Part shown: positions 1 through 64,000 of the stretch, one piece after another | Numbering within the stretch: the first letter of the stretch is position 1 | Layout: each line of letters starts with the position of its first letter | Source of the DNA: Bradyrhizobium erythrophlei | GTDB lineage: Bacteria; Pseudomonadota; Alphaproteobacteria; Rhizobiales; Xanthobacteraceae | Reading direction: 5' to 3' | Assembly (NCBI RefSeq): GCF_900142985.1 | Contig: NZ_LT670849.1 | Span: forward strand, 372,001 to 436,000 | Length of the DNA stretch: 64,000 nt | Notes under the pieces: model-generated | Databases searched by the model: none | Seen by the model: the letters and a program-made list of their open reading frames with translations, nothing else | What the model was told of the DNA's origin: nothing | Translations under genes and position numbers: made by a program

Positions 1-354
1 GATATCTGCTATGCGACACAGAACCGCCAATCTGCGGTAAGGGACCTCAGCAAGCTCGTCGACGTTATCCTGGTAGTAGGCGCGGCCAACAGTTCCAACT
101 CAAACCGCTTGCGGGAGATTGGGACCGAGGTTGGCGTTGCCAGTTATCTGATCGCCGACGGCAGCGAGTTGAACCCAGAGTGGTTGAAGGATGCCAAGGC
201 CGTCGGAATCACCGCCGGCGCGTCGGCACCGGAAGTTCTGGTCGACGACGTGATCGAGGCGTTGAAGCGGATTGGACCTGTCGCCGTATCTGTACTCCCC
301 GGCCGCGAGGAAAATATCGAATTCAGGCTCCCGGCCGAGTTGACGGCGAGCTGA
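1..354 (+). CDS. ispH: 4-hydroxy-3-methylbut-2-enyl diphosphate reductase, C-terminal part (5' truncated by window)
   Basis: Last step of the MEP isoprenoid pathway: a 4Fe-4S enzyme that reduces HMBPP to IPP and DMAPP, the precursors of the squalene used by the neighbouring hopanoid genes. The frame is open from base 1 to the TGA at 352-354, so only about the last 117 residues are present. Visible family motifs are ATQNR near the start, the NSSNSNRL substrate-binding loop, and TAGASAPE, which follows the last cluster region in IspH proteins. The end of the protein (about 30 residues after TAGASAPE) is as expected for the family. It lies 31 bp upstream of hpnH on the same strand, probably in one transcript. 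The start codon and N-terminal cluster cysteine are outside the window. Confidence 0.93.
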
Positions 355-385
355 TCAACCTCTGACTACGGAAAGAAAGCTTGTA

Positions 386-1534
<1,149 letters not shown>

Positions 1535-2202
1535 GCTGCGAAGCGCACGGTTGAAATCGATGCCGGTCGTCACGAGATCGCGCAGCGTTCGCGGATTACG
1601 CGCAACGCTGCGCATGATCTGACGCAGGTCGAGATCGCCGTTCGGCTTGATGGCGGCCATGGCCACTGACGGCAAAGCCCGGTGGGCGGGATCGCTGACG
1701 ACCCGTAGCGCAGCAAACGGCAGCCCTGCATTGGCGGCATATTCCGCCGCAATGTGGCTTTCCATGTCGACGGCGGCAGCGCCCGTCTCCTGATGCAGCG
1801 CTTCCTTGAGGTGACGGGCCGCAACCACCTGTTCGGCGCCCGCCAGACGTCCCCTGACGATGCGCCGGCGCCCTAGCCCGACGCTTGCGATCAGATCGTC
1901 ATTCAAGGAAAGACCCGCCAGCCAGCGGGCATCGCCAGCCAGCACTTCGGTCGCAACCACGACGTCGCCCGACTTGAGGGACGGGTCGAGGCCCCCGGCC
2001 ACGCCGAAGCTGATAACGCCCCTGATCGTCGTCGGATCGAATACGGTCAGCAGCGCGCGCAATTGCTTCGGATCGCTACTGCTGCAGATAACCGTCATTC
2101 CGGGACCGGATGCGATCCGGGCCTCCTGAATGAGACCAGTGACGATGAGCACCGGCCGCGGGTCCACCTTGCCCGACGGCGCTCCAACCCCTGCCCCCAA
2201 CT

Positions 2203-4197
2203 TCACATCCCGACCCCTACCACCCTGCTGTTGGTCTTTCGCAAATTCCGGTACCGCGCCAACGCCCAGAGCGGAAAGAATTTCGAATAGCCATGATAAC
2301 GCAGATAAAACACCCGAGGAAAGCCCGTAGCGGTATAGCGTTGCTCATCCCACAAGCCCTTTTGGGTCTGTGTGGCCATCAGGTAACGGATTCCGCGGGC
2401 AACGGCCGCATTTTCCACTTCACCCGCCGCCATGAGACCAAGCAAGGCCCATGCCGTTTGCGAGGCTGTCGACGGGCCGCCGTCAAATCCCGTGTCGAAT
2501 TTCTTATAGTCGAGTCGGTAGCTGGTCGCATCCTCCCCCCAGCCGCCGTCCGCGTTCTGGATCGAGACCAGCCAGTCCGCCGCCTTGCGCATCATCGGGT
2601 CGCTGTGCGCGACGCCGGCGGCGTTGAGCGCGCATAGCACCGACCAAGTTCCGTAGACGTAATTCAGCCCCCAGCGGCCATACCAGGAGCCTTCCGCGAG
2701 CTGGGTCCTGCGCAGGTAGGCGATGCCGGCCGCGACCGACGGGTTCCCGGCGGTCTCCCCGAGCTGGGCCAGCATGGAAATACAGCGGGCGGTGACGTCC
2801 TCGGTCGGGGGGTCCAGCAGCGCCCCGTGGTCCGAGAACGGGATGTTGTTCAGGTAATATTCGAGGTTGTTGACGTCGAAGGCTGCCCAGCCCCCGTCCT
2901 TGCTCTGCATGCCCTCGATCCACTCGCGACCGCGGGCGATCGCGGCGTCATAGGCCGGGTTCGGCGCGCTGCGACGGGCGCGGTCCATGGCCATGACGAC
3001 GACCGCAGTGTCGTCGAGGTCCGGATAGTAGGCGTTGTTGTACTGGAACGCCCAGCCACCGGGGCGGATCTGCGGAGCCTTGACCGCCCAGTCCCCTTTC
3101 ACGTCCAGAACCTGTTTGGGCACCAGCCAATCCAACCCCCGCTTGGCCGGCGCCACCGCCTCGTCGCTGCCGGCTTCGAGCAAGGCATGACAGGTCAGCG
3201 CGGTGTCCCAGATCGGCGACACGCAGGGCTGGCAGTAGGCTTCGTCCTCGCCGATCACCAGGAGCAGGTCGAGCCCGCGCCGCTGGCTCGCGCGCGGCGG
3301 ATAGTCGGGCCCCTTGCCGAGCGCCTCGTACATCATGACGGCGTTGGCCATTGGCGGGAAAATAGCGCCCATCCCGTCCTCGCCGTTGAGCCGCTCCTCG
3401 GTAAAGGCCACGGCCGCGTTGACAGCGCGCGCGCGCAGCCACTTGGGGAACAGCGGCTCGATCACGCGCAGGATGCGGTCCAGCGTACTGAACAGCACGT
3501 GCCAGCCCCGGCTCTGATGCGGCGCCCTCGACGTCATGCCGACGGAGCGAGGATCCTCCAGGAACAGTTCGTCGATGCCGACACCCTTGGGATTTTTCGC
3601 ACGCGGCTTCAGCGCGGCCAGCACCAGAAGCGGCACCAGCGTGGTCCGCGCCCAGTAGGAAATCTTGTTCAGATGGAACGGCGACCACATCGGCAGCAAC
3701 ATGATCTCGACCGGCAGCACCGGCGTTGCGCGCCAGGTCGTCACGCCGAACAACGCCAGCATAAAGCGCGTGAAGACGTTGCTTTTGCTCGCGCCGCCGC
3801 GCGCATGGATGGCTTCGCGCGCCCGCAACATATGCGGCGCGTCGATGGCATCGCCGATCATCTTCAGGGCGAAGTAGGCCTTGACGCTCGCGCTCATGTC
3901 GAACTCGCCGTCATGGACCAGCGGCCAGCCGCCATGCGCACCCTGAACCCGCCTGAGATATCTGGCGATCTTGGCTTCCAGAACCGTATCGACCGGCTCG
4001 GCGAGATAGTGTCTGAGGAGCACATATTCTGCCGGAATGGTGCAGTCGGCCTCGAGCTCGAATACCCAGTGGCCGTCGGCCTGCCGGAAGCCGAGCAGCG
4101 CTTGCGTCGCCGAGCCAATGCTCGTCTCAAGCACCCCCGTATCGATTCCGGGTGTATTGGTCGCGGAAGGCATAATGCCCGACATCCCTGTATTCAT
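2203..4197 (-). CDS. shc: Squalene-hopene cyclase
   Basis: Membrane-associated class II terpene cyclase converting squalene to hopene and hopanol (HpnF). From the ATG at 4197 the protein has 664 residues, matching the family. The protonating motif DLDDTA is at residues 393-398. QW-type repeats are seen as RQADGHW near residue 38, QSKDGGW, QNADGGWGED and QTQKGLW. The frame stays open another 77 codons upstream to 4428, but that stretch is Arg-rich, lies inside hpnE and does not resemble the family, so I placed the start at MNTGMSGIM, 52 bp after the hpnE stop. The ribosome site there is weak (GGGACCAGCAAG). The gene overlaps hpnG by four bases. Confidence 0.96.
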   Translation of the reverse strand: MNTGMSGIMPSATNTPGIDTGVLETSIGSATQALLGFRQADGHWVFELEADCTIPAEYVLLRHYLAEPVDTVLEAKIARYLRRVQGAHGGWPLVHDGEFDMSASVKAYFALKMIGDAIDAPHMLRAREAIHARGGASKSNVFTRFMLALFGVTTWRATPVLPVEIMLLPMWSPFHLNKISYWARTTLVPLLVLAALKPRAKNPKGVGIDELFLEDPRSVGMTSRAPHQSRGWHVLFSTLDRILRVIEPLFPKWLRARAVNAAVAFTEERLNGEDGMGAIFPPMANAVMMYEALGKGPDYPPRASQRRGLDLLLVIGEDEAYCQPCVSPIWDTALTCHALLEAGSDEAVAPAKRGLDWLVPKQVLDVKGDWAVKAPQIRPGGWAFQYNNAYYPDLDDTAVVVMAMDRARRSAPNPAYDAAIARGREWIEGMQSKDGGWAAFDVNNLEYYLNNIPFSDHGALLDPPTEDVTARCISMLAQLGETAGNPSVAAGIAYLRRTQLAEGSWYGRWGLNYVYGTWSVLCALNAAGVAHSDPMMRKAADWLVSIQNADGGWGEDATSYRLDYKKFDTGFDGGPSTASQTAWALLGLMAAGEVENAAVARGIRYLMATQTQKGLWDEQRYTATGFPRVFYLRYHGYSKFFPLWALARYRNLRKTNSRVVGVGM

Positions 4198-4249
4198 TGC
4201 GTCGTACTTGCTGGTCCCGTTGCGCCGGCGCTTTCGCGCCGTCTTCCGA

Positions 4250-5503
4250 TCAGGCCTGGCCTGTCGCCAGGACAAGATCGGCGGCGCGGTCACCCGACCG
4301 CACCGAACCTTCGATGGTCGCCGGCAACCCCGTATCAGTCCAGTCGCCGGCAAGAAACAGGTTTTTGAAGGCCGTTTTGGGCCCCGGCCGCTGGGCGTTC
4401 TGTTCCGGCGTCGCCTCAAATGTGGCACGGCGCTCGCGCACGATCTGCCACGGCGGCAATTCGCCCGAAACCCCGGTCGCCTGGCAGACGTCGCGCCAGA
4501 GGGCCTGGGCGAGTTCCTCGCGCGGCATGTCGACCAGCCGGTCGGCGCCGCTGATGGTGATCGACAGGCGCTGGGGGAACGCGAAAACCCACTCCACGAG
4601 CCCTCCGACGACGCCCAGGATCGGCGGCGCGTCCCTCGGCGGGTCGATGCGAAAATGACCGTTCACAATAGCCTTGAATTTCGTCGGCGTTTTCAGCCCC
4701 GGCAGCAATGAGGCCGCGGACCGCGGCGGCACGGCCAGCACGACAACGTCCGAAGGCCCGACCGCAATCTTCTCGTCGCCGAAGTTGAGCTCGTTGACGA
4801 GATCCGCCGCACTGGCAAATCCGCGCAGCTCTTTGCTGAATCCGATATCGGCGCCCTTAGCCTGCAACAGCTTGACCGCCGGCTCGACCAGGACCGCGCT
4901 CAAGCCATCACGGGCAATCAACGGCCGGCAGGCCTGTCCGCCGGCGAGCAGCGTTTCGCGCACAATGGCGCCGGCAAGACCGGCCGACCCCACCGGCGGA
5001 TCGACGTTGAGCGCAGCCAGCAACAACGGTTGCACCAACCGCTGGTACAAAACTCCCTTGGTGGGGATGGCATCGCCGACGAGCCTCGAAGGCGACGACC
5101 AGATCAGCGGCATCAGCGCCAGATAGTCGCTTAACGTCGTATCCGGCACGCGGCGCTCTCGGTCGAAGAGCCACAACGGCAGACGGCCATCACCGAGATC
5201 GAGCCGCCAGCGCTTTCCCGTCGCGAGATCGACAAAGGGAAACTGGGCCCGCTTCGGCCCGACCAGCCCCGCTTCGGTGCCGATCGATTTTGCGTAAGCC
5301 AAAGCGTGGCTGTTGCCGGACAACAGAAGATGATTGCCGTTGTCGATCATCAGATTGGTTGCAGCATCGAAGTAGGAACGGCAGCGCCCGCCCGCCTGCT
5401 GCGTGGCCTCGTAAACGCGCACTTTGAAATTCGCGTTCGCCAGCCTCACCGCGGCCGACAGGCCGGAAATTCCCGCGCCAACGATATGGGCAACTCTTTG
5501 CAT
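4250..5503 (-). CDS. hpnE: Hydroxysqualene dehydroxylase HpnE
   Basis: FAD-dependent amine-oxidase-fold enzyme that reduces hydroxysqualene to squalene, the third step of the bacterial HpnCDE squalene route. The protein has 417 residues. The dinucleotide-binding GAGISG is at residues 9-14, followed by the FAD-ribose acid (VRVYEA) and GGRCRSY. A second FAD motif, LAGDWTDTGLPATIEGS, lies near the C-terminus, as in phytoene-desaturase-like proteins. It is third in the hpnCDEFG operon, 26 bp after hpnD and 52 bp before the cyclase. Confidence 0.95.
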   Translation of the reverse strand: MQRVAHIVGAGISGLSAAVRLANANFKVRVYEATQQAGGRCRSYFDAATNLMIDNGNHLLLSGNSHALAYAKSIGTEAGLVGPKRAQFPFVDLATGKRWRLDLGDGRLPLWLFDRERRVPDTTLSDYLALMPLIWSSPSRLVGDAIPTKGVLYQRLVQPLLLAALNVDPPVGSAGLAGAIVRETLLAGGQACRPLIARDGLSAVLVEPAVKLLQAKGADIGFSKELRGFASAADLVNELNFGDEKIAVGPSDVVVLAVPPRSAASLLPGLKTPTKFKAIVNGHFRIDPPRDAPPILGVVGGLVEWVFAFPQRLSITISGADRLVDMPREELAQALWRDVCQATGVSGELPPWQIVRERRATFEATPEQNAQRPGPKTAFKNLFLAGDWTDTGLPATIEGSVRSGDRAADLVLATGQA

Positions 5504-5529
5504 CGTGCGATTGGATGAGGTGTTGGAAA

Positions 5530-6369
5530 TCAGAAAAAGCCGTAGCGAAGCAGGATGGCAAGCTTGGCCACCTTGTTCAGACGAACCGGCGCCCGCGGGT
5601 TAGCGAACCCGCGCGCAACAAGCAATCCCAGAATGGAACCGTAGTATCGCGACATGATCCGTGGCGCACGCACCGCCGGGCGCGGATTGCGGGCCATGAT
5701 CTCGTCTGACTTCGCAAAGTGCTCCCTGGCCCGCTCCACAAGCGGCGCGCAGACCTTCGGCAGCGCCGGGTCGGCGGCCACGACAAGCGGATCGGTCGAT
5801 GTGATGCCGGCCTGCGCCAGCCCCTCCTTGGGCAGGTACAGCCTTCCGATCCCGGCGTCCTCGTCGATGTCGCGCAGGATGTTGGTTAACTGCAATGCGC
5901 GCCCGAGATGATGTGCGAGCAGAATGCCGTCCTCTCGCGGCATGCCGAACACGCGCACCGACAGACGCCCGACGGCGCTGGCGACGCGGTCACAATAGAG
6001 ATCGAGGGTCGCGAAGTCCGGCGCACGGATGTCCTGCGGGACGTCCATTTCCATGCCGTCGACGATCGCCAGAAAATCGTCACGTTCGAGCCCGAACTGC
6101 CGAACTGAAGCCTCGTAATCGCGTAAGCGCGCCGGCGGATGGCCTTGATAGAGCGCGTCGATATCGTCGCGCCACTGCTGCAACGCGGCCAACCGCTGTT
6201 CTCTCGGCCCGGGCGAGTCGGCAATGTCGTCGACTTGGCGGCAGAAACTGTAGATCTGAAACATCGCCTCCCGCTGCTCGCGCGGAAGCATGCGCATCGC
6301 GGCGTAGAACGAACTGCCAGATGCCGTCGTCCCGTAATTTGTATCGGCTACCGCCGCCTCTCCCGTCAT
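5530..6369 (-). CDS. hpnD: Presqualene diphosphate synthase HpnD
   Basis: Head-to-head prenyl synthase joining two farnesyl diphosphates to presqualene diphosphate, the first step of the HpnCDE route. It has 279 residues. The first aspartate-rich motif is VDDIADS (Asp47, Asp48, Asp51). The second is in RDIDEDAGIGRLYLP, the phytoene/squalene synthase signature. The ATG at 6369 overlaps the TGA of hpnC by four bases (ATGA), so the two synthases are translationally coupled. Confidence 0.95.
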   Translation of the reverse strand: MTGEAAVADTNYGTTASGSSFYAAMRMLPREQREAMFQIYSFCRQVDDIADSPGPREQRLAALQQWRDDIDALYQGHPPARLRDYEASVRQFGLERDDFLAIVDGMEMDVPQDIRAPDFATLDLYCDRVASAVGRLSVRVFGMPREDGILLAHHLGRALQLTNILRDIDEDAGIGRLYLPKEGLAQAGITSTDPLVVAADPALPKVCAPLVERAREHFAKSDEIMARNPRPAVRAPRIMSRYYGSILGLLVARGFANPRAPVRLNKVAKLAILLRYGFF

Positions 6370-7244
6370 GCGCCAGCCGCCGTTTTCGAGACAGGACGAC
6401 GCCCGGAGAGACGGCGGATCGTTTCCCCCGCCATGCCACTGAGGCTGAAGGTGAGAAGTTCGACCGGATTGAGGTGCACCCGTTCGCTCAGGGGATCGCG
6501 CACCTTCAGAAGGCGAACGATCCGGTCAGCGAAGGATTGTATGACCGATACTTCAAGCCCAAGCCGGAAATCCCTGACCTGGGCGGGTAGCATCCTGCCT
6601 TCGTCGAGCAGCGCCTCGTTGCGTGCGGCCAGCGATTGCAGACATTGCAGCAACGCCGGTGTGGCGCGCGCCTCGCCCAATTGTTCGGCAGTAGCGCCCA
6701 CGGCCGCCAGTGCGTCGCGCGGCAGGTAGACACGGTTGAGATTCCGGAAATCCTTGCCGCAGTCCTGAAGGTGATTATTGATCTGAAGGCCCGCGCAAAT
6801 GGCGTCCGACGCGGCCCAGGTCGAGGTGCTCTCGCCGTGAACGTCGAGCACGAACCTGCCGACCGGCATCGCCGAATATCGGCAGTAGTGAATCACCTCG
6901 TCCCACGTCTCATAACGAAGCTTGGTGACGTCCATGCGGAAGGCGGTCAGAAGATCGAGCGCATGGCGCGGCGGCATCCCGCGCTCTGCCAGTACCCGGC
7001 GCAGATTGACGGCCTCAGGCTGGCTGTCGCCCTTGCCGAGCAACTCAGCCTCCAGAAGATCGAGAAGCGAAAGCTTCTCGTCTCCACTCAGGCTTTCGTG
7101 ATCGGCGATGTCATCCGCCGTTCGAACGAAATTGTAGAACGCAAGGATCAATGGCCGGTGGCGCGGATGAATGATCCACGACGCGACCGGAAAATTCTCG
7201 TCGCGGTGGCCCTTGCCGGATCGCCATTCGCTCGCGTTGGTCAT
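6366..7244 (-). CDS. hpnC: Hydroxysqualene synthase HpnC
   Basis: Trans-prenyltransferase family enzyme that converts presqualene diphosphate to hydroxysqualene. The first acidic motif ADDIADH places Asp44, Asp45 and Asp48 in the usual position. The second motif is the variant DCGKDFRNLNRVYLP, typical of HpnC rather than HpnD. I place the start at the ATG of MTNASEWRSGKG (7244) because the conserved family N-terminus begins there. ATGs at 7277 and 7307 are in frame and would add 11 or 21 residues, so the start is uncertain. It is the first gene of the hpnCDEFG operon, so the promoter should lie in 7245-7430. Confidence 0.93.
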   Translation of the reverse strand: MTNASEWRSGKGHRDENFPVASWIIHPRHRPLILAFYNFVRTADDIADHESLSGDEKLSLLDLLEAELLGKGDSQPEAVNLRRVLAERGMPPRHALDLLTAFRMDVTKLRYETWDEVIHYCRYSAMPVGRFVLDVHGESTSTWAASDAICAGLQINNHLQDCGKDFRNLNRVYLPRDALAAVGATAEQLGEARATPALLQCLQSLAARNEALLDEGRMLPAQVRDFRLGLEVSVIQSFADRIVRLLKVRDPLSERVHLNPVELLTFSLSGMAGETIRRLSGRRPVSKTAAGA

Positions 7245-7375
7245 CTCAAAAAACTTAACGGTGTCAGGGTTGCGCATGCGTCGGTGATCCCGGCACGCTT
7301 GTGGCATTTCGTATGCCCCATATAGGGGAATACACTACCAAAACCAATGCCATCCACACGCATAGACAAGCGCCC

Positions 7376-7402
7376 GCCGCGCCCCGGGAACGGGGCGGCG
7401 GC
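7376..7402. terminator. GC-rich hairpin between small exported gene and hpnC
   Basis: GCCGCGCCCCG (7376-7386) pairs with CGGGGCGGCGGC (7391-7402) with one bulged base and a short loop. It lies between the 79-residue gene ending at 7431 and the hpnC start. A short T run (TTTT) follows only on the + strand, and there is none on the strand of the flanking genes, so a role as an intrinsic terminator or transcript-end stabiliser is only tentative. Confidence 0.3.
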
Positions 7403-7430
7403 AGGCTTTTGGCGGCGGATATTGAGGCCG

Positions 7431-7670
7431 TTATTGGCCGTGGTCTTTTAGAACCTTATCGCAGGATTTGGTCAGCTTCTCCCGGTTCTGCTGCAGGCAG
7501 CTCAGAACGACGAGGTCGCTGTCATTCATCACCGTACGGCAGTATTTCTGCACGTCATGGGCACAGGCCTTCTGCTCCTCGGGCGTTCCGCCGTGTTGCT
7601 GTTGCTGGGCCATGGCTCCGGCGGTGACCGACAGCGACAGCAGAGCAGCTACGAAGAAAGTTTTACGCAT
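7431..7670 (-). CDS. Small secreted four-cysteine protein
   Basis: Encodes 79 residues. An N-terminal signal peptide (MRKTFFVAALLSLSVTAGAMA, cleavage expected after AMA) is followed by a Gln-rich linker and a short mature domain with four cysteines arranged C-X7-C near residues 36-44 and again near 58 and 70. The pattern (CAHDVQKYC, then LSCLQQNREKLTKSC) resembles the cysteine-rich repeat seen in GLG1-like small periplasmic proteins, with two disulfides expected. Function is unknown. The ATG at 7670 is preceded by an AGGAACAC site. It is divergent from the exported protein at 8126 and upstream of hpnC on the same strand. Confidence 0.75.
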   Translation of the reverse strand: MRKTFFVAALLSLSVTAGAMAQQQQHGGTPEEQKACAHDVQKYCRTVMNDSDLVVLSCLQQNREKLTKSCDKVLKDHGQ

Positions 7671-8125
7671 TGTGTTCCTTTGTTCTTACGGCAGAGATTT
7701 CGGGCCCGAATAGCGTTTGGCATCAGCGGGCAGACGATTCAGGTTGCGACGACCACCCGCAGAAGCACTGGCAAATGCGGCCAAATTTGCGGCGACCGTC
7801 TCCCTAAATTGCGGCCCTCAAAGACAGATTTCGAGGAGCGCGTAACCCGTTGGCATTACACGATATTTTGTGGATCAAGGCGCAAGGCGATTGCTGCGCG
7901 GCGAGAGCTCAAGAATAGACGAAGTCGCGATCCCTTCGCGAGCAAAAAAGCGCGACTGCCTCAATTTGTCTCGGGGTGAAGCGAATTTGCCGCAGACCCA
8001 AGCAAATTATTCAGCGAACGTGCATCGCATTCGCTTTTGAACCAAACTCCGCGCCACGGCACCAAATCACGAGCGCGGAAAACATACCGTTCGCCGGAGC
8101 GTCACATTCAAAGGGGCAAGTCGAG
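7671..8125. other. 455-bp divergent intergenic region, no gene seen
   Basis: Separates two divergently oriented genes for exported proteins. In-frame ATG codons upstream of 8126 exist from 7976, but the extra 50 residues are not protein-like. I see short A/T-rich tracts and some local repeats of AAATTTGC type (7786-7792), but no convincing promoter, riboswitch or RNA gene. Confidence 0.6.
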
Positions 8126-8626
8126 ATGAAATACACGGGTTCAAGCCTGATCGGGCGGACGATAAAGGCGAGCGCAGTCGTTGCAGCGCTGGTGCTGTCG
8201 ACAGCCGCCGGCCAGGCACAGTCTCCTCCGTTCGCGGGATTTGATGGCACGTGGTCGGGCAACGGAACGGTTTCGCTGTCGGACGGCTCAAGCGAGCGGC
8301 TGCGCTGTCGCGCAGTCTACCAGGTCGATGGCAGCGGACTTGTGTTGAAGCAAACGCTTCGCTGCGCGAGCGACAGCTACAAGTTCGATCTCTCCAGCGA
8401 CGTCACCAGCCACGGCGATCATATTACCGGCAACTGGTCGGAAACCAACCGCAACATCTCCGGGAGCCTGCTGGGAACGGCGGGCAACGGCAAGATCGAC
8501 GTGAAAGTTGAATCCGCCGGCTTTACGGCAAGCCTGACATTGCGGACCACCGGCAACAAGCAGACGGTTCAGCTCACCTCCCAGGGTGACATCCGCGGCG
8601 TCTCGATCACGATGGTGAAGGGCTAA
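8126..8626 (+). CDS. Exported protein of unknown function, 166 residues
   Basis: I chose the ATG at 8126 because it follows a ribosome site (AAGGGGCAAGTCGAG) and starts a clear signal peptide: basic MKYTGSSLIGRTIK, a hydrophobic core AVVAALVLSTAAG, and an AQS cleavage region. The mature part (about 135 residues) is rich in Ser, Thr and Gly, with alternating beta-type segments such as FDGTWSGNGTVSL, ITGNWSETNRNISGSL and GNKQTVQLTSQGD. This suggests a small periplasmic beta-barrel or lipocalin-like fold; that is inference only. Two cysteines (RLRCRAVYQ, TLRCASDSY) could form a disulfide. It is convergent with the RND exporter, 25 bp away. Confidence 0.8.
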   Translation: MKYTGSSLIGRTIKASAVVAALVLSTAAGQAQSPPFAGFDGTWSGNGTVSLSDGSSERLRCRAVYQVDGSGLVLKQTLRCASDSYKFDLSSDVTSHGDHITGNWSETNRNISGSLLGTAGNGKIDVKVESAGFTASLTLRTTGNKQTVQLTSQGDIRGVSITMVKG

Positions 8627-8651
8627 GTAACCCCTCACCTCGCTGGCGCGA

Positions 8652-11027
8652 TTATACGGCGGGTCCCGCGGGACTCGCCTTTCCGCGCAGCTTCAGCGAC
8701 AGATTGATCAGGAACATCGCGGTCGGCCGCAGGATGAAGAGGTCGGCGACCAGCGCCGCCACCATCGAGAATGCGCTGAGCCAGCCGAACAGGCGCAACG
8801 ACGGAAGGTCGGAAAACACCGTCACGACCAGACCGCAGGCAAGCACCACCGTGGTCAGGATCAGCGCCGGTCCGACCAGCACCGTCGCCCGCTCGACCGC
8901 AAGGTCCGGCGTCACGTCGGGCTTCGATTCAAGCCGCAAACGATTGAGGAAGTGGATGGTGGCGGAAAGCCCCAGCCCGAACGACACCGTCAACGCCACG
9001 ACGCTGGCGAATTGCAGCCCCTCCCCGAGCAGCCAGAGTACTGTTCCGGACAGCACCACGGGAAAGATTCCGGGCAGGATGCAGGAGAACATCACGACGA
9101 TCGAACGGAAGGCGAGACCGATAAAGATCGCGACCAGTGCAAACTCGATCGTCAGGCCGCGGTTGAGCTTTTCGATCATGTTGGCGGAATTGCGCGCGGC
9201 AATCGCCGAAAGGCCGGTGACCGCGATCTCGTAACCGGGATGCGCCGTCCGCACGGCATCGAGCCCATGATCGAGCTTTTCGACGACAGGCAGAATCTGG
9301 CTGGAATCGAGATCCGGGACCCTGCCCGACACCACCACCGCATCCTGATTGGCCGAGATGAAACGGCGCACCAGATATTCGGGAATGACGCCGACATACT
9401 CCTTCAACGTCGCGACGTCCGAGCTGCCCGCTTTTTCCGCAAGCCAGCGCCGCAGCGTCTCCAGCGACCAGACGTTGCCGACGCCCGCCTGCTTTTCGAC
9501 CTGCGAATGAACGTCGGCGATGGTCTGCAGGGTTTGCGGATCGTAGAGCGAGGCGCCCTTCGGGAATTCGATCAGCACGTCGATCGCGTTGGCGCCGGTC
9601 AGCTTGGCGTCGAGACGGCTGCTCGCGGCAACCGCCTGCTGCTTGTCCGGCACCTGATCGGCAAGCCGGTAGCGCGGCTCCAGATTGGCGTAGATCACGC
9701 CGAGGGAACCGACGAACAACACCGCAATGAGACTGAAGAGGCCGGGACGGCCGACCATCCGCACCGCGATCCAGTAGCAGAAATTCCGCAGCATCTGGAC
9801 GCCGGCATCTGCGCCCTGGAATTTGACGGCGAAGATCTTTTCGTTGCGCACGAACAGCACGCCGAAGACCGGCACCAGCGACAGCACCGCGACCAGCGCG
9901 ATGATCGTTGCCGCAAGCCCGGCTTCACCGAATTTACGGATCAGGTCGGAATCCGAAAACTGGAGCGCGATAAACGAAATGCCGGCCGTGCCGTGCGTCA
10001 GCACGCACGCTGGCCCGACGACCAGCACCGCGTTGCGGAACGCCGTGTACTTGTCCTGCCCCGCAATCAGGCGGTCCCGCGCCGCAAAGGTGAGCTGCAT
10101 CGAGTCCGAAAAGCTGATCACCATGATGAGCGGCGTCATCACGTTCAGGAACATGTTGAGATTGAAACCCGCCCAGCCGAGGCCGCCGAGCGCCAGCAAA
10201 ATCGCGATGATTGGCGGGAATGCCGCCGCCACCATGAACGAGATCTTGCGGAAGAAGATGATCGCGATGATGCAGCCAGCCAGGATGCCGAGAATATTAT
10301 AGGTCAGACCGTCGCGCTCGACCGCGTTGCGGATTTCGAGCTGCATCACCGGAACGCCGGACAGTTCGGCGTTGAGGCCGGTGTCCCCGAGGTCATCTTT
10401 CATCAGCTTGCGAATCTCGCCGATGGTCTTGCCGAGATTGTTGCTGGCGACGACGTCTGGCTCGATCGAGAGCACGATCAGCGCCAGCGTGCCGTCTTCC
10501 GACAGCAATTTGCCGCGAATGAGCTCGTTCGACTTCACCGTTTCGATGAACTTGTCGTAGTCGGCGCCTTGCGGCAATTCGGATGGGAATAGCGCTGCGG
10601 GGAATTTGCCGGGGGCCGGCGCCTGCCGCGCCGAGAACAGCGAGATCAGTCCGCGAGTTCCCTCCACCAATTGCAGGTCGGTGATGAAGTCGCGCAGCTT
10701 TTCCAGATTGTCGCGCGCCAGCAGGTTCTTGCCTTCGACCACGACCAGCACGTCGAATTCGGTCGCCGGGAAGCGTTTGATTTCCGATTCGTATTGCCGG
10801 TATTCCCTGGAATTGGAACGGAACAGCTGGCTCAGGGAATCGTCGATCTTGATGCGCTCGATTCCGAAAATCGCACCGATGACGAGCGCCACGAGAATGA
10901 TGCAGGACCAGATCGGCGCTTGAACCGCGATAAGTCCGATCCTCTCGAGCCCAAAGGCGATGCTTGCCGTCGGACGCTGCTCGATCTTCTCGACGTGGAC
11001 TTCACTCTCGCTGTGCTTTTCGAGCAT
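8652..11027 (-). CDS. RND/MMPL-family exporter, HpnN-like candidate
   Basis: Inner-membrane RND superfamily protein of 791 residues with the MMPL layout: one helix near residues 38-57, a large periplasmic loop, a block of helices around 245-400, a helix near 430-450, a second periplasmic loop, then a second helix block around 625-780. The transmembrane acid-containing stretch MVISFSDSMQLTFAARDR is typical of sterol-sensing/MMPL proteins. HpnN, the RND protein that moves hopanoids to the outer membrane, is usually about 860 residues and starts differently, so the assignment rests mostly on position beside hpnP and the hpn operon. It is transcribed in the same direction as eutB-hpnP-eutC, with 217 bp separating it from eutC. 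Confidence 0.8.
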   Translation of the reverse strand: MLEKHSESEVHVEKIEQRPTASIAFGLERIGLIAVQAPIWSCIILVALVIGAIFGIERIKIDDSLSQLFRSNSREYRQYESEIKRFPATEFDVLVVVEGKNLLARDNLEKLRDFITDLQLVEGTRGLISLFSARQAPAPGKFPAALFPSELPQGADYDKFIETVKSNELIRGKLLSEDGTLALIVLSIEPDVVASNNLGKTIGEIRKLMKDDLGDTGLNAELSGVPVMQLEIRNAVERDGLTYNILGILAGCIIAIIFFRKISFMVAAAFPPIIAILLALGGLGWAGFNLNMFLNVMTPLIMVISFSDSMQLTFAARDRLIAGQDKYTAFRNAVLVVGPACVLTHGTAGISFIALQFSDSDLIRKFGEAGLAATIIALVAVLSLVPVFGVLFVRNEKIFAVKFQGADAGVQMLRNFCYWIAVRMVGRPGLFSLIAVLFVGSLGVIYANLEPRYRLADQVPDKQQAVAASSRLDAKLTGANAIDVLIEFPKGASLYDPQTLQTIADVHSQVEKQAGVGNVWSLETLRRWLAEKAGSSDVATLKEYVGVIPEYLVRRFISANQDAVVVSGRVPDLDSSQILPVVEKLDHGLDAVRTAHPGYEIAVTGLSAIAARNSANMIEKLNRGLTIEFALVAIFIGLAFRSIVVMFSCILPGIFPVVLSGTVLWLLGEGLQFASVVALTVSFGLGLSATIHFLNRLRLESKPDVTPDLAVERATVLVGPALILTTVVLACGLVVTVFSDLPSLRLFGWLSAFSMVAALVADLFILRPTAMFLINLSLKLRGKASPAGPAV

Positions 11028-11244
11028 GCCCTATCCAATTCTCACATCGGCTCAATTAGCCGCAGAAAGTGACAAAAACAAATTTTGTCTGGAACCCCTC
11101 CGCCGATCGACGGAGGATCGCAATGGTCGTTGAAAACATACGACAATTTTGCAGAGGGGTGTAGCAGGTCTGTCCGGCTTCTCGCAAGGATTGGAAGGAC
11201 GAAAGGCAGGTCGCGGTGGGCGAGAAATCGATCGACTTTTCACG

Positions 11245-12069
11245 TTAATTGGCGATGGTCGCCTGCCCTGCCCGGACGCCGCTTTCGTCCTTCAGCGCGA
11301 CGCCCGTCAATTCTCGGATAAGCCCTTCGCGAATCAACCAGCAGATCCTGGCCGCGGCCTCCTCATAGCCGAGTCCGGCGCGGTGGATATTGGAGACGCA
11401 GTTGCGCTTTTCATCCGTGGTTCCGATAGCGGGAGCATAGGTCAGATAGACCCCGAGGCTGTCGGCGGCAGACAGACCCGGCCGCTCACCGATCAGCATC
11501 GCGGTCATGCGCGCACCAAGTACGTCACCGATTTCGTCACCCAAGGCCACGCGCGCCCCTGTTGCAACCACGGCAGGGCCGACCGCGATCGCATCTTCCG
11601 CGAGCAACGGCAGCAGCCTGCGCAATAGTTCGATCGCATGCGCGTTGACGGCCGCCGGGGAAAGTCCGTCGCCGACGACAATCGAAACGGCGCCCGCGCT
11701 GCTGCGATGGCGCGCCAGTCCCGCCTTCGACTCCGCGTCAAGCTTGCGCCCGAGGTCGGGGCGCGCGAGGTAGTCGTTACGGCCAGGCGCGAGGCTCGAA
11801 ACCGGCTCTGCTTCCAAACCGAGATCGGCGAGGCCTTGCAGCAAGCCCTCCGCGTCGAAAGCGGCGTGAACCGCATCGCGGGCGCGCGCATGGTCGAGGG
11901 TAAATTCGAGCAAAGCCTTGGTGGGCAGGCTTGCACCCGAGCGGCCCAGCGCCACGCGTGCGGGCGTTAGCTCGCGCAGGCGCTCGAGCGGCGCGGGAGG
12001 TTCGGTCCTAGTGAGATCACTCGGCAGGGACGGAAGCCTCGCGCAGCCGCATCGAATAATTCGACGCAT
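11245..12069 (-). CDS. eutC: Ethanolamine ammonia-lyase small subunit
   Basis: Small subunit of the adenosylcobalamin-dependent lyase that splits ethanolamine to acetaldehyde and ammonia. The family core begins at [15 protein letters not shown] and includes [46 protein letters not shown] and [20 protein letters not shown], all characteristic of EutC. The ATG at 12069 is the last usual start codon before this core (no ATG, GTG or TTG follows in frame), so the gene must overlap the end of hpnP by 53 bp, implying translational coupling. An ATG at 12120 would extend it by 17 residues. No other eut genes (eutA reactivase, shell proteins, aldehyde dehydrogenase) are nearby. Confidence 0.93.
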
Positions 12070-13597
12070 TCTGCCGGCCACGAGAAGCGGCGCGTGCGAA
12101 CATGATGAGGTGGTGGGCAACTATCATCGAGGCGATCAGGTGCTCGATCTCGCCGCGGGCGAGACGCCGAAGCGCGAATTTCCAGAACTCGAGTTTGTAG
12201 TCGCCGAGAACCCCAACCTGCCAGAAGATATTGCGCAGCATGATGAGGCCAAGCCTGATGTTTTCCCACGACGCCTTCGGAGGCGGCCGCTTGATCTGGT
12301 TCGGCGCGGTGTTCTGGATTTGATACTCGTAGCGCTGCAAGAGCCTTGCCGGTTCATAGGCCACGCCCATGCACTTGCGCCAGGTGTCCACAACCTCATC
12401 ATAGGGCATGCGGAAGTCGACATTGGACTCCCTGCCCTCATCCTCGATCAGGCGGTTCTCTTTCGCCAGCCGATCCCACAGCGGCGTCTTTGGCAGCGCC
12501 TGAAGCAGATTGATGGTCAAAAGCGGAATTTGCGATGCTTCGATGAATTCGAGCAAATGCGCGCCGGTTTCCGGCTTGTCAGTGTCCAGCCCGAGAATGA
12601 TCCCTGACACCACTTCCATGCCGTAGCTGTTGATGGTCCGGATACCTTCCATGATGGGAACCATCATGTTGTGATCCTTGTGGATCGCTTTCAGCGCCAC
12701 CGGATCCGGCGTCTCGATACCGCAGAACACCGTGCAGAAGAACGCCTCGCGCATCCCGGCCAGGATTTCCGGCCGCTTGGCGATATTCAGCGTCGCCTCG
12801 CAGGAGAAGCGCAGGACAAAGCCCGTCTTCTTTTGCCACTCGACTAGGTGCGGCAACAGGTCGAGCGCGGCCTTGCGGTTGCCGATGAAGTTGTCATCGA
12901 CAAAATAAACCGAGCCGCGGATGCCGCATTCGAGCAGCTTGTCGAGTTCGGCCGTAATCTGTTGCGGCGTCTTGATACGCGGGTTGCGGCCGTAGAGTCC
13001 GGGGATGTCGCAAAATTCGCATTGATACGGACAGCCGCTCGAATACTGGATGCTGCCCAGGAAGTAGCGATTGAGTTCGGCGAGTTCATAGGCGGGAAGC
13101 GGAAAGCTCGTCATGTCGAGACGATCGACCGTCTTGAGCACGACCTGCGTTTCCGGGCGCGACGGGTCGCGAGCCAACCGCCCGATCAGTTCATCGGTCG
13201 CGTCGCCGAGCTCACCAACATGCAGGTAATCGAACGAGGGATAGTAGTCCGGACATGCGCTGACGGAAGGTCCGCCGATCGCAACCGGCAGATCGAAGGC
13301 ATGCGCGCGTCGGCAGATATCGTTCATCTGCTGCCGCTGAATGTGCATGCCGCTGACGAATACCGCTTCCGCCCACTCGAAATCCTCGGTCGTGGCAGGT
13401 CGGATGTTTTCGTCGACGAAGCGGACCGGCCAGTTCTCGGGCATGTAGGCCGCGATCAACAGCAGCCCTTGTGGCGGCATGAAAGCCTGAACGCCGTCGG
13501 TAAGCGGATAGGAATATTCGAACGTGCCAAAGGAGGACGTATAGCGCGGAAAGACGCACAGGATACGACGTACCGTGTCAGCGCTTGCGGCTCTCAT
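12017..13597 (-). CDS. hpnP: Hopanoid C-2 methyltransferase HpnP (B12-binding radical SAM)
   Basis: Class B radical SAM methylase that makes 2-methylhopanoids, the lipids behind 2-methylhopane biomarkers. The 526-residue protein starts with the diagnostic [15 protein letters not shown], has a cobalamin-binding-type N-terminal domain (residues about 10-145), the radical SAM CX3CX2C motif at Cys189, Cys193 and Cys196 ([14 protein letters not shown]), and a long C-terminal extension (DUF4070-type). The ATG at 13597 follows AGGGAAAG. It lies between eutB (312 bp upstream) and eutC (53 bp overlap) on one strand. The upstream gap holds the paired palindromes at 13748-13914. I looked for the EcfG promoter pattern known from R. 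palustris hpnP and did not find it here. Confidence 0.95.
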
Positions 13598-13747
13598 AGC
13601 TTTCCCTGCGCCTTCAACTCCGACGATTTAATCATGCAAACCGTAAGCTGGGCCACAAATTTTTCAGGATTGTGGCAGCGCCCCGACCCGGCAGTGACCG
13701 GATAACTGTTAGGTGGCGCGCAGATCGCGACCCCGCAAGGCCGGCTG

Positions 13748-13914
13748 GGTGGAGTGGATTTGACATTCGCCACCCGCCTAGCCGCAGGTTCGTCGAGCGA
13801 ATGTCGAATCCCAGCCTCCACCAGAAACTTATATTCGCTAGCGGTCCTTCGATTCTAACATTCGCAAAAGTGCCCGCCGTGAAGGGATGCGAATGTTAAA
13901 ATCGGACCGCTAGC
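13748..13914. repeat. Paired palindromes between eutB and hpnP
   Basis: Two imperfect palindromes in tandem. The first (13748-13822, 75 bp) has arms starting GGTGGAG and ending GACATTCGC. The second (13837-13914, 78 bp) has outer arms GCTAGCGGTCC and inner arms TAACATTCGCA. The loop-side arm sequence GATT(C/T)(G/T)-ACATTCGC is shared between the two units. The 14-bp spacer carries AAACTTAT (13825-13832) followed six bases later by TAG. The right arm overlaps the eutB TAG stop codon (13910-13912). The same architecture occurs at 55802-55970. As RNA each unit would fold into a long hairpin between eutB and hpnP. Confidence 0.85.
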
Positions 13915-15292
13915 CGATCAGGCGGCGGGCGAAGTCCGGCAGCAGTTCGCCGCTACCGGCGAGACGAAAACTGGCATCCACAATACCTGCACGAAACAGC
14001 CAGTCGTCGAACTCAGGTGCGCGCTTCAACCCGAAGACGTCGCGGACGTAAAGTGCGTCATGAAACGACGTCGACTGATAATTCAACATCACGTCGTCGG
14101 CGCCCGGGACCCCCATGATGAAATTGACGCCGGCCGCCGCGAGCAACGTCAGCAGACTGTCCATGTCATCCTGATCGGCTTCGGCGTGATTGGTGTAGCA
14201 AACATCCACGCCCAGCGGCAGACCAAGCAGCTTGCCGCAAAAGTGATCCTCGAGCCCGGCGCGGATGATCTGCTTGCCGTCGTAAAGATATTCGGGACCG
14301 ATAAAGCCGACGACGCTGTTGACGAGCAACGGATCGAACGCGCGCGCGACCGCGTAGGCACGCGCCTCGCAAGTCTGCTGGTCGACGCCGTGATGGGCAT
14401 TGGCCGACAGCGCCGACCCCTGCCCGGTTTCGAAATACATCACGTTGTGACCGACGGTACCGCGCTGAAGCGAACGGCCGGCATCGTGCGCTTCACGTAA
14501 CAGTTTAAGATCGACGCCGAAGCTTCGGTTGGCGGCCTCCGTTCCTGCGATCGACTGAAAGACCAGATCGACGGGCACGCGCTCGGAAATCAATCGAAGC
14601 GTCGTCGTCACGTGGGACAGCACGCAGGATTGCGTCGGAATTTGCAGCCGGCCAATGATCTCGTCGAGCAGATGCAGCAGCCTGGCGATCACGGCGGGAT
14701 CGTCGCTCGCCGGATTGATGCCGATGCACGCATCGCCCGCCCCGAGCAAAATACCATCCAGGATCGATGCGGTGATACCCTTCGCATCATCGAAGGGATG
14801 GTTGGGCTGCAACCGAACGCTCATTCGCCCGTGCAGCCCGATCGTGTCGCGGAAAGCGGTAACGACCTCGCATTTTTTCGCAACCAGGATCAGATCCTGG
14901 TTGCGCATCAGCTTTGAAACCGCCGCCGCCATTTCCGGCGTGATCCCGCGCGCGATGGTCTTGAGAACGTCCGAGCTTGCGTTTCCCGACAGCAGCCAGT
15001 CGCGGAATGCCCCGACCGTCAACGAGGAAATGGCCGCAAAGGCCACGGGATCATGGCCGTCGACGATCAGACGCGTAACCTCGTCAGCTTCATAGGGAAT
15101 GACCGCTTCGGTGAGGAACTGCTTGAGGGGCACATCAGCGAGCACAATCCGCGCCGCCACCATCTCTTCGGCGCTGTCGGCCGCAACCCCGGCCAGGCGA
15201 TCGCCAGAGCGCGGCGGACTTGCCTTGGCCAGGAGTTCGCGGAGGTCGCTGAAGACGTAGGCGGTATTACCGATGGCGTGCCGATAGGCCAT
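13910..15292 (-). CDS. eutB: Ethanolamine ammonia-lyase large subunit
   Basis: Catalytic large subunit of ethanolamine ammonia-lyase (TIM barrel, adenosylcobalamin-dependent). The 460-residue length is normal. Family stretches include RLQPNHPFDD, LLGAGDACIGINPASDDP, QSCVLSHVTTTL, SANAHHGVDQQTCEARAYA and NFIMGVPGADDVMLNYQ. The start ATG at 15292 follows GGAGCAAGC. The ribosome site adjoins a perfect 12-bp palindrome (15301-15312) that could fold over it. EutC is separated from EutB by hpnP, an unusual split of a two-subunit enzyme. A chemoreceptor gene diverges upstream. Confidence 0.95.
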   Translation of the reverse strand: MAYRHAIGNTAYVFSDLRELLAKASPPRSGDRLAGVAADSAEEMVAARIVLADVPLKQFLTEAVIPYEADEVTRLIVDGHDPVAFAAISSLTVGAFRDWLLSGNASSDVLKTIARGITPEMAAAVSKLMRNQDLILVAKKCEVVTAFRDTIGLHGRMSVRLQPNHPFDDAKGITASILDGILLGAGDACIGINPASDDPAVIARLLHLLDEIIGRLQIPTQSCVLSHVTTTLRLISERVPVDLVFQSIAGTEAANRSFGVDLKLLREAHDAGRSLQRGTVGHNVMYFETGQGSALSANAHHGVDQQTCEARAYAVARAFDPLLVNSVVGFIGPEYLYDGKQIIRAGLEDHFCGKLLGLPLGVDVCYTNHAEADQDDMDSLLTLLAAAGVNFIMGVPGADDVMLNYQSTSFHDALYVRDVFGLKRAPEFDDWLFRAGIVDASFRLAGSGELLPDFARRLIG

Positions 15293-15608
15293 GCTTGCTC
15301 CGGACCGGTCCGCGCCGACGGTCTAAACCTGTCGTTCATAGCATTTTGTATGCCACCTGCGACAAGCTGCCTCGTCTTTTGCAGGTGGTAAGCGCGGCTT
15401 GCTTCAGCAAGACGGTTCGCCAACAAGTTGTTGATTTTATTGATATTTACAGATGGCCCGCCGCCGACACCTAACGATCGGTCAACGCCAAGGGTGCCCA
15501 AAAGGGAACCCGGCCATGACAATGGTTAAGATTTTCTACAGACAAATTTCACATAATCTTCAACGACGGCCATCAACGCGGTGATTGGCCTCCTGCGCGA
15601 GGCCAAGG
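15293..15608. promoter_or_regulatory. Divergent eutB / chemoreceptor control region with two inverted repeats
   Basis: This 316-bp region contains two inverted repeats on the eutB side: the perfect palindrome CGGACCGGTCCG at 15301-15312, next to the eutB ribosome site, and CCACCTGC (15353-15360) paired with GCAGGTGG (15381-15388), 20 bp apart. An A/T-rich tract (TTGTTGATTTTATTGATATTTACAG) at about 15427-15452 could hold a promoter. I saw no cobalamin riboswitch B12-box and no sigma-54 pattern. The function of the repeats is unproven. Confidence 0.45.
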
Positions 15609-17354
15609 ATGTCAGATATCATGCAATCTATTGCGCCATCAGGCCCCCGGAAGGCCTCAAGCTTTTCGCTTGCCTCCAAGCTTTACGCCATATTTGTCCT
15701 GTTTGCGTTGCTGACAGCGGCGATCACCGCGCTATCCGAATACAACACGCGCCACAGCAGCGAACTGACCCATTCCATCGAGACTGCAAACCTGGCGGCG
15801 CTCAGTGTCGAGCGGGTCAATTCGCTGGTCTATGCCGTGGTGATGGAGTCTCGCGGAATCTACATGTCGACCGATCTGCCGGTCATCAAGAAGTACGGCG
15901 ACGGGCTGCACAAATTCAGCGGTCAACTTCTCGACGTCGTCAAGAAGTGGGAATCCATCGTCCAGGCTGACGACGCCCAGCAATTTGCGACCTTCAAAAA
16001 GCGGATCGATCAATTCATCGAATTCCGAAAAGAGCTCGTTCGCCGCGCGGTCGAAGTGAGCCCCGAGGCCGGCCGCGAATGGGGCGACAACGATGCCAAT
16101 CGCAGCGTACGCATTGCGCTAAATGACGATCTTGCAGCGCTGTCCAAGGTCTACGCGGAGCGCGCCAAGAAAATTGCCGAGGATACCGCCCTCAACCGCC
16201 AACTCGCTTTTCTTCTGACCTGTCTGGGCGGACTGGCGCTAATTCTGGTCGGCGTCGGTGTCTTCATCATTGCCCGGCTGGTCGCGCGTCCGCTTTCCGT
16301 TATTACCACCACCATCAAGCAGGTCGCGGAAGGCGCCGAAGGCATCGAGGTTCCGCACATCGGTCGGCAGGACGAAATCGGCGCACTGGCGCGGGCGATC
16401 CGGATCTTTCAGGAAGCGATGGATCGCAACCGCAACCTCAGCTCGCAGGCATTGCTGGACTCCAAAGCCCGCGAAGAACGAACCCGGCAGATCGAAACCT
16501 CGGTCGAATCCTTCCGTGACGCGATCGGTAGCGTGCTGAGCGCGGTGAACGACAGCGCCTCGGGCATGCGCAACACCGCACAATCGATTTCGGGCGTCGC
16601 GGGCGTTGCCAGCGGGCGCGCAAGCGCCGCCGCGCACGCCACCGAACAGGCCTCCAGCAACGTTTCAGCCGTCGCCAGCGCCGCCGAACAACTGTCCGCC
16701 TCGATCGAGGAGATCGGCCGCCAGGTGCGCCAATCGGCCGACGTGGTCGAGCAGGCCGGCCAGCGCACCGGCAAATCGGTCGCTGAAATCGAAAGCCTTG
16801 CCGCGGCGACCCAGCGCATCGACGGCGTGCTCACGCTGATTCAGGCGATTGCCGAGCAGACCAACCTTCTGGCGCTCAACGCCACGATCGAGGCCGCCCG
16901 CGCCGGCGAAGCCGGCCGCGGCTTTGCCGTCGTGGCCCATGAAGTGAAGGCGCTCGCCGGGCAAACGGCCAAGGCTACTTCCGAAATCGGCCAGAACATC
17001 AGCATGATTCAGGTTTCGACGCGAAACGCCGTCGAAGCTGTGCGCGAAATCGGCACCGCCGTACGCGAGATCAACGAGGTCACGGCCAACATCGCCGGCG
17101 CCGTCGGACAACAGGATGCGGCAACGCGCGAGATTTCCGCTAACGCGCAGCTTGCCGCCGAGGGCAATTCGACGCTGGTCATGAATATCGGATCGCTCAG
17201 CGAAGCCATCGACAACACCAATAAAGGGGCATCGTCGGTGCTTTCGGCGTCAAGCGATCTAGCTTCGACGGCGGAGCGGCTATCGCGTGAGGTCGAGAAA
17301 TTCTTCCACGATCTGCGCGCCGAGGACGAGGCCCCGGCGCGTCGCGCTGGCTAG
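15609..17354 (+). CDS. Methyl-accepting chemotaxis protein
   Basis: Transmembrane chemoreceptor of 581 residues from the ATG at 15609 (preceded by GAGGCCAAGG). A TTG at 15585 would add eight residues and is less likely. Order: helix near residues 25-43, a helical periplasmic sensor of about 150 residues, a second helix near 197-220, HAMP ([20 protein letters not shown] onward), and a cytoplasmic MA domain with the conserved hairpin [20 protein letters not shown] and [12 protein letters not shown]. The C-terminus ([17 protein letters not shown]) has no NWETF-type CheR tether. The ligand is unknown. Its position divergent from eutB makes ethanolamine or a related amine one possible cue, but that is only inference from location. 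Confidence 0.93.
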
Positions 17355-17378
17355 AAATCCCTTCGGACGGCGAACGCT

Positions 17379-17528
17379 TCAGAACCAGGGATACAGGATC
17401 CGGACGCCGCCCACGAAGACAAACGCCATCGACATGGCGAGCCCGCTGGCGCTAAACAGCGCGATCTGATTGAAGAGGCCAGCCTCCATCGAAGAGTGGC
17501 GGCTGCCCGGGTTTGAAATATTCAGCAT
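17379..17528 (-). CDS. Candidate 49-residue single-pass membrane microprotein
   Basis: Short ORF on the minus strand starting at the ATG at 17528 directly after a strong ribosome site (AAGGGGGGACTC). The predicted 49 residues have a polar start (MLNISNPGSRHSSMEAG), then a hydrophobic segment of about 20-25 residues (LFNQIALFSASGLAMSMAFV and onward) and end with the aromatic RILYPWF. It is on the same strand as, and 158 bp downstream of, the transglutaminase operon and converges with the chemoreceptor. The ribosome site, clean membrane helix and stop position favour a real gene; no function is recognised. Confidence 0.6.
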   Translation of the reverse strand: MLNISNPGSRHSSMEAGLFNQIALFSASGLAMSMAFVFVGGVRILYPWF

Positions 17529-17686
17529 GAGTCCCCCCTTGATTGCAGGCCATGATGCCTGATTGTGGGCAACTCTACGGGCTGACTGATAAGCAGAGTC
17601 TTACCCGACATCCCCAACCCTAATGAACAGTAAAGACCGGGTTAAGAACGGACGCCGCGCGCGATCAACGCCGCGCGATCTACTTG

Positions 17687-18565
17687 TTATTCCACAAGAA
17701 TGACATCGACGGCGACGTTGAGCTTCTGCTTGCGTGAGCCCACGATGATGCCATCGACCGGCGATACGTCGGAGAAATCGCGTCCGATCGCGAGCACAAT
17801 GTGGTCGTTTTCGACCAGAATATCGTTGGTCGGATCAAACCCGATCCAGCCAAGCCCTTCGCCGCACCACACCGAGACCCAGGCGTGGGTCGCATCGGCG
17901 CCTTGCAGACGCTCCTTGCCCGGCGGCGGAACGGTCCGAAGATAGCCGCTGACATAGGCTGCCGGCAGCCCGAGGCCGCGCAGGCCGGCGATCATCACAT
18001 GGGCGAAATCCTGGCAAACGCCGTGGCGCTTTTCAAACACCTCGTTGAGCGGCGTCGAGATCACGGTCGCCTTCGGATCGTATTTGAAATCGGTCCTGAT
18101 CCGGTGCATCAAATCGACCGCGCCGGCCAGAATGCCGCCGCCCGGCGGAAAGCTCGCCGAGGCATAGGCGGTCACCGGCCGCTGCAGCGGTACCAGCGAA
18201 CTTGCGAAGACGTATCCGATCGGGGACGCCGGACCGAGGCTTTTGGCTTCGATCGCAACGTCACGAACGCTTTCCCAGGGCCGGCTTTGGGCTCGGCGAT
18301 CCGGCGCGCTGCGCGACACCGACACACGGGACCGGGAATCGATCCTTAAGCTGCGATGCGCCGTCTCGATCAGAATGCTCTCGGTCTGGGTGCCGAAAAA
18401 ATCCCGTCGCGTCGCGCGATCGGCGGGACGGGGCCTGATATCGACCGTATGGGAGATCAATTCCTGGCCGTCGCCGCTTCTCGGCTCCAGCCGCAGCGAA
18501 CACCGCGCGAAGCTGACCGGACTTTCATAGCTATAGCTGGTGACGTGACGGATATCGTAGATCAC
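17687..18565 (-). CDS. Transglutaminase-like cysteine protein (small)
   Basis: 292-residue bacterial transglutaminase-like protein: an N-terminal beta domain (Bact_transglu_N, about 1-90, beginning YDIRHVTSYSYESPV), then the papain-fold core with Cys184 (HGVCQDFAHVM), His228 (DATHAWVSVW) and Asp244 (GFDPTND), so the catalytic triad is complete. Such proteins act as proteases, transglutaminases or amide-bond enzymes; the substrate here is unknown. Its ATG overlaps the stop of the ATP-grasp/alpha-E gene (ATGA, 18562-18565), so it is third in a tight operon. No signal peptide is visible, which points to a cytoplasmic location. Confidence 0.93.
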   Translation of the reverse strand: MIYDIRHVTSYSYESPVSFARCSLRLEPRSGDGQELISHTVDIRPRPADRATRRDFFGTQTESILIETAHRSLRIDSRSRVSVSRSAPDRRAQSRPWESVRDVAIEAKSLGPASPIGYVFASSLVPLQRPVTAYASASFPPGGGILAGAVDLMHRIRTDFKYDPKATVISTPLNEVFEKRHGVCQDFAHVMIAGLRGLGLPAAYVSGYLRTVPPPGKERLQGADATHAWVSVWCGEGLGWIGFDPTNDILVENDHIVLAIGRDFSDVSPVDGIIVGSRKQKLNVAVDVILVE

Positions 18566-21081
18566 GCAAGACCCGTCAGCTTCTCGGGCCTGGAGGCGTG
18601 TGGTCCGTGCGGGAAATAGTGCTGGCCGACCGCGTCCGCTAGATTGAGCAGGTCCTGTTCAAGTCCGAAAAGCGTCTGGGTATGCAGGCCTGCGGCTTCG
18701 GCTGTCGTCAGCATCGCTTGCGCGGCGACGGCAAGGCGCTGCGGCCGCTCGATCAATCCATTTTCCTTCAACGCCGGCAGATTGGCGATGTGGTCGTTCA
18801 GCGCCGAAACCTGGAACGCGACCGACCGCGGATTGTATGGATCGAGCACCACGAGGTCGCGCACCGGCGCCAGCAGCGGTCCGACCAGATAGCGCGAGCG
18901 ATAGGTGATCTGGCAATCCACCAGCGTCAAGAGAACGTCGAGGTCCTCGCTGGAGGCCTCTTCATAGGCGAACTGGCGGGCAAAGCGCACCGTATTGATC
19001 GCTCGTTCGACGCGGCGACCCATTTCGAGGAAGCGCCAGCCGGCGGCGCGATTCATGTTCTCCTGCGCAAGGCCTGCGAAGCTTGCGAGTTCCTGCAAGC
19101 TCAATTCGGCGGCCCGGATGACGCCGTCATCGTCCTCGACTTCCTGCGCCAGGCGTTCGGCCATTTCGATGATGACCTGCCAGGCATCCGGCGACAGGCG
19201 CTCACGCAACGACGTCGCCGTGCGCTGCGCCGAGCGCACCAGCGACAGCGCCGAGCCGAAGCGCTCCTCGTTCTGCAAGGCTTCGGCGACCACCCTGGCG
19301 GGTTGCGTGCGCGCGGTTTGCGACGTCGCGCCCCAGGCGAGCAGGAGCCGTTGAATGCGTTCGACCGTCTGCGGCACGGTCGTTGATCCCTTGACAGGGT
19401 CGCGCGGCGAGGCCGCAAGCGCCCGGATCAACCGCAACGTGGCCTCGGCGCGTTCGAGGTAGCGGCCAAGCCAGAACAGGTTGTCGGCCGCGCGGCTCGG
19501 CACCCAGCCCGCGATGCGCCTGATCCGCACGTTGTCGACCGCAGGCAACAGCGTCGTGGCCGGCACAACCTTGTCCGAAATCACCCAGACGTCGGCGGCG
19601 CGCGCGCCATCGCCCATCGATATTGCGCGCGCATCGGCCTGCTCGGCGATCCGGCAGAAGCCGCCTGGCATGATGGTCCAGCCTTGCGCGGTGGCGGCTG
19701 CAAAAACCCTTAAGACAAACGGCCGCGGCGCGATCCGCCCCTGATCCCACACCGGCATGGTCGACAGGCGTACCAGTTCCTGGCCGACGAAATCGATGCC
19801 GCGCTCGCCGATCGCCGCTCTCAACCGTTCACGATCGGTTGCCGGCAATTCGCCGGCGAGCACCGGGCTATGGCCGGGAAAGCCCGGCACGTCACGGCGA
19901 TAGGCGCCTTCGATCGCAAATTCATCCAGCCGCGACAGCACTTCCTCGCGGGCGGACGCCTGTCCGCACCACCAGGTCGCGATATGCGGCATCTTCAGAT
20001 CCTCGGCCAGCAGCCGCCGGCAGAGGCTCGGCAGGAAACCGAGCAAGGCACGCGCTTCCATCACACCAGAGCCTGGCATGTTGGCGACGACAACGCCGCC
20101 TCTGCGGAGCACATCGATCAGGCCGGGCACGCCGAGTTGCGAGGCGGCGTCGAGTTCGAGTGGATCGAGAAAATTGGAATCGACCCGGCGCAGCAGCACG
20201 TCGAGACGTTTCAAGCCGGCAACGGTGCGGATGTGAACCCGGTCGCCGCTGACGGCGAGATCGTCGCCTTCGACCAGAAGGAAGCCGAGATAGCGGGCGA
20301 GCGTCGCGTGCTCGAAATAGGTCTCGCTGAACTGGCCCGGCGTCAAAAGCCCGATGCGCGGCTCGTCGCGATCGGCGCCGCCGCGCAGCGCATCCCGGAA
20401 CGCCTCGAAGAACGGCGCGACACGCTCGACGTTCATCGACTTGTAGAGGTTGGCGAAGGCCCGCGACAGCACCAGGCGATTTTCCAGCGCGTAGCCTGCG
20501 CCCGAGGGTGCCTGCGTGCGATCGCTCAACACCCACCAGCGCCCATCCGGTCCGCGGCCGACATCGGCCGCATAAAGGCTAAGATATCGGCCGCCCGGAG
20601 GCTTGATCCCGCTGACCTGCCGCAGAAATTCGGGACTGCCGGCAATCGCCGCCGCCGGGATCGCGCCGTCGGCGATCAGCCGGCCCTCGCCATAGAGATC
20701 GGCGAGCACCATCTCCAGCAATTGAGCCCGCTGCACGATGCCTTCGGTCAGTTGCCGCCATTCGGCCTCATCGATCAGAAGCGGCAAATGGCTCAGCGGC
20801 CAGGTTCGGTCGGCAGTCTCTCCCGGCGCGCGATAGCTGACACCGGCTTCCCGCAAGTGCCGGTCGGCGGTGCCGAAACGCCGCTCGATTTCGCCCGGAG
20901 TGAGCGTCGCAAAAGCTTCAAAAAACCGGGTCCAGACCGCCCGCGGCGTGCCGCCTTCGGCGATATACTCGTCGGGAATGCCCGGGAGGGGCACATAGTC
21001 GCGCATCCACTGCGCCACACGGCGGCTCGCCGGGCGGGCTTTGCTTCCTTGTCCGCTTCCCTGATCGGCTTGTTCAGCCAT
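18562..21081 (-). CDS. Circularly permuted ATP-grasp type 2 / alpha-E fusion protein
   Basis: The N-terminal 500 residues match the circularly permuted ATP-grasp family (predicted peptide ligases; DUF404/407 type) with stretches such as RAQLLEMVLADLYG, LYAADVGRGPDGRWWVLSDR, APSGAGYALENR, FLLVEGDDL and LRRVDSNFLDPLEL. The last 300 form an alpha-helical alpha-E domain beginning at SRAADNLFWLGRYLERAEAT. In many genomes these are two proteins; here they are fused. I use the ATG at 21081 (MAEQADQGSG) with GAGAGAGTCGGGG upstream; a GTG at 21096 adds five residues. Linked to transglutaminase genes on both sides, it is predicted to make or modify a peptide of unknown identity. Confidence 0.9.
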   Translation of the reverse strand: MAEQADQGSGQGSKARPASRRVAQWMRDYVPLPGIPDEYIAEGGTPRAVWTRFFEAFATLTPGEIERRFGTADRHLREAGVSYRAPGETADRTWPLSHLPLLIDEAEWRQLTEGIVQRAQLLEMVLADLYGEGRLIADGAIPAAAIAGSPEFLRQVSGIKPPGGRYLSLYAADVGRGPDGRWWVLSDRTQAPSGAGYALENRLVLSRAFANLYKSMNVERVAPFFEAFRDALRGGADRDEPRIGLLTPGQFSETYFEHATLARYLGFLLVEGDDLAVSGDRVHIRTVAGLKRLDVLLRRVDSNFLDPLELDAASQLGVPGLIDVLRRGGVVVANMPGSGVMEARALLGFLPSLCRRLLAEDLKMPHIATWWCGQASAREEVLSRLDEFAIEGAYRRDVPGFPGHSPVLAGELPATDRERLRAAIGERGIDFVGQELVRLSTMPVWDQGRIAPRPFVLRVFAAATAQGWTIMPGGFCRIAEQADARAISMGDGARAADVWVISDKVVPATTLLPAVDNVRIRRIAGWVPSRAADNLFWLGRYLERAEATLRLIRALAASPRDPVKGSTTVPQTVERIQRLLLAWGATSQTARTQPARVVAEALQNEERFGSALSLVRSAQRTATSLRERLSPDAWQVIIEMAERLAQEVEDDDGVIRAAELSLQELASFAGLAQENMNRAAGWRFLEMGRRVERAINTVRFARQFAYEEASSEDLDVLLTLVDCQITYRSRYLVGPLLAPVRDLVVLDPYNPRSVAFQVSALNDHIANLPALKENGLIERPQRLAVAAQAMLTTAEAAGLHTQTLFGLEQDLLNLADAVGQHYFPHGPHASRPEKLTGLA

Positions 21082-21113
21082 CCCCGACTCTCTCACGCCT
21101 CACCACGCAGTGT

Positions 21114-24100
21114 TCAATGCGGGAGCGGCGTCCGCAAGTCGAGAGTCAGCGGGAATTCAATTGTACGTTCTTCCGGCGGTGTGTCGATCTTGCCGGGCGT
21201 ATGGCCATGGTCCTGAAAGCGGGCGAGCCGGCGCGCTTCGGCCTCATAGGAATTGACCGGTTTGGTGTCGTAGGTCCGCCCGCCGGGATGGGCGACATGG
21301 TAGACGCAGCCGCCCAGCGACCGGCCGTTCCAGCTATCAATCAAATCAAACGTGAGCGGCGCGTGGACCGGAATGGTCGGATGGAGGCCAGACGCCGGCT
21401 GCCAGGCCTTGAATCGCACCGCCGCGACCGCCTCGCCCGAGCGGCCGGTTGGCGTCATCGGCATCCGCCGGCTGTTGCAGGTGACGATGTGGCGGCCGTC
21501 GACAAAGCCCTCGGCCTTGATCTGCAACCGTTCGACCGAGGAATCGACATAGCGCACGGTGCCGCCGGCAACGCCTTCCTCGCCGAGCACATGCCACGGC
21601 TCGAGCGCCTGACGGAGTTCGAGCGAGACACCGCCGTGATGCACGCGCCCGAACAGAGGAAAGCGAAACTCGAGCTGCGCTGCGTACCACTCGGCTGAGA
21701 AGTCGTAGCCGGATTGCTTGAGCTCGGAGAGCACGCCCAAAAAGTCTTCCCAGAGGAAGTGCGGCAGCATGAAACGATCATGCAGCGTCGTGCCCCAGCG
21801 CACGAATTTTCCTTGCTGCGGCTCGCGCCACAGCTTGGCGATCAAGGCGCGGATCAGCAGTTGCTGGGCGAGCGACATCCGCGGGTCCGGCGGCATTTCG
21901 AGCGCGCGGAATTCGACCAGGCCGAGCCGCCCGGTGGGACTATCGGGAGAATAAAGCTTGTCGATGCAGATTTCGGCGCGGTGGGTGTTGCCGGTGATGT
22001 CGACCAGAATGTGCCGGAACAGGCGATCCACCAGCCACAGCGGGATTTCGCCGCCGGGCGGCGGCACGTGGGCGAGCGCGATTTCCAGTTCATAGAGGCC
22101 GTCATGCCGGGCTTCGTCGATGCGCGGGGCCTGGCTGGTCGGACCGATGAACATGCCGGAGAACAGATAGGACAGCGACGGATGGCGCTGCCAGTATAGA
22201 ACGAGGCTCTTCAGGAGATCCGGCCGGCGCAGGAACGGCGAGTCCTTGGGCGTGCCGCCGCCGATCACCACGTGATTGCCGCCGCCCGTTCCCGTGTGGC
22301 GTCCATCGATCAGGAATTTATTGGCGCCTAACCTTATTTTTGCCGCGTCCTCGTAGAGGCCGAAGGTGATGTCGACCGCCGAAAGCCAGTCCGTCGATGG
22401 CTGGATGTTGACCTCGATGACGCCCGGATCGGGCGTCACCTTGATCACCTCGACGCGCGGGTCGAACGGCGGCGCGTAGCCTTCGACGTGAACCTTGACC
22501 TGCATTTCCTCGGCGGTCGCTTCCACCGCGGCAATCAGTTCCAGGTAATCTTCGAGCTTCTCGACCGGCGGCATGAAGGCGCACAACACGCCGTCGCGGA
22601 TTTCGATCGACATCGCGGTGCGAACGCCGCCGCTGCCCTTGAGCTGCTGTTCGTGCACTTCCTGATGCGGCGCGCTTTCCGCCGGCCCAGCCCCGTAGAT
22701 CGGCAATTCCTCCCGCGGCTCCAACGGATCCTGCTCGACGATGTAGGGATATTCGTCGGCGGGAATATGGGGCAGCGAGGCGATCGGCAGCCGTAGACCC
22801 AACGGCGAGTCACCCGGGGTCAGGAACAGGTTTTCCCGCCGCAATTGCCAGCGCTCGCTGCGCCACTTGCCGGCGTCCGCATTCCAGCGCTGGATCGGCA
22901 ACACGAAGCCGCGCGGCTCGGTCAGTCCCTTGTCGAATACCCGCGCCATCCGCGCCCGCTCTTCTGGATCGGACAGTTTGGAATCGCTGGGATCGACGTT
23001 CGGCGGCAAGCCAGCTTCCTTTTGCAGCCAGAAGCCCGGGTCTTCGAATGCTGGCAGCACGAATTCGGAATCCACCCCCAAACGTTCGGCGGTCTTCTCC
23101 GCAAAATCCTGGGCCTCGTCGACCTTTGCCTGATGAGGTCCTTCGATGTCCGCAATCAGATTGGCGTTTTTCCAGATCGGCACGCCGTCCTTGCGCCAGT
23201 AAAGGCCGAAGGCCCAGCGCGGCAGGCTTTCGCCGGGATACCATTTGCCCTGCCCGTAATGCAGCAGGCCGCCAGGCGCAAAACGCGTCCGCAGCTTGCG
23301 GATGAGTTCATCAGCGAAGTGGCGCTTGCTGGGGCCGACGGCCGCGGTGTTCCATTCAGCCGACTCCATATCGTCGACCGACACAAACGTCGGCTCGCCG
23401 CCCATCGTCAGCCGCACGTCGCCGGCCAGAAGATCGGCGTCGACTTGCTCGCCGAGCTTGTCGAGCCGCGCCCAGGATTGGTCCGAGAACGGACGGGTGA
23501 TCCGCGGCGCCTCGCGGATTCGCTTGACGCTCATGTCGAAGCCGAACTCGACATTGGCAAAACCAACGGCGCCACTGATGGGAGCCGCGGTCCGGTAATG
23601 CGGCGTAGCGGCAACCGGGATGTGCCCCTCGCCGGTCAGCATGCCCGAGGTGACGTCGAACCCGATCCAGCCTGCGCCGGGCAAATAGACCTCGGCCCAG
23701 GCATGCAGGTCGGTAAAGTCCTTTTCGACCTCGCGCGGCCCTTCGACCGGATCGATATCGGGGCGCAACTGAATCAGGTAGCCCGAGACAAAGCGCGCGG
23801 CGAGGCCGAGGTGCCGGAAGATCTGAATCAACAGCCACGCGGAGTCGCGGCAGGAGCCGGCGCAGGCCGACAACGTCTCTTCCGGCGTCTGAACGCCTGC
23901 TTCCATCCTGATGACATAACGAATCTTTTTCTGGAGCTCGGCGTTCAGCTCGACGAGAAAGTTCACGGTGCTGGTCGCCTCGCGCTTGATACTGGCGAGG
24001 TAAGCGGCAAGGTGCGGCCCGGGCACAATGGTCGCGAGGTACGGCGCCAACTCGGTCTTGAGGTCGGCGGAATATTCGAAAGGAAAACTGTCGGCATAAG

Positions 24101-24389
24101 GCTCGACGAAGAAGTCGAACGGGTTGATCACGGTCATCTGCGCCGTGAAATCAACTTCGATCTTCAACTCATTGGCTTTCTCGGGAAAAACAAAACGGGC
24201 GAGCCAGTTGCCTTGCGGATCCTGCTGCCAGTTCACGAAATGATTTGTTGGCGTCACCTTGAGCGAGTAGCTCAGAATCGGGGTCCGGGTATGGGGCGCG
24301 GGGCGCAGCCGGATGGTCTGGGGACCGAGATTGATCGGGCGGTCGTAGGTGTAGTGGGTGACGTGATTGAGTGCGACAAAGATCGACAC
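21114..24389 (-). CDS. Transglutaminase-like / DUF2126 large protein
   Basis: 1091 residues, first gene of the three-gene operon. The N-terminus has a Bact_transglu_N domain (about 1-95), then a transglutaminase core with Cys180 (AGSCRDSAW), His229 (DLHAWAEVY) and Asp245 (GFDVTSG), a complete triad. The remaining 800 residues are DUF2126, a domain related to amidoligase/glutamine-synthetase-like enzymes in published comparative work; motifs include [20 protein letters not shown] and [13 protein letters not shown]. The gene ends 32 bp before the ATP-grasp/alpha-E gene. No signal peptide is seen. The precise reaction is unknown; peptide ligation combined with transpeptidation or hydrolysis is the working hypothesis. 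Confidence 0.9.
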
Positions 24390-24501
24390 GAGAGGGGTGC
24401 TCCAGCAGCTTTTTTAAGCAGAACACCTGATCAGAGCGACATCAAGCACTAACAACGGGCAAGGGGTGCCCATCGGCACGGCGGAAGGCATCCCATGTAC
24501 C

Positions 24502-24623
24502 GGGTCGTCCCCGCGAAGGCGGGGACCCATACGCCGCGGCCTCGCATTTTGGGCAGGATAGCTAACGGCTTCTGCTCCCAACAACACCTGTGGTTATGGG
24601 TCCCTGCGTTCGCAGGGACGACA
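24502..24623. repeat. Nested palindromic repeat (GTCCCCGC family)
   Basis: Two self-complementary arms face each other: 24502-24529 (GGTCGTCCCCGCGAAGGCGG and following) and 24597-24623 (TGGGTCCCTGCGTTCGCAGG and following). Each arm is itself a hairpin and the two arms are also inverted copies of one another, giving a cruciform-like element about 122 bp long. Elements of this kind are abundant between genes in Bradyrhizobium-type genomes; copy number here cannot be checked from one window. Confidence 0.75.
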
Positions 24624-24737
24624 TCTGCCTCATTCGCAGACTCAGTTTTCAATCAACAGGGCTCGACATAGCTTCGCAGCCTCGCCGCGCTTGCGCGCGA
24701 GTTCTGCCCTTAACGTCCAGCCCTCCACGATCAGAGG

Positions 24738-24844
24738 GCGCAGGGAATGCCGGGCGCTTGGTGCGCCCGCAGCCGCGCGTGGTGGTAGAAAACACGCGCG
24801 TTAGTCACCACGGTCACACCGGAAACACCCGGCATTCCCCGCGC
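24738..24844. repeat. Inverted-repeat element with GGGAATGCCGGG ends
   Basis: The ends GCGCAGGGAATGCCGGG (24738-24754) and CCCGGCATTCCCCGCGC (24828-24844) are inverted copies with one mismatch, enclosing 73 bp that contains further internal complementarity (GCGCGTGGTGG with CACCACGG). The whole 107-bp unit has the form of a small non-coding mobile or MITE-like repeat. I recall similar sequence between genes of related bacteria, but copy number is not testable here. Confidence 0.7.
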
Positions 24845-25398
24845 AATGGTTTTACAGCTTATATCGCGCTCTCCCCGGTGACCGGGCTTTCTTGCCACCG
24901 TCACCAGCGCAATGCGTGAGCATTGTCGCTCGCTTGATGCCAGCGTCGGGGCATCAGGACCACACGACTTCGCTGTCCGCTCGACCAGCGCTCGTCAGCG
25001 CGCCGTCTTGCGTCCATCGCATCCCGCCTCGCGTCCGTGACGATCGCGAGCCGCCCCTCTGTGAGGCGAGACGGGGCGGGCTTGTAGAGATGATTTGCCC
25101 GTCGGGCAAAGTGGAAAATCTTTCGCCGGAGGTACTAGACGCGTCGGGAAAATCACTTGGCCGGCGTAGCTCGGAAAACAAAGGCGGAAGGCGTAACCCA
25201 CCGTGCGGACTATGTCCGCTACCCCCGATAACGACAATCTTCCGCTGGGCAGCGAAATGACGCGATGGACCAGAAGGCGACATCAGCGCCCTGCTCGATC
25301 ACCTCGTCGGCGCGGGTCGGTTCGTTTAGAGTTCAGTTTGTCATAGAGGTGATTCGGTCTTTCAACCAACGATACGTTGATTTCAAAGGGCGCATGCA
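24845..25398. other. Repeat-like non-coding stretch, no gene seen
   Basis: About 550 bp with stop codons in all plausible frames and no credible protein. It contains a perfect hairpin TTTGCCC-GTC-GGGCAAA (25094-25110). The flanking text (GTGGAAAATCTTTCGCCGGA, GGCGGAAGGCGTAACCCACC) looks like remnants of a dispersed repeat rather than unique sequence. The part nearest 25399 should contain the promoter of the TPR-methyltransferase gene, but I cannot point to it. Confidence 0.5.
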
Positions 25399-26853
25399 AT
25401 GAGCCGGCATCGACCTCGTGCGAGAAGCGATGAGCAGAGCAGAACAAAGCGCTCCCCGACCGATCTGTACGACGCAGCCTCGCGGCACTTTTTGTCGAAA
25501 CGATATGGACCGGCCGAAGAGCGCTGTTGTCAGGCATTAGCGATTGATCCGACGCACGCGGATTCACTCCATCTTCTTGGCTTGGTCCACGTGCATACCG
25601 ACAGGTTGGATTCGGCTGTCGATCTGTTTGCAGCGGCAATCAAATGCAATCCGAACAATCCCGAAGTTTTCGTCAATCTCGGGGAACTGCTTCAACACCA
25701 GAACAAGTTGGATGATGCCAGGAAAAGCTTCGACATCGCGATCAAGCTGGCGCCGAATCTGGCCGGCGGGTGGATCAAGTTGGGAAACCTTCTGCGAATA
25801 CAGCGGAGATACGATGAAGCGTTGCTAAGCTATCAGCATGCTTTTGCGCTCGATCCGAACAATGCGGACGCAGCCGCTCTGAGCGGCGGCGTCTTGCTCG
25901 AATTGTGCCGCTATGAGGAGGCGCTCGCCAAGTACGAGCTTGCATTGGCCATTTCCCCGGATCAGGTCGAGGCTCTCTGTGCCAAAGCTGATTGCCTGCG
26001 CAATCTCGGCAGGCTCGCAGAGGCAGCGGCAATCTATCGGCGGGCTGCTGAACTAGATCCGGGTCGCGTGTCTGTCTGGCGCTTGCTTGGAAAGGTGTAC
26101 GAGCAACTCGGGGATCGGGACAGCGCGATCGGCGCCTTACGCCGCGCGCGTCAAATAGATCCTTCCGATCCGTTGGGTGCGAGCGTCGAACTGATGCGGC
26201 TGGGCGCCGATGAATTGTCCGAAATGCCACGCGCCTATGTGCGTCAGCTGTTCGACCAGTACGCTGCCACATTCGATACCGCTCTGGTGGAGCGTCTTGG
26301 ATATCGCGGACCGGCGCTCTTGCTTGAGGCGGTGCTGTCCTCCTGCCGAGCGCATCAGAAGCCGACCAATTTCAAACACGCGATCGATCTCGGTTGCGGC
26401 ACCGGGTTGGTAGCGGTTGCCTTTGCTCATTTGGTCGATCAATTCGTCGGCGTCGACATTTCGCCGGCAATGATCGAACAAGCGCGCGCCAGGGGTCTCT
26501 ACACGCGGCTCGAAGAGGCCGATATGCTGGAGGGTCTTCGAACAACGCCTGACTCCAGCGTTGACCTCGTCGTCTCCGCCGATGTGATGATCTATGTCGC
26601 CGATCTTTCTCCTGTTCTGAAGGAAGCGAGCCGTGTTCTGGCTTCCGGCGGCCTTTTGGCTCTCACCCTGGAAAGACACGACGGCGACGGTTTTATTCTG
26701 GGCGACGGCCGGCGCTACGCTCATAGTGCCTCTTATCTGCGCGCGTCAATCGAGGCGGCCGGTCTTGTCGTGTTACAGCTTGAACAGCACTCATCCCGTC
26801 ATGAGAGAGGCGTGCCCGTGCCGGGCCTTGTGGTCGTTGCGGAGAAATCGTGA
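25399..26853 (+). CDS. TPR-repeat SAM-dependent methyltransferase
   Basis: 484 residues. The first 255 form about six to seven tetratricopeptide repeats (for example YGPAEERCCQALAIDPTHAD and LDDARKSFDIAIKLAPN), a protein-docking surface. They are followed by a linker (VRQLFDQYAATFDTALVERL) and a class I methyltransferase domain whose SAM motif DLGCGTG is at 330-336, with VGVDIS and VDLVVSADVMIYV behind it. The target is unknown; proteins of this layout are often found with polysaccharide or glycan genes, but none are adjacent. The ATG at 25399 follows AAGGGCGC. It sits between repeat-rich stretches, suggesting a variable region. Confidence 0.88.
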   Translation: MSRHRPRARSDEQSRTKRSPTDLYDAASRHFLSKRYGPAEERCCQALAIDPTHADSLHLLGLVHVHTDRLDSAVDLFAAAIKCNPNNPEVFVNLGELLQHQNKLDDARKSFDIAIKLAPNLAGGWIKLGNLLRIQRRYDEALLSYQHAFALDPNNADAAALSGGVLLELCRYEEALAKYELALAISPDQVEALCAKADCLRNLGRLAEAAAIYRRAAELDPGRVSVWRLLGKVYEQLGDRDSAIGALRRARQIDPSDPLGASVELMRLGADELSEMPRAYVRQLFDQYAATFDTALVERLGYRGPALLLEAVLSSCRAHQKPTNFKHAIDLGCGTGLVAVAFAHLVDQFVGVDISPAMIEQARARGLYTRLEEADMLEGLRTTPDSSVDLVVSADVMIYVADLSPVLKEASRVLASGGLLALTLERHDGDGFILGDGRRYAHSASYLRASIEAAGLVVLQLEQHSSRHERGVPVPGLVVVAEKS

Positions 26854-26874
26854 ATTATTGAGGCGCGGCAAGAG

Positions 26875-26906
26875 TTAGCTTCGGCGTCAAGCACCGAAAT
26901 AGCTAA
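26875..26906. terminator. Hairpin between convergent genes
   Basis: TTAGCTTCGG and CCGAAATAGCTAA form an imperfect stem around a 9-base loop in the gap between the TPR-methyltransferase (+) and the small monooxygenase-like gene (-). The position suits a bidirectional transcript end, but neither side has a T run. Confidence 0.3.
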
Positions 26907-26963
26907 GAACAGGTCCGTGCGAGAGTGTATTTTTAAATAGCCGGTGTGCGAACACAGCGCGCG

Positions 26964-27254
26964 CTATTTGAGCGTCAGAACAAGCGGACCCGAAACCGGA
27001 TCGGTCACACCGAGGCCGCCGCCAAGATCTTCCAGTGTGTCTCGGAACAAATCCAGCGTTGCAATCATATTCGTACGTGCGTTCGCGAGCGTTTCCATGT
27101 CGGGCCATTCGGCGATGATGCAATAGGTGTGGTCGCCGGTCTTTATCATGTAAGCGTGCCTGAGGCCGGGCCAGCTAATGTTTTTGTGCGCGTCGATAAA
27201 TTTTTGATCGTGTCCGGCCCTCACCCGGAAACGCACCGCGTTAAATGCAGTCAT
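26964..27254 (-). CDS. Small antibiotic-biosynthesis-monooxygenase-like (ABM/Dabb) protein
   Basis: 96-residue single-domain protein with a ferredoxin-like beta-alpha-beta pattern: FNAVRFRVRAGHDQKFIDAH, YMIKTGDHTYCIIAEWPDME and a helical ANARTNMIATLDLFRDTLED. This matches the dimeric alpha-beta-barrel ABM/Dabb superfamily, small proteins that oxidise or bind aromatic compounds or heme, with many members lacking a known role. The ATG at 27254 has GGGAGTTAT upstream. It stands alone; the nearest same-strand gene (DUF1059) ends 120 bp upstream. Confidence 0.8.
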   Translation of the reverse strand: MTAFNAVRFRVRAGHDQKFIDAHKNISWPGLRHAYMIKTGDHTYCIIAEWPDMETLANARTNMIATLDLFRDTLEDLGGGLGVTDPVSGPLVLTLK

Positions 27255-27374
27255 GACATAACTCCCTCCGTGGACGCGAGATACGAACGGTCAATCGGCG
27301 CATATTTGCCTTGCTGGGCTAGGAGTGCACACCATCCAACCCGCGACCTCGCCGCAAAGGTCCGCGCAGATGCC

Positions 27375-27566
27375 TTACGGAGGTGTTCCTTCCTTGATCA
27401 CACTCCTGATCTGATCGCGAAATTCAGGTGTATCCTGATGGCGGTGTACGGTTACTGCATGTTGCACGGCGGCGTCTAACAGCTCGGCCTCTGTGTCGGC
27501 GCTGATAGCAATTGTGCAGTTCATTTCACTCGGGAATTGACGGCAGTCGATGAACTTTCGTCCCAT
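27375..27566 (-). CDS. DUF1059 family protein
   Basis: 63 residues starting at MGRKFIDCRQFPSEMNC. The pattern of an early aromatic-acid-Cys segment, a second cysteine (MNCTIAISA), and a helical end with HAVTVHRHQDTPEFRDQIRS matches DUF1059, a family of small, possibly metal-binding cytoplasmic proteins. The start at 27566 is set by a very strong ribosome site (GGAGGAAACA); an ATG at 27581 lies upstream of that site and is not used. Function is unknown. Confidence 0.85.
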   Translation of the reverse strand: MGRKFIDCRQFPSEMNCTIAISADTEAELLDAAVQHAVTVHRHQDTPEFRDQIRSVIKEGTPP

Positions 27567-27799
27567 TGTTTCCTCCATCACCGAATGATGACGATCGAGC
27601 GAGGGACTAACCTTAGCATATTATTGGTCGGGCGCGGTGTTGTGCATCACAGCAAGATCGGTTGGCCCAAGTCGCCTTCGGGTCGTTCGCGACCGGGCCA
27701 AGCCAGCAGCGAGTCTGCCCATGCCTGCTCTGCCGCCGAAAGCGGAAATAAGTCCGGAGTATTCGTCGCCATCACAGGTGGCGCCCCATGACCCCTGGT

Positions 27800-27889
27800 C
27801 GTCCCCGCCGCCCGGCTCCGCCAAGGCTACGCCGGGGCCACTAGCTCACTCGGCCGCCGAAGCTTTGGCGAAGGCGGCACGCGGGGACG
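27800..27889. repeat. Inverted repeat CGTCCCCGC / GCGGGGACG
   Basis: Perfect 9-bp ends (27800-27808 and 27881-27889) enclose about 72 bp with further internal pairing. The end sequence resembles that of the element at 24502-24623, so this is probably another member of the same dispersed family. It lies in the 380-bp gap 27567-27946 between the DUF1059 gene and the carboxymuconolactone-decarboxylase-like gene, where I see no convincing coding sequence. Confidence 0.6.
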
Positions 27890-27946
27890 TATACCGCGGG
27901 ATCTGTCGATGGCGCGCGGTGGCAGACGTCTTCCGTAAGACCAAGG

Positions 27947-28351
27947 CTATTTCGGTGCGGTCAGTCTATCAACTTCCTGCTGGAATTTCTGTTGGTCATA
28001 ACCTGAGCCTTGCAGCATTGTGCTGTTGAAACGGACGAGCGCCGCGGTTGCAACGGCCTCCTTTATTTGAGCATCGGTCGCGCCAGCGGCTTTTGCCAAT
28101 TTGGTGTGACCGTAAACGCAATAGACACAAGGAATTTGTGCTGCCACACCGAGGGCAATGAGTTGCTTGGTTTTCCCGTCCAAAGCTCCCTTCGGATTCA
28201 TCAAGGCCAGCTGTTCGTCCCAATGCGGCTTCAGTGCCTGATCAGGAACTGTCTGTTTCAAATATTCAGGAGGCTCCTGGGCGCTGGCGCTTGTTTCCGT
28301 TGCCAAGGCCAACAACAGCACTAAACCAGCACTCGCTAGTAAGGTTCTCAT
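27947..28351 (-). CDS. Exported carboxymuconolactone decarboxylase (AhpD-like) family protein
   Basis: 134 residues: a signal peptide (MRTLLASAGLVLLLALATET, ASA-Q cleavage) and then a CMD/AhpD-like helical domain. The redox motif CVYCVYGHTKLAKAAG (CXXC followed by a histidine) is present, as in AhpD-type alkyl-hydroperoxidase partners. A periplasmic location is unusual for AhpD-like proteins and suggests an oxidative-stress or thiol role outside the cytoplasm. The ATG at 28351 has GGGAGATCAGTC upstream. No partner gene is adjacent. Confidence 0.85.
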   Translation of the reverse strand: MRTLLASAGLVLLLALATETSASAQEPPEYLKQTVPDQALKPHWDEQLALMNPKGALDGKTKQLIALGVAAQIPCVYCVYGHTKLAKAAGATDAQIKEAVATAALVRFNSTMLQGSGYDQQKFQQEVDRLTAPK

Positions 28352-28668
28352 GACTGATCTCCCTTGAGTGTACGCCGAAAAATATGAAAATAAGCGCCGT
28401 CGCCGTGCCGTAAGCGCCGATCACAGCCACATGTCCTTCATGAGGGCGCGCACCGCATGCAGCGGGCAACCATGGTCTCCTGCAATGAAAGTCGCCGCAT
28501 CGTCTCCCTGTGGCTCGGAACCACACCAGCGGCTTGCAACGACCCTGATTACAGCAGGGAAATGCGACCGGTGAAATAGGGCTCGATGGTCTGTTGCGCA
28601 GCAGCAATTCTGCGTCGCCGATGTCTCTTGCGGGTCATTCGCGGCCAGGTCGAGGCACGACTTCTGTC

Positions 28669-28727
28669 ATGGCCGGGCATAGGCAAGCGGAAGCGACGCC
28701 GTTCTTCGAACGGCTATGCCCGGCCAT
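28669..28727. repeat. Palindromic repeat ATGGCCGGGCATA
   Basis: Perfect 13-bp inverted arms (28669-28681 and 28715-28727) around a loop that contains a second perfect hairpin, GCCGTTC-TTC-GAACGGC. It lies in the 436-bp gap 28352-28787 between the CMD-like gene and the altronate-dehydratase-family gene; the rest of that gap shows no gene. Confidence 0.7.
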
Positions 28728-28787
28728 CACGAATACGCGGATAGGGATCGCTTCCGCCTTCGCTCGTTCCGCGGCGGCGAGGCTTTC

Positions 28788-30311
28788 CTACATCGTCGCG
28801 CCGAGCACCCAGGGCGCAAATTCAGCACCGCCGAAATCGAAACTTTCGCTCTTGGTCGGCTGGCCGGACGCCGTCTTGAGCATCAGATCGAAGATACGCT
28901 CGCCGCATTGCTGCACCGTCTCCTCGCCATCGAGGATGGTGCCGCAATTGACGTCCATGTCGTCTTCCATGCGCTTGTACATCGGCGTGTTGGTCGCAAG
29001 CTTGATCGAGGGTGCCGGCTTGCAGCCGAACACGCTGCCGCGCCCGGTGGTAAAGCAGACAAGATTGGCGCCGCCCGCCACCTGCCCCGTTGCCGCGACC
29101 GGGTCGTAGCCGGGGGTGTCCATAAAGACGAAACCCTTCTTGGTGACCGCTTCCGCGTAGTTCAGGACATCGACCAGATTGGTGCTGCCGGCCTTGGCCA
29201 TCGCGCCCAGCGACTTCTCGAGGATCGTGGTGAGACCACCGGCCTTGTTGCCGGGGCTTGGATTGGCGTTCATCTCGGCGCCCTCGCGCGCGGTGTAATC
29301 CTCCCACCAGCGCATCAGGCCCACGAGCTTCTCGCCGACCTCGCGACTGACCGCGCGGCGGGTCAACAGATGCTCCGCGCCGTAGGTCTCCGGCGTCTCC
29401 GACAGAATGACCGTGCCGCCGTGGCGCACCAGGAGATCGCTTGCCGCGCCCAGCGCCGGATTGGCGGACACGCCAGAATAACCGTCCGAGCCGCCGCATT
29501 GCAGCGCCACCGTCAACTCGCTCGCGGGGACCTTCTCGCGCTTGACCTTGTTGGCATCGCTCAAGGCTTCGCGCACGAAGGCGACACCGGCCTCGACCGT
29601 CTTGCGGGTGCCGCCGATTTGTTGAATTTCGAGTTCGCGTAAGCGCCCGGCGAGTTTCTGCTCCTGCATCAGCCCACCGATCTGGTTGACCTCGCAACCC
29701 AGGCCCAATACGACAACGGCCGAAAAATTGACGTGCCGTGCATAGCCGCCGAGCGTGCGGCGAAGCAGCGCGAGCGGCTCGTCCTGCGTCATGCCGCAGC
29801 CGGTCTTGTGGGTGAGCGCGACCACGCCATCGACATTGGGAAAATCGGCGAGCGGATTGTCGCCCGTGAACGGATTCTTCCGGAAGACATCCGCGACAAG
29901 GCTAGCTACATGCGCGCTGCAATTCACTGACGTGAGGATGCCGATATAGTTGCGGGTCGCGACACGGCCGTCGGAGCGGCGGATACCGTCGAACGTCGCA
30001 GGCAGGTCGAAATTTGGTACCGGCTTCACGTCGAGACCGAACGCGTAGTCCTTGGCGAAGTCGCCCATGCCGCAGTTCTGGGTGTGCACGTGGCTACCCG
30101 GTGCAATCGGCGCGGTCGCGAAGCCGATGATCTGGCCGTAACGGCGGATGGGCTCGCCGACCGCGATTCCACGGATCGCGACCTTGTGGCCGGCCGGAAT
30201 GCGCTCCACCGTGGTCACGCCGTCGGCAACCACCAGCCCCGGCGGCAGGCTCGAGCGCGCGATCAGCACGCCATCATCGGGATGCAGACGAATGACGGGT
30301 GCCGGGGCCAT
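28788..30311 (-). CDS. UxaA/GarD-family sugar-acid dehydratase
   Basis: 507-residue fused altronate/galactarate dehydratase-family protein. An N-terminal SAF domain (about 10-85, with GLVVADGVTTVERIPAGHKVA) precedes the main UxaA domain with conserved cysteines and glycines: HVHTQNCGMGDFA, THKTGCGMTQDE, VLGLGCEVNQIGG, LQCGGSDGYSGVSANPALG, FTTGRGSVFGCKPAPSIK and NCGTILDGEE. It would dehydrate an aldonic or aldaric acid to a 2-keto-3-deoxy acid. It is the last gene of a run that starts with a Liv-type ABC transporter and includes an HpcH/HpaI aldolase and an Ldh-type reductase. The family also includes sulfolactate sulfo-lyases, so the substrate is open. Confidence 0.88.
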   Translation of the reverse strand: MAPAPVIRLHPDDGVLIARSSLPPGLVVADGVTTVERIPAGHKVAIRGIAVGEPIRRYGQIIGFATAPIAPGSHVHTQNCGMGDFAKDYAFGLDVKPVPNFDLPATFDGIRRSDGRVATRNYIGILTSVNCSAHVASLVADVFRKNPFTGDNPLADFPNVDGVVALTHKTGCGMTQDEPLALLRRTLGGYARHVNFSAVVVLGLGCEVNQIGGLMQEQKLAGRLRELEIQQIGGTRKTVEAGVAFVREALSDANKVKREKVPASELTVALQCGGSDGYSGVSANPALGAASDLLVRHGGTVILSETPETYGAEHLLTRRAVSREVGEKLVGLMRWWEDYTAREGAEMNANPSPGNKAGGLTTILEKSLGAMAKAGSTNLVDVLNYAEAVTKKGFVFMDTPGYDPVAATGQVAGGANLVCFTTGRGSVFGCKPAPSIKLATNTPMYKRMEDDMDVNCGTILDGEETVQQCGERIFDLMLKTASGQPTKSESFDFGGAEFAPWVLGATM

Positions 30312-30337
30312 GGTGGTCTCCTTGATGCTCTAACGTA

Positions 30338-30471
30338 TCGTGCCCCGGACGCTGCGCAGCGCGAGCGATGCGCTGCTGATCCGGGGCCTAGAGTGAGCGC
30401 GCGACGTCAATGGATCCCGGATCTGCGGTGCAGCGCTGAAGAAGCACTGCACCGCGTCCGGGACACGAGAT
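30338..30471. repeat. Inverted-repeat element (CGTGCCCCGGACGC ends)
   Basis: The outer ends TCGTGCCCCGGACGCTGCGC (from 30338) and the complement of GCACCGCGTCCGGGACACGA (to about 30469) are inverted copies with a few mismatches. The left half is itself a hairpin (CCCCGGA with TCCGGGG) and the right half contains CGGTGCAG/CTGCACCG. The 134-bp unit fills the space between the aldolase and dehydratase genes of one operon, so its RNA form would lie between two cistrons. Confidence 0.7.
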
Positions 30472-30473
30472 CC

Positions 30474-31250
30474 TTACGCCTTGCCGCCGGAATCCTTGCG
30501 GGTCTGGGCAATCTGCATCTTCGCATAGGTCGCCATCAGGCCGACCTCGTTGAACAGGGTCACGAGCTTGAAACCCATGTTGATCGCACGCAACGCGCCG
30601 TCGGCGCCCGAGCAATGGATGCCGGGATGCAGGCCGCGCTTGCCGCATTCCTTCACGATCTTCTCGTAGATCTTGAGAATCTCCGGCTCCTCGCGATCGA
30701 GCTTCGGCACCAGCCCATAGGAGAAGCCGAGGTCGGACGGTCCGATATAGACGCCGTCGATGCCTTCGACATCGAGGATCGCTTCCATGTTCTCGATCGC
30801 GGTTTTGGTCTCCATCATCGGGAGCAACACCGTGTCCTGATTGGCGGTCTTCTGATAGCTGCCGGCCGTGCCGTACAGGCCGGCGCGGATCGGGCCATTC
30901 GAACGCACACCCATCGGCGGGTACTTGCTGTAGGAGACGAGGTTTTTGGCCTCCTGCGGCGTGTTGATCATCGGGCAGATCACGCCATAAGCACCGCCAT
31001 CGAGCACCTTGCCGATGATGCCGGGCTCATTCCACGGCACCCGCACCATCGGCGTCACCGGATGGCCGTGCATGGCCTGGAAACACTGGACCATCGACTG
31101 ATAGTCCTGCACGCCATGCTGCATATCGACGGTGACGCTGTCGAAGCCGCATTGCGCGATCACCTCGGCCGAGAAGCCGGAAGGGATCGCAAGCCAGGCG
31201 TTCACGACCACCTTGCCCGCCGCCCATATTTCCTTGACCTTGTTTGCCAT
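30474..31250 (-). CDS. HpcH/HpaI family aldolase
   Basis: 258-residue class II (metal-dependent) aldolase of the HpaI family, which cleaves 2-keto-4-hydroxy acids to pyruvate and an aldehyde. Visible motifs: GFDSVTVDMQHG (catalytic His region), PMVRVPWNEPG (Arg), VICPMINTPQEA, LLPMMETKTAIENM (metal-binding Glu) and GVYIGPSDLGFSYG (metal-binding Asp). The ATG at 31250 follows GGAAAGAACG; seven residues upstream (31271) are optional and less likely. In the operon it fits a dehydratase-aldolase-reductase route for a sugar acid; it could also serve the homoprotocatechuate-type genes at 38-41 kb. Confidence 0.9.
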   Translation of the reverse strand: MANKVKEIWAAGKVVVNAWLAIPSGFSAEVIAQCGFDSVTVDMQHGVQDYQSMVQCFQAMHGHPVTPMVRVPWNEPGIIGKVLDGGAYGVICPMINTPQEAKNLVSYSKYPPMGVRSNGPIRAGLYGTAGSYQKTANQDTVLLPMMETKTAIENMEAILDVEGIDGVYIGPSDLGFSYGLVPKLDREEPEILKIYEKIVKECGKRGLHPGIHCSGADGALRAINMGFKLVTLFNEVGLMATYAKMQIAQTRKDSGGKA

Positions 31251-31379
31251 CGTTCTTTCCTTACGTTGCAATCTGTTCCGGCCTCGCGAACGGAAGCTAC
31301 CGCCTCGCCGCTACGCGACCCACCAATCAGATCCCGCTTTTAGCGCCGAACAACCGGCTTGGCTCGCCAAGATGGCGCA

Positions 31380-32465
31380 TTACTGGGTTGCCCGCTGGAT
31401 GCTTGCCTCGCCGACGCCGACCTCGCGGGCGGTGTTGACGATGGCAGCCCAGGTGTCGTCCGGCAAGGGAATGCCGTTTTCGGTCCGCTCGGCGCGGGTC
31501 TTGCGCTCGACGTCGCCCGGAATCAGGACCGGCTCGCCGCCCGCAATCGGCTTGGTCCCGCGGATGAAATCGACATAGCGGGAGACCTCGCCGTCGAAGA
31601 AGTGCGCGGGGTCGACGACTTTCGGGTCGATGTAAAATGCGAGCATGCCGTTGGCAAAGCGCCGGTTGGGCGCAGTGGCCCCCGTGCCGGTCAGCGCGCC
31701 GCCAAGCAGTTCGCACATGAACGCCAACCCCGAGCCTTTGTGTTCGCCGAAGGCCCGGATCGCGCCGGTCCCTTTGGTGTGATCGCGCGGACCGTCGGGT
31801 GTGTATGGCCCATAGAGCACGTGCGGGTCCTCGCTCAACGCACCATCGGCATCGATCAGCGCGCCCTTGGGCAGTTTCTTGCCGCCACGGCTTGCGACCA
31901 GGCACTTGCCTTCGGCCACGATCGAGGTGGCGAAATCGAGCACGATCGGCGGCTGTCCTTCGCGCGGCACGCCGACGCAATAGGGCGCGGTCGACAGCCG
32001 CTTCTCGACGCCGCCGAAAGGCGCGACCAGCAGCGAGCCGGCCGCATTGACGAAATGCACGGAGATCAGACCTTCGGCGGCGGCCGCCTCGGCCCAGTCG
32101 CCGACGCGGCCAATATGTCCGGCGTTACGAAGTGCGACCGCGGCCAACCCCGCCTTTTTGCATTTCTCGATGCCGATCTTGACCGCAACCGGCGCTACCG
32201 TCTGGCCGTAGCCGAACTTGCCATCGACGACAGCCAGTGACGGCGTATCGACGACGACCTCCGCGGTCTGGTTCGGAATAATCGAACCCATCTTCTTCCA
32301 CCGGATGTAGACCGGCACGCGGATCACGCCGTGGCTGTCATGCCCGGTGAGATTGGCGGTCGTAAGGTAAGTCGCGACGCGGCGCGCCTCCTCAGTGGAG
32401 GATTCGGCGTGACCGAAAATATCCGAAACAAAATCGATGAGATGAGGAACCTTGATCGTGACCAT
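31380..32465 (-). CDS. Ldh-family (malate/L-lactate/ureidoglycolate-type) NAD(P)-dependent oxidoreductase
   Basis: 361-residue protein of the unusual Ldh/MDH2 family (not Rossmann-type). Family marks include GHDSHGVIRVPVYI near residue 40, VDGKFGYGQTVA, ALRNAGHIGRVGDWAE (active-site His), STAPYCVGVPR, LDFATSIVAEGK and the FGEHKGSGLAFMCELLGG segment. Such enzymes reduce 2-oxo acids to 2-hydroxy acids or the reverse. In this operon it may reduce the aldehyde or keto acid released by the aldolase, in place of a GarR-type reductase. The gene follows livF by 45 bp. Confidence 0.9.
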   Translation of the reverse strand: MVTIKVPHLIDFVSDIFGHAESSTEEARRVATYLTTANLTGHDSHGVIRVPVYIRWKKMGSIIPNQTAEVVVDTPSLAVVDGKFGYGQTVAPVAVKIGIEKCKKAGLAAVALRNAGHIGRVGDWAEAAAAEGLISVHFVNAAGSLLVAPFGGVEKRLSTAPYCVGVPREGQPPIVLDFATSIVAEGKCLVASRGGKKLPKGALIDADGALSEDPHVLYGPYTPDGPRDHTKGTGAIRAFGEHKGSGLAFMCELLGGALTGTGATAPNRRFANGMLAFYIDPKVVDPAHFFDGEVSRYVDFIRGTKPIAGGEPVLIPGDVERKTRAERTENGIPLPDDTWAAIVNTAREVGVGEASIQRATQ

Positions 32466-32510
32466 TTCAGTCGTCGCTCTTTTTGGTTTGGCGCTTATTG
32501 CGTCGTAAGA

Positions 32511-33254
32511 TTATGCGCTCACCTTGGCATGACCGCCGAGGTAAGCGGCGCGGATGGCTTCATTGCCCCAGAGTTCGTCGGGCTTGCCGCCGAGCACAAT
32601 CCGCCCCGTCTCCAGGACGTAGCCGTGATCGGCGACCGACAATCCCATGCGCGCGTTCTGTTCGACAAGCAAGACCGTGGTGTCGCGCCGGATTTGCGAA
32701 ATGATCCGGAACACGGCCTGCACGATGACCGGCGCCAGCCCAAGCGACGGCTCGTCGAGCAGCAAAAGCCGGGGCTTCGCCATCAACCCACGCGCGACCG
32801 CCACCATCTGCAACTGACCGCCCGACAGCGTCCAGCCGAGCGCATTGGCAAACGCGCGGATGTCCGGGAACAGATCGAACATCGCATCCGCCTCGCGCGA
32901 CAGCTCAGCTTTGCCGACGCGACGGTTCGAGCCGCCGAGCATGATATTTTCCTTCACCGAAAGCCCGGGGAATACCCGCCGCCCTTCCGGCACATGCGAG
33001 ATGCCGAGCCGCACGATCGCTTCGGGCCCAAGCGTGTGTGTATTTGGGCCCGAGATTGGCTTGCCGTCGAACAGGATTTCGCCGGACGCGGGTTTGATCA
33101 GCCCGGAAATCGCGCGCAGCGTCGTCGATTTGCCGGCGCCGTTGGCGCCGAGCAACGTCACCACCTGGCCTTCATCGACCGCGAGCGAGACGCCGCGCAA
33201 GGCCTCGATCTCGCCATAGCGCACGACCAGGTCGTTGATTTGAAGCAGCGCCAT
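32511..33254 (-). CDS. Liv-type ABC transporter ATP-binding protein (LivF)
   Basis: 247-residue ATPase. Walker A is GANGAGKSTTLRA, the signature LSGGQLQMVAVARGLM, and Walker B LLLLDEPSLGLAP; VLLVEQNARMGLSVAD is the LivF-type switch region. Its ATG overlaps the stop of the permease-ATPase fusion by one base (TAATG). Part of a four-gene importer (35979-37121 binding protein, 35032 LivH, 33254 LivM-LivG fusion). The linked catabolic genes suggest an organic or sugar acid rather than an amino acid as cargo. Confidence 0.93.
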   Translation of the reverse strand: MALLQINDLVVRYGEIEALRGVSLAVDEGQVVTLLGANGAGKSTTLRAISGLIKPASGEILFDGKPISGPNTHTLGPEAIVRLGISHVPEGRRVFPGLSVKENIMLGGSNRRVGKAELSREADAMFDLFPDIRAFANALGWTLSGGQLQMVAVARGLMAKPRLLLLDEPSLGLAPVIVQAVFRIISQIRRDTTVLLVEQNARMGLSVADHGYVLETGRIVLGGKPDELWGNEAIRAAYLGGHAKVSA

Positions 33255-35035
33255 TATTCGGTTCCAAGATAGGCAGAGACGACGTCGGGATGACGCAGCA
33301 CTGCGAGCGACTCACCGTCCGCAATGCGCTTTCCGAAATTCAGGACCGTGATGTGCTGTGCAGCCTCGCTGACCAGCGTCATGTCGTGGTCGATGATCAG
33401 GATGGTGAGGCCTTGCGCCGCGATGCGCTTGAGCAGCGCGTGCAGCTCAAGCTTCTCGCTGGAATTCAACCCCGCCGCCGGTTCGTCGAGCAGCAACAAG
33501 GTCGGATTGGCCCCAAGCGCACGCGCGATCTCGATCAGACGCTGATGCCCGTAGGAAAAGCTCGAGATCAGCTCGTCGGCGCGCGAACCAAGTCCCACAA
33601 AGGTCAAGGCCGACATCGCCCGCGCGGTGAGTGCCTCGTCGTCAGCCTTGCCGGTTAGCGTATTGCCCGGACGTTCCGCGCCGATGATGACGTTCTCGAG
33701 CGCCGTCATCGAACGAAACAGGCGGATGTTCTGGAAGGTGCGTCCAAGGCCGGCGGCCGCGCGCTGATGCGGCGGCATGTCCGTGATGTCGGTGCCGTCT
33801 AGTACGACCGTCCCACTGGTTGCCTTGTAGATTCCAGAGAGCACGTTGAGCGTCGTCGTCTTGCCGGACCCGTTCGGCCCGATCAGCGCATGGACGCCAC
33901 CACGCCTGACATCGATGTCGACATTGTCGACCGCCTTGAGGCCGCCGAAGTGTTTGGAGAGGCCCTTCACCGAAAGCACGATGTCGCCGCCAACCGTCGC
34001 CGGCGCCAGTTGCAATGCCGGTCCCCCCGCAAGCGCCCTCGCCTTCAGCCACCACCGCTCGGTCGCAAGCTTGGCAAACCCCCAAATGCCGTCCGGCATG
34101 TAGCGGATGATGAGGATCACCGACAGGCCGTAGATGGCGAGATAAAGTCCGGGCACGCTCTTGAGGAAGCGAAGCCATTCCGGGATCAGGATCAACAATC
34201 CGGTCCCGATCGCCGAGCCAATCGGCGACGCGACGCCGCCGAGCAGCGACATGGTCAGGAACACGACGGACTCGGCAAAGGAGAATTGATCCGGGCTGAC
34301 ATAGGCAAAGCCGCCGGCGAACAGCCCGCCGGCCAGTCCCCCCAGCACCGCGCTCAAGGCAAAAGCCGATACCTTGGTACGGAACACATCGATGCCGACG
34401 ACGCCTGCGGCGAGTTCATTGTCGCGCACCGCGCGCATGGCGCGGCCGAGTCTCGTATCGGCGAGATGCCAGACCACGTAACCCACCAGCGCCAGCATCG
34501 CGACGCAGAAGGCCAGATAAGATTGCGACGACTGAAACAGGTCCGGCCGGCCGATGCGCGACACGCCGTCAGGGCCGTGCGTGAGCCAGATCGAGTTGAT
34601 CATGACGAGGGTGACGATCTGCTGGAACGAGATTGTCACCATCGCAAGGTAGTGCCCACCAAGCCGCAGCGTCGACATGCCGAGGAAGGCGCCGGCCAGC
34701 AGCGCGACCACGCAGCCGCCGGCGAGGCAGAGCCAATAGCTCACATGGTAGTCCGCGGTGCCGAGCCCGACCGCATAGGCGCCGAGACCAAAAAACGCGG
34801 CCTGCGCCAGATTGATCTGGCCGCACAGGCCGAGCACGACCGACAGGCCGAAGACCGCGATCGCAAACGTCGTCGCCTGCATCAGGATGTTATGGATATA
34901 ACCGTCGAACTGAACGGTCGCGGCGAGGCTCACGAGAATGGCGCAACCGATGAAATACGGCAGGTGCCTCAGCCACAGCGGCTTGACGCGTGGCGCGGTC
35001 GCGGCCATTGCGATGTTTTCGCTCGGCGCGCTCAT
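33254..35035 (-). CDS. Fused Liv-type permease-ATPase (LivM-LivG)
   Basis: 593 residues joining two transporter subunits that are often separate. Residues about 25-330 are a multi-helix LivM permease (GLCGQINLAQAAFFGLGAYA, GVVGIDVFRTKVSAFALSA). Residues about 355-593 are a LivG ATPase with Walker A IGPNGSGKTTTLNVLSG, signature FSYGHQRLIEIARALG, Walker B LLLLDEPAAGLN and the LivG-specific ILIIDHDMTLVSEAA. The fusion fixes a 1:1 ratio of LivM and LivG. Its start overlaps the livH stop by four bases (ATGA). Confidence 0.93.
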   Translation of the reverse strand: MSAPSENIAMAATAPRVKPLWLRHLPYFIGCAILVSLAATVQFDGYIHNILMQATTFAIAVFGLSVVLGLCGQINLAQAAFFGLGAYAVGLGTADYHVSYWLCLAGGCVVALLAGAFLGMSTLRLGGHYLAMVTISFQQIVTLVMINSIWLTHGPDGVSRIGRPDLFQSSQSYLAFCVAMLALVGYVVWHLADTRLGRAMRAVRDNELAAGVVGIDVFRTKVSAFALSAVLGGLAGGLFAGGFAYVSPDQFSFAESVVFLTMSLLGGVASPIGSAIGTGLLILIPEWLRFLKSVPGLYLAIYGLSVILIIRYMPDGIWGFAKLATERWWLKARALAGGPALQLAPATVGGDIVLSVKGLSKHFGGLKAVDNVDIDVRRGGVHALIGPNGSGKTTTLNVLSGIYKATSGTVVLDGTDITDMPPHQRAAAGLGRTFQNIRLFRSMTALENVIIGAERPGNTLTGKADDEALTARAMSALTFVGLGSRADELISSFSYGHQRLIEIARALGANPTLLLLDEPAAGLNSSEKLELHALLKRIAAQGLTILIIDHDMTLVSEAAQHITVLNFGKRIADGESLAVLRHPDVVSAYLGTE

Positions 35036-35907
35036 GCCTTCTCCGCGACGCGTTCGCCGAAGATGCCTTGCGGCCGGAACACCAGGAAGGCAACCAGCAC
35101 CAGGAACGCAAAACCGTCTTTATACGGCACTGATATATAGGCCGCCCCAAAGGTCTCGATGATGCCAAGCGCGACACCACCGATGATCGCGCCGGCGACA
35201 TCGCCAAATCCGCCGATGATCGTGGCGGCAAAAGCCTTGAGCGCGATCGTCGAGCCCATCTGGATCGACACGAACAGGACGGGCGCCACCAGAATGCCGG
35301 CGAGCCCCCCGAGCACCGCCGAATAGATGAAGGTGATCATGATCATGGTGGAGACGGAAATGCCAAGCAGCGAGGCCATTTCCTTGTCCTGCGATGTCGC
35401 CTGCAATTTCTTGCCCAACATCGTGTGCTCGAAGAACCAGTAGTTGAAGATCACGAGCACGACGGTCACCGCGATAATCAGCAAATACTGGCTATCGAGG
35501 TAGACCGGGCCGAGCTGAATACCGGGCGTGTCGAACCAGCCTTCGAGCACCTGCGGCTGCGGCCCGTAGATCGCGAGCACGGAATTGGCGAGCAGGATCG
35601 AGGCGCCGATGGTCGCGATGATCACCGGCAGAAAGGTGCGATGACGCAGCGGATAATAAACGCCGAGATTGAAGATCACGCCCAACAGCGCCATGCCCGC
35701 AAGCGCGAGCAGGAACGACAGCCAGTATGGCCAGCCGAGATCGACCGCGAACACCACCATCAGATAGGCGGCGACCATCGAGAACTCGCCTTGCGCGAAG
35801 TTCACCACGTTGGTGGCGCGGAAAATCAGCACGAAGCCGAGCGCGATCAGCGCATAGACGGCACCGATGCCGATGCCGGTAAACAGCAGTTGCAGGATGA
35901 GGTCCAT
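35032..35907 (-). CDS. Liv-type ABC transporter permease (LivH)
   Basis: 291-residue inner-membrane permease with about eight hydrophobic segments. It begins MDLILQLLFTGIGIGAVYAL and contains the LivH signature FAQGEFSMVAAYLM and, near the C-terminus, KAFAATIIGGFGDVAGAIIGG (the EAA-like ATPase contact). It follows the binding-protein gene by 71 bp and is coupled to the downstream fusion by ATGA. Confidence 0.93.
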   Translation of the reverse strand: MDLILQLLFTGIGIGAVYALIALGFVLIFRATNVVNFAQGEFSMVAAYLMVVFAVDLGWPYWLSFLLALAGMALLGVIFNLGVYYPLRHRTFLPVIIATIGASILLANSVLAIYGPQPQVLEGWFDTPGIQLGPVYLDSQYLLIIAVTVVLVIFNYWFFEHTMLGKKLQATSQDKEMASLLGISVSTMIMITFIYSAVLGGLAGILVAPVLFVSIQMGSTIALKAFAATIIGGFGDVAGAIIGGVALGIIETFGAAYISVPYKDGFAFLVLVAFLVFRPQGIFGERVAEKA

Positions 35908-35978
35908 GAATGCGCCGGGCCGGTTCTGGAAGCGAAACGCAAAGCGGCCTCCCCCGTCGGGGGAGCCACCTCAGATCA

Positions 35979-37121
35979 TCAATCGTCGAATTCGATATGC
36001 TTGTCGAAGACGATCGCACCCTTCTCGTTTCGCACGACGTTATAGCCATGCAGGCCGTCGCCGTTCTGGTCGAAATTATATTCACCTTCAGCGCCCGGGA
36101 ATTTCTTCAAGCCCAGGATCGCTTCGCGAATCTTGCCGGGGTCGGTCGAGCCCGCCTTGTTGATCGCCGCCGAAAGAACGGTGATTGCATCATAGGTCCA
36201 GGCACTCTGGAGATCCGGCGCGGTCTTGTAGGCCTCGCGATAGGCCTTGCCGAAAGCCTTCGACGTCTCGTTCGATTCCTCGGCATAATCGGCGACGCCA
36301 TAGGTGCCGTAGAGCGTAGGTCCGGCAAGCTTGATCGCGGATACGTTCACCGTCGTTGGCGACCCCACCCAGGGGATGGTGACGCCGAGCTGGCGCAGTT
36401 GCCGGGCGAAAATGCCAAGATCGTTCTCAAACGTGAAGTAGGTGCCGAGCACGTCCGCGCCCGACTGCTTCACGGCAAGGACCACGGGCGTGAAATCCTG
36501 GCTCTGGTTGGCGTAGCCCTGATCGAGCACCGGCGGCGCACCCAATTTTTCCAGCGCCGCCGACAAGGCCTTGCCGCCCGCAGTGCCGAACGCGTCGGTG
36601 GAATGCACGATCGCCCACTTCTTTTTGCCGAGCGTGTTGACGCCGAAATCTGCGATCACGCGGCCCGAGTAGCTGTCATTGGGACGAAAACGAAACAGCC
36701 AGGGATTGTTCATATGCGTCAGCGTTGGATCGGTGCCGCCGATCATCACGGGCTTGCCGAGCTTGAGCACGTCGGGCGCCATGGCGTGGATCTGGGTCGA
36801 ACGCACCGAACCAAGGAATCCCACGATGTCGGATTGTGCAGCGAGCTTGGAGAACGCGAGCACGATGCCGGGATTGGTGGTCTGGTCGTCCTCGATGACG
36901 AGTTCGACCTGTTTGCCGAGAACGCCGGCCTTGTTGACGGCTGCGAGCGCGAGCTTGGCGCCGTTTTGCGCCCAAAGCCCCTGCTCCGCCGCCGGCCCCG
37001 TGACCGGAACGCACATGCCGATCTTGATGGTCGAAGCCTGTGCGCCCGCGCGCGTGATGACATAGGGCGCCGCAACGGTGACGGTGATGCCAGCCGCGAA
37101 TTCGCGTCTCGTCAGTTTCAT
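35979..37121 (-). CDS. Liv-type ABC transporter substrate-binding protein (Tat-type signal)
   Basis: 380-residue periplasmic binding protein, first gene of the transporter operon. The N-terminus MKLTRREFAAGITVTVAAPYV has a twin-arginine pattern, so the protein may be exported folded, which is uncommon for this family but frequent in rhizobia. The mature part has the type I periplasmic-binding layout: IKIGMCVPVTGPAAEQG, VELVIEDDQTTNPG, FLGSVRSTQIHAMAP, FRFRPNDSYSGR, WTYDAITVLSAAINKAG. Ligand unknown. RBS GGGAGGGTTTGT precedes the ATG. Confidence 0.93.
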   Translation of the reverse strand: MKLTRREFAAGITVTVAAPYVITRAGAQASTIKIGMCVPVTGPAAEQGLWAQNGAKLALAAVNKAGVLGKQVELVIEDDQTTNPGIVLAFSKLAAQSDIVGFLGSVRSTQIHAMAPDVLKLGKPVMIGGTDPTLTHMNNPWLFRFRPNDSYSGRVIADFGVNTLGKKKWAIVHSTDAFGTAGGKALSAALEKLGAPPVLDQGYANQSQDFTPVVLAVKQSGADVLGTYFTFENDLGIFARQLRQLGVTIPWVGSPTTVNVSAIKLAGPTLYGTYGVADYAEESNETSKAFGKAYREAYKTAPDLQSAWTYDAITVLSAAINKAGSTDPGKIREAILGLKKFPGAEGEYNFDQNGDGLHGYNVVRNEKGAIVFDKHIEFDD

Positions 37122-37349
37122 ACAAACCCTCCCTGGAACCGTGCTTTTTGCCGGCTCTTATTGGTATATCGCGCCGCACGCGAGAAAGCGCGGCACACCG
37201 TCTGGTACTTACGAAGTCTTGAAGCGCGAGTAAATTGATATTGCAGCGATTTAGGCTTTTGGCGCAGGCCGACACAATGGAGCGTCCCGCTCTCGCAATG
37301 CGGCAATCATCGACTGCCTATTTGCGTGGCAGATAACGAATGTCGCCTG

Positions 37350-37874
37350 TCACGTATCTTCCGAGGGCGCGATATCAGTCACTTCGAGGGCCGCAAGACT
37401 GCTTTCCAAGGCCGCCAACATAGCCTGAAGCTCGGCCAGCCTTTGAACGCCGTAGCGCCGGGTGATCTCGGCGTAAATGAACTCGGAGGTGGGAGCGATG
37501 AGTTCGATCAGCTTCAGGCCTTTTTGGGAAATCGAGACAACACCACGCCGCAGGTCGACTTTTGCTGTCCGGCGCTCGATCAGCTGTCGCGCCTCCAGAT
37601 CACGCAGGATCCGCGACAGGCTCGGACCGAGAAGAAAGGCGGTGCGCGCCAATTCCGTGACCTCGATGGCCTCGACCGCCGAAAGCGCACGCAAAATCCG
37701 CCATTGTTGCTCGGTCAGCCCGTGACGACGGAGCGACGGGCGAAATTGCCGCATCACTGCCTCACGCGCGCGCAACAGCGACATCGGCAGAGATCTGGAA
37801 AAATCGCGCATCGGAATCCGGCGCTCGGCCGGATTAAGCGCAGCGTCGCTTGCGGCTTTTTTTGGCGTCACCAT
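37350..37874 (-). CDS. hpaR: MarR-family regulator, HpaR-type (homoprotocatechuate operon)
   Basis: 174-residue winged-helix repressor. RDFSRSLPMSLLRAREAVM and FRPSLRRHGLTEQQWRILRAL are typical of HpaR/HpcR, followed by the recognition segment TAFLLGPSLSRILRDLEARQ and the beta-wing RRTAKVDLRRGVVSIS. It is divergent from the isomerase-dioxygenase genes at 38054-39466, which are the usual HpaR targets. A perfect palindrome (37930-37941) lies between them. The start is uncertain: I use ATG at 37874; a GTG at 37901 adds nine residues. Confidence 0.88.
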   Translation of the reverse strand: MVTPKKAASDAALNPAERRIPMRDFSRSLPMSLLRAREAVMRQFRPSLRRHGLTEQQWRILRALSAVEAIEVTELARTAFLLGPSLSRILRDLEARQLIERRTAKVDLRRGVVSISQKGLKLIELIAPTSEFIYAEITRRYGVQRLAELQAMLAALESSLAALEVTDIAPSEDT

Positions 37875-37929
37875 CGGTGCGGCAATTCGTTTGCGTTGCA
37901 CAAATTTCCAATCGATTGCTAGACAGAAC

Positions 37930-37941
37930 TTAACATGTTAA
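37930..37941. promoter_or_regulatory. Candidate HpaR/MarR operator TTAACATGTTAA
   Basis: A perfect 12-bp palindrome in the 179-bp space between the divergent hpaR and hpaF genes, in an A/T-rich patch where promoters are expected. Size and symmetry suit a MarR-family dimer. Binding is inferred from position only. Confidence 0.5.
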
Positions 37942-38053
37942 TCATATTCGGGCACGCGGGTTTTTGTCGCGCCCTCAGAGACGCGCGACGTGATCCGTGC
38001 CGACAATAGCGCCCGGCCGCCGTTCAGCTGAAAGCGCCGAAGAGCAATCCGCC

Positions 38054-38452
38054 ATGCCGCATTTCACGATCGAATATTCCGCCAATCTCGATGCGCGCGT
38101 CGACATGGGACAAGTAGTCGAGATCGTCCGGAAGGCTGCGATCGAGACCGGCATCTTTCCGCTCGGCGGCATTCGCGTGCGCGCGGTCCGGTGCGAGCAC
38201 TATGCGATCGGCGACGGCAATCCCGACCATGCCTTCCTCGACATAGTGCTGCGCCTCGGCGAGGGCCGCGATCTCAAGACCCGCAAGGAAGCCGGCGAAC
38301 ATATTTTCCGTGCCCTGTCGGCCTATCTCGATCCGGTTTTTGCCAGGTGCAAATTCGCCTTGTCATTTGACATGCAGATCAATGACAAGGAAACCAGTTG
38401 GAAGCGTAACAATATTCATGAAGCTTTGAAGGCGGACGCCGCCCATGGATAA
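38054..38452 (+). CDS. hpaF: 5-carboxymethyl-2-hydroxymuconate isomerase
   Basis: 132-residue tautomerase-superfamily enzyme of the homoprotocatechuate meta-cleavage pathway. I chose the ATG at 38054 because the protein then begins MPHFTIEYSANLD, placing the catalytic proline directly after the start, as in the family. GGIRVRAVRCEHYAIGDG and HAFLDIVLRLGEGR continue the family pattern, ending SFDMQINDKETSWKRNNIHE. The frame extends upstream to 37997, but that would bury the proline. Followed after 30 bp by the dioxygenase gene. Confidence 0.9.
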   Translation: MPHFTIEYSANLDARVDMGQVVEIVRKAAIETGIFPLGGIRVRAVRCEHYAIGDGNPDHAFLDIVLRLGEGRDLKTRKEAGEHIFRALSAYLDPVFARCKFALSFDMQINDKETSWKRNNIHEALKADAAHG

Positions 38453-38482
38453 AGGATTGGGATTCCAGCTCAGAGATTCTTG

Positions 38483-39466
38483 ATGCCCGTTCCAAAACAC
38501 ATCTTCGACCCGCCGTTCAACATCATCAGAAGCAGCCACGTCGTCCTCGACGTAGTTGATCTGAAGGCGAGTGCCGAATTCTACGAAAACGCCGTCGGCC
38601 TCCATGTCGAGGAGCGCGGCGATGCCGCGGTCTATCTGCGCGGCAGAGAGGAGCAGCAACATCACTCGCTGGTCTTGCGCAAGGCGTCCCACGCGACCTG
38701 CCGCCGTCTCGGCTTCAAGGTCGGCGACGAGGGAGATCTCGACAAGGCCGCGGCGTTCTTCTCGCAGAACAACATCGCCTTCGCCTTTGCCGAGCAGCCC
38801 TTCCAGGGCCGCACACTGCAATTCTCCGATCCCTTCGGCTTTCAGATCGAACTCTACGCGGCGATGGACAAGCGCCCGCTTCTGTTGCGCCGCTACGATC
38901 TCTACAAGGGCTGCCATCCGCAGCGGCTCGACCATTTCAATGTCTTCGCCGCCGAGGTTCAGGACACGGTTGATTTTTACGCACGGCTCGGCTTCCGCCT
39001 GACCGAATACGCCGAGGAGGATGGTGAACACGGCCGGATCGCGGCCGCCTGGCTGCATCGCAAGGGCAACGTTCACGATTTCGCTATCACCAACGGCAAA
39101 GGCCCTCGCCTGCACCATTTCGCCTACTGGGTGCCCACTGCCATGAACATTTTGCACCTGTGCGACGTGATGGCCTCAAGCGGTTATCTCAATAATATCG
39201 AGCGCGGCCCCGGGCGGCATGGTATCTCGAACGCGTTCTTCCTCTACGTCCGCGATCCCGATGGCCACCGGCTTGAACTTTACACCAGCGATTATTTCAC
39301 CGGCGACCACGACCACGCTCCAATGCGCTGGTCGCTGAACGATCCGCGCCGGCAGACGCTGTGGGGTGCGCCCGCCCCGCGCTCGTGGTTCGAGGAGGGA
39401 TCGCCATTTCCGGAGCAAGCTCTGCGCGAGCCGCAGTTTGTCGCCGAAGTCACAGTTGCTGATTGA
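38483..39466 (+). CDS. hpaD: Extradiol ring-cleavage dioxygenase (3,4-dihydroxyphenylacetate 2,3-dioxygenase type)
   Basis: 327-residue type I extradiol dioxygenase made of two vicinal-oxygen-chelate modules (about 15-125 and 145-270). Metal ligands His151 (RLDHFNV), a histidine in LHHFAYW (211/212) and Glu265 (HRLELYTSDY) match the spacing in bacterial homoprotocatechuate 2,3-dioxygenases. The N-terminal VLDVVDLKASAEFYENAVGL is the non-catalytic module. ATG at 38483; the upstream TTG at 38480 is not needed. Linked to the isomerase and HpaR. Substrate specificity, and whether it uses iron or manganese, cannot be read from sequence. Confidence 0.88.
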   Translation: MPVPKHIFDPPFNIIRSSHVVLDVVDLKASAEFYENAVGLHVEERGDAAVYLRGREEQQHHSLVLRKASHATCRRLGFKVGDEGDLDKAAAFFSQNNIAFAFAEQPFQGRTLQFSDPFGFQIELYAAMDKRPLLLRRYDLYKGCHPQRLDHFNVFAAEVQDTVDFYARLGFRLTEYAEEDGEHGRIAAAWLHRKGNVHDFAITNGKGPRLHHFAYWVPTAMNILHLCDVMASSGYLNNIERGPGRHGISNAFFLYVRDPDGHRLELYTSDYFTGDHDHAPMRWSLNDPRRQTLWGAPAPRSWFEEGSPFPEQALREPQFVAEVTVAD

Positions 39467-39481
39467 AGTTACGGAGACCTT

Positions 39482-40246
39482 ATGAAGATGTCCTTGATTG
39501 TCGCGGCCGCCTCGATGCTGGGTCTCCTGCCCGGCGCATCACCGACGGGCAGCGCGCATGCCGCCGAGTTGAAGGTGCTGGCGGGAGGATCCCTGCGAAG
39601 CGTGCTGACCGCACTTGCGCCGAAATTCGAGCAGGCGTCCGGCCACAAGCTCGTCATCGACTTCGACACCACGCCGAACCTGATCAAGGCTGCGACCTCG
39701 GGCGAACCGTTCGACCTCGGCGTCGTTCCGATCGACGTCTTCTATGATGCCGCCGCCAAGGCTCATTTCGCGCCGCCCGTAAAATTTGCGCGCGTCGGCT
39801 ATGGCGTCGCGGTGAAAGCCGGCGCGCCAAGACCTGACATCAGCACGCCGGAAGCATTCAAGAAGACGCTGCTGGAAGCAAAATCCATCACGTTCCTGCC
39901 GGCGAGCGCCGCCGGCTCCTATATCCTGAAAATGTTTGAGCGGCTTGGCATTGCCGAGGCGATGAAGGCCAAGACCATTGCACAGGCGCAGCCGACGGGA
40001 ATCATCCCCGCTGTGGTCAGCGGACAGGCCGAGATTGCGGTGTTCGTGAACAATGTGCTGACCGCGCCCGGCGTCGACATCGTCGGCCCCTTCCCTTCCG
40101 GATTGCAACAGGAACTGGTTTTCCCGGCGGCACTGGCGGTCGACACCAAACAAAAGGACGCAGCTCAAGCCTTTATCGATTTTCTGATGTCGCCCGAAGC
40201 CGTCGCCGTTCTCAAATCCAAAGGCATGACGCCCGGCCACGACTAA
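39482..40246 (+). CDS. ModA-like periplasmic substrate-binding protein (orphan)
   Basis: 254 residues: a signal peptide (MKMSLIVAAASMLGLLPG ending AHA-AEL), then a type II binding-protein fold. ELKVLAGGSLRSVLTALAPK and EQASGHKLVIDFDTTPNLIK are typical of the molybdate-binding-like family; FDLGVVPIDVFYD, GEAEIAVF-type motif SGQAEIAVFVNN, and FIDFLMSPEAVAVLKSKGM close the pattern. No ModB or ModC gene is beside it. Placed between the ring-cleavage dioxygenase and an FAH hydrolase, it may bind an aromatic or organic acid rather than molybdate. Gap to dioxygenase 15 bp, so one transcript is likely. Confidence 0.87.
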   Translation: MKMSLIVAAASMLGLLPGASPTGSAHAAELKVLAGGSLRSVLTALAPKFEQASGHKLVIDFDTTPNLIKAATSGEPFDLGVVPIDVFYDAAAKAHFAPPVKFARVGYGVAVKAGAPRPDISTPEAFKKTLLEAKSITFLPASAAGSYILKMFERLGIAEAMKAKTIAQAQPTGIIPAVVSGQAEIAVFVNNVLTAPGVDIVGPFPSGLQQELVFPAALAVDTKQKDAAQAFIDFLMSPEAVAVLKSKGMTPGHD

Positions 40247-40260
40247 GCGCGGAACATCCA

Positions 40261-41133
40261 ATGGCTGTAGCCCGTATCGCCACGTTTGCCGTTGATGGCG
40301 CCGCCAAATACGGCGTCGCGACCGATCGCGGGATCATCGACCTCTCGGCGCGCTGGGGCAAGGAGTTTCCAACCTTGCGCGAGGTGATCGCTGGCGACAG
40401 CTTACGCAAACTCGCGGAAGAGGCAGATCGCCACCCGGCAGATTACGCGCTCGACACCGTCACCTGGCTGCCGCCGATTCCGGCGCCGGAAAAGATCATT
40501 TGCATCGGCGTCAACTACCCCGACCGCAACGCCGAATATAAAGACGGGTCGGACGCGCCAAAATATCCAAGCATGTTCTTCCGCACGCCACGCTCGTTCG
40601 TCGGTCACGGAACGCCGCTGGTCCGCCCGAAAGCTTCCTCCCAGCTCGACTATGAAGGCGAACTGGTGCTGGTGATCGGCAAGGCCGGCCGGCACATTGC
40701 GGAGCGCGACGCGCTCGATCACATCGCAGGCCTCACGCTGTGTAACGAGGGCACCATTCGCGACTGGGTTCGGCACGCCAAGTTCAACGTCACGCAGGGC
40801 AAGAATTTCGATTCCACCGGCAGCCTCGGCCCGTGGCTCGTTCCTTACGCAGACGAATCCCAGATTGCCGATGTCAGGCTGGCGACGCGGGTCAATGGCG
40901 AGACTCGGCAGGATGACCGCACGTCGCGTCTGATTTTCGGCTTTCGCCACCTGATCCATTACATATCGACCTTCACGACGCTGGTGCCCGGCGATGTCAT
41001 CGTCACGGGCACCCCGACCGGGGCCGGCGCGCGGTTCGATCCGCCACGCTATCTAAAACCCGGCGACGTCATCGAGGTTGAGGCCGAGAATATCGGCGTG
41101 TTGCGCAACGGCGTCATCGACGAAACTCCCTGA
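40261..41133 (+). CDS. Fumarylacetoacetate hydrolase family protein
   Basis: 290-residue FAH-fold enzyme. The C-terminal catalytic domain shows KIICIGVNYPDRNAEY, QLDYEGELVLVIGKAGRHI (metal Glu), GLTLCNEGTIRDWVRHAKF, QGKNFDSTGSLGPWLV and PGDVIVTGTPTGAGARF. Members hydrolyse or decarboxylate 3-oxo acids such as 2-oxohept-3-ene-1,7-dioate (HpaG-type) or acylpyruvates. In this row it probably acts on a meta-cleavage product. It starts 14 bp after the binding-protein gene and ends 22 bp before the ThDP enzyme. Confidence 0.9.
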   Translation: MAVARIATFAVDGAAKYGVATDRGIIDLSARWGKEFPTLREVIAGDSLRKLAEEADRHPADYALDTVTWLPPIPAPEKIICIGVNYPDRNAEYKDGSDAPKYPSMFFRTPRSFVGHGTPLVRPKASSQLDYEGELVLVIGKAGRHIAERDALDHIAGLTLCNEGTIRDWVRHAKFNVTQGKNFDSTGSLGPWLVPYADESQIADVRLATRVNGETRQDDRTSRLIFGFRHLIHYISTFTTLVPGDVIVTGTPTGAGARFDPPRYLKPGDVIEVEAENIGVLRNGVIDETP

Positions 41134-41155
41134 TGTGCGCGGAGTGGAGCATCCC

Positions 41156-42781
41156 ATGTCTGTAAGCTCCGGCGGCGAAGCCATTGTCAGCGGCCTGATC
41201 GCGCACGGCGTCGACACCGTGTTCGGACTTCCTGGCGCCCAGATCTACGGCCTGTTCGACGCTTTCCATCAAGCCCAGCTCAAGGTGATTGGCGCGCGGC
41301 ACGAACAGGCCTGCGGCTACATGGCCTTTGGCTTTGCGCGCGCAACCGGCAAGCCCGGCGTGTTCAGCGTGGTTCCAGGCCCAGGCGTGCTCAACGCCAG
41401 CGCGGCGCTGTTGACGGCCTTTGGCGGCAACGAGCCCGTGCTTTGCCTGACCGGACAGGTGCCGACGGCCTTTCTCGGCAAGGGACGCGGCCATCTGCAC
41501 GAGATGCCGGACCAGCTCGCTACGTTGCGCACGTTCGTCAAATGGGCCGAGCGCATCGAATATCCGGCCAACGCTCCTACGCTGGTCGCGCGCGCGTTTC
41601 AGGAAATGCTGTCCGGGCGTCGCGGCCCGGCCTCGCTCGAAATGCCCTGGGATGTGTTCACGCAACGGGCCGCGGTCGGCGCCGCCGAGGTGTTCGACCG
41701 CTTTCCGGCGCCGCAGCCCGATCCGGATCGGATCAAATCGGCAGCGAGCCTGATTGCAGCAAGCAAGACGCCGATGATCTTTGTCGGCTCCGGCGCGATC
41801 GATGCCGGCGATGAAATCCTCGAACTGGCCGAACTGATCGATGCGCCGGTGGTCGCGTTCCGCAGCGGGCGCGGCATCGTTTCCAATGCGCACGAACTCG
41901 GACTGACCATGGCGGCCGCCTACCGGCTGTGGCCGCAGACCGATCTCATGATCGGCATCGGCACGCGGCTGGAATTGCCGGCGATGACGCGCTGGCCATT
42001 CCGCCCCGACGGGCTGAAATCGCTCCGCATCGATATCGATCCAGTCGAAATGCGGCGATATGCGCCGGATGCCGCCGTCGTGGCCGACGCCACGGCTGCC
42101 ACATCGGAGCTGGCGGCCGCGGTAAAGAAAATCGGCTACACCAGGACCAGCGGCCGCCGCGCGGCGATCCGCGAGGCCTCGGCAGTGGCGCTGAAAGAAA
42201 TTCAGCAGATCCAGCCGCAGATGGCTTATCTGAACATCCTGCGCGAGGTGCTGCCGCCGAATGCGATCGTTACCGACGAGTTGTCGCAAGTCGGTTTTGC
42301 GTCCTGGTACGGCTTTCCCGTCTACGAACCGCGGACGTTCATCAGTTCGGGCTATCAAGGGACGCTCGGCTCCGGATTCCCGACTGCACTCGGCGCCAAG
42401 GTCGCGCACCCCAACCGTCCGGTGGTCGCCATCACCGGCGACGGCGGCTTCATGTTCGGCGTGCAGGAATTGTCGACCGCCGTGCAGTTCAAGATCGGCG
42501 TCGTGGTTCTTGTATTCAACAACAATTCTTACGGCAATGTGCGGCGCGACCAGCGCGAACGGTTCGACGGCCGTATCGTGGCCTCCGACCTGGTCAATCC
42601 GGATTTCGTCAAGCTCGCGGAGTCCTTTGGTGTGGGTGCGGCGCGCGTCACGTCGCCCGATCACTTCCGCGCAGCCCTGGAGAAAGCGCTGGCGGACGGC
42701 GGACCCTATCTGATCGAGATCGAGGTGCCCCGGGATTCCGAGGTGAGCCCCTGGGCGTTCATTCACCCGGCGAAGCCTTAG
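41156..42781 (+). CDS. Thiamine-diphosphate-dependent enzyme (acetolactate synthase-like)
   Basis: 541 residues in the three-domain ThDP layout: N-terminal pyrimidine domain with catalytic Glu in GARHEQACGYMAFG, a central Rossmann-like domain (about 190-330), and a C-terminal cofactor domain with GDGGFMFG and the downstream NNNSYGN metal/diphosphate motif. Family members include acetolactate synthases and 2-keto-acid decarboxylases; the specific reaction is unknown, and no small regulatory subunit is adjacent. The ATG at 41156 follows GGAGTGGAGC; the frame upstream to 41078 overlaps the FAH gene and is not protein-like. Last gene of the 38.0-42.8 kb row. Confidence 0.88.
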   Translation: MSVSSGGEAIVSGLIAHGVDTVFGLPGAQIYGLFDAFHQAQLKVIGARHEQACGYMAFGFARATGKPGVFSVVPGPGVLNASAALLTAFGGNEPVLCLTGQVPTAFLGKGRGHLHEMPDQLATLRTFVKWAERIEYPANAPTLVARAFQEMLSGRRGPASLEMPWDVFTQRAAVGAAEVFDRFPAPQPDPDRIKSAASLIAASKTPMIFVGSGAIDAGDEILELAELIDAPVVAFRSGRGIVSNAHELGLTMAAAYRLWPQTDLMIGIGTRLELPAMTRWPFRPDGLKSLRIDIDPVEMRRYAPDAAVVADATAATSELAAAVKKIGYTRTSGRRAAIREASAVALKEIQQIQPQMAYLNILREVLPPNAIVTDELSQVGFASWYGFPVYEPRTFISSGYQGTLGSGFPTALGAKVAHPNRPVVAITGDGGFMFGVQELSTAVQFKIGVVVLVFNNNSYGNVRRDQRERFDGRIVASDLVNPDFVKLAESFGVGAARVTSPDHFRAALEKALADGGPYLIEIEVPRDSEVSPWAFIHPAKP

Positions 42782-42835
42782 CCGACAGCTCTGCTTTCCT
42801 GACCGCCACTTCCCAACTCCGGATCGCCACGGACG

Positions 42836-42853
42836 CTGTCATGCGCCTGTCGT
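42836..42853 (+). promoter_or_regulatory. PHO-box-like direct repeat upstream of ptxA
   Basis: CTGTCAT (42836-42842) and CTGTCGT (42847-42853) are direct repeats with an 11-bp period and a 4-bp spacer, the layout bound by PhoB dimers in phosphate-regulated promoters. One base differs from the ideal second half. It lies 104 bp before the ptxA start. This predicts induction under phosphate limitation. Confidence 0.7.
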
Positions 42854-42874
42854 CCACGGTCGCTATTCGTTTTC

Positions 42875-42901
42875 TCCGAACAAATTGGCTTTCTGTTCGG
42901 A
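42875..42901. promoter_or_regulatory. Inverted repeat TCCGAACA-N11-TGTTCGGA upstream of ptxA
   Basis: Perfect 8-bp inverted arms (42875-42882 and 42894-42901) separated by 11 bp, 55 bp before the ptxA start and 21 bp after the PHO-box-like repeat. Length and symmetry fit a LysR-type site, so the linked regulator PtxE is the obvious candidate; another regulator is possible. Confidence 0.55.
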
Positions 42902-42956
42902 AAGTCCGATCGGGCTGGCCGCCTGAGGCAGGCGATCCGCTCCCGAGGTCCAAACG

Positions 42957-43712
42957 ATGCTGCAGTTGCACTATGTTGCAATGACCTTTCCCAACGGCGT
43001 GAGAGCGGTCTTGCCGATCAGCCTTTCCGTCCCGAAGGGCCAGTTCCTCGTGCTGCTTGGCCCTTCGGGTGCGGGCAAATCGACATTGCTTCGTTGCCTG
43101 AACGGGCTGCTGAAGCCGACCCAGGGGGACGTCACGGTCGAAGGCCTAGGTTCCATCTTCAGCAATGCTCGCACGTTGCGCAAACATCGCATCCGTACGG
43201 GCATGATCTTCCAGCAGCATCATCTGATCGGCCGCCTCACAGCCCTGCAAAACGTCATGGTCGGCCGCCTCGGCGCACATAGCACGCTGAGGTCCTTATT
43301 TGCGCTGCCGCTGGCTGATCGGCTGCTCGCCTTGCAATCGCTGGAACGCGTGGGCCTGCTCGAACGTGCTCTTGATCGGGCAGACGAGCTTTCGGGAGGC
43401 CAACAGCAACGGATCGGGATCGCGAGAGCCATGGCACAAAAGCCGCAGTTCGTCCTTGCCGACGAACCCGTAGCCAGCCTTGATCCGGCAACCGGCGAAC
43501 GCGTACTCGCGGATCTCCATCGCATCTGCCGGGAAGACGGCATCACCGCGATCGTCAGCCTCCATCAGATCGATCTCGCCCGCCAGTTCGCCGATCGGGT
43601 GATTGGACTGGCGAACGGCCGGATCGTCTACGAAGGCTCGGCCTTGCAACTGAGCCAGACAATTCTCGACCAAATTTATCTCGCAGCCCCGTCCCGGATG
43701 GCGGCGGCCTAG
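42957..43712 (+). CDS. ptxA: Phosphite/phosphonate ABC transporter ATP-binding protein
   Basis: 251-residue ATPase of the PhnC/PtxA family. Walker A is LGPSGAGKSTLLRCLNG, the family-typical HRIRTGMIFQQHHLIGRLTA follows, then signature LSGGQQQRIGIARAM, Walker B FVLADEPVASLDP, and IVSLHQIDLARQFADR. The ATG at 42957 has CCCGAGG upstream. First gene of ptxABCDE; the dehydrogenase at 45441 identifies the cargo as phosphite rather than a general phosphonate. Confidence 0.92.
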   Translation: MLQLHYVAMTFPNGVRAVLPISLSVPKGQFLVLLGPSGAGKSTLLRCLNGLLKPTQGDVTVEGLGSIFSNARTLRKHRIRTGMIFQQHHLIGRLTALQNVMVGRLGAHSTLRSLFALPLADRLLALQSLERVGLLERALDRADELSGGQQQRIGIARAMAQKPQFVLADEPVASLDPATGERVLADLHRICREDGITAIVSLHQIDLARQFADRVIGLANGRIVYEGSALQLSQTILDQIYLAAPSRMAAA

Positions 43713-43746
43713 ACGACAACGCCAGCGCATCGGATCGGATCAAGCC

Positions 43747-44622
43747 ATGAAACGCAGAAGCTTCTTAGTCGCCTTCACGGTCGGCGGCCTGTCTCTTGCC
43801 TTCGACCATGCTTCCGGCCAGTCGGCGCCGAACCCCGCCAAGTTGCGGGTGGCGCTCCTCCCCGACGAGAACGCGTCCACGATTATCCAGAATGCGGCAC
43901 CGTTGAAAGCCTATCTCGAGCACAGCCTCGGCAAGGACATCGAGCTCGTCGTCACCACCGACTATTCCTCGATGATCGAGGCGATGCGGTTCGGGCGGAT
44001 CGAAGTCGCATATTTCGGTCCACTCTCCTACGTGCTGGCCAAGTCGAAAGCTCCCGAGATCGAACCGTTTGCCGTCGGCGTTTCGAAGGGCTCACCGACC
44101 TACAAGAGCGTCATCATCGCGCGGGCCGATGGCCCCGTGAAGACGCTCGCCGACATCAGGGGAAAGATGGTTGGATTTGGCGACTTCGCCTCCACGTCCA
44201 GCCACCTGATTCCGCGGGCACTGCTGGCCCGCGACGGCCTGATCGGCGACACCGACTACAAATATGTTCTCCTCGGAGCACATGATGCGGTCGCGCGTGC
44301 CGTGCAGTCGGGTCAAGTTCAGGCCGGCGGTCTTAGTCAGGAAATCTTCAAATCGCTGGTCGCCAAGGGTTCGATCGACGGCGACAAGTTGATCATTCTG
44401 GCAGAAAGTGATCCGATTCCGAATTATCCGATCACCATGCAGGGGTATCTGGCCCCCGAATTCAAGGTCTCGATCAGGAAGGCGTTCCTCGAGCTCAACG
44501 ACAAGGACATTTTGAAGACGTTTCGCGCGGAAGGCTTCGTGGCGACGGACGACCACGCCTACGACATTCTGCGCGAAACAGCAAAGCTGCTCGATCTCGA
44601 TCTTGCAAAGTTCAAGGGATGA
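43747..44622 (+). CDS. ptxB: Phosphite/phosphonate ABC transporter substrate-binding protein
   Basis: 291-residue periplasmic protein of the PhnD/PtxB family. The N-terminus MKRRSFLVAFTVGGLSLAF has a twin-arginine-like signal. The mature part carries LRVALLPDENASTIIQNA, LVVTTDYSSMIEAMRFG, VAYFGPLSYVLA (the anion-binding YFGPLSY segment), VGFGDFASTSSHLIP and a C-terminal EGFVATDDHAYDILR. Its stop overlaps the ptxC start (ATGA). Confidence 0.92.
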   Translation: MKRRSFLVAFTVGGLSLAFDHASGQSAPNPAKLRVALLPDENASTIIQNAAPLKAYLEHSLGKDIELVVTTDYSSMIEAMRFGRIEVAYFGPLSYVLAKSKAPEIEPFAVGVSKGSPTYKSVIIARADGPVKTLADIRGKMVGFGDFASTSSHLIPRALLARDGLIGDTDYKYVLLGAHDAVARAVQSGQVQAGGLSQEIFKSLVAKGSIDGDKLIILAESDPIPNYPITMQGYLAPEFKVSIRKAFLELNDKDILKTFRAEGFVATDDHAYDILRETAKLLDLDLAKFKG

Positions 44623-45428
44623 ACACTTCCGCCCCCTCACTCTACGACGACATCCTGGCTCGCGAAGGAGCGATGCGGCTCAAACGCGGCGCCGGTATAT
44701 TTGTGATCATTATTCTGATCGTCGTTGCGATGGCGCTCACCGGCCTGCTTGATCCCCAGCGCTTCTTGGACGCTTGGCCGGCGATCAAGCAGCTATCCAG
44801 CGAAATGTTTCCGCCGGATTTCAGGCGTTATCAGAACTGGCTGAGGCCGCTTGCTGATACGTTGGCGATGTCGGTCGCAGGAACCGCCCTTGCCGTCTCG
44901 CTCTCGCTGTTGCTGGCCTTGTTTGCCGCCCGCAACACGACGCCCAACATCTTTGTTTACCATGCGACACGCACGCTCTTTAATCTGCTGCGATCGATCC
45001 CGGAACTCATCATGGGCATTATCTTCGTTGCCATGGTTGGCTTCGGGGCACTGCCCGGCGTGTTGGCGGTCGGTTTCCACTCAGTCGGAATGATCGGCAA
45101 GTTCTTCGCCGAAAGCATCGAGCATGTTGATCCAAAGCGGGTCGAGGCTGCCCGCGCGGCCGGCGCCTCGCCACTCCAGGTCGTCTTTCATGCGGTGCTG
45201 CCGCAGGTCCTGCCCCAGCTGGCGGACACCACTATTTATCGCTGGGAATACAATTTTCGCGCCTCGACCGTGCTCGGTGCGGTCGGTGCCGGCGGCATTG
45301 GCTTCGAATTGATCGCCGCACTCCGGGTGCTCGAATACGCGCAGGTATCGGCGCTTCTCATCTGTATTCTGATCTGCGTAACGATTGTCGACGGCATCGG
45401 CAGCGCGCTGCGAAGCTATCTCAAGTGA
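44619..45428 (+). CDS. ptxC: Phosphite/phosphonate ABC transporter permease
   Basis: 269-residue inner-membrane permease of the PhnE/PtxC family with about six helices; the first is near residues 26-45. The ATPase-contact segment reads KRVEAARAAGASPLQVVFHAVLPQ in two overlapping parts (VEAARAAGASPLQ, VVFHAVLPQVLPQ), with YRWEYNFRASTVLGAVGAGG following, which is diagnostic of PhnE-type permeases. Translationally coupled to ptxB and 12 bp before ptxD. Confidence 0.92.
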   Translation: MNTSAPSLYDDILAREGAMRLKRGAGIFVIIILIVVAMALTGLLDPQRFLDAWPAIKQLSSEMFPPDFRRYQNWLRPLADTLAMSVAGTALAVSLSLLLALFAARNTTPNIFVYHATRTLFNLLRSIPELIMGIIFVAMVGFGALPGVLAVGFHSVGMIGKFFAESIEHVDPKRVEAARAAGASPLQVVFHAVLPQVLPQLADTTIYRWEYNFRASTVLGAVGAGGIGFELIAALRVLEYAQVSALLICILICVTIVDGIGSALRSYLK

Positions 45429-45440
45429 GCGAGTAATGTC

Positions 45441-46475
45441 TTGACAGGAAAACCGAAGATCGTGGCAACCAACCCAGTCTTTCCCGAGACACGGGCTCTG
45501 CTCGAAGAGCACGCAACGGTCGACGTCAACCCAACGGTTGAGCCGTGGACCTACGAAGAGGTGCGGCGACACTGCCGGGATGCAACCGCACTGCTCGCAT
45601 TCATGACTGACAGGGTCGATGCGGAATTCCTCGCCGCCTGTCCAAACCTTCGCGTCATCGGAGCGGCGCTCAAGGGCTTCGACAACATCGACGTTCAAGC
45701 TGCGACGAACGCCGGGGTATGGCTCACCATTGTGCCGGATCTGTTGACCGTGCCAACCGCAGAGTTGACCATCGGCCTTATGCTTTCACTCGGGCGAAAC
45801 ATCATGGCCGGCGATCGAAATATCAAACAGCACGGCTTTCACGGCTGGCGCGCCGAGCTCTATGGAGCCGGCCTGGCGGGCAATACGGTTGGCATCGTCG
45901 GATTCGGCCTTGTCGGACAGGCGATTGCCGAACGTCTCGCTGGATTCGAGTGTCGTCTGTTGGCCTATGACCAATCGATGTCGGCAGCGATGGAGAAATT
46001 CTGGCAGCCCCGTGTCACGACGGCGAGCTTTCAGGAAGTAATCGCACGCTCCGATTACATCGTCTTGGCGTTGCCGCTAACCGCCGAGACCAGGCACATT
46101 ATCAGTTCAAGAACGATTGCCGATATGAAGCCGGGCGCGCGACTGGTGAATCCGGCTCGCGGATCTCTGGTTGACGAGGCCGCAGTCGCCGACGCCATCG
46201 ATCGCGGGCACCTGTCGGGCTATGCGGCTGACGTCTTCGAATGCGAAGACTGGGCTCTACAAAACCGCCCAAGGCGCATCGATCCGCGGCTTACGAATTC
46301 GTCGGCCCCGACCGTTTTCACACCCCACATTGGATCGGGCGTCACGGAGATCAGGCGCCAGATCGAGCTCTCGGCAGCGCGCAGCATCCTGGATGCGCTC
46401 GCCGGCCAGGTCCCGTTTGGCGCCGTCAACAATCCGGGCAAGCAGTTCGTTCATGCTCAATCTGGTGCACGCTAG
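45441..46475 (+). CDS. ptxD: NAD-dependent phosphite dehydrogenase
   Basis: Oxidises phosphite to phosphate with reduction of NAD. 344 residues of the D-2-hydroxyacid dehydrogenase family with strong PtxD marks: FMTDRVDAEFL, AALKGFDNIDV, VPDLLTVPTAELTIGL, NAD-binding GIVGFGLVGQAIA with Asp177 after the second strand (NAD over NADP), catalytic Arg240 (NPARGSLVDEAA), a Glu in YAADVFECEDWA (267-269), the RPRRIDP segment and His296 (FTPHIGSG). Start is TTG at 45441, because homologues begin at the same point (KPKIVAT) and no ATG is available; low-efficiency initiation may limit output. Overlaps ptxE by 23 bp. Confidence 0.93.
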   Translation: MTGKPKIVATNPVFPETRALLEEHATVDVNPTVEPWTYEEVRRHCRDATALLAFMTDRVDAEFLAACPNLRVIGAALKGFDNIDVQAATNAGVWLTIVPDLLTVPTAELTIGLMLSLGRNIMAGDRNIKQHGFHGWRAELYGAGLAGNTVGIVGFGLVGQAIAERLAGFECRLLAYDQSMSAAMEKFWQPRVTTASFQEVIARSDYIVLALPLTAETRHIISSRTIADMKPGARLVNPARGSLVDEAAVADAIDRGHLSGYAADVFECEDWALQNRPRRIDPRLTNSSAPTVFTPHIGSGVTEIRRQIELSAARSILDALAGQVPFGAVNNPGKQFVHAQSGAR

Positions 46476-47319
46476 GACATTTCTCGCCGTTCTCAGCGAG
46501 CGCGGCTTTCGCGCGGCGGCGCGAGGCCTCAAGCTATCGCCCTCGACCGTCGTCGAGCATATCAAGCAGCTCGAGGCAGATCTGGCCGCGCCGTTGCTTG
46601 TACGCCGGCGCGGGATTGTCGAAGCTACCGCTCACGGCGCGGTGTTTGCGCCACTTGCCCGCGCGATGGTCGAGACGGCCGAGCGCAGTCGAGCCATTGT
46701 TGCTCAGGCTGCCTTACGGATCGCCGCGTCCAGCAACATTGGCACCTATCTGCTGCAATCAATGCTGGCCGAGTTTCAGGCCGCCAATCCGATACCGGTC
46801 GATCTCTGGATCGGCGCCAACCCCGAGGTTGCCGAGCGTCTGAAAAATGGACGTGCCGACGTGGCGCTGATGGAATGGTGGAGCGATCAGCCGGGCTTTT
46901 GCGAGTACGGCTGGCGGAAGGAGCCACTGGTTATCATTGTCGCGCCCGACCATCCTTGGGCAGCACGCAATGGCGTCGAGGCTGAGGAGCTCGCAGGCCA
47001 GATCCTGTTGGGCGGCGAACCTGGAACAGGAACGAACACGATCCTGAGGAAACAACTCGGTGCCGTCGCGGGTACGGCCGTCGGCGGCTTGGGAAATACG
47101 GAGGCGGTCAAACGGGCTGTCCGCGCCGGTCGAGGCATCTCGCTTGTCATCGCAGCGGCGGTGACGGATGAAATCAAAGCGGGCCAGCTCGTCGCAGTGC
47201 CGCTCAGCGGAATTGAACTCACGAAAGAATTGAAAATCATTTCGCCGGCCGGATTGCCGGAAGCTGCGCCCGCTTCGCGCTTTGTCGGCCATGTTCTCAG
47301 CAATGCTTGTTCTGGTTGA
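46453..47319 (+). CDS. ptxE: LysR-family regulator of the phosphite operon
   Basis: 288 residues from the ATG at 46453 (MLNLVHARTFLAVLSE). Winged helix-turn-helix in residues about 1-60 (GFRAAARGLKLSPSTVVEHI), then a LysR effector domain with VDLWIGANPEVAERL, RADVALMEWW and VKRAVRAGRGISLVI. The upstream frame to 46171 overlaps ptxD and is not protein-like. Overlap with ptxD by 23 bp suggests coupling. The gene order matches the ptxABCDE operon known from Pseudomonas stutzeri. The inverted repeat at 42875-42901 is a possible target. Confidence 0.88.
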   Translation: MLNLVHARTFLAVLSERGFRAAARGLKLSPSTVVEHIKQLEADLAAPLLVRRRGIVEATAHGAVFAPLARAMVETAERSRAIVAQAALRIAASSNIGTYLLQSMLAEFQAANPIPVDLWIGANPEVAERLKNGRADVALMEWWSDQPGFCEYGWRKEPLVIIVAPDHPWAARNGVEAEELAGQILLGGEPGTGTNTILRKQLGAVAGTAVGGLGNTEAVKRAVRAGRGISLVIAAAVTDEIKAGQLVAVPLSGIELTKELKIISPAGLPEAAPASRFVGHVLSNACSG

Positions 47320-47336
47320 GCCGCCATGTCGGTCAA

Positions 47337-47996
47337 TCACCGAATTTTGCGGAACGTCAGATTGAGACGCTGCGGTCCCATCAGGGGATGATTGCCTTCC
47401 GCAAGCGGTGCGACGCCGTGATAGAACAACCGCGACGGCCCGCCCCACACCGCGATATCGCCGTGCTCCAGGCGAAAACGGCGCGGCTTGTCGCTTCGCT
47501 TCAGGCCGCCGAACATAAAGATTGCAGGCAGGCCCAATGACACCGAAACGATCGGTGCGCCAAAATCGAGTTCGTCCTTGTCCTGGTGCAACGACATCTT
47601 CGCACCGGGAACGTAGCGGTTGATCAGGCAAACGTCCGGCGCAAATCCGGCAAAACCTCCGCTTAGCGCGGCACTATCGGCGAGCTCTCGAAGCATTGGA
47701 GGCATCGCCGGCCACGGCTTGCCGGTTTCGGGATCGTCAGGACTATAGCGGTAGCCGCTGCGGTCGGTGACCCAGCCCCCGCTGCCGCAATTGGTCATCG
47801 CAACCGACATCCGATGCCCGCCCGGGGTGAACATGCGCCGGAACGGCGCAACCGCCACGATGTCGCGCAGTGCGGCGATCAGCTCCGCTTCACGGTCACC
47901 GACGAAGGAGCGCAAGAGCACGGCGCCTTCGGCCATCTCTTCCCGTGAAGCCCGCACAATGGGAAGGCAAGAAAACAGATCCGCCGTCAACGTCAC
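47337..47996 (-). CDS. alkB: DNA oxidative demethylase AlkB
   Basis: 219-residue Fe(II)/2-oxoglutarate dioxygenase that repairs alkylated bases (1-methyladenine, 3-methylcytosine). The catalytic HXD is HQDKDE, with the downstream His in FYHGVAPL and the 2OG-binding RLNLTFRKIR at the C-terminus; MTNCGSGGW and INRYVPGAKMSLH are typical of bacterial AlkB. Convergent with ptxE (17 bp). Next to another 2OG-oxygenase gene on the same strand (48016). Confidence 0.94.
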   Translation of the reverse strand: MTLTADLFSCLPIVRASREEMAEGAVLLRSFVGDREAELIAALRDIVAVAPFRRMFTPGGHRMSVAMTNCGSGGWVTDRSGYRYSPDDPETGKPWPAMPPMLRELADSAALSGGFAGFAPDVCLINRYVPGAKMSLHQDKDELDFGAPIVSVSLGLPAIFMFGGLKRSDKPRRFRLEHGDIAVWGGPSRLFYHGVAPLAEGNHPLMGPQRLNLTFRKIR

Positions 47997-48015
47997 CGAC
48001 CCTCACAACAATTCG

Positions 48016-48762
48016 TCACTTGGCATCATGGAAGATCACGCCGACCGTATGACGGCGGCCGGAACGGAGCCGGCTGACGCCGTGACGCATATTGACACGA
48101 TAGACACCACGCGTCCCCTGCACCGGGCGGACATGCACAGCAAACGCCACGCCGTCACCCTGGCGCAGCGGTACCACTTCCGCACGCGACTGCATCCGCG
48201 GCCGCTGCTCGGTCAGCACGAACTCGCCGCCTTCGAAATCACGACGGGGTTCCGACAACAGGATCGCCACCTGCAACGGGAACACATGCTCGCCATAGAG
48301 GTCCTGATGCAGGCAGTTGTAGTCACCCTCCTCGTATTGCAGGAGCAGCGGCGTCGGCCGGAGCTGGCCCGCTTTGTGGCAGCGCTCCAGAAATGCCTCG
48401 TGGCTTTCGGGATAGCGGATATCGATCCCCATCGCTTGATTCCAGCTGTTAGCGATGGATTGAAGGCGGGCGTAGAGCAGCGGCCGTAATTCCGCAATCG
48501 GCTCCGGCAGCGGGTAGGCGAAATACTTGTATTCGCCGCGACCGAATCCGTGGCGGCCCATCACAACCCGGCTGCGAAAGATCTTGTCCTCGGGATAGAG
48601 TTCAGCCAACGCGCGGCATTCGTCGGCCGTGAGCAATCCCTTCAGCACGGTGCAACCCTGTGCATCGAGATCGCCCGCAGCCTTGCTCCAGTCGATCGCC
48701 GCCACACGGGCGGCAGCGTCGGATTCAAATCCGGGCGTGGTCTTTTGTGCTGATGTCTTCAT
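48016..48762 (-). CDS. 2OG-Fe(II) oxygenase of unknown target
   Basis: 248-residue jelly-roll dioxygenase. The metal pair is in DYNCLHQDLYGEHVFPLQ (HXD), the distal His in NMRHGVSRLRSGRRHTVG, with the Arg of RRHTVGVIFHD binding 2-oxoglutarate. ATG at 48762 (MKTSAQKTT); a start at 48798 would add 12 residues. Nineteen bp upstream of alkB on the same strand, it may belong to an alkylation-response pair. The substrate is not evident. Confidence 0.88.
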   Translation of the reverse strand: MKTSAQKTTPGFESDAAARVAAIDWSKAAGDLDAQGCTVLKGLLTADECRALAELYPEDKIFRSRVVMGRHGFGRGEYKYFAYPLPEPIAELRPLLYARLQSIANSWNQAMGIDIRYPESHEAFLERCHKAGQLRPTPLLLQYEEGDYNCLHQDLYGEHVFPLQVAILLSEPRRDFEGGEFVLTEQRPRMQSRAEVVPLRQGDGVAFAVHVRPVQGTRGVYRVNMRHGVSRLRSGRRHTVGVIFHDAK

Positions 48763-48809
48763 GCCAGCACCGTCGCAAGTCAGGAGCCCTGGAGCCACCC
48801 GATTTCCGG

Positions 48810-49499
48810 CTAACCCAGCACGGGTAGCTCGACGACATCATAGGCGTGGCGGATGCTGCGCTTCAGGACGGGGTCCTCAAGTTCGCACTCGAACCGGCTG
48901 GACGGCCGGATGCCGCCCTTGGCGGCAAACGTGCCGCCGAACATGGCGCAACCGTCCGGCAGCTTGCCGCCGGCAAAGCCGCGCTTGAGCAGTTCCGAGA
49001 CCGGCAGCATCGCCTCCAGCGTACCCTCCTGATAGAGCTCCCGCTTGCCCGCGATCCAGGCATGGGAACGCAGGATCAGGCGGTCCCAATGACCGATGAC
49101 GTCTTCGAGTTCCCACAATGTCGAGGCCATCGGCTTGTCGCACATCTGCTTCGACACCGTGACGCTGTAGCCCTCAACCTTGCGGTCGGTATGGTCGGAG
49201 CCGAGGCCGACGAAGGTCCGGCCCTGCCAGCCGACCAGAACGAACTCGACCTCGCCGCTGGAATTTCCGCCGCAGACCTCGATGCTGTCTTCCTGTGTCA
49301 GCCGCCGCGCCGAGCAACGGTAATAGATCGGTGTCGTTGCCGGCCGCGCGATGCCGATCGCCTCAAGCTCGGCGATGTGCTTGTCGCGCGCGACCGGATC
49401 ACGCCCGGTCCAGCCGGCGATCACCGCCTGGTCGATCGCAAGCGTCAGCGGCGTGGTGCCGCCATCCCTGGTTTCGATGGTAAAGGTCAGGTCAAACAT
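48810..49499 (-). CDS. DUF2848 family protein
   Basis: 229 residues beginning MFDLTFTIETRDGG. The start at 49499 is set by overlap with the amidase gene (8 bp) and by the end of similarity; upstream sequence lies inside the amidase in another frame. Visible stretches: VIAGWTGRDPVARDKHI, EDSIEVCGGNSSGEVEFV, VGLGSDHTDRKVEGYSVTVS, LILRSHAWIAGKRELYQEG and AMFGGTFAAKGGI. The family is uncharacterised and often beside amidases and transporters; VGLGSDHTDR and SGEVEFV hint at a hydrolase or FAH-like fold, which is inference. Confidence 0.85.
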   Translation of the reverse strand: MFDLTFTIETRDGGTTPLTLAIDQAVIAGWTGRDPVARDKHIAELEAIGIARPATTPIYYRCSARRLTQEDSIEVCGGNSSGEVEFVLVGWQGRTFVGLGSDHTDRKVEGYSVTVSKQMCDKPMASTLWELEDVIGHWDRLILRSHAWIAGKRELYQEGTLEAMLPVSELLKRGFAGGKLPDGCAMFGGTFAAKGGIRPSSRFECELEDPVLKRSIRHAYDVVELPVLG

Positions 49500-50841
49500 G
49501 GAGTGCAGCCTCCACGCCGGCCGCGAGTTCGAAGATACGGCGGTCCGAACCGCCGGCCGCGGCCAGCATGAAGCCGACCGGCGCTTCGCCATGGCGATGG
49601 CACGGCAGTGAAATGGCGCAGCCATCCATCATGTTGATCAGTGTACAATTGCGCAAGGAAAGCAGGTTCGCCTTCGTGAACGCATGGTCATCGGCGAGAT
49701 CGGAGATGCGCGGCGGCGTGATCGCGCAAGTCGGCATCACCACAGCGTCATAGGGGGATATCCGCGCATTCGCGCGCGCGATCATCGATGTTCGCGCCTG
49801 GAGAATATCGATGTAGTCGGCAGCCGTGATCGCTTCGCCGCGCACGATGCGCGAGGAGACGCGGGGATCGTAGATATCGCCGTGGTTCTCGATCAGGTAG
49901 CGGTGCCAGGCGTAGCTTTCAGCCGCGGCAAAGCCGCCCTTGCTGTTCATGACGGCGACATCGAGAAATTCGGGCACCTCGATTCGTTCGATCGATGCAC
50001 CCAGCCTCGACAGTTTCTCGAGCGTTCGCTCGAAAGCCCGCGCCACCTGATCGTCGAGATCGTCGAGCGCCACCGTCGTCGGTACCGCGAACCGCATGCC
50101 CTTGACGGCGCGCGGCTGTAGCGGCCGCACCGGCTCGTCAGCGATCACGGCATCGAGCACCGCGCAGCACTCGACAGTGCGCGCAAGCGGTCCGAAGCTG
50201 TCGAGCGTAAACGATAACGGCACGCCACCGTCGCGCGGAACGCGCTGCTGCGTCGGTTTGAAGCCGACGATGCCATTATAAGCGGCCGGAATCCGGCACG
50301 AGCCCCCGGTATCTGATCCGAGCGCGCCATGGGCCATGCCGTCGGCGACCGATACCGCCGCGCCCGACGATGAACCGCCGGGCACATGTCCGACCTCGCG
50401 TTGCCAGACGCTCTTCGGCGTACCGTAATGCGGATTGATACCGATGCCCGAATAGGCGAACTCGGTCATGTTGGTGCGGCCGATCAGGATGAAGCCAGCG
50501 CGCCGCAGGCGCGACACCACCGGCGCGTCGGCCTCGGCGGCCGGTGAATCATCGAGCGCCCGCGAACCGGCGCGCGTGACCTGGCCCTTGATGTCGAACA
50601 AATCCTTGATCGAGATTGGAATGCCGGCAAACGGCGACGGCGCGGCGCGGACTTCGCGAAGCCGGTCCATGGCCTTGGCTGCTTCGATCGAAGCCTCGAC
50701 ATCGACGTGGACAAAGGCACGGCCTCCTTCACCCGATTTGTCGGCGATCTTGGCCAGACACTCGTCGACAAGCTTGCGCGCGTTGGTGCGCCCGCTTTCG
50801 AGATCGGCCGCCAGGGAGGTCAGTGTCGGGGTCTTCTGCAT
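49492..50841 (-). CDS. Amidase (amidase-signature family)
   Basis: 449-residue amidase-signature hydrolase. Ser-cisSer-Lys triad: Lys79 (PISIKDLFDIKG), the cis serine in GGSSSGAAVSVADG (157-159), and nucleophile Ser181 (GSDTGGSCRIPAA). The long C-terminal part contains YDAVVMPTCAITPP and INMMDGCAISLPCHRHGEAPVG. It hydrolyses an amide bond; in this operon perhaps the imported compound or an intermediate of it. Twenty-three bp after the AtuA-related small gene. Confidence 0.92.
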   Translation of the reverse strand: MQKTPTLTSLAADLESGRTNARKLVDECLAKIADKSGEGGRAFVHVDVEASIEAAKAMDRLREVRAAPSPFAGIPISIKDLFDIKGQVTRAGSRALDDSPAAEADAPVVSRLRRAGFILIGRTNMTEFAYSGIGINPHYGTPKSVWQREVGHVPGGSSSGAAVSVADGMAHGALGSDTGGSCRIPAAYNGIVGFKPTQQRVPRDGGVPLSFTLDSFGPLARTVECCAVLDAVIADEPVRPLQPRAVKGMRFAVPTTVALDDLDDQVARAFERTLEKLSRLGASIERIEVPEFLDVAVMNSKGGFAAAESYAWHRYLIENHGDIYDPRVSSRIVRGEAITAADYIDILQARTSMIARANARISPYDAVVMPTCAITPPRISDLADDHAFTKANLLSLRNCTLINMMDGCAISLPCHRHGEAPVGFMLAAAGGSDRRIFELAAGVEAALHV

Positions 50842-50864
50842 GATTATTGGTTCTCGTCGATCAG

Positions 50865-51185
50865 CTATGGTCTATCGGGTAGAGCATCGATCTCCAGATC
50901 GAGCAAGGCAGAGCTCAGCGATTTGCCATGCGCGTCGAGCGCCAGCGAGCGCGTTACGCCGCCTCCCAGCGCCTTGTCCATCACGAAGTTGAGCGCGAAT
51001 ATTTTGGGCAGCTCATAGCGGACCACCTCGCCTTCGACCACGCCGACGAAATGCGCCTTCACGCGGTCGGGGGTCACCTGCGCGAGCAGCAGCGGATAGT
51101 GCTTCGCATCGTAGGCGATGACGGAGATGTTGGAGATATTGCCCTTGTCGCCGGTGCGGGAATGGGCGATCTCGCGGAGCTTCAT
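50865..51185 (-). CDS. AtuA-related small protein
   Basis: 106 residues: MKLREIAHSRTGDKGNISNISV then YDAKHYPLLLAQVTPDRVKAHF and YELPKIFALNFVMDKALGGG. This matches the small AtuA C-terminal-like domain that accompanies DUF1446/AtuA proteins, sometimes as a fused domain. Together with the large AtuA-like protein it probably forms one complex. The start at 51185 is 4 bp after the AtuA stop; a longer upstream frame inside the AtuA gene is not real. Confidence 0.88.
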   Translation of the reverse strand: MKLREIAHSRTGDKGNISNISVIAYDAKHYPLLLAQVTPDRVKAHFVGVVEGEVVRYELPKIFALNFVMDKALGGGVTRSLALDAHGKSLSSALLDLEIDALPDRP

Positions 51186-51189
51186 GCCA

Positions 51190-52527
51190 TCAACTCCCGA
51201 CGAACTGCACTTGCGGTTTCGCCAGCTCGCGCGGCAACAGCACGGAAGCGACCGCCACGACGTCGCGCGCTGACTTGACAGCCCCGCCCCCGCCGGCCGG
51301 GCCGTTGGTATAAAGCGTTTCGACCTCGTTGCCGATCCGGACGGCTTCACGCAGGTTGTCGGTGCGCCCGGTGACGCGAATGCGCACCTCATAGGGTTCA
51401 TTGGCGCGCGAGGAAGCCTGTGCACCATGCAGGGAATCGACGCCGATCAGGTCGAACCGCAATTCGTTCGTTACGACGCCCGTGAGCTTCAGCCGTTCGC
51501 GAACGATATCGAGCGCGAGCCGGCCGCGCGCCAGCGCGCCGGGACCGGCATAGGACATCTGGCCTTCGCCGATGAAGCTGTCGACATAACCGACCGAGAT
51601 TTTAAGCGTCGGCGGGCGCTCGCGACCCCGTCCGCCGCTGATCCGCACGCGGTCCTTGCCGATCTCCTCGATCTCGACTTGCGAGAAATCCGCAATCACA
51701 TCCGGCTGCATATATCTGACGGGATCGTGCACCTCGTAGAGCAGTTGCTCCTTGCAGGTCTGCGCGGTGACCGCGCCGCCGGAGCCCTCGACCTTGGTGA
51801 TGATGAGACTGCCGTCCTCGCCGACTTCGCCGATCGGAAAGCCAAGCCGCGCGAGGCCCTCGACGTCCTTGAACGTGGGATCGGCGAAATAGCCGCCGGT
51901 GACCTGGCCCGCGCATTCCAGCATGTGGCCAGCGACGATGCCCTTGCCAAGCAGGTTCCAGTCGTCCATCGGCCAGCCGAAGGCGTGGATCAGTGGCGCA
52001 AGGAAAAGCGCGGGATCGGAGGCGCGGCCGGTGATCACGACGTCGGCGCCACCGCTCAGCGCTTCGGCCATCGGAGCCGCGCCGAGATAGGCGTTAGCCG
52101 AGATCAGGCGGTTGCCGAACTGACTGATCCTGCCGTCGAACTCCATGATCGGCAGATCGCCCTGCTTGCAGGCGTCGAGAACGTCGTCACCGACGACCGC
52201 CGCGACTTTCAAGGAAAGACCCAATGATTTTGCGATCGCCGCCGTCTTGCGGGCGGCCGCGAGCGGATTGGCCGCGCCCATATTGGTGACGATCTTGATG
52301 CCCTTGGCGGCGCAGACCGGCAGCACTGCACGCATCCGCTCCTCGAGCAACGGATCGAAGCCGCTTTCCGGATTCTTCATTCGCGCCTGCTGGGCAAGGG
52401 CGACCGTGCGCTCGCCCAGGCATTCGAACACCAGGTATTGAATGTCGCCCTTTTCGGCGAGTTCCACCGCGGGCTCGATGCGATCGCCCGAGTAACCCGC
52501 GCCTGACCCGATCCGGATGGTTCGCAT
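51190..52527 (-). CDS. AtuA-like (DUF1446) protein
   Basis: 445 residues. Start: MRTIRIGSGAGYSGDRIEPAVELAEKGD. Other family stretches: DIQYLVFECLGERTVAL, NMGAANPLAAARKTA, ANAYLGAAPMAEALSGGADVVITGRASDPALF, AGHMLECAGQVTGGYF and DVIADFSQVEIEEIGKDRV. AtuA-like proteins belong to acyclic terpene or isovalerate-type catabolism and to other poorly known pathways; the reaction is not established. ATG at 52527 overlaps the livF stop (TGATG); GTG at 52530 is an alternative. First catabolic gene after the transporter. Confidence 0.9.
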   Translation of the reverse strand: MRTIRIGSGAGYSGDRIEPAVELAEKGDIQYLVFECLGERTVALAQQARMKNPESGFDPLLEERMRAVLPVCAAKGIKIVTNMGAANPLAAARKTAAIAKSLGLSLKVAAVVGDDVLDACKQGDLPIMEFDGRISQFGNRLISANAYLGAAPMAEALSGGADVVITGRASDPALFLAPLIHAFGWPMDDWNLLGKGIVAGHMLECAGQVTGGYFADPTFKDVEGLARLGFPIGEVGEDGSLIITKVEGSGGAVTAQTCKEQLLYEVHDPVRYMQPDVIADFSQVEIEEIGKDRVRISGGRGRERPPTLKISVGYVDSFIGEGQMSYAGPGALARGRLALDIVRERLKLTGVVTNELRFDLIGVDSLHGAQASSRANEPYEVRIRVTGRTDNLREAVRIGNEVETLYTNGPAGGGGAVKSARDVVAVASVLLPRELAKPQVQFVGS

Positions 52528-53240
52528 CACTTCAGTCCGAAATACGCCCGCCGCAGCGCCTCATTGTCGGTCATCTCGGCCACGGTTCCGGAAAACCGGA
52601 TGCGGCCACCTTCGAGCACAAACACGCGGGTCGCGACCTCAAGGAAGCCGATATTCTGCTCTGCGATCAACAAAGCCAATCCCCTGCCGCGCAGGTCGCT
52701 CAGGATCCGGATGACTTCCTTGACGAATAATGGCGACAATCCGGCCGATGGCTCGTCCATTACCAACAAGCGAGGTTCGGCCGCCAAGGCCTTGGCGATC
52801 CCGAGCATTTTCCGCTGACCGCCGGAAAGGCTCGACGCCGGGTTCCGCCGCTTGTCGCGCAGCACCGGAAAGGTCTCATAGAGCTCGTCAATGTTGGGGC
52901 TGGGGTGCCCGATCGCCTGCGCGCCGATGCGGATGTTTTCCTCGATCGACAAATCAGGAAAAACGGCGAGTTCCGACATGTAGGTCATGCCGAGCCGCAT
53001 CCGTTCACTGGAACGCATCCGTGTCACGTCCGCCCCGCCCAATCGGATGTGGCCGTGCCGCGCCTCGATCAGCCCGACCAGCGATTTCAGGAAAGTGGTC
53101 TTGCCGGCGCCGTTGGTGCCGAGCAGCAGCACGGTCTCGCCGGCTCGAACCTCGAGGTCGACGCCCCATAGCACCTGCATGGTGCCGTAGCCGGCGTCGA
53201 CGCCCTGCGCCGTCAGCAGGGGCGCAGTCTCAGGCGGCAT
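52527..53240 (-). CDS. Liv-type ABC transporter ATP-binding protein (LivF, second cluster)
   Basis: 237-residue ATPase. Walker A LGTNGAGKTTFLKSLVG, signature LSGGQRKMLGIAKALA, Walker B LLVMDEPSAGLSP, then LLIAEQNIGFLEVATRV. It overlaps livG by 11 bp and the AtuA gene by one base, so the transporter and catabolic genes form one tightly packed transcript. Confidence 0.93.
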   Translation of the reverse strand: MPPETAPLLTAQGVDAGYGTMQVLWGVDLEVRAGETVLLLGTNGAGKTTFLKSLVGLIEARHGHIRLGGADVTRMRSSERMRLGMTYMSELAVFPDLSIEENIRIGAQAIGHPSPNIDELYETFPVLRDKRRNPASSLSGGQRKMLGIAKALAAEPRLLVMDEPSAGLSPLFVKEVIRILSDLRGRGLALLIAEQNIGFLEVATRVFVLEGGRIRFSGTVAEMTDNEALRRAYFGLK

Positions 53241-53958
53241 GCTCGCCTCCCAGGAACACCTCGATCACCTGCGGAACCTTGACCGCGACCGCAAGCTTGC
53301 CCTCGAAAATCTCCTTGCCGGCATTCATGACAATGACGCGGTCGGTGATGTGCTCGATGAATCCCATGAGATGCTCGACAACGATGATCGCCATCCCGCT
53401 TTTGGCCAAGGCCTTGATGCGCTCGGTGACCCAGTCGAGTTCCGCCGGATTGAGGCCGGCCGCGAGTTCGTCGAGCAGCAACAGCCGCGGCCGCGTGGCA
53501 AGCGCGCGTACGAGATCGAGCATCTTCTGCTGCGAGCTGTTGAGATCTGCCGCCGGACGGTCCGCGAGCTCGGCGAGCCGGTATTCCTCCAACAGGTCAG
53601 CCATGGCCGGCACATCCGTAGCCCCGCCATAGGCCAAAGCGACTTCGACATTCTGCCGCACCGTCAGCGAGAGAAACGGCTTTGGAATCTGGAACGTGCG
53701 ATTGATGCCGCGATGAACGAGCTTGTGCGAGGCGACGCCGCCGATCGATCCGCCTTCCAGCACAATCTCGCCACCGTCGGGAGCATAAAGGCCGGAGATC
53801 ACGTTGATCGCGGTGGTCTTGCCGGAGCCATTGGGACCGACCAGTCCCAGGATCTCACCGGAGGAGACGTGGAAGCTCAAGCCGTCCAATGCGTAGAAGC
53901 CGCCGAAGCGTTTCTCGAGTTTTGAGACGTTGAGAAGAGGTGCGTTCTCAGGGGACAT
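53230..53958 (-). CDS. Liv-type ABC transporter ATP-binding protein (LivG, second cluster)
   Basis: 242-residue ATPase. Walker A LVGPNGSGKTTAINVISG, a LivG-type Q-loop region HRGINRTFQIPKPF, signature-like DLNSSQQKMLDLVRALA, Walker B LLLLDELAAGLNPAE and IIVVEHLMGFIEHITDR. The signature reads NSSQQK rather than LSGGQ, a variant found in some LivG proteins. Overlaps livF and livM by 11 bp each. Confidence 0.92.
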   Translation of the reverse strand: MSPENAPLLNVSKLEKRFGGFYALDGLSFHVSSGEILGLVGPNGSGKTTAINVISGLYAPDGGEIVLEGGSIGGVASHKLVHRGINRTFQIPKPFLSLTVRQNVEVALAYGGATDVPAMADLLEEYRLAELADRPAADLNSSQQKMLDLVRALATRPRLLLLDELAAGLNPAELDWVTERIKALAKSGMAIIVVEHLMGFIEHITDRVIVMNAGKEIFEGKLAVAVKVPQVIEVFLGGEHAA

Positions 53959-54868
53959 GCCAGCCCCTTCGCGTTGCGAGCGACACCAGCCCTGCCGGCA
54001 GGAACAGCACGAGCCCCATGATCAGGAGGCCATAGATCAGCTGAAAATATTGCGGCGTGGTGAAGCCGATCAGATTGTAGATGCCGTAAAGGATGATCAC
54101 GCCGACGATCGGGCCCGAGATCGAGGCAACGCCGCCGAACAGCGCGAACACGATCGCGAAAATGCTGAACTCGCCGCTGAAGACGTTGTCGGGATAGAAC
54201 ACCGAGACGTACCAGGCATAGACGCCGCCGGCGAGACCGGCGACCAGCGCCGATGTCAGCCAGGCGATGATGCGCATGCGCACGACATTGACGCCAGCCA
54301 TCGCGGCACTGACGGAATCTTCCCGCACCGCCTGCAAGGCGAGGCCGAAGCGCGAGTTTTTCAGGAATACGACCGCGCCCAATGTCAGCGCCAGCACGAC
54401 CAGCGCCGCCGCATAGGCATAAGTGGGGTTGAACGTGCCGGTGAGCGAAACGCCGTACGGTCCGCGGGTGATCGGCTCGAGCGCCGGGTTGGCGATGAAA
54501 TGAAGGACCGCGAGCGACGCGGCAAGATTGGCGATCGCGAAATAAGCGCCCGAAAGCCTCAGCAATGGCGTGAGCAGCAGTCCGAGCGCGACGCCGACAA
54601 GGCCTCCGACCAGCACCGCCAGCACGGCCGGGGCCTGGAAATGCATCACCAGCACCGCAAAGCCGTAGGCGCCGGCGCCGAAGAAGCCGACATAGCCGAA
54701 CGGCAGATAGCCGGTGAAGCCGTAGATGATGTTCACGCCCTGGGCGAGGATCAGGAAGATCACGAAGTTGAACAGCAGCAGATGGTTTTGATAGACGCCG
54801 GGCAACACCGCGAAGACGACCAACAGCGGCAACGCGACAAACAAAGTATGCTTAAGAGAGCTAGGCAA
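53948..54868 (-). CDS. Liv-type ABC transporter permease (LivM, second cluster)
   Basis: 306-residue membrane protein with about eight hydrophobic segments; LivM marks include GFTGYLPFGYVGFFGAGAYG, LQAVREDSVSAAMAGVNVVR and IFAIVFALFGGVASISGPIVG. The start is TTG at 54868, overlapping the livH TAG stop by 8 bp, with GGAAGGCGGG upstream. Confidence 0.9.
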   Translation of the reverse strand: MPSSLKHTLFVALPLLVVFAVLPGVYQNHLLLFNFVIFLILAQGVNIIYGFTGYLPFGYVGFFGAGAYGFAVLVMHFQAPAVLAVLVGGLVGVALGLLLTPLLRLSGAYFAIANLAASLAVLHFIANPALEPITRGPYGVSLTGTFNPTYAYAAALVVLALTLGAVVFLKNSRFGLALQAVREDSVSAAMAGVNVVRMRIIAWLTSALVAGLAGGVYAWYVSVFYPDNVFSGEFSIFAIVFALFGGVASISGPIVGVIILYGIYNLIGFTTPQYFQLIYGLLIMGLVLFLPAGLVSLATRRGWHVP

Positions 54869-55784
54869 CGCGCACCCGCCTTCCGAGCAGGCCGCTCGGG
54901 CGCAACAGCAAGATACAGATCAGCAAGACATAGGGCAGCAGATCAGCCCAGGAGCTCAAGTAAGTCTGCACCACCATGTAGCAGATGCCGTAGACGACGC
55001 CGCCAAGCGCGGTACCCAGGGGATTGCCGAGCGAACCCAGCACCACGATGGTAAACGACGTGACGGTGGCGTCACCGCCAAAGGCCGGCGTCACCGAGCC
55101 GAACATGAAGGGCGCGAAGATGCCGGCGACCGCGGCGAGCCCCAGCCCGATGCCGAAGGCCGCAGCCGAGACGCGATCGACATCGATCCCGGTTGAAAAC
55201 GCCTCGTCGCGTCGCGACATCACCGCGCGTGTCAGCGTGCCGAGCCTAGTTTGATAGAGATAGATGTAGACGAAACCGATCGCGACTAGACTGGTGATGG
55301 CGGCGATCACCCAGGGCGTCGGAAACCCCTGCCCCAAAATCTGCACCGGCCCGCTACCTTCCGTGCCGCCGAACCATTTGACCTTGATCGAGGAAAACAC
55401 CGTGCCGAGCGCACGGCTTGGAATCGAACGCTCGCTGGTGCCGAGGAAGATCGTGGTGATCGCTTCGATAACCTGCGACAGGCCGAAGAACAGGATGATC
55501 GACAGCATTTCCGGATTGGTCGAACCCTGAAGCCGTGGCACCAATACCCAATAAAGAAGCAGGCCCGCGATCAGGAAGATCACGAAAGCGAGCGGTACCG
55601 CAAACAACGGATCAACCCCGAACAGGCCGACGACGCCGACGGCGATGAAGGCGCCCAGCATCAGGCAGTCGCCATGCGCGAGATTGACGATGCGCATGAC
55701 GCCGAACACGAGGTTGAGACCAATACCGACCAGGCTGAAGTACAATCCGAAGAGAACGCCTGCGACCAGCGCATAGACTAGCAT
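54861..55784 (-). CDS. Liv-type ABC transporter permease (LivH, second cluster)
   Basis: 307-residue permease: MLVYALVAGVLFGLYFSLVG, VNLAHGDCLMLGAFIAVG (LivH signature) and the C-terminal VLGSLGNPLGTALGGVVYG (ATPase contact). The ATG at 55784 follows AGGAGTAACG; the frame continues upstream to 55847 but that part lies in the paired-palindrome element at 55802 and is not conserved-looking. The binding-protein gene ends 205 bp upstream with the palindromes in between. Confidence 0.92.
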   Translation of the reverse strand: MLVYALVAGVLFGLYFSLVGIGLNLVFGVMRIVNLAHGDCLMLGAFIAVGVVGLFGVDPLFAVPLAFVIFLIAGLLLYWVLVPRLQGSTNPEMLSIILFFGLSQVIEAITTIFLGTSERSIPSRALGTVFSSIKVKWFGGTEGSGPVQILGQGFPTPWVIAAITSLVAIGFVYIYLYQTRLGTLTRAVMSRRDEAFSTGIDVDRVSAAAFGIGLGLAAVAGIFAPFMFGSVTPAFGGDATVTSFTIVVLGSLGNPLGTALGGVVYGICYMVVQTYLSSWADLLPYVLLICILLLRPSGLLGRRVRVA

Positions 55785-55801
55785 CGAGGCGTTACTCCTC
55801 T

Positions 55802-55970
55802 TAGTACCGCCGATCTGAAGTCCCTGCACCACAAGCGGCGAGTCCAATCAGGGACTTCAGATCGATGAAGCGGTACTAGATTCAATAAGTTTGCTAGTGC
55901 CCATGACTTTCCGAAGTTCGTGACGGTGGGTGCTGCAATGGAGCTCGAACTTCGGAAGGTGGGCGCTAGC
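55802..55970. repeat. Paired palindromes between binding-protein and livH genes
   Basis: Two palindromes: 55802-55878 (77 bp; outer arms TAGTACCGC/GCGGTACTA, inner GATCTGAAGTCCCTG) and 55893-55970 (78 bp; outer GCTAG.GCCC, inner CCGAAGTTCG). They are separated by 14 bp that on the minus strand reads AAACTTAT, six bases, then TAG. Lengths, spacer length and the AAACTTAT-N6-TAG junction match the element at 13748-13914, in opposite orientation. Both units here share TC(T/C)GAAGT(C/T)C in their inner arms. It lies between the gene for an abundant binding protein and its permease. Confidence 0.85.
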
Positions 55971-55989
55971 TGTTCAAAACAGAGCAAGC

Positions 55990-57234
55990 TCATGGGCGCG
56001 GATAGACCGGCTTGCCGTTGGCGACCTCGTGCGGATAGACCGAAACGAATTTGACGTGCCCATGATCGTCGAATTCGAGCTGCCCGAGCGGCGTCAACTC
56101 GCCGATCTGGCCGCCCGTCTCGTCGAGCTCGAAAGGTCCGCACAGCGTCTTGAGGTTTCCGGACAGGCTGAACACGGCGCGGCGAATCTCGAGTTGATCG
56201 AGGCTGGTCGCGACCGAGAGCGCTTTCTCGATGACGAGCCCGGTCGTGTAACCGGCGATCGCATTGAGGCCGAATTCAAGCTTGCCGTCGGTATACTTCT
56301 TGTCCCAGGCAGCCCGGTATTCACCGAGGCTCATGCCGAAGTTGACCGGATATTCCAGATCCGACGGCGGCACGTAGGTGAACACGTGTTCGAGTCCCTT
56401 GGCGCCAACGTTCTTCTCGAGAAGCTCCTTCTCGAGGCCCGCGTAGATGGCAAACGTCATTTTGAACTTGACGCCGACGTCGGCGACGTTTCGCAGGAAG
56501 GCGATGTCGTTCGGGGCGTAGCCGAAATGAATCACCGCATCCGGCTGCGTGTTGACGATGTTGTTGATGATGACGGTGTAGTTCGTCGTCTCGGTCGGGA
56601 CGCCCTGGTCGTAGACGATTTCGATCGGAGCGCCGGAATCCTTGACGAACTTGCGGAAGGCATTGGCCTGGGTGCCGGTGAATTCGTTGGTCGAATAGAG
56701 AATCGCGATCTTCTTGATGCCAAGCGCCGGCCCGTCATGGGTGACGAAGTCGGCAACCGGCTTCGGCCAGATGGTCGAGACCGGATCCGCCATCAGCGCG
56801 ATATAAGGATTGTCCTTGGAAAAGAAGCTGGCGCCGGTGCCGGTCTGGTCGAACAGGAACACCTTGCGGTCGCGCGCGATCGCAACCGCCGGCGCGGTCA
56901 AGACCGAGCCTGAGTCAGCCGCCAACAGATCGACTTTGTCCTGGGTGATGAGCTGATTATAGAGCGTGGAAGCCGTCGCCGTGTTGCTCTGGTCGTCATA
57001 GGCGACGAGCTTGACCGGCAGCTTCTTGTCGAAGGCTTTTACATAGACCCCGCCATCGGCATTCTTCAGATCGACCCACAGTTTGAGTGAGCTGAAAACC
57101 GGCATCGAAATCGAGGCAAAACGCCCGGAAGATGCATAGAGGGTACCGATCTTGATTTCCGTCGGCGCATCCGCGGCATAGGCCTGGGCGGCAAAAACCA
57201 ACCCGGCAAGCGCCGCACCCATCACCCTCAACAT
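55990..57234 (-). CDS. Liv-type ABC transporter substrate-binding protein (second cluster)
   Basis: 414-residue periplasmic protein. The ATG at 57234 (MLRVMGAALAGLVFAAQAYA-ADA, signal peptide) follows GGGAGGACGTT; the frame upstream to 57300 is not signal-like. Type I binding-protein pattern: EIKIGTLYASSGRFASISMP, KLVAYDDQSNTATASTLYN, VDLLAADSGSVLTAPAV, FGYAPNDIAFLRNVAD, and a C-terminal LGQLEFDDHGHVKFVSVYP. Promoter expected in 57235-57483, shared with the divergent SMP-30 gene. Ligand unknown; the downstream amidase suggests an amide-containing compound. Confidence 0.92.
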   Translation of the reverse strand: MLRVMGAALAGLVFAAQAYAADAPTEIKIGTLYASSGRFASISMPVFSSLKLWVDLKNADGGVYVKAFDKKLPVKLVAYDDQSNTATASTLYNQLITQDKVDLLAADSGSVLTAPAVAIARDRKVFLFDQTGTGASFFSKDNPYIALMADPVSTIWPKPVADFVTHDGPALGIKKIAILYSTNEFTGTQANAFRKFVKDSGAPIEIVYDQGVPTETTNYTVIINNIVNTQPDAVIHFGYAPNDIAFLRNVADVGVKFKMTFAIYAGLEKELLEKNVGAKGLEHVFTYVPPSDLEYPVNFGMSLGEYRAAWDKKYTDGKLEFGLNAIAGYTTGLVIEKALSVATSLDQLEIRRAVFSLSGNLKTLCGPFELDETGGQIGELTPLGQLEFDDHGHVKFVSVYPHEVANGKPVYPRP

Positions 57235-57483
57235 AACGTCCTCCCGGCTTTTTTCTTTATGTTCCGGCGGACCATAGCCCGGCGGGTTGCCGGGATACAA
57301 GCGCCCTCACCTCCGCAATAGATATTAGGAATAAGCCGCTTAGCGGCCCGCGACATCTTGCATCGGAGGCGAACTCAAAGCGGTCATCGCCTGACCTCCT
57401 CGACCTGCGGTTGTTCTGCCCGCATTACGCCGGATTTCCAGGGGAGGCTTGCCGCCCAAACAAAAAAACTCGGGAGGAAAAAC

Positions 57484-58590
57484 ATGACAAACAAAATACC
57501 GTCTCAAGACGCCCTGCAACCCGACGGCGTCGATCGCCGTCACCTCCTGCGCGGCGCTGCTGCCATCGCGGCGATGTCGGTGGTAACGACCGGCGCTTCT
57601 GCTCGCGACTTCGGCCGTGGCGCGGAACCTCAGCGCTATCCCGATCCCGATATCGTTGTCATCGATCCCAAGCGCTTCAAGGCCAAGGTCGGCAATACCT
57701 CGATCAAGCGCCTGTATACCGGCTGCCTGTGGGCCGAGGGACCCGCCTGGAACGCGCAAGGCCAATATCTCCTGTGGAGCGACATTCCGAACAACCGCCA
57801 GCTTCGCTATCTCGACGATGACGGGCATATCTCCGAGCAATTCCACAAGCCCTCCAACGAAGCCAACGGCAACACCTTCGATTTCGAGGGCCGGCAAATC
57901 ACCGCCGAGCGGACACGGCTGGTGCGCTACGAACACAATGGTTCGCTCACCGTGCTCGCCGAGCAGGCCAACGGCAAGCCGCTCAACGGGCCGAACGATA
58001 TGGTCGTGCATCCGAACGACGGTTCGGTCTGGTTCACCGATCCCGGCTACGGGGCCATCAGCATCTACGAAGGCCAGAAGAGCAATACCGGCACGGTGCA
58101 GCCTTATCAGAAAGAAGCGGTCTACCGGCTCGATGCGAAGACCGGCCAGTTGACCAAAGTCGCCGACGAGCCGTTCAAGCCGAACGGCATCGCGTTCAGC
58201 CACGACTACAAGAAAGTTTATGTCTGCGACACCGGCATCACGCACTATCCGGAGGCCAAGAACATCGTCTGGCAATACGACCTGAATGGCGACAAGCTTT
58301 CGAACCCGCGCACCCTGATCGACATGACGCTGGATGGCAAATCCGGTTTTCCGGATGGCTTGCGCGTCGATACCGAAGGCAACATCTGGGTCGGCGCCGG
58401 ATGGGTTGGCGACGGCTATGACGGCGTCCAGATCTTTGCGCCGGATGGCCAGCGGATCGGCCAGATCCGCCTGCCCGAGACCTGCGCCAATCTCTGCTTC
58501 GGCGGCAAGAAGCGAAACCGCCTGTTCATGGCCGCCAGCCAGTCGCTGTATGCGGTCTATGTCGAAACGCAAGGCGCGCATAATTGCTGA
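57484..58590 (+). CDS. SMP-30/gluconolactonase-like protein with Tat signal (copy 1)
   Basis: 368-residue six-bladed beta-propeller lactonase-like protein. The N-terminus has a twin-arginine signal (DRRHLLRGAAAIAAMSVVTT, then GASA-R), so export to the periplasm is expected. Family motifs: CLWAEGPAWNAQGQYLLWSD (metal Glu), NGNTFDFEGR, LNGPNDMVVHPNDGSVWFTD (metal Asn/Asp), FKPNGIAFSHDYKKVYVCD and SGFPDGLRVDTEGNIWVGAG (metal Asp). The ATG at 57484 follows CGGGAGGAAAAAC. The following gene is a close tandem copy. Confidence 0.9.
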   Translation: MTNKIPSQDALQPDGVDRRHLLRGAAAIAAMSVVTTGASARDFGRGAEPQRYPDPDIVVIDPKRFKAKVGNTSIKRLYTGCLWAEGPAWNAQGQYLLWSDIPNNRQLRYLDDDGHISEQFHKPSNEANGNTFDFEGRQITAERTRLVRYEHNGSLTVLAEQANGKPLNGPNDMVVHPNDGSVWFTDPGYGAISIYEGQKSNTGTVQPYQKEAVYRLDAKTGQLTKVADEPFKPNGIAFSHDYKKVYVCDTGITHYPEAKNIVWQYDLNGDKLSNPRTLIDMTLDGKSGFPDGLRVDTEGNIWVGAGWVGDGYDGVQIFAPDGQRIGQIRLPETCANLCFGGKKRNRLFMAASQSLYAVYVETQGAHNC

Positions 58591-58684
58591 TATCTGCGCT
58601 TGGCGTTAGGTTGCGTGTTCGGGACGCCTCGCCGCGTCCCGAAATGCTTTGTAGGGATCGCATCAAGAAAAGTCCGGAGGAAAA

Positions 58685-59734
58685 ATGGCAAACGACGAGG
58701 GTACCGCCGGTATGGGCCGCCGCAGCGATACGCGCGCTGCACGCGACTTCGGGCCCAACGCCCCGCCGCAGCGTTATCCCGATCCGGATATCGTCGTCAT
58801 CGATCCCATGCGTTTCAAGGCCAAGGTTGGCAACACCGCCATCAAACGGCTCTATACCGGTTGCCTGTGGGCCGAAGGACCGGCCTGGAACGCGCAGGGC
58901 CAGTATCTCGTCTGGAGCGACATTCCGAACAACCGGCAGCTGCGGTATCTCGAAGACGGTGGCGGATATATCTCCGACGATTTCCGCAAACCGACCAACG
59001 AAGCCAACGGCAACACCTTCGATTTTCAGGGCCGGCAAATAACCTGCGAGCGAACGCGCGTGGTTCGCTTCGAGCATAACGGATCAACCACCGTGCTGGC
59101 CGAGCGCGCCAATGGCAAACCGTTGAATGGACCCAATGATGTGGTGGTCCATCCGGGCGACGGTTCGATCTGGTTCACCGATCCCGGCTATGGCGCGATC
59201 GTCCTTTACGAGGGACAACGGACCACCGACGGTTCGATCCAGCCTTATCAGAAGGAAGCGGTCTATCGCGTCGATGCGCAGACCGGCGAGATCGGCAAGG
59301 TCGCGGACGACGCGTTCAAGCCGAACGGCATCGCCTTCAGTCCCGATTACAGGAAGGTCTATATCTGCGACAGCGGGATCACGCACTACCCGCAGGCCAA
59401 GAACGTCGTCTGGCAATACGATCTCGATGGCGGCAAGCTCTCAAATCCGCGGCCCTTGATCGATATGGCGCTCAACGGCAGAACCGGCTTCCCCGATGGC
59501 CTGCGCGTCGACACCGAAGGCAATATCTGGGTCGGCGCCGGATGGGTCGGCGAAGGATATGACGGCGTGCAGGTTTTTGCGCCCGATGACGGCCAGCGGA
59601 TCGGTCAAATCTGCCTGCCAGAATGCTGCGCCAATCTCTGCTTCGGCGGCAAGAAACGAAACCGTCTGTTCATGACCGCGAGCCAGTCGCTCTACGCGGT
59701 TTACGTGGAGACGCAGGGCGCGCACAACTGCTGA
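58685..59734 (+). CDS. SMP-30/gluconolactonase-like protein, tandem copy lacking a Tat signal (copy 2)
   Basis: 349 residues. From RDFG onward it is nearly collinear with copy 1 (PPQRYPDPDIVVIDP, KVGNTAIKRLYTGCLWAEGP, ETQGAHNC end), including all propeller motifs and metal ligands. The N-terminus differs: MANDEGTAGMGRRSDTRAARDFG keeps an RR pair but has lost the hydrophobic stretch of the signal, so the protein should stay in the cytoplasm. A strong ribosome site (GTCCGGAGGAAAA) precedes the ATG. It is 94 bp downstream of copy 1, and converges with ppc after 17 bp. Confidence 0.9.
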   Translation: MANDEGTAGMGRRSDTRAARDFGPNAPPQRYPDPDIVVIDPMRFKAKVGNTAIKRLYTGCLWAEGPAWNAQGQYLVWSDIPNNRQLRYLEDGGGYISDDFRKPTNEANGNTFDFQGRQITCERTRVVRFEHNGSTTVLAERANGKPLNGPNDVVVHPGDGSIWFTDPGYGAIVLYEGQRTTDGSIQPYQKEAVYRVDAQTGEIGKVADDAFKPNGIAFSPDYRKVYICDSGITHYPQAKNVVWQYDLDGGKLSNPRPLIDMALNGRTGFPDGLRVDTEGNIWVGAGWVGEGYDGVQVFAPDDGQRIGQICLPECCANLCFGGKKRNRLFMTASQSLYAVYVETQGAHNC

Positions 59735-59751
59735 GGACGTGCCAAGAAGTT

Positions 59752-62544
59752 TTAGCCGCTGTTCCTCAAGCCGGCGGAAATGCCGTTGATCGTGATCTGG
59801 ACGCCGCGTAGCACCTGCTCGTCGGGGTTCTGCGCGCGGTGCTCCTTCAGAAGCTCGACCTGCACGTGGTTCAACGGATCCATGTAGGGAAAGCGGTGGC
59901 GGATCGAACGTTCGAGCGACGGATTGCTTTCCAGCAACCGGGTCTGCCCGGTGATCTCGAGCAGCCTGTCGATCGAGCCTTGCCATTCCCGGCGAATTCG
60001 CTCGAATATTCTATCTCTCAGAGCCACATCCGGCACGAGCTCAGCATAGCGCGAGGCGATCGCGATTGAGCTTTTGGCCAGCACCATGTCCATGTTCGAG
60101 AGCAGCGTGCGGAAGAAAGGCCACTCCTGATAAAGTTCTTTCAGGAACGCCATGCCGCTGTCCGGATTTTCCTTCAGCCACGCCTCGACCGCGCTGCCAA
60201 ATCCATACCATCCCGGCAGCATCAGGCGGCATTGCGCCCAGCTGAATACCCAGGGGATGGCGCGCAAATCCTCGATCGCTCGGGTTTTCTTGCGCGAAGC
60301 CGGACGGCTGCCGATGTTCAGCGTGGCGATTTCGGTGATGACCGTTGACGCCCAGAAATAGTCGGTAAATCCGTCGGTCTCATAAACGAGCCCGCGATAG
60401 GCCTTGAAGGCGTAATCCGACAACTGGTCCATCGCCTTCAGATATTCCGGGCGCGGCGCGCTTTGCCTTGGGTGCAGCAGGCTCGCTTCCAGCGTCGCGG
60501 CGGCGAGAACTTCGAGATTGTCGCGGCCGACATCGGCATTGGCGTATTTGTTGAAGTTGATCTCGCCCTGCTCCGTGATCCGGATCTGGCCGTTCACGGC
60601 GCCGCCCGGCTGCGCGATGATCGCGTCATAGCTCGGGCCGCCGCCGCGTCCGACCGATCCGCCACGGCCGTGGAACAGACGGAGCCGCACGTGATGCCGC
60701 TCAAACACCTCCACGAGACCAATCTCGGCCTTGTAGAGCTCCCAGCCCGAGGTGACATACCCGCCATCCTTGTTGCTGTCGGAATAGCCGAGCATGACTT
60801 CCTGCACCGAGCCGTGGCTGTCGACCAACTTGCGGTAATCGTGCATCGACAGAATGCGGTCCATGATGTGGCTGGAGGCCTGCAAGTCCTCGATGGTCTC
60901 AAACAGCGGCACGATATTGATCGCGCTGCGGCCGGAGGGATCGACCAAGCCGACCTCCTTCAGCAACACTGCGACCTCGAGCATGTCGGAGATGCCCTTG
61001 CACATCGAGATGATGCATTGGGGGATCGCTTCCTCCCCATACCTGGCATGGGCTTCGGCGGCGGCGCGGAACACGGCGAGTTCGCCGATGGTTTCCTCAC
61101 TGTATTTGACGAAGGCCGAGGTCAGCGGGCGGGTATTGTGGAGCTCGTTGGCGAGAAGCGCGATACGCGCCTCCTCGTTCATCGCAAGATAGGACTTTCC
61201 GGGCATCGCGGCATCGATCAGTTCGGCGACCGTGCGCTCATGCACGGCCGAATTCTGCCGGATATCGAGGCGCGCGAGATGGAAACCAAAACAGTCCACG
61301 GCGCGGCGCAAGTGACGCAACCGTCCGCGCGCAATCACCCGCGAATTGTTTCCGAGAAGAGAGCGAGAAAGAATTTCCAGATCGGCCTTGAATTCGCCGA
61401 CGCTGGCATAGGGCGCGGCCTCACCGACCGCGGGGCGCGTGGTCTCGACCTCCAGCCGCGCGGCGGTTGCGGTCAGCCTCGCAAAGATGCCCGAGACCGC
61501 CAGACGATAAGGCTCACCGCTTCGATGCGGCGACTTGTCGGGCGATTTTTCGGCGAGCGCCCGCAGGTCTTTGGAGACGTCGGCCAGGTGTGCCGCGAGC
61601 GACAGCTCGGAACCGAGCACGTGCAATTCGTCGAGATAGAAGCGGATCACCCGGCTCGCCTGCATCTTCAGCGTGCCGCGCATGACTTCAGCGGTGACGA
61701 AAGGATTGCCGTCGCGGTCGCCGCCGATCCAGCTTCCCATCTTCAGGAAAGAGGCGAGTTCGCCCTGGGCACCACCCTCGTTCAGCCGATCCTCAAGCCG
61801 GCAATGCAGCCGTGGAACCTCGTGCAGGAAGGTGTAGTCGTAAAAAGACAGGCCGTTGGCGACCTCGTCGAGCACGGTCAAGCGGGTCCGACGCAGAAGG
61901 TTGGTCTGCCACAACGTCAGCACCGCGCGCCGCAACTGCTCGTCGCTGGCAGCGATCTCTTCCGGGGTGAACTGCACCCGCTCGCGTTGATCGAGAACGG
62001 CCGCGATCTCCATTTCGCGGTCAATGGTGCTTTTGCGGCGGACCTCGGTCGGATGCGCGGTCAGCACCGGACTGACCAGCGCGGAATCAAAGAACTTGCG
62101 CAAATTCGCCGTGCTGATACCGGCCGTGCGCGCATGCAGCAGCGTCCTCGCCAGCGTTCCTGGCCGCGGCGTTTCGGCCGCCTTGGAGCTTTGCCGCATC
62201 CGGCGAATATTGTTCTGGTCTTCGGCGATGTTGGCGAGGTGCGAGAAATAGCTGAAGGCGCGAACGATACGCAGCGTCTGGCTGATCGACATACTGTCGA
62301 GGATGCGCTCGAGCTCGCCCCTCGCCGCCTTGTCGTCGCCACGATGGAACTGGATCGAGGTCTGGCGGATACGCTCGACCAGGTCGAAGACATCGGCGCC
62401 TTCCTGGTCGCGGACGGTGTCGCCCAGAATGCGCCCGAGCAGGCGGATATCGTTTCGCAGCCGGACGTCTTCCTCGAGGGCGGCGCTTTCCTCGTTGCGG
62501 CCGGATTCCAGCCCGGTGTCAGAAAGCACGATCTGAGAAGACAT
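59752..62544 (-). CDS. ppc: Phosphoenolpyruvate carboxylase
   Basis: 930-residue anaplerotic enzyme forming oxaloacetate from PEP and bicarbonate. Signature regions: [18 protein letters not shown] (catalytic His near residue 165), [58 protein letters not shown] and the C-terminal [13 protein letters not shown] (usual QNTG-like end). Divergent from the SDR gene, with a 188-bp shared upstream region. No unusual features. Confidence 0.95.
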
Positions 62545-62732
62545 CGCTGCAATGCTCCAGAAGCTGCCGGCTCCCTTTGAGTCGCAATTTTTGCGGCGCA
62601 GCGCAAGACCAAGAAACGGGCGACCTGCCTGCTCGTGTCACGTTGGGCCCCGCCCGATAAAGCTTTACAGGGAAGCTTGGCCCGGTTCTTATCCGCTAAC
62701 AGCGACGTAACCATAAGCGGGAGGATCCGGTC

Positions 62733-63605
62733 ATGTTCAGCGACAAACTTCTCGCGGATCGCCGAATCCTGGTCACGGGCGGCGGCACCGGGCTCGGCAA
62801 GGCGATGGCCGCCCGCTTCCTTCAGCTCGGCGCCGAGGTCCATATCTGCGGACGCCGCAAGAGCGTCTGCGACGAGACCGCGACCGAATTGATGGACCTC
62901 CATGGCGGCCGCGTCACCAGCCACGGCGTCGATATCCGCAACGCGGCTGCCGTCGACGAAATGGTCGACGCGATCTTCAAGGACGCGCCGCTGACCGACC
63001 TCATCAATAACGCGGCCGGCAATTTCATCGCCCGCACCGAAGAGCTCTCGCCGCGCGGTTTCGATGCGGTCGCCAATATCGTCATGCACGGCACGTTCTA
63101 TGTCACCCATGCCGTCGGCCGGCGCTGGATTGCCAGCAAGCTGCCCGGCAATGTGGTGTCGATCACCGTCACCTGGGTCCGCAACGGCAGCCCCTATGTG
63201 GTGCCCTCAGCCATGAGCAAGTCGGCAGTGCATGCCATGACGATGTCGCTGGCGGCCGAATGGGGCCGCTATGGCATCCGGCTGAACACGATTGCGCCGG
63301 GTGAAATTCCGACCGAAGGCATGAGCAAGCGAATCAAGCCGGGCGACGAAGCAGGCGCCCGCACCAAGGCGATGAATCCGATGGGCCGCGTCGGGACCAT
63401 GGAGGAACTGCAAAATCTCGCCGTGTTCCTGATTTCGGGCGGCTGCGACTGGATCAACGGCGAGACCATCGCCATGGACGGCGGCCAGGCCCTCGCCATG
63501 GGCGGCAACTTCTATCAGTTGCGCGAATGGTCCGACGCCGACTGGAACCAGGCCAAAGAAGCAATCAAGGCGCAGAACGAAAAAGACCGCGCGGCAAGGC
63601 AATGA
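62733..63605 (+). CDS. Short-chain dehydrogenase (2,4-dienoyl-CoA reductase-like)
   Basis: 290-residue SDR. Cofactor motif TGGGTGLGKAMA (residues about 15-26), then GRRKSVCDETA (Arg after the second strand favours NADPH), NNAAGNF, and SAMSKSAVHAM, where Lys205-type SxxxK replaces the usual YxxxK. Loss of the catalytic Tyr (Ser at its place) together with the whole pattern NNAAGNFIARTEELS resembles 2,4-dienoyl-CoA reductases. ATG at 62733 follows GGGAGGATCC. Followed 94 bp downstream by an acyl-CoA synthetase gene, supporting a fatty-acyl-CoA role. Confidence 0.88.
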   Translation: MFSDKLLADRRILVTGGGTGLGKAMAARFLQLGAEVHICGRRKSVCDETATELMDLHGGRVTSHGVDIRNAAAVDEMVDAIFKDAPLTDLINNAAGNFIARTEELSPRGFDAVANIVMHGTFYVTHAVGRRWIASKLPGNVVSITVTWVRNGSPYVVPSAMSKSAVHAMTMSLAAEWGRYGIRLNTIAPGEIPTEGMSKRIKPGDEAGARTKAMNPMGRVGTMEELQNLAVFLISGGCDWINGETIAMDGGQALAMGGNFYQLREWSDADWNQAKEAIKAQNEKDRAARQ

Positions 63606-63699
63606 AATTATCGCGGCGAAAGGCCGTGGCGAGGCGCTATTGTCTTTGGCGACAGATGCCGCCAAACTCCTGCACAAAATGATGGGCCGGGAGGAAGAC

Positions 63700-64000
63700 A
63701 TGGCCGCTTCGGAGCAGCCGACAAACCTTGCCGACATGGTGCATAGGCTTGCGAAGTCGCGAGCTAGCGCAGCAGCCTTCGAATTCGATGGACGCCGGAC
63801 CAGTTTCGCGGAATTCGATATTCTGACCAACCGCGTCGCCAACGGGTTGATCGCACTTGGCCTTCGCCCGCACGAGCGGATCGCCTATCTCGGCAAGAAC
63901 AGCGACGCCTATTTCGAACTTTTGCTGGGCGCCATGAAAGCCAATGTGGTGATGACCCCGGTCAATTGGCGGCTGGCTGCGCCCGAGATCGCCTTCATCG
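63700..64000 (+). CDS. Acyl-CoA synthetase / AMP-dependent ligase, N-terminal part (3' truncated by window)
   Basis: Open from the ATG at 63700 to the window end (100 codons). MAASEQPTNLADMVHRLAKS, RRTSFAEFDILTNRVANGL, ERIAYLGKNSDAYFELLLGA and VMTPVNWRLAAPEIAF are typical of the N-terminal domain of long-chain acyl-CoA ligases (before the AMP motif). A strong ribosome site (GGGAGGAAGAC) fixes the start. Follows the dienoyl-CoA-reductase-like gene; substrate not determinable from this part. Confidence 0.9.
   Translation, partial: MAASEQPTNLADMVHRLAKSRASAAAFEFDGRRTSFAEFDILTNRVANGLIALGLRPHERIAYLGKNSDAYFELLLGAMKANVVMTPVNWRLAAPEIAFI

Follow-up and report, generated by a model that had tools for sequence, protein, structure and literature searches.

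A probable non-autonomous, MITE-like element of two hairpins, mobile between the genes of Bradyrhizobium erythrophlei and found mainly in Rhizobiales

Among the repeats already described, the Rhizobium-specific intergenic mosaic elements (RIME), known here by description, are intergenic palindromic repeats of rhizobia which measure about 108 bp and contain two large palindromes. The CcrM-associated repeats of Caulobacter (CIR1-CIR4) are likewise alpha-proteobacterial and intergenic, and in the part of the account available to us they are described as two long stem-loops with a linker, TA termini and GANTC sites (PMC2229807). The same partial account presents ERIC, RUP, Correia/NEMIS and other TA-ended MITEs as small, non-coding, intergenic repeats with TA termini and target duplication, RUP being linked to IS630-Spn1 (PMC2229807). 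In Brucella, as far as the available extract goes, the palindromic repeats Bru-RS1 and Bru-RS2 are favoured by IS711, which duplicates the TA of YTAR, a site that includes CTAG (PMC2266754). Finally, REPs of the GTAG/CGTC kind (PMC3733652) and Br-REP1/2 (PMC5082802) are presented, in the sections of these sources at hand, as intergenic palindromic repeats which also occur in Bradyrhizobium and can form dimers.

Here, we describe a two-hairpin element found twice in a stretch of 64,000 nucleotides of the B. erythrophlei genome (NZ_LT670849.1, positions 372,001 to 436,000), here called the window. The original prediction of two palindrome pairs, at 13.7 and 55.8 kb, proved right at both places. 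A covariance model of the single hairpin matched at 13745-13824 (-), 13838-13913 (+), 55801-55879 (-) and 55894-55969 (+) with E = 7.5e-12 to 1.3e-16, and each of the four also gave a weaker match on the opposite strand. The features are as follows.

13747..13912, no strand assigned: element 1 (type A), 166 bp when the outer dinucleotides are counted in; these are GG (decayed) and TA
13747..13823, minus strand: alpha hairpin of element 1, with the bulge on the inner side, read as a 5'-bulge on the minus strand (inverted repeat, parse and model match)
13824..13838, plus strand: spacer of element 1, holding AAACTTAT at 13825-13832
13839..13912, plus strand: beta hairpin of element 1, whose right foot CTA (13910-13912) is the eutB stop TAG on the minus strand
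13910..15292, minus strand: eutB, ethanolamine ammonia-lyase large subunit (ORF and NF011649 match, 710.6 bits), ending inside element 1
55802..55968, no strand assigned: element 2 (type B), 167 bp, all four feet TA
55802..55878, minus strand: alpha hairpin of element 2 (inverted repeat, parse and model match)
55879..55894, minus strand: spacer of element 2, with AAACTTAT on the minus strand
55895..55968, plus strand: beta hairpin of element 2 (inverted repeat, parse and model match)

The unit of about 165 bp consists of two inverted hairpins of about 75 nt each, which are separated by an AT-rich spacer of 13-16 nt; feet and loops tell them apart as alpha and beta. Above its 2-bp foot, each hairpin has a lower stem of 7 bp, which an inner-side bulge (about 3-5 nt) separates from an upper stem of some 15 bp; the loop measures about 22 nt. 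Read from outside, the usual order is the outer dinucleotide (mostly TA), the lower stem (starting with GTG), the bulge, the upper stem, the loop, the complementary arm, the inner dinucleotide and the spacer, followed by the mirrored hairpin. The visible CTAG is made up of the foot TA with the C before and the G after it, and the outer arms, which begin with TAGTG, are imperfect inverted repeats, that is, terminal inverted repeats of the MITE type. The left foot of element 1 has decayed, leaving the foot dinucleotides GG, CA, TA and TA. The spacer, first given as exactly 14 bp, is indeed near that length between the model ends (13 and 14 bp), but it is not fixed, as 15 and 16 nt lie between the inner dinucleotides. 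The predicted junction AAACTTAT-N6-TAG, read on opposite strands, is exact in both elements. Relative to the hairpin classes it runs from alpha to beta at 13.7 kb and from beta to alpha at 55.8 kb, and this identity across strands is aided by the quasi-palindromic spacer, whose commonest forms in homologous orientation approximate G-CAAA-NN-TA-N-G-N-TT-C. The overlap between the right arm and the end of eutB can be stated more precisely: the stop codon TAG itself sits in the right foot.

The same unit is abundant in the rest of the genome. In 1.656 Mb (22% of the genome), 54 hairpin pairs were found (one of them an overlapping triple read a second time), and one Markov control gave 0; scaling of this number gives about 240-260 copies in the 7.5-Mb genome. 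Hairpins with an arm score of at least 14 and a loop of 14-34 numbered 101 in this part, a minority of them being other hairpins, against 0 in one first-order Markov control, and neighbouring hairpin centres lay 90-99 bp apart in 50 cases against 0. BLAST with A-type and B-type queries gave at least 40 near full-length places each, counted among the best 40 of 201 and the best 40 of 105 candidates. Since four seemingly single strong hairpins (94022, 254574, 331485 and 455083) all have decayed partners, the pair can be taken as the unit; the hairpin at 1069820 belongs to a nest (1069820-1070080). The junction pattern AAACTTAT-N6-TAG occurred 9 times against 3 for a reversed control pattern, and all nine occurrences lie within such elements. 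The copies keep the range of spacer length and the likeness of arms within a pair, the two properties whose loss would have made the resemblance of the two elements a matter of chance. This supports the original view of a paired unit, unlike a simple scattered REP, whose frame is nearly fixed while its arms change and co-vary. Lone outer arms and internal-deletion derivatives, as expected of replication slippage on hairpins, were seen at C1:1276303, 1353779, 1389322, 1589520 and 497377. Strong short-loop palindromes with CCCCGG at C1:125774, 133897 and 237591, the first two of which share arms, are terminator-like and unrelated to the element. No gene was found inside any copy. GANTC, the site of CcrM methylation, is enriched, with 8.7 sites per kb inside the elements, as compared with 2.0 per kb in the examined part of the genome; 127 elements hold 184 sites, against 83 when shuffled, in their stems and spacer, with at least one site in 98 elements and none in 29. 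This set of 127, also used below for pairing and core class, excludes L199 (a false parse) and G000:1070008 (the second reading of the overlapping triple).

Comparison with relatives shows that the element has moved, as seen from empty and filled sites, nested copies and near-identical copies with different flanks. First, in a search of 146 genomes, from which the best-matching loci were read, the eutB site is empty in all 29 relative loci and the 55.8-kb site in all 27; one of the latter (L317) carries a different palindrome in the intergenic stretch that holds element 2 here. Second, fourteen copies of type F share 95-99% identity, each being 163 nt long and bounded as C[TA]..[TA]G, and they stand in 14 different flanks. 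Third, in L232 a B copy has inserted into another copy, at the TA where spacer and alpha hairpin join. The insertion can be measured in the flagellar genes. Between fliQ and fliR, 27 of 29 loci are empty, with a distance between two conserved blocks of 25 nt in 26 of them and 26 nt in one, while the two filled loci measure 188 nt, which equals 25 + 165 - 2, with TC as the duplicated dinucleotide. This one well-aligned site thus shows a target duplication of 2 bp. In most insertions the duplicated dinucleotide is the TA of CTAG, and TA is also the one seen in nested copies. Between fliR and flhB, the end of the copy in L165 is TA then C, which limits the duplication to TA there, and L201 and L202 also carry the element. 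At the same site L205 and L213 are otherwise empty and have a short stretch like the right end of the element, perhaps a remnant of excision or deletion.

The hairpin model matched 11 of 41 relatives including this genome, all in one genus, where 11 of 25 genomes are carriers. In an order-wide search (E <= 1e-6, strict filters, at most the best 16 candidates per genome scored), 48 of 297 sampled genomes and 25 of 122 genera were matched, and hairpin pairs were readable in most of 28 loci from this search. Named carriers include Bradyrhizobium pachyrhizi, B. oropedii, B. uaiense, Allorhizobium taibaishanense, an Afifellaceae MAG and a Sphingomonadales MAG. Among 49 stretches with named sources, 33 hold an element accepted by the parser, and a further 12 went unparsed as they were cut at the stretch end, decayed, duplicates or read by eye only; both Sphingomonadales stretches are among these 12. 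Matches in Dysgonomonas, Methanosarcina, Tissierella and Enterococcus, where no hairpins were seen by eye, were taken as chance. On plasmids, 24 records match the Allorhizobium-type copy, 4 of them across at least 80% of it, and a type-F query gave no plasmid match. Both hairpins were found by the model in plasmid regions of Rhizobium sp. SSA_523, Martelella sp. NC18 and Roseibium algicola. In the first of these (L387, plasmid pHM3), the record lists, a few kb away from the element, a gene for a predicted RND efflux pump (adeF-like, 69% identity). Phages gave no match, and a single junction-pattern match in viral contigs was set aside, as no hairpins were seen by eye.

In our reading, these copies are those of a mobile DNA element that is MITE-like and non-autonomous, is known mainly from Rhizobiales, has a two-hairpin unit of about 165 bp, and inserts mostly at CTAG with duplication of the TA, and we put the probability of this at roughly 0.7. 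The element is short and non-coding, exists in many dispersed copies and has terminal inverted repeats and a target-site duplication, as MITEs do. A transposase acting in trans would recognise the four arm copies, so that the alpha and beta arms would change jointly as its specificity drifts, and the foot and spacer would serve the reaction. The likeliest enzyme would be a DDE transposase with a YTAR/CTAG target and a TA duplication, either of the IS711 kind or IS630/mariner-like, and some copies may later have been kept as hairpins beside genes. Because the element starts with G after TA, an insertion at a TAG stop can leave an in-frame TAG. A foot TAG is the stop of a long frame at 14 of 31 scorable ends, eutB among them, which is not different from one third (p 0.18), and the supply of stop codons was rejected as a function.

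Several observations count against this explanation. In this genome a mobilising gene was found neither by the Y1 and IS630 DDE_3 domains nor as an autonomous copy, the latter having been sought by outer arms and by TA-flanked inverted repeats in 1.656 Mb (22% of the genome). The IS630 DDE_3 domain had 0 matches in this genome and 17 in G010, a search of uncertain sensitivity as the control matched only 3 of 14 genomes, and an IS630 partner in this host was rejected on this result. Non-TA duplications (TC, GA and CA) are unusual for a strict TA enzyme, and one pair, g1132248, joins arms of two classes.

The arms themselves change in two ways, within and between the hairpins. Within the hairpin, both sides have changed in 22 of 24 predicted stem pairs in an alignment of 33 hairpins, and the stems thus show compensatory evolution. 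Watson-Crick pairs fill 5629 of 5842 stem cells in the 127 elements, the remaining 213 comprising 78 G.T, 61 A.C and 74 others. Between the hairpins, the inner arm had been thought to be shared by both units of an element; the two are related but not identical, with a mean core identity of 9.46/14 within elements against 8.36 after shuffling (s.d. 0.14, maximum 8.79 in 2000 shuffles), as measured on 61 distinct alpha/beta core combinations from all genomes with a shuffle that leaves the relatedness among copies in place. With agreement at only about 9.5 of 14 core positions, the proposed strand exchange between the hairpins is unlikely. By a simple motif rule, both hairpins have the same core class in 117 of 127 elements, and most of the other 10 reflect a point change, truly mixed-looking classes being limited to g1132248, L184 and L185. 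In the first of these (C1:1132248-1132408) a GAAGTTC-type alpha hairpin is joined to another alpha hairpin of the ACATTCGC type; the pair may have arisen by recombination between two elements. The trend extends to other genera, with ACATTTG in both hairpins of L359, L368 and L372 and GAAGTTC in both of L373 and L384, and agreement is poor in L360, L272 and L385.

Even the feet change in concert. The sets of 194 elements used for core identity and feet include G000:1070008, and 32 of the 194 could not be typed as alpha/beta. Their 388 hairpins have TA/TA feet in 298 cases, non-TA yet complementary feet in 35, a change outside only in 31, inside only in 15 and a change without complementarity in 9. 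The inner dinucleotide tends to complement the duplicated outer dinucleotide even in non-TA cases, as in GA/TC/TC/GA (G000:743021), TC/GA/GA/TC (fliQ-fliR, L153) and CA/TG/TG/CA (L157). Equal non-TA outer dinucleotides at both ends occur in 6 elements (four loci, three elements being orthologous fliQ-fliR copies) and unequal ones in 5. Such concerted feet reflect either hairpin-templated correction after insertion or foot pairing in the choice of target. The first of these can be extended to the whole arm, so that co-variation within a hairpin would result from template-switch correction of a quasi-palindrome after insertion, without selection for the hairpin. The 35 of 388 complementary non-TA feet, which include duplicated dinucleotides, agree with this. 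However, correction alone should not slow divergence, yet the stems diverge far less than the loops, and the likeness of alpha and beta arms is left unexplained; we consider this account doubtful.

The difference between stems and loops was measured in copies kept at one place, namely at two loci of a single flagellar operon and with stem and loop limits set by hand. In the four orthologous fliR-flhB copies (L165, L201, L202 and L383), stems vary in 5 of 97 columns and loops plus spacer in 26 of 60 (Fisher p 8e-9), and in the three fliQ-fliR copies (L153, L203 and L204) the values are 8 of 105 and 21 of 55 (p 5e-6). For the fliR-flhB and fliQ-fliR sets, respectively, fliR varies at 94 and 81 of 256 third codon positions, 17 and 18 first positions and 2 and 6 second positions. 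Paired changes (GTG/CAC to GCG/CGC, and CTC/GAG to CCC/GGG) exist among the fliQ-fliR copies, together with single-sided ones. These two old copies seem to matter in place, as their stems are several-fold less variable than loops, spacer and third positions. The spacer, similar among mobile copies, varies in 7 of 16 and 2 of 11 columns in the old operon copies, and in our reading the spacer has its function in movement, the stems having a further one in place.

Individual copies may thus have a role as RNA or DNA hairpins. A wider possibility is a structured RNA, as raised in the original prediction, or a stabiliser or terminator acting on mRNA, whose stems are kept by selection on pairing. 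The conserved stems and paired changes of the two copies inside fliQ-fliR-flhB speak for it, but the strand and the gene context do not. In hairpins that could be typed, 53 G.U stand against 72 A.C on the beta-to-alpha strand and 72 against 53 on the opposite one; G.U is thus not in excess on the beta-to-alpha strand, and there is no clear sign that the pairing kept is that of an RNA from one strand. A crude gene model places 53 of the 54 elements in intergenic stretches, 16 in ++, 14 in --, 15 in -+ and 8 in +- orientation, and a role as terminator only was ruled out as all four classes are occupied. Rfam gave 0 matches in the window and otherwise only weak, chance-like matches, none over the gathering score. 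As an RNA function would also leave the duplication and the near-identical copies unexplained, we regard it as unlikely for the family as a whole.

A still less probable account, and a quite improbable one in our view, is that the target is chosen by base pairing at the hairpin foot, the folded strand being moved by an enzyme that reads the target via the foot. The concerted feet would favour it only if the match of inner and outer dinucleotides was present at insertion and did not arise by later arm-to-arm correction. If true, a target read by the foot would be a design of transposition outside the IS200/IS605 group.

The original prediction also considered a processing substrate of a REP-type transposase. 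PF01797 (Y1) had no match at E <= 1 in this genome, in a search whose control matched 10 of 14 genomes; G010, a carrier of near-identical copies, likewise gave none. Y1 matches exist in 7 of 10 other carriers tested, a point in favour, but the hairpins around ten Y1 loci are of other kinds; the long near-perfect palindromes of other sequence at two of them (L196 and L199) are perhaps genuine RAYT-linked repeats distinct from the element. To our knowledge, Y1 enzymes are not expected to make a 2-bp duplication, and the GTAG/CGTC tag at one end of a short hairpin is absent, CTAG standing instead at both feet of long hairpins. Although REPIN/BIME have the same plan of many intergenic copies, each with two inverted palindromic units around a spacer, GTAG REP stems are of 6-13 bp with short loops in the available part of the source (PMC3733652) against about 22 pairs, a bulge and a 22-nt loop here, and a REP/REPIN-type element mobilised by a RAYT (Y1 HUH transposase) is thus very improbable.

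The abundance of the element (about 240-260 copies by scaling; 25 of 122 genera) bears on annotation, repeat-based typing and operon structure in Rhizobiales. In addition, the moving enzyme, the similar cores of both hairpins and the passage of a mobile hairpin into a conserved part of an operon (fliQ-fliR-flhB) become testable questions.

Compared with the known systems, the element works, in our reading, like a TA-duplicating MITE, and identity with REP/RAYT systems is not supported. GTAG/CGTC REPs (PMC3733652) and Br-REP1/2 (PMC5082802) differ in their short stems and other consensus, as far as the available sections go; in 1.656 Mb there is no occurrence of the Br-REP1 consensus and a single one of a 15-nt piece of Br-REP2. 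No description of the element was found in the open-licence literature, most subscription papers lying outside this scope, and 'unnamed' is therefore provisional. As for RIME, 200 kb of the S. meliloti plasmid pSymB, too little to decide the relation, gave no hairpin-model match and no hairpin pair. Bru-RS, compared by description only, are reported in the available extract as targets of IS711 and not as its derivatives (PMC2266754). ERIC, RUP, Correia/NEMIS and the other TA-ended MITEs fold by pairing of their 5' and 3' ends according to the partial account (PMC2229807), whereas here each half folds alone; the IS630 DDE_3 search, negative in this genome, is a further difference. Independent stem-loops with a linker, TA termini and an intergenic position are all found here, as in CIR, the closest design met in the literature covered. 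In the portion of the source at hand, CIR are about 110 bp long, have GANTC at the terminal loop and no known mobility (PMC2229807), whereas the present element measures about 165 bp, carries GANTC in its stems and spacer, and duplicates 2 bp. Compared by description and not by sequence, the element looks like a longer relative (by about 50 bp) of the CIR kind.
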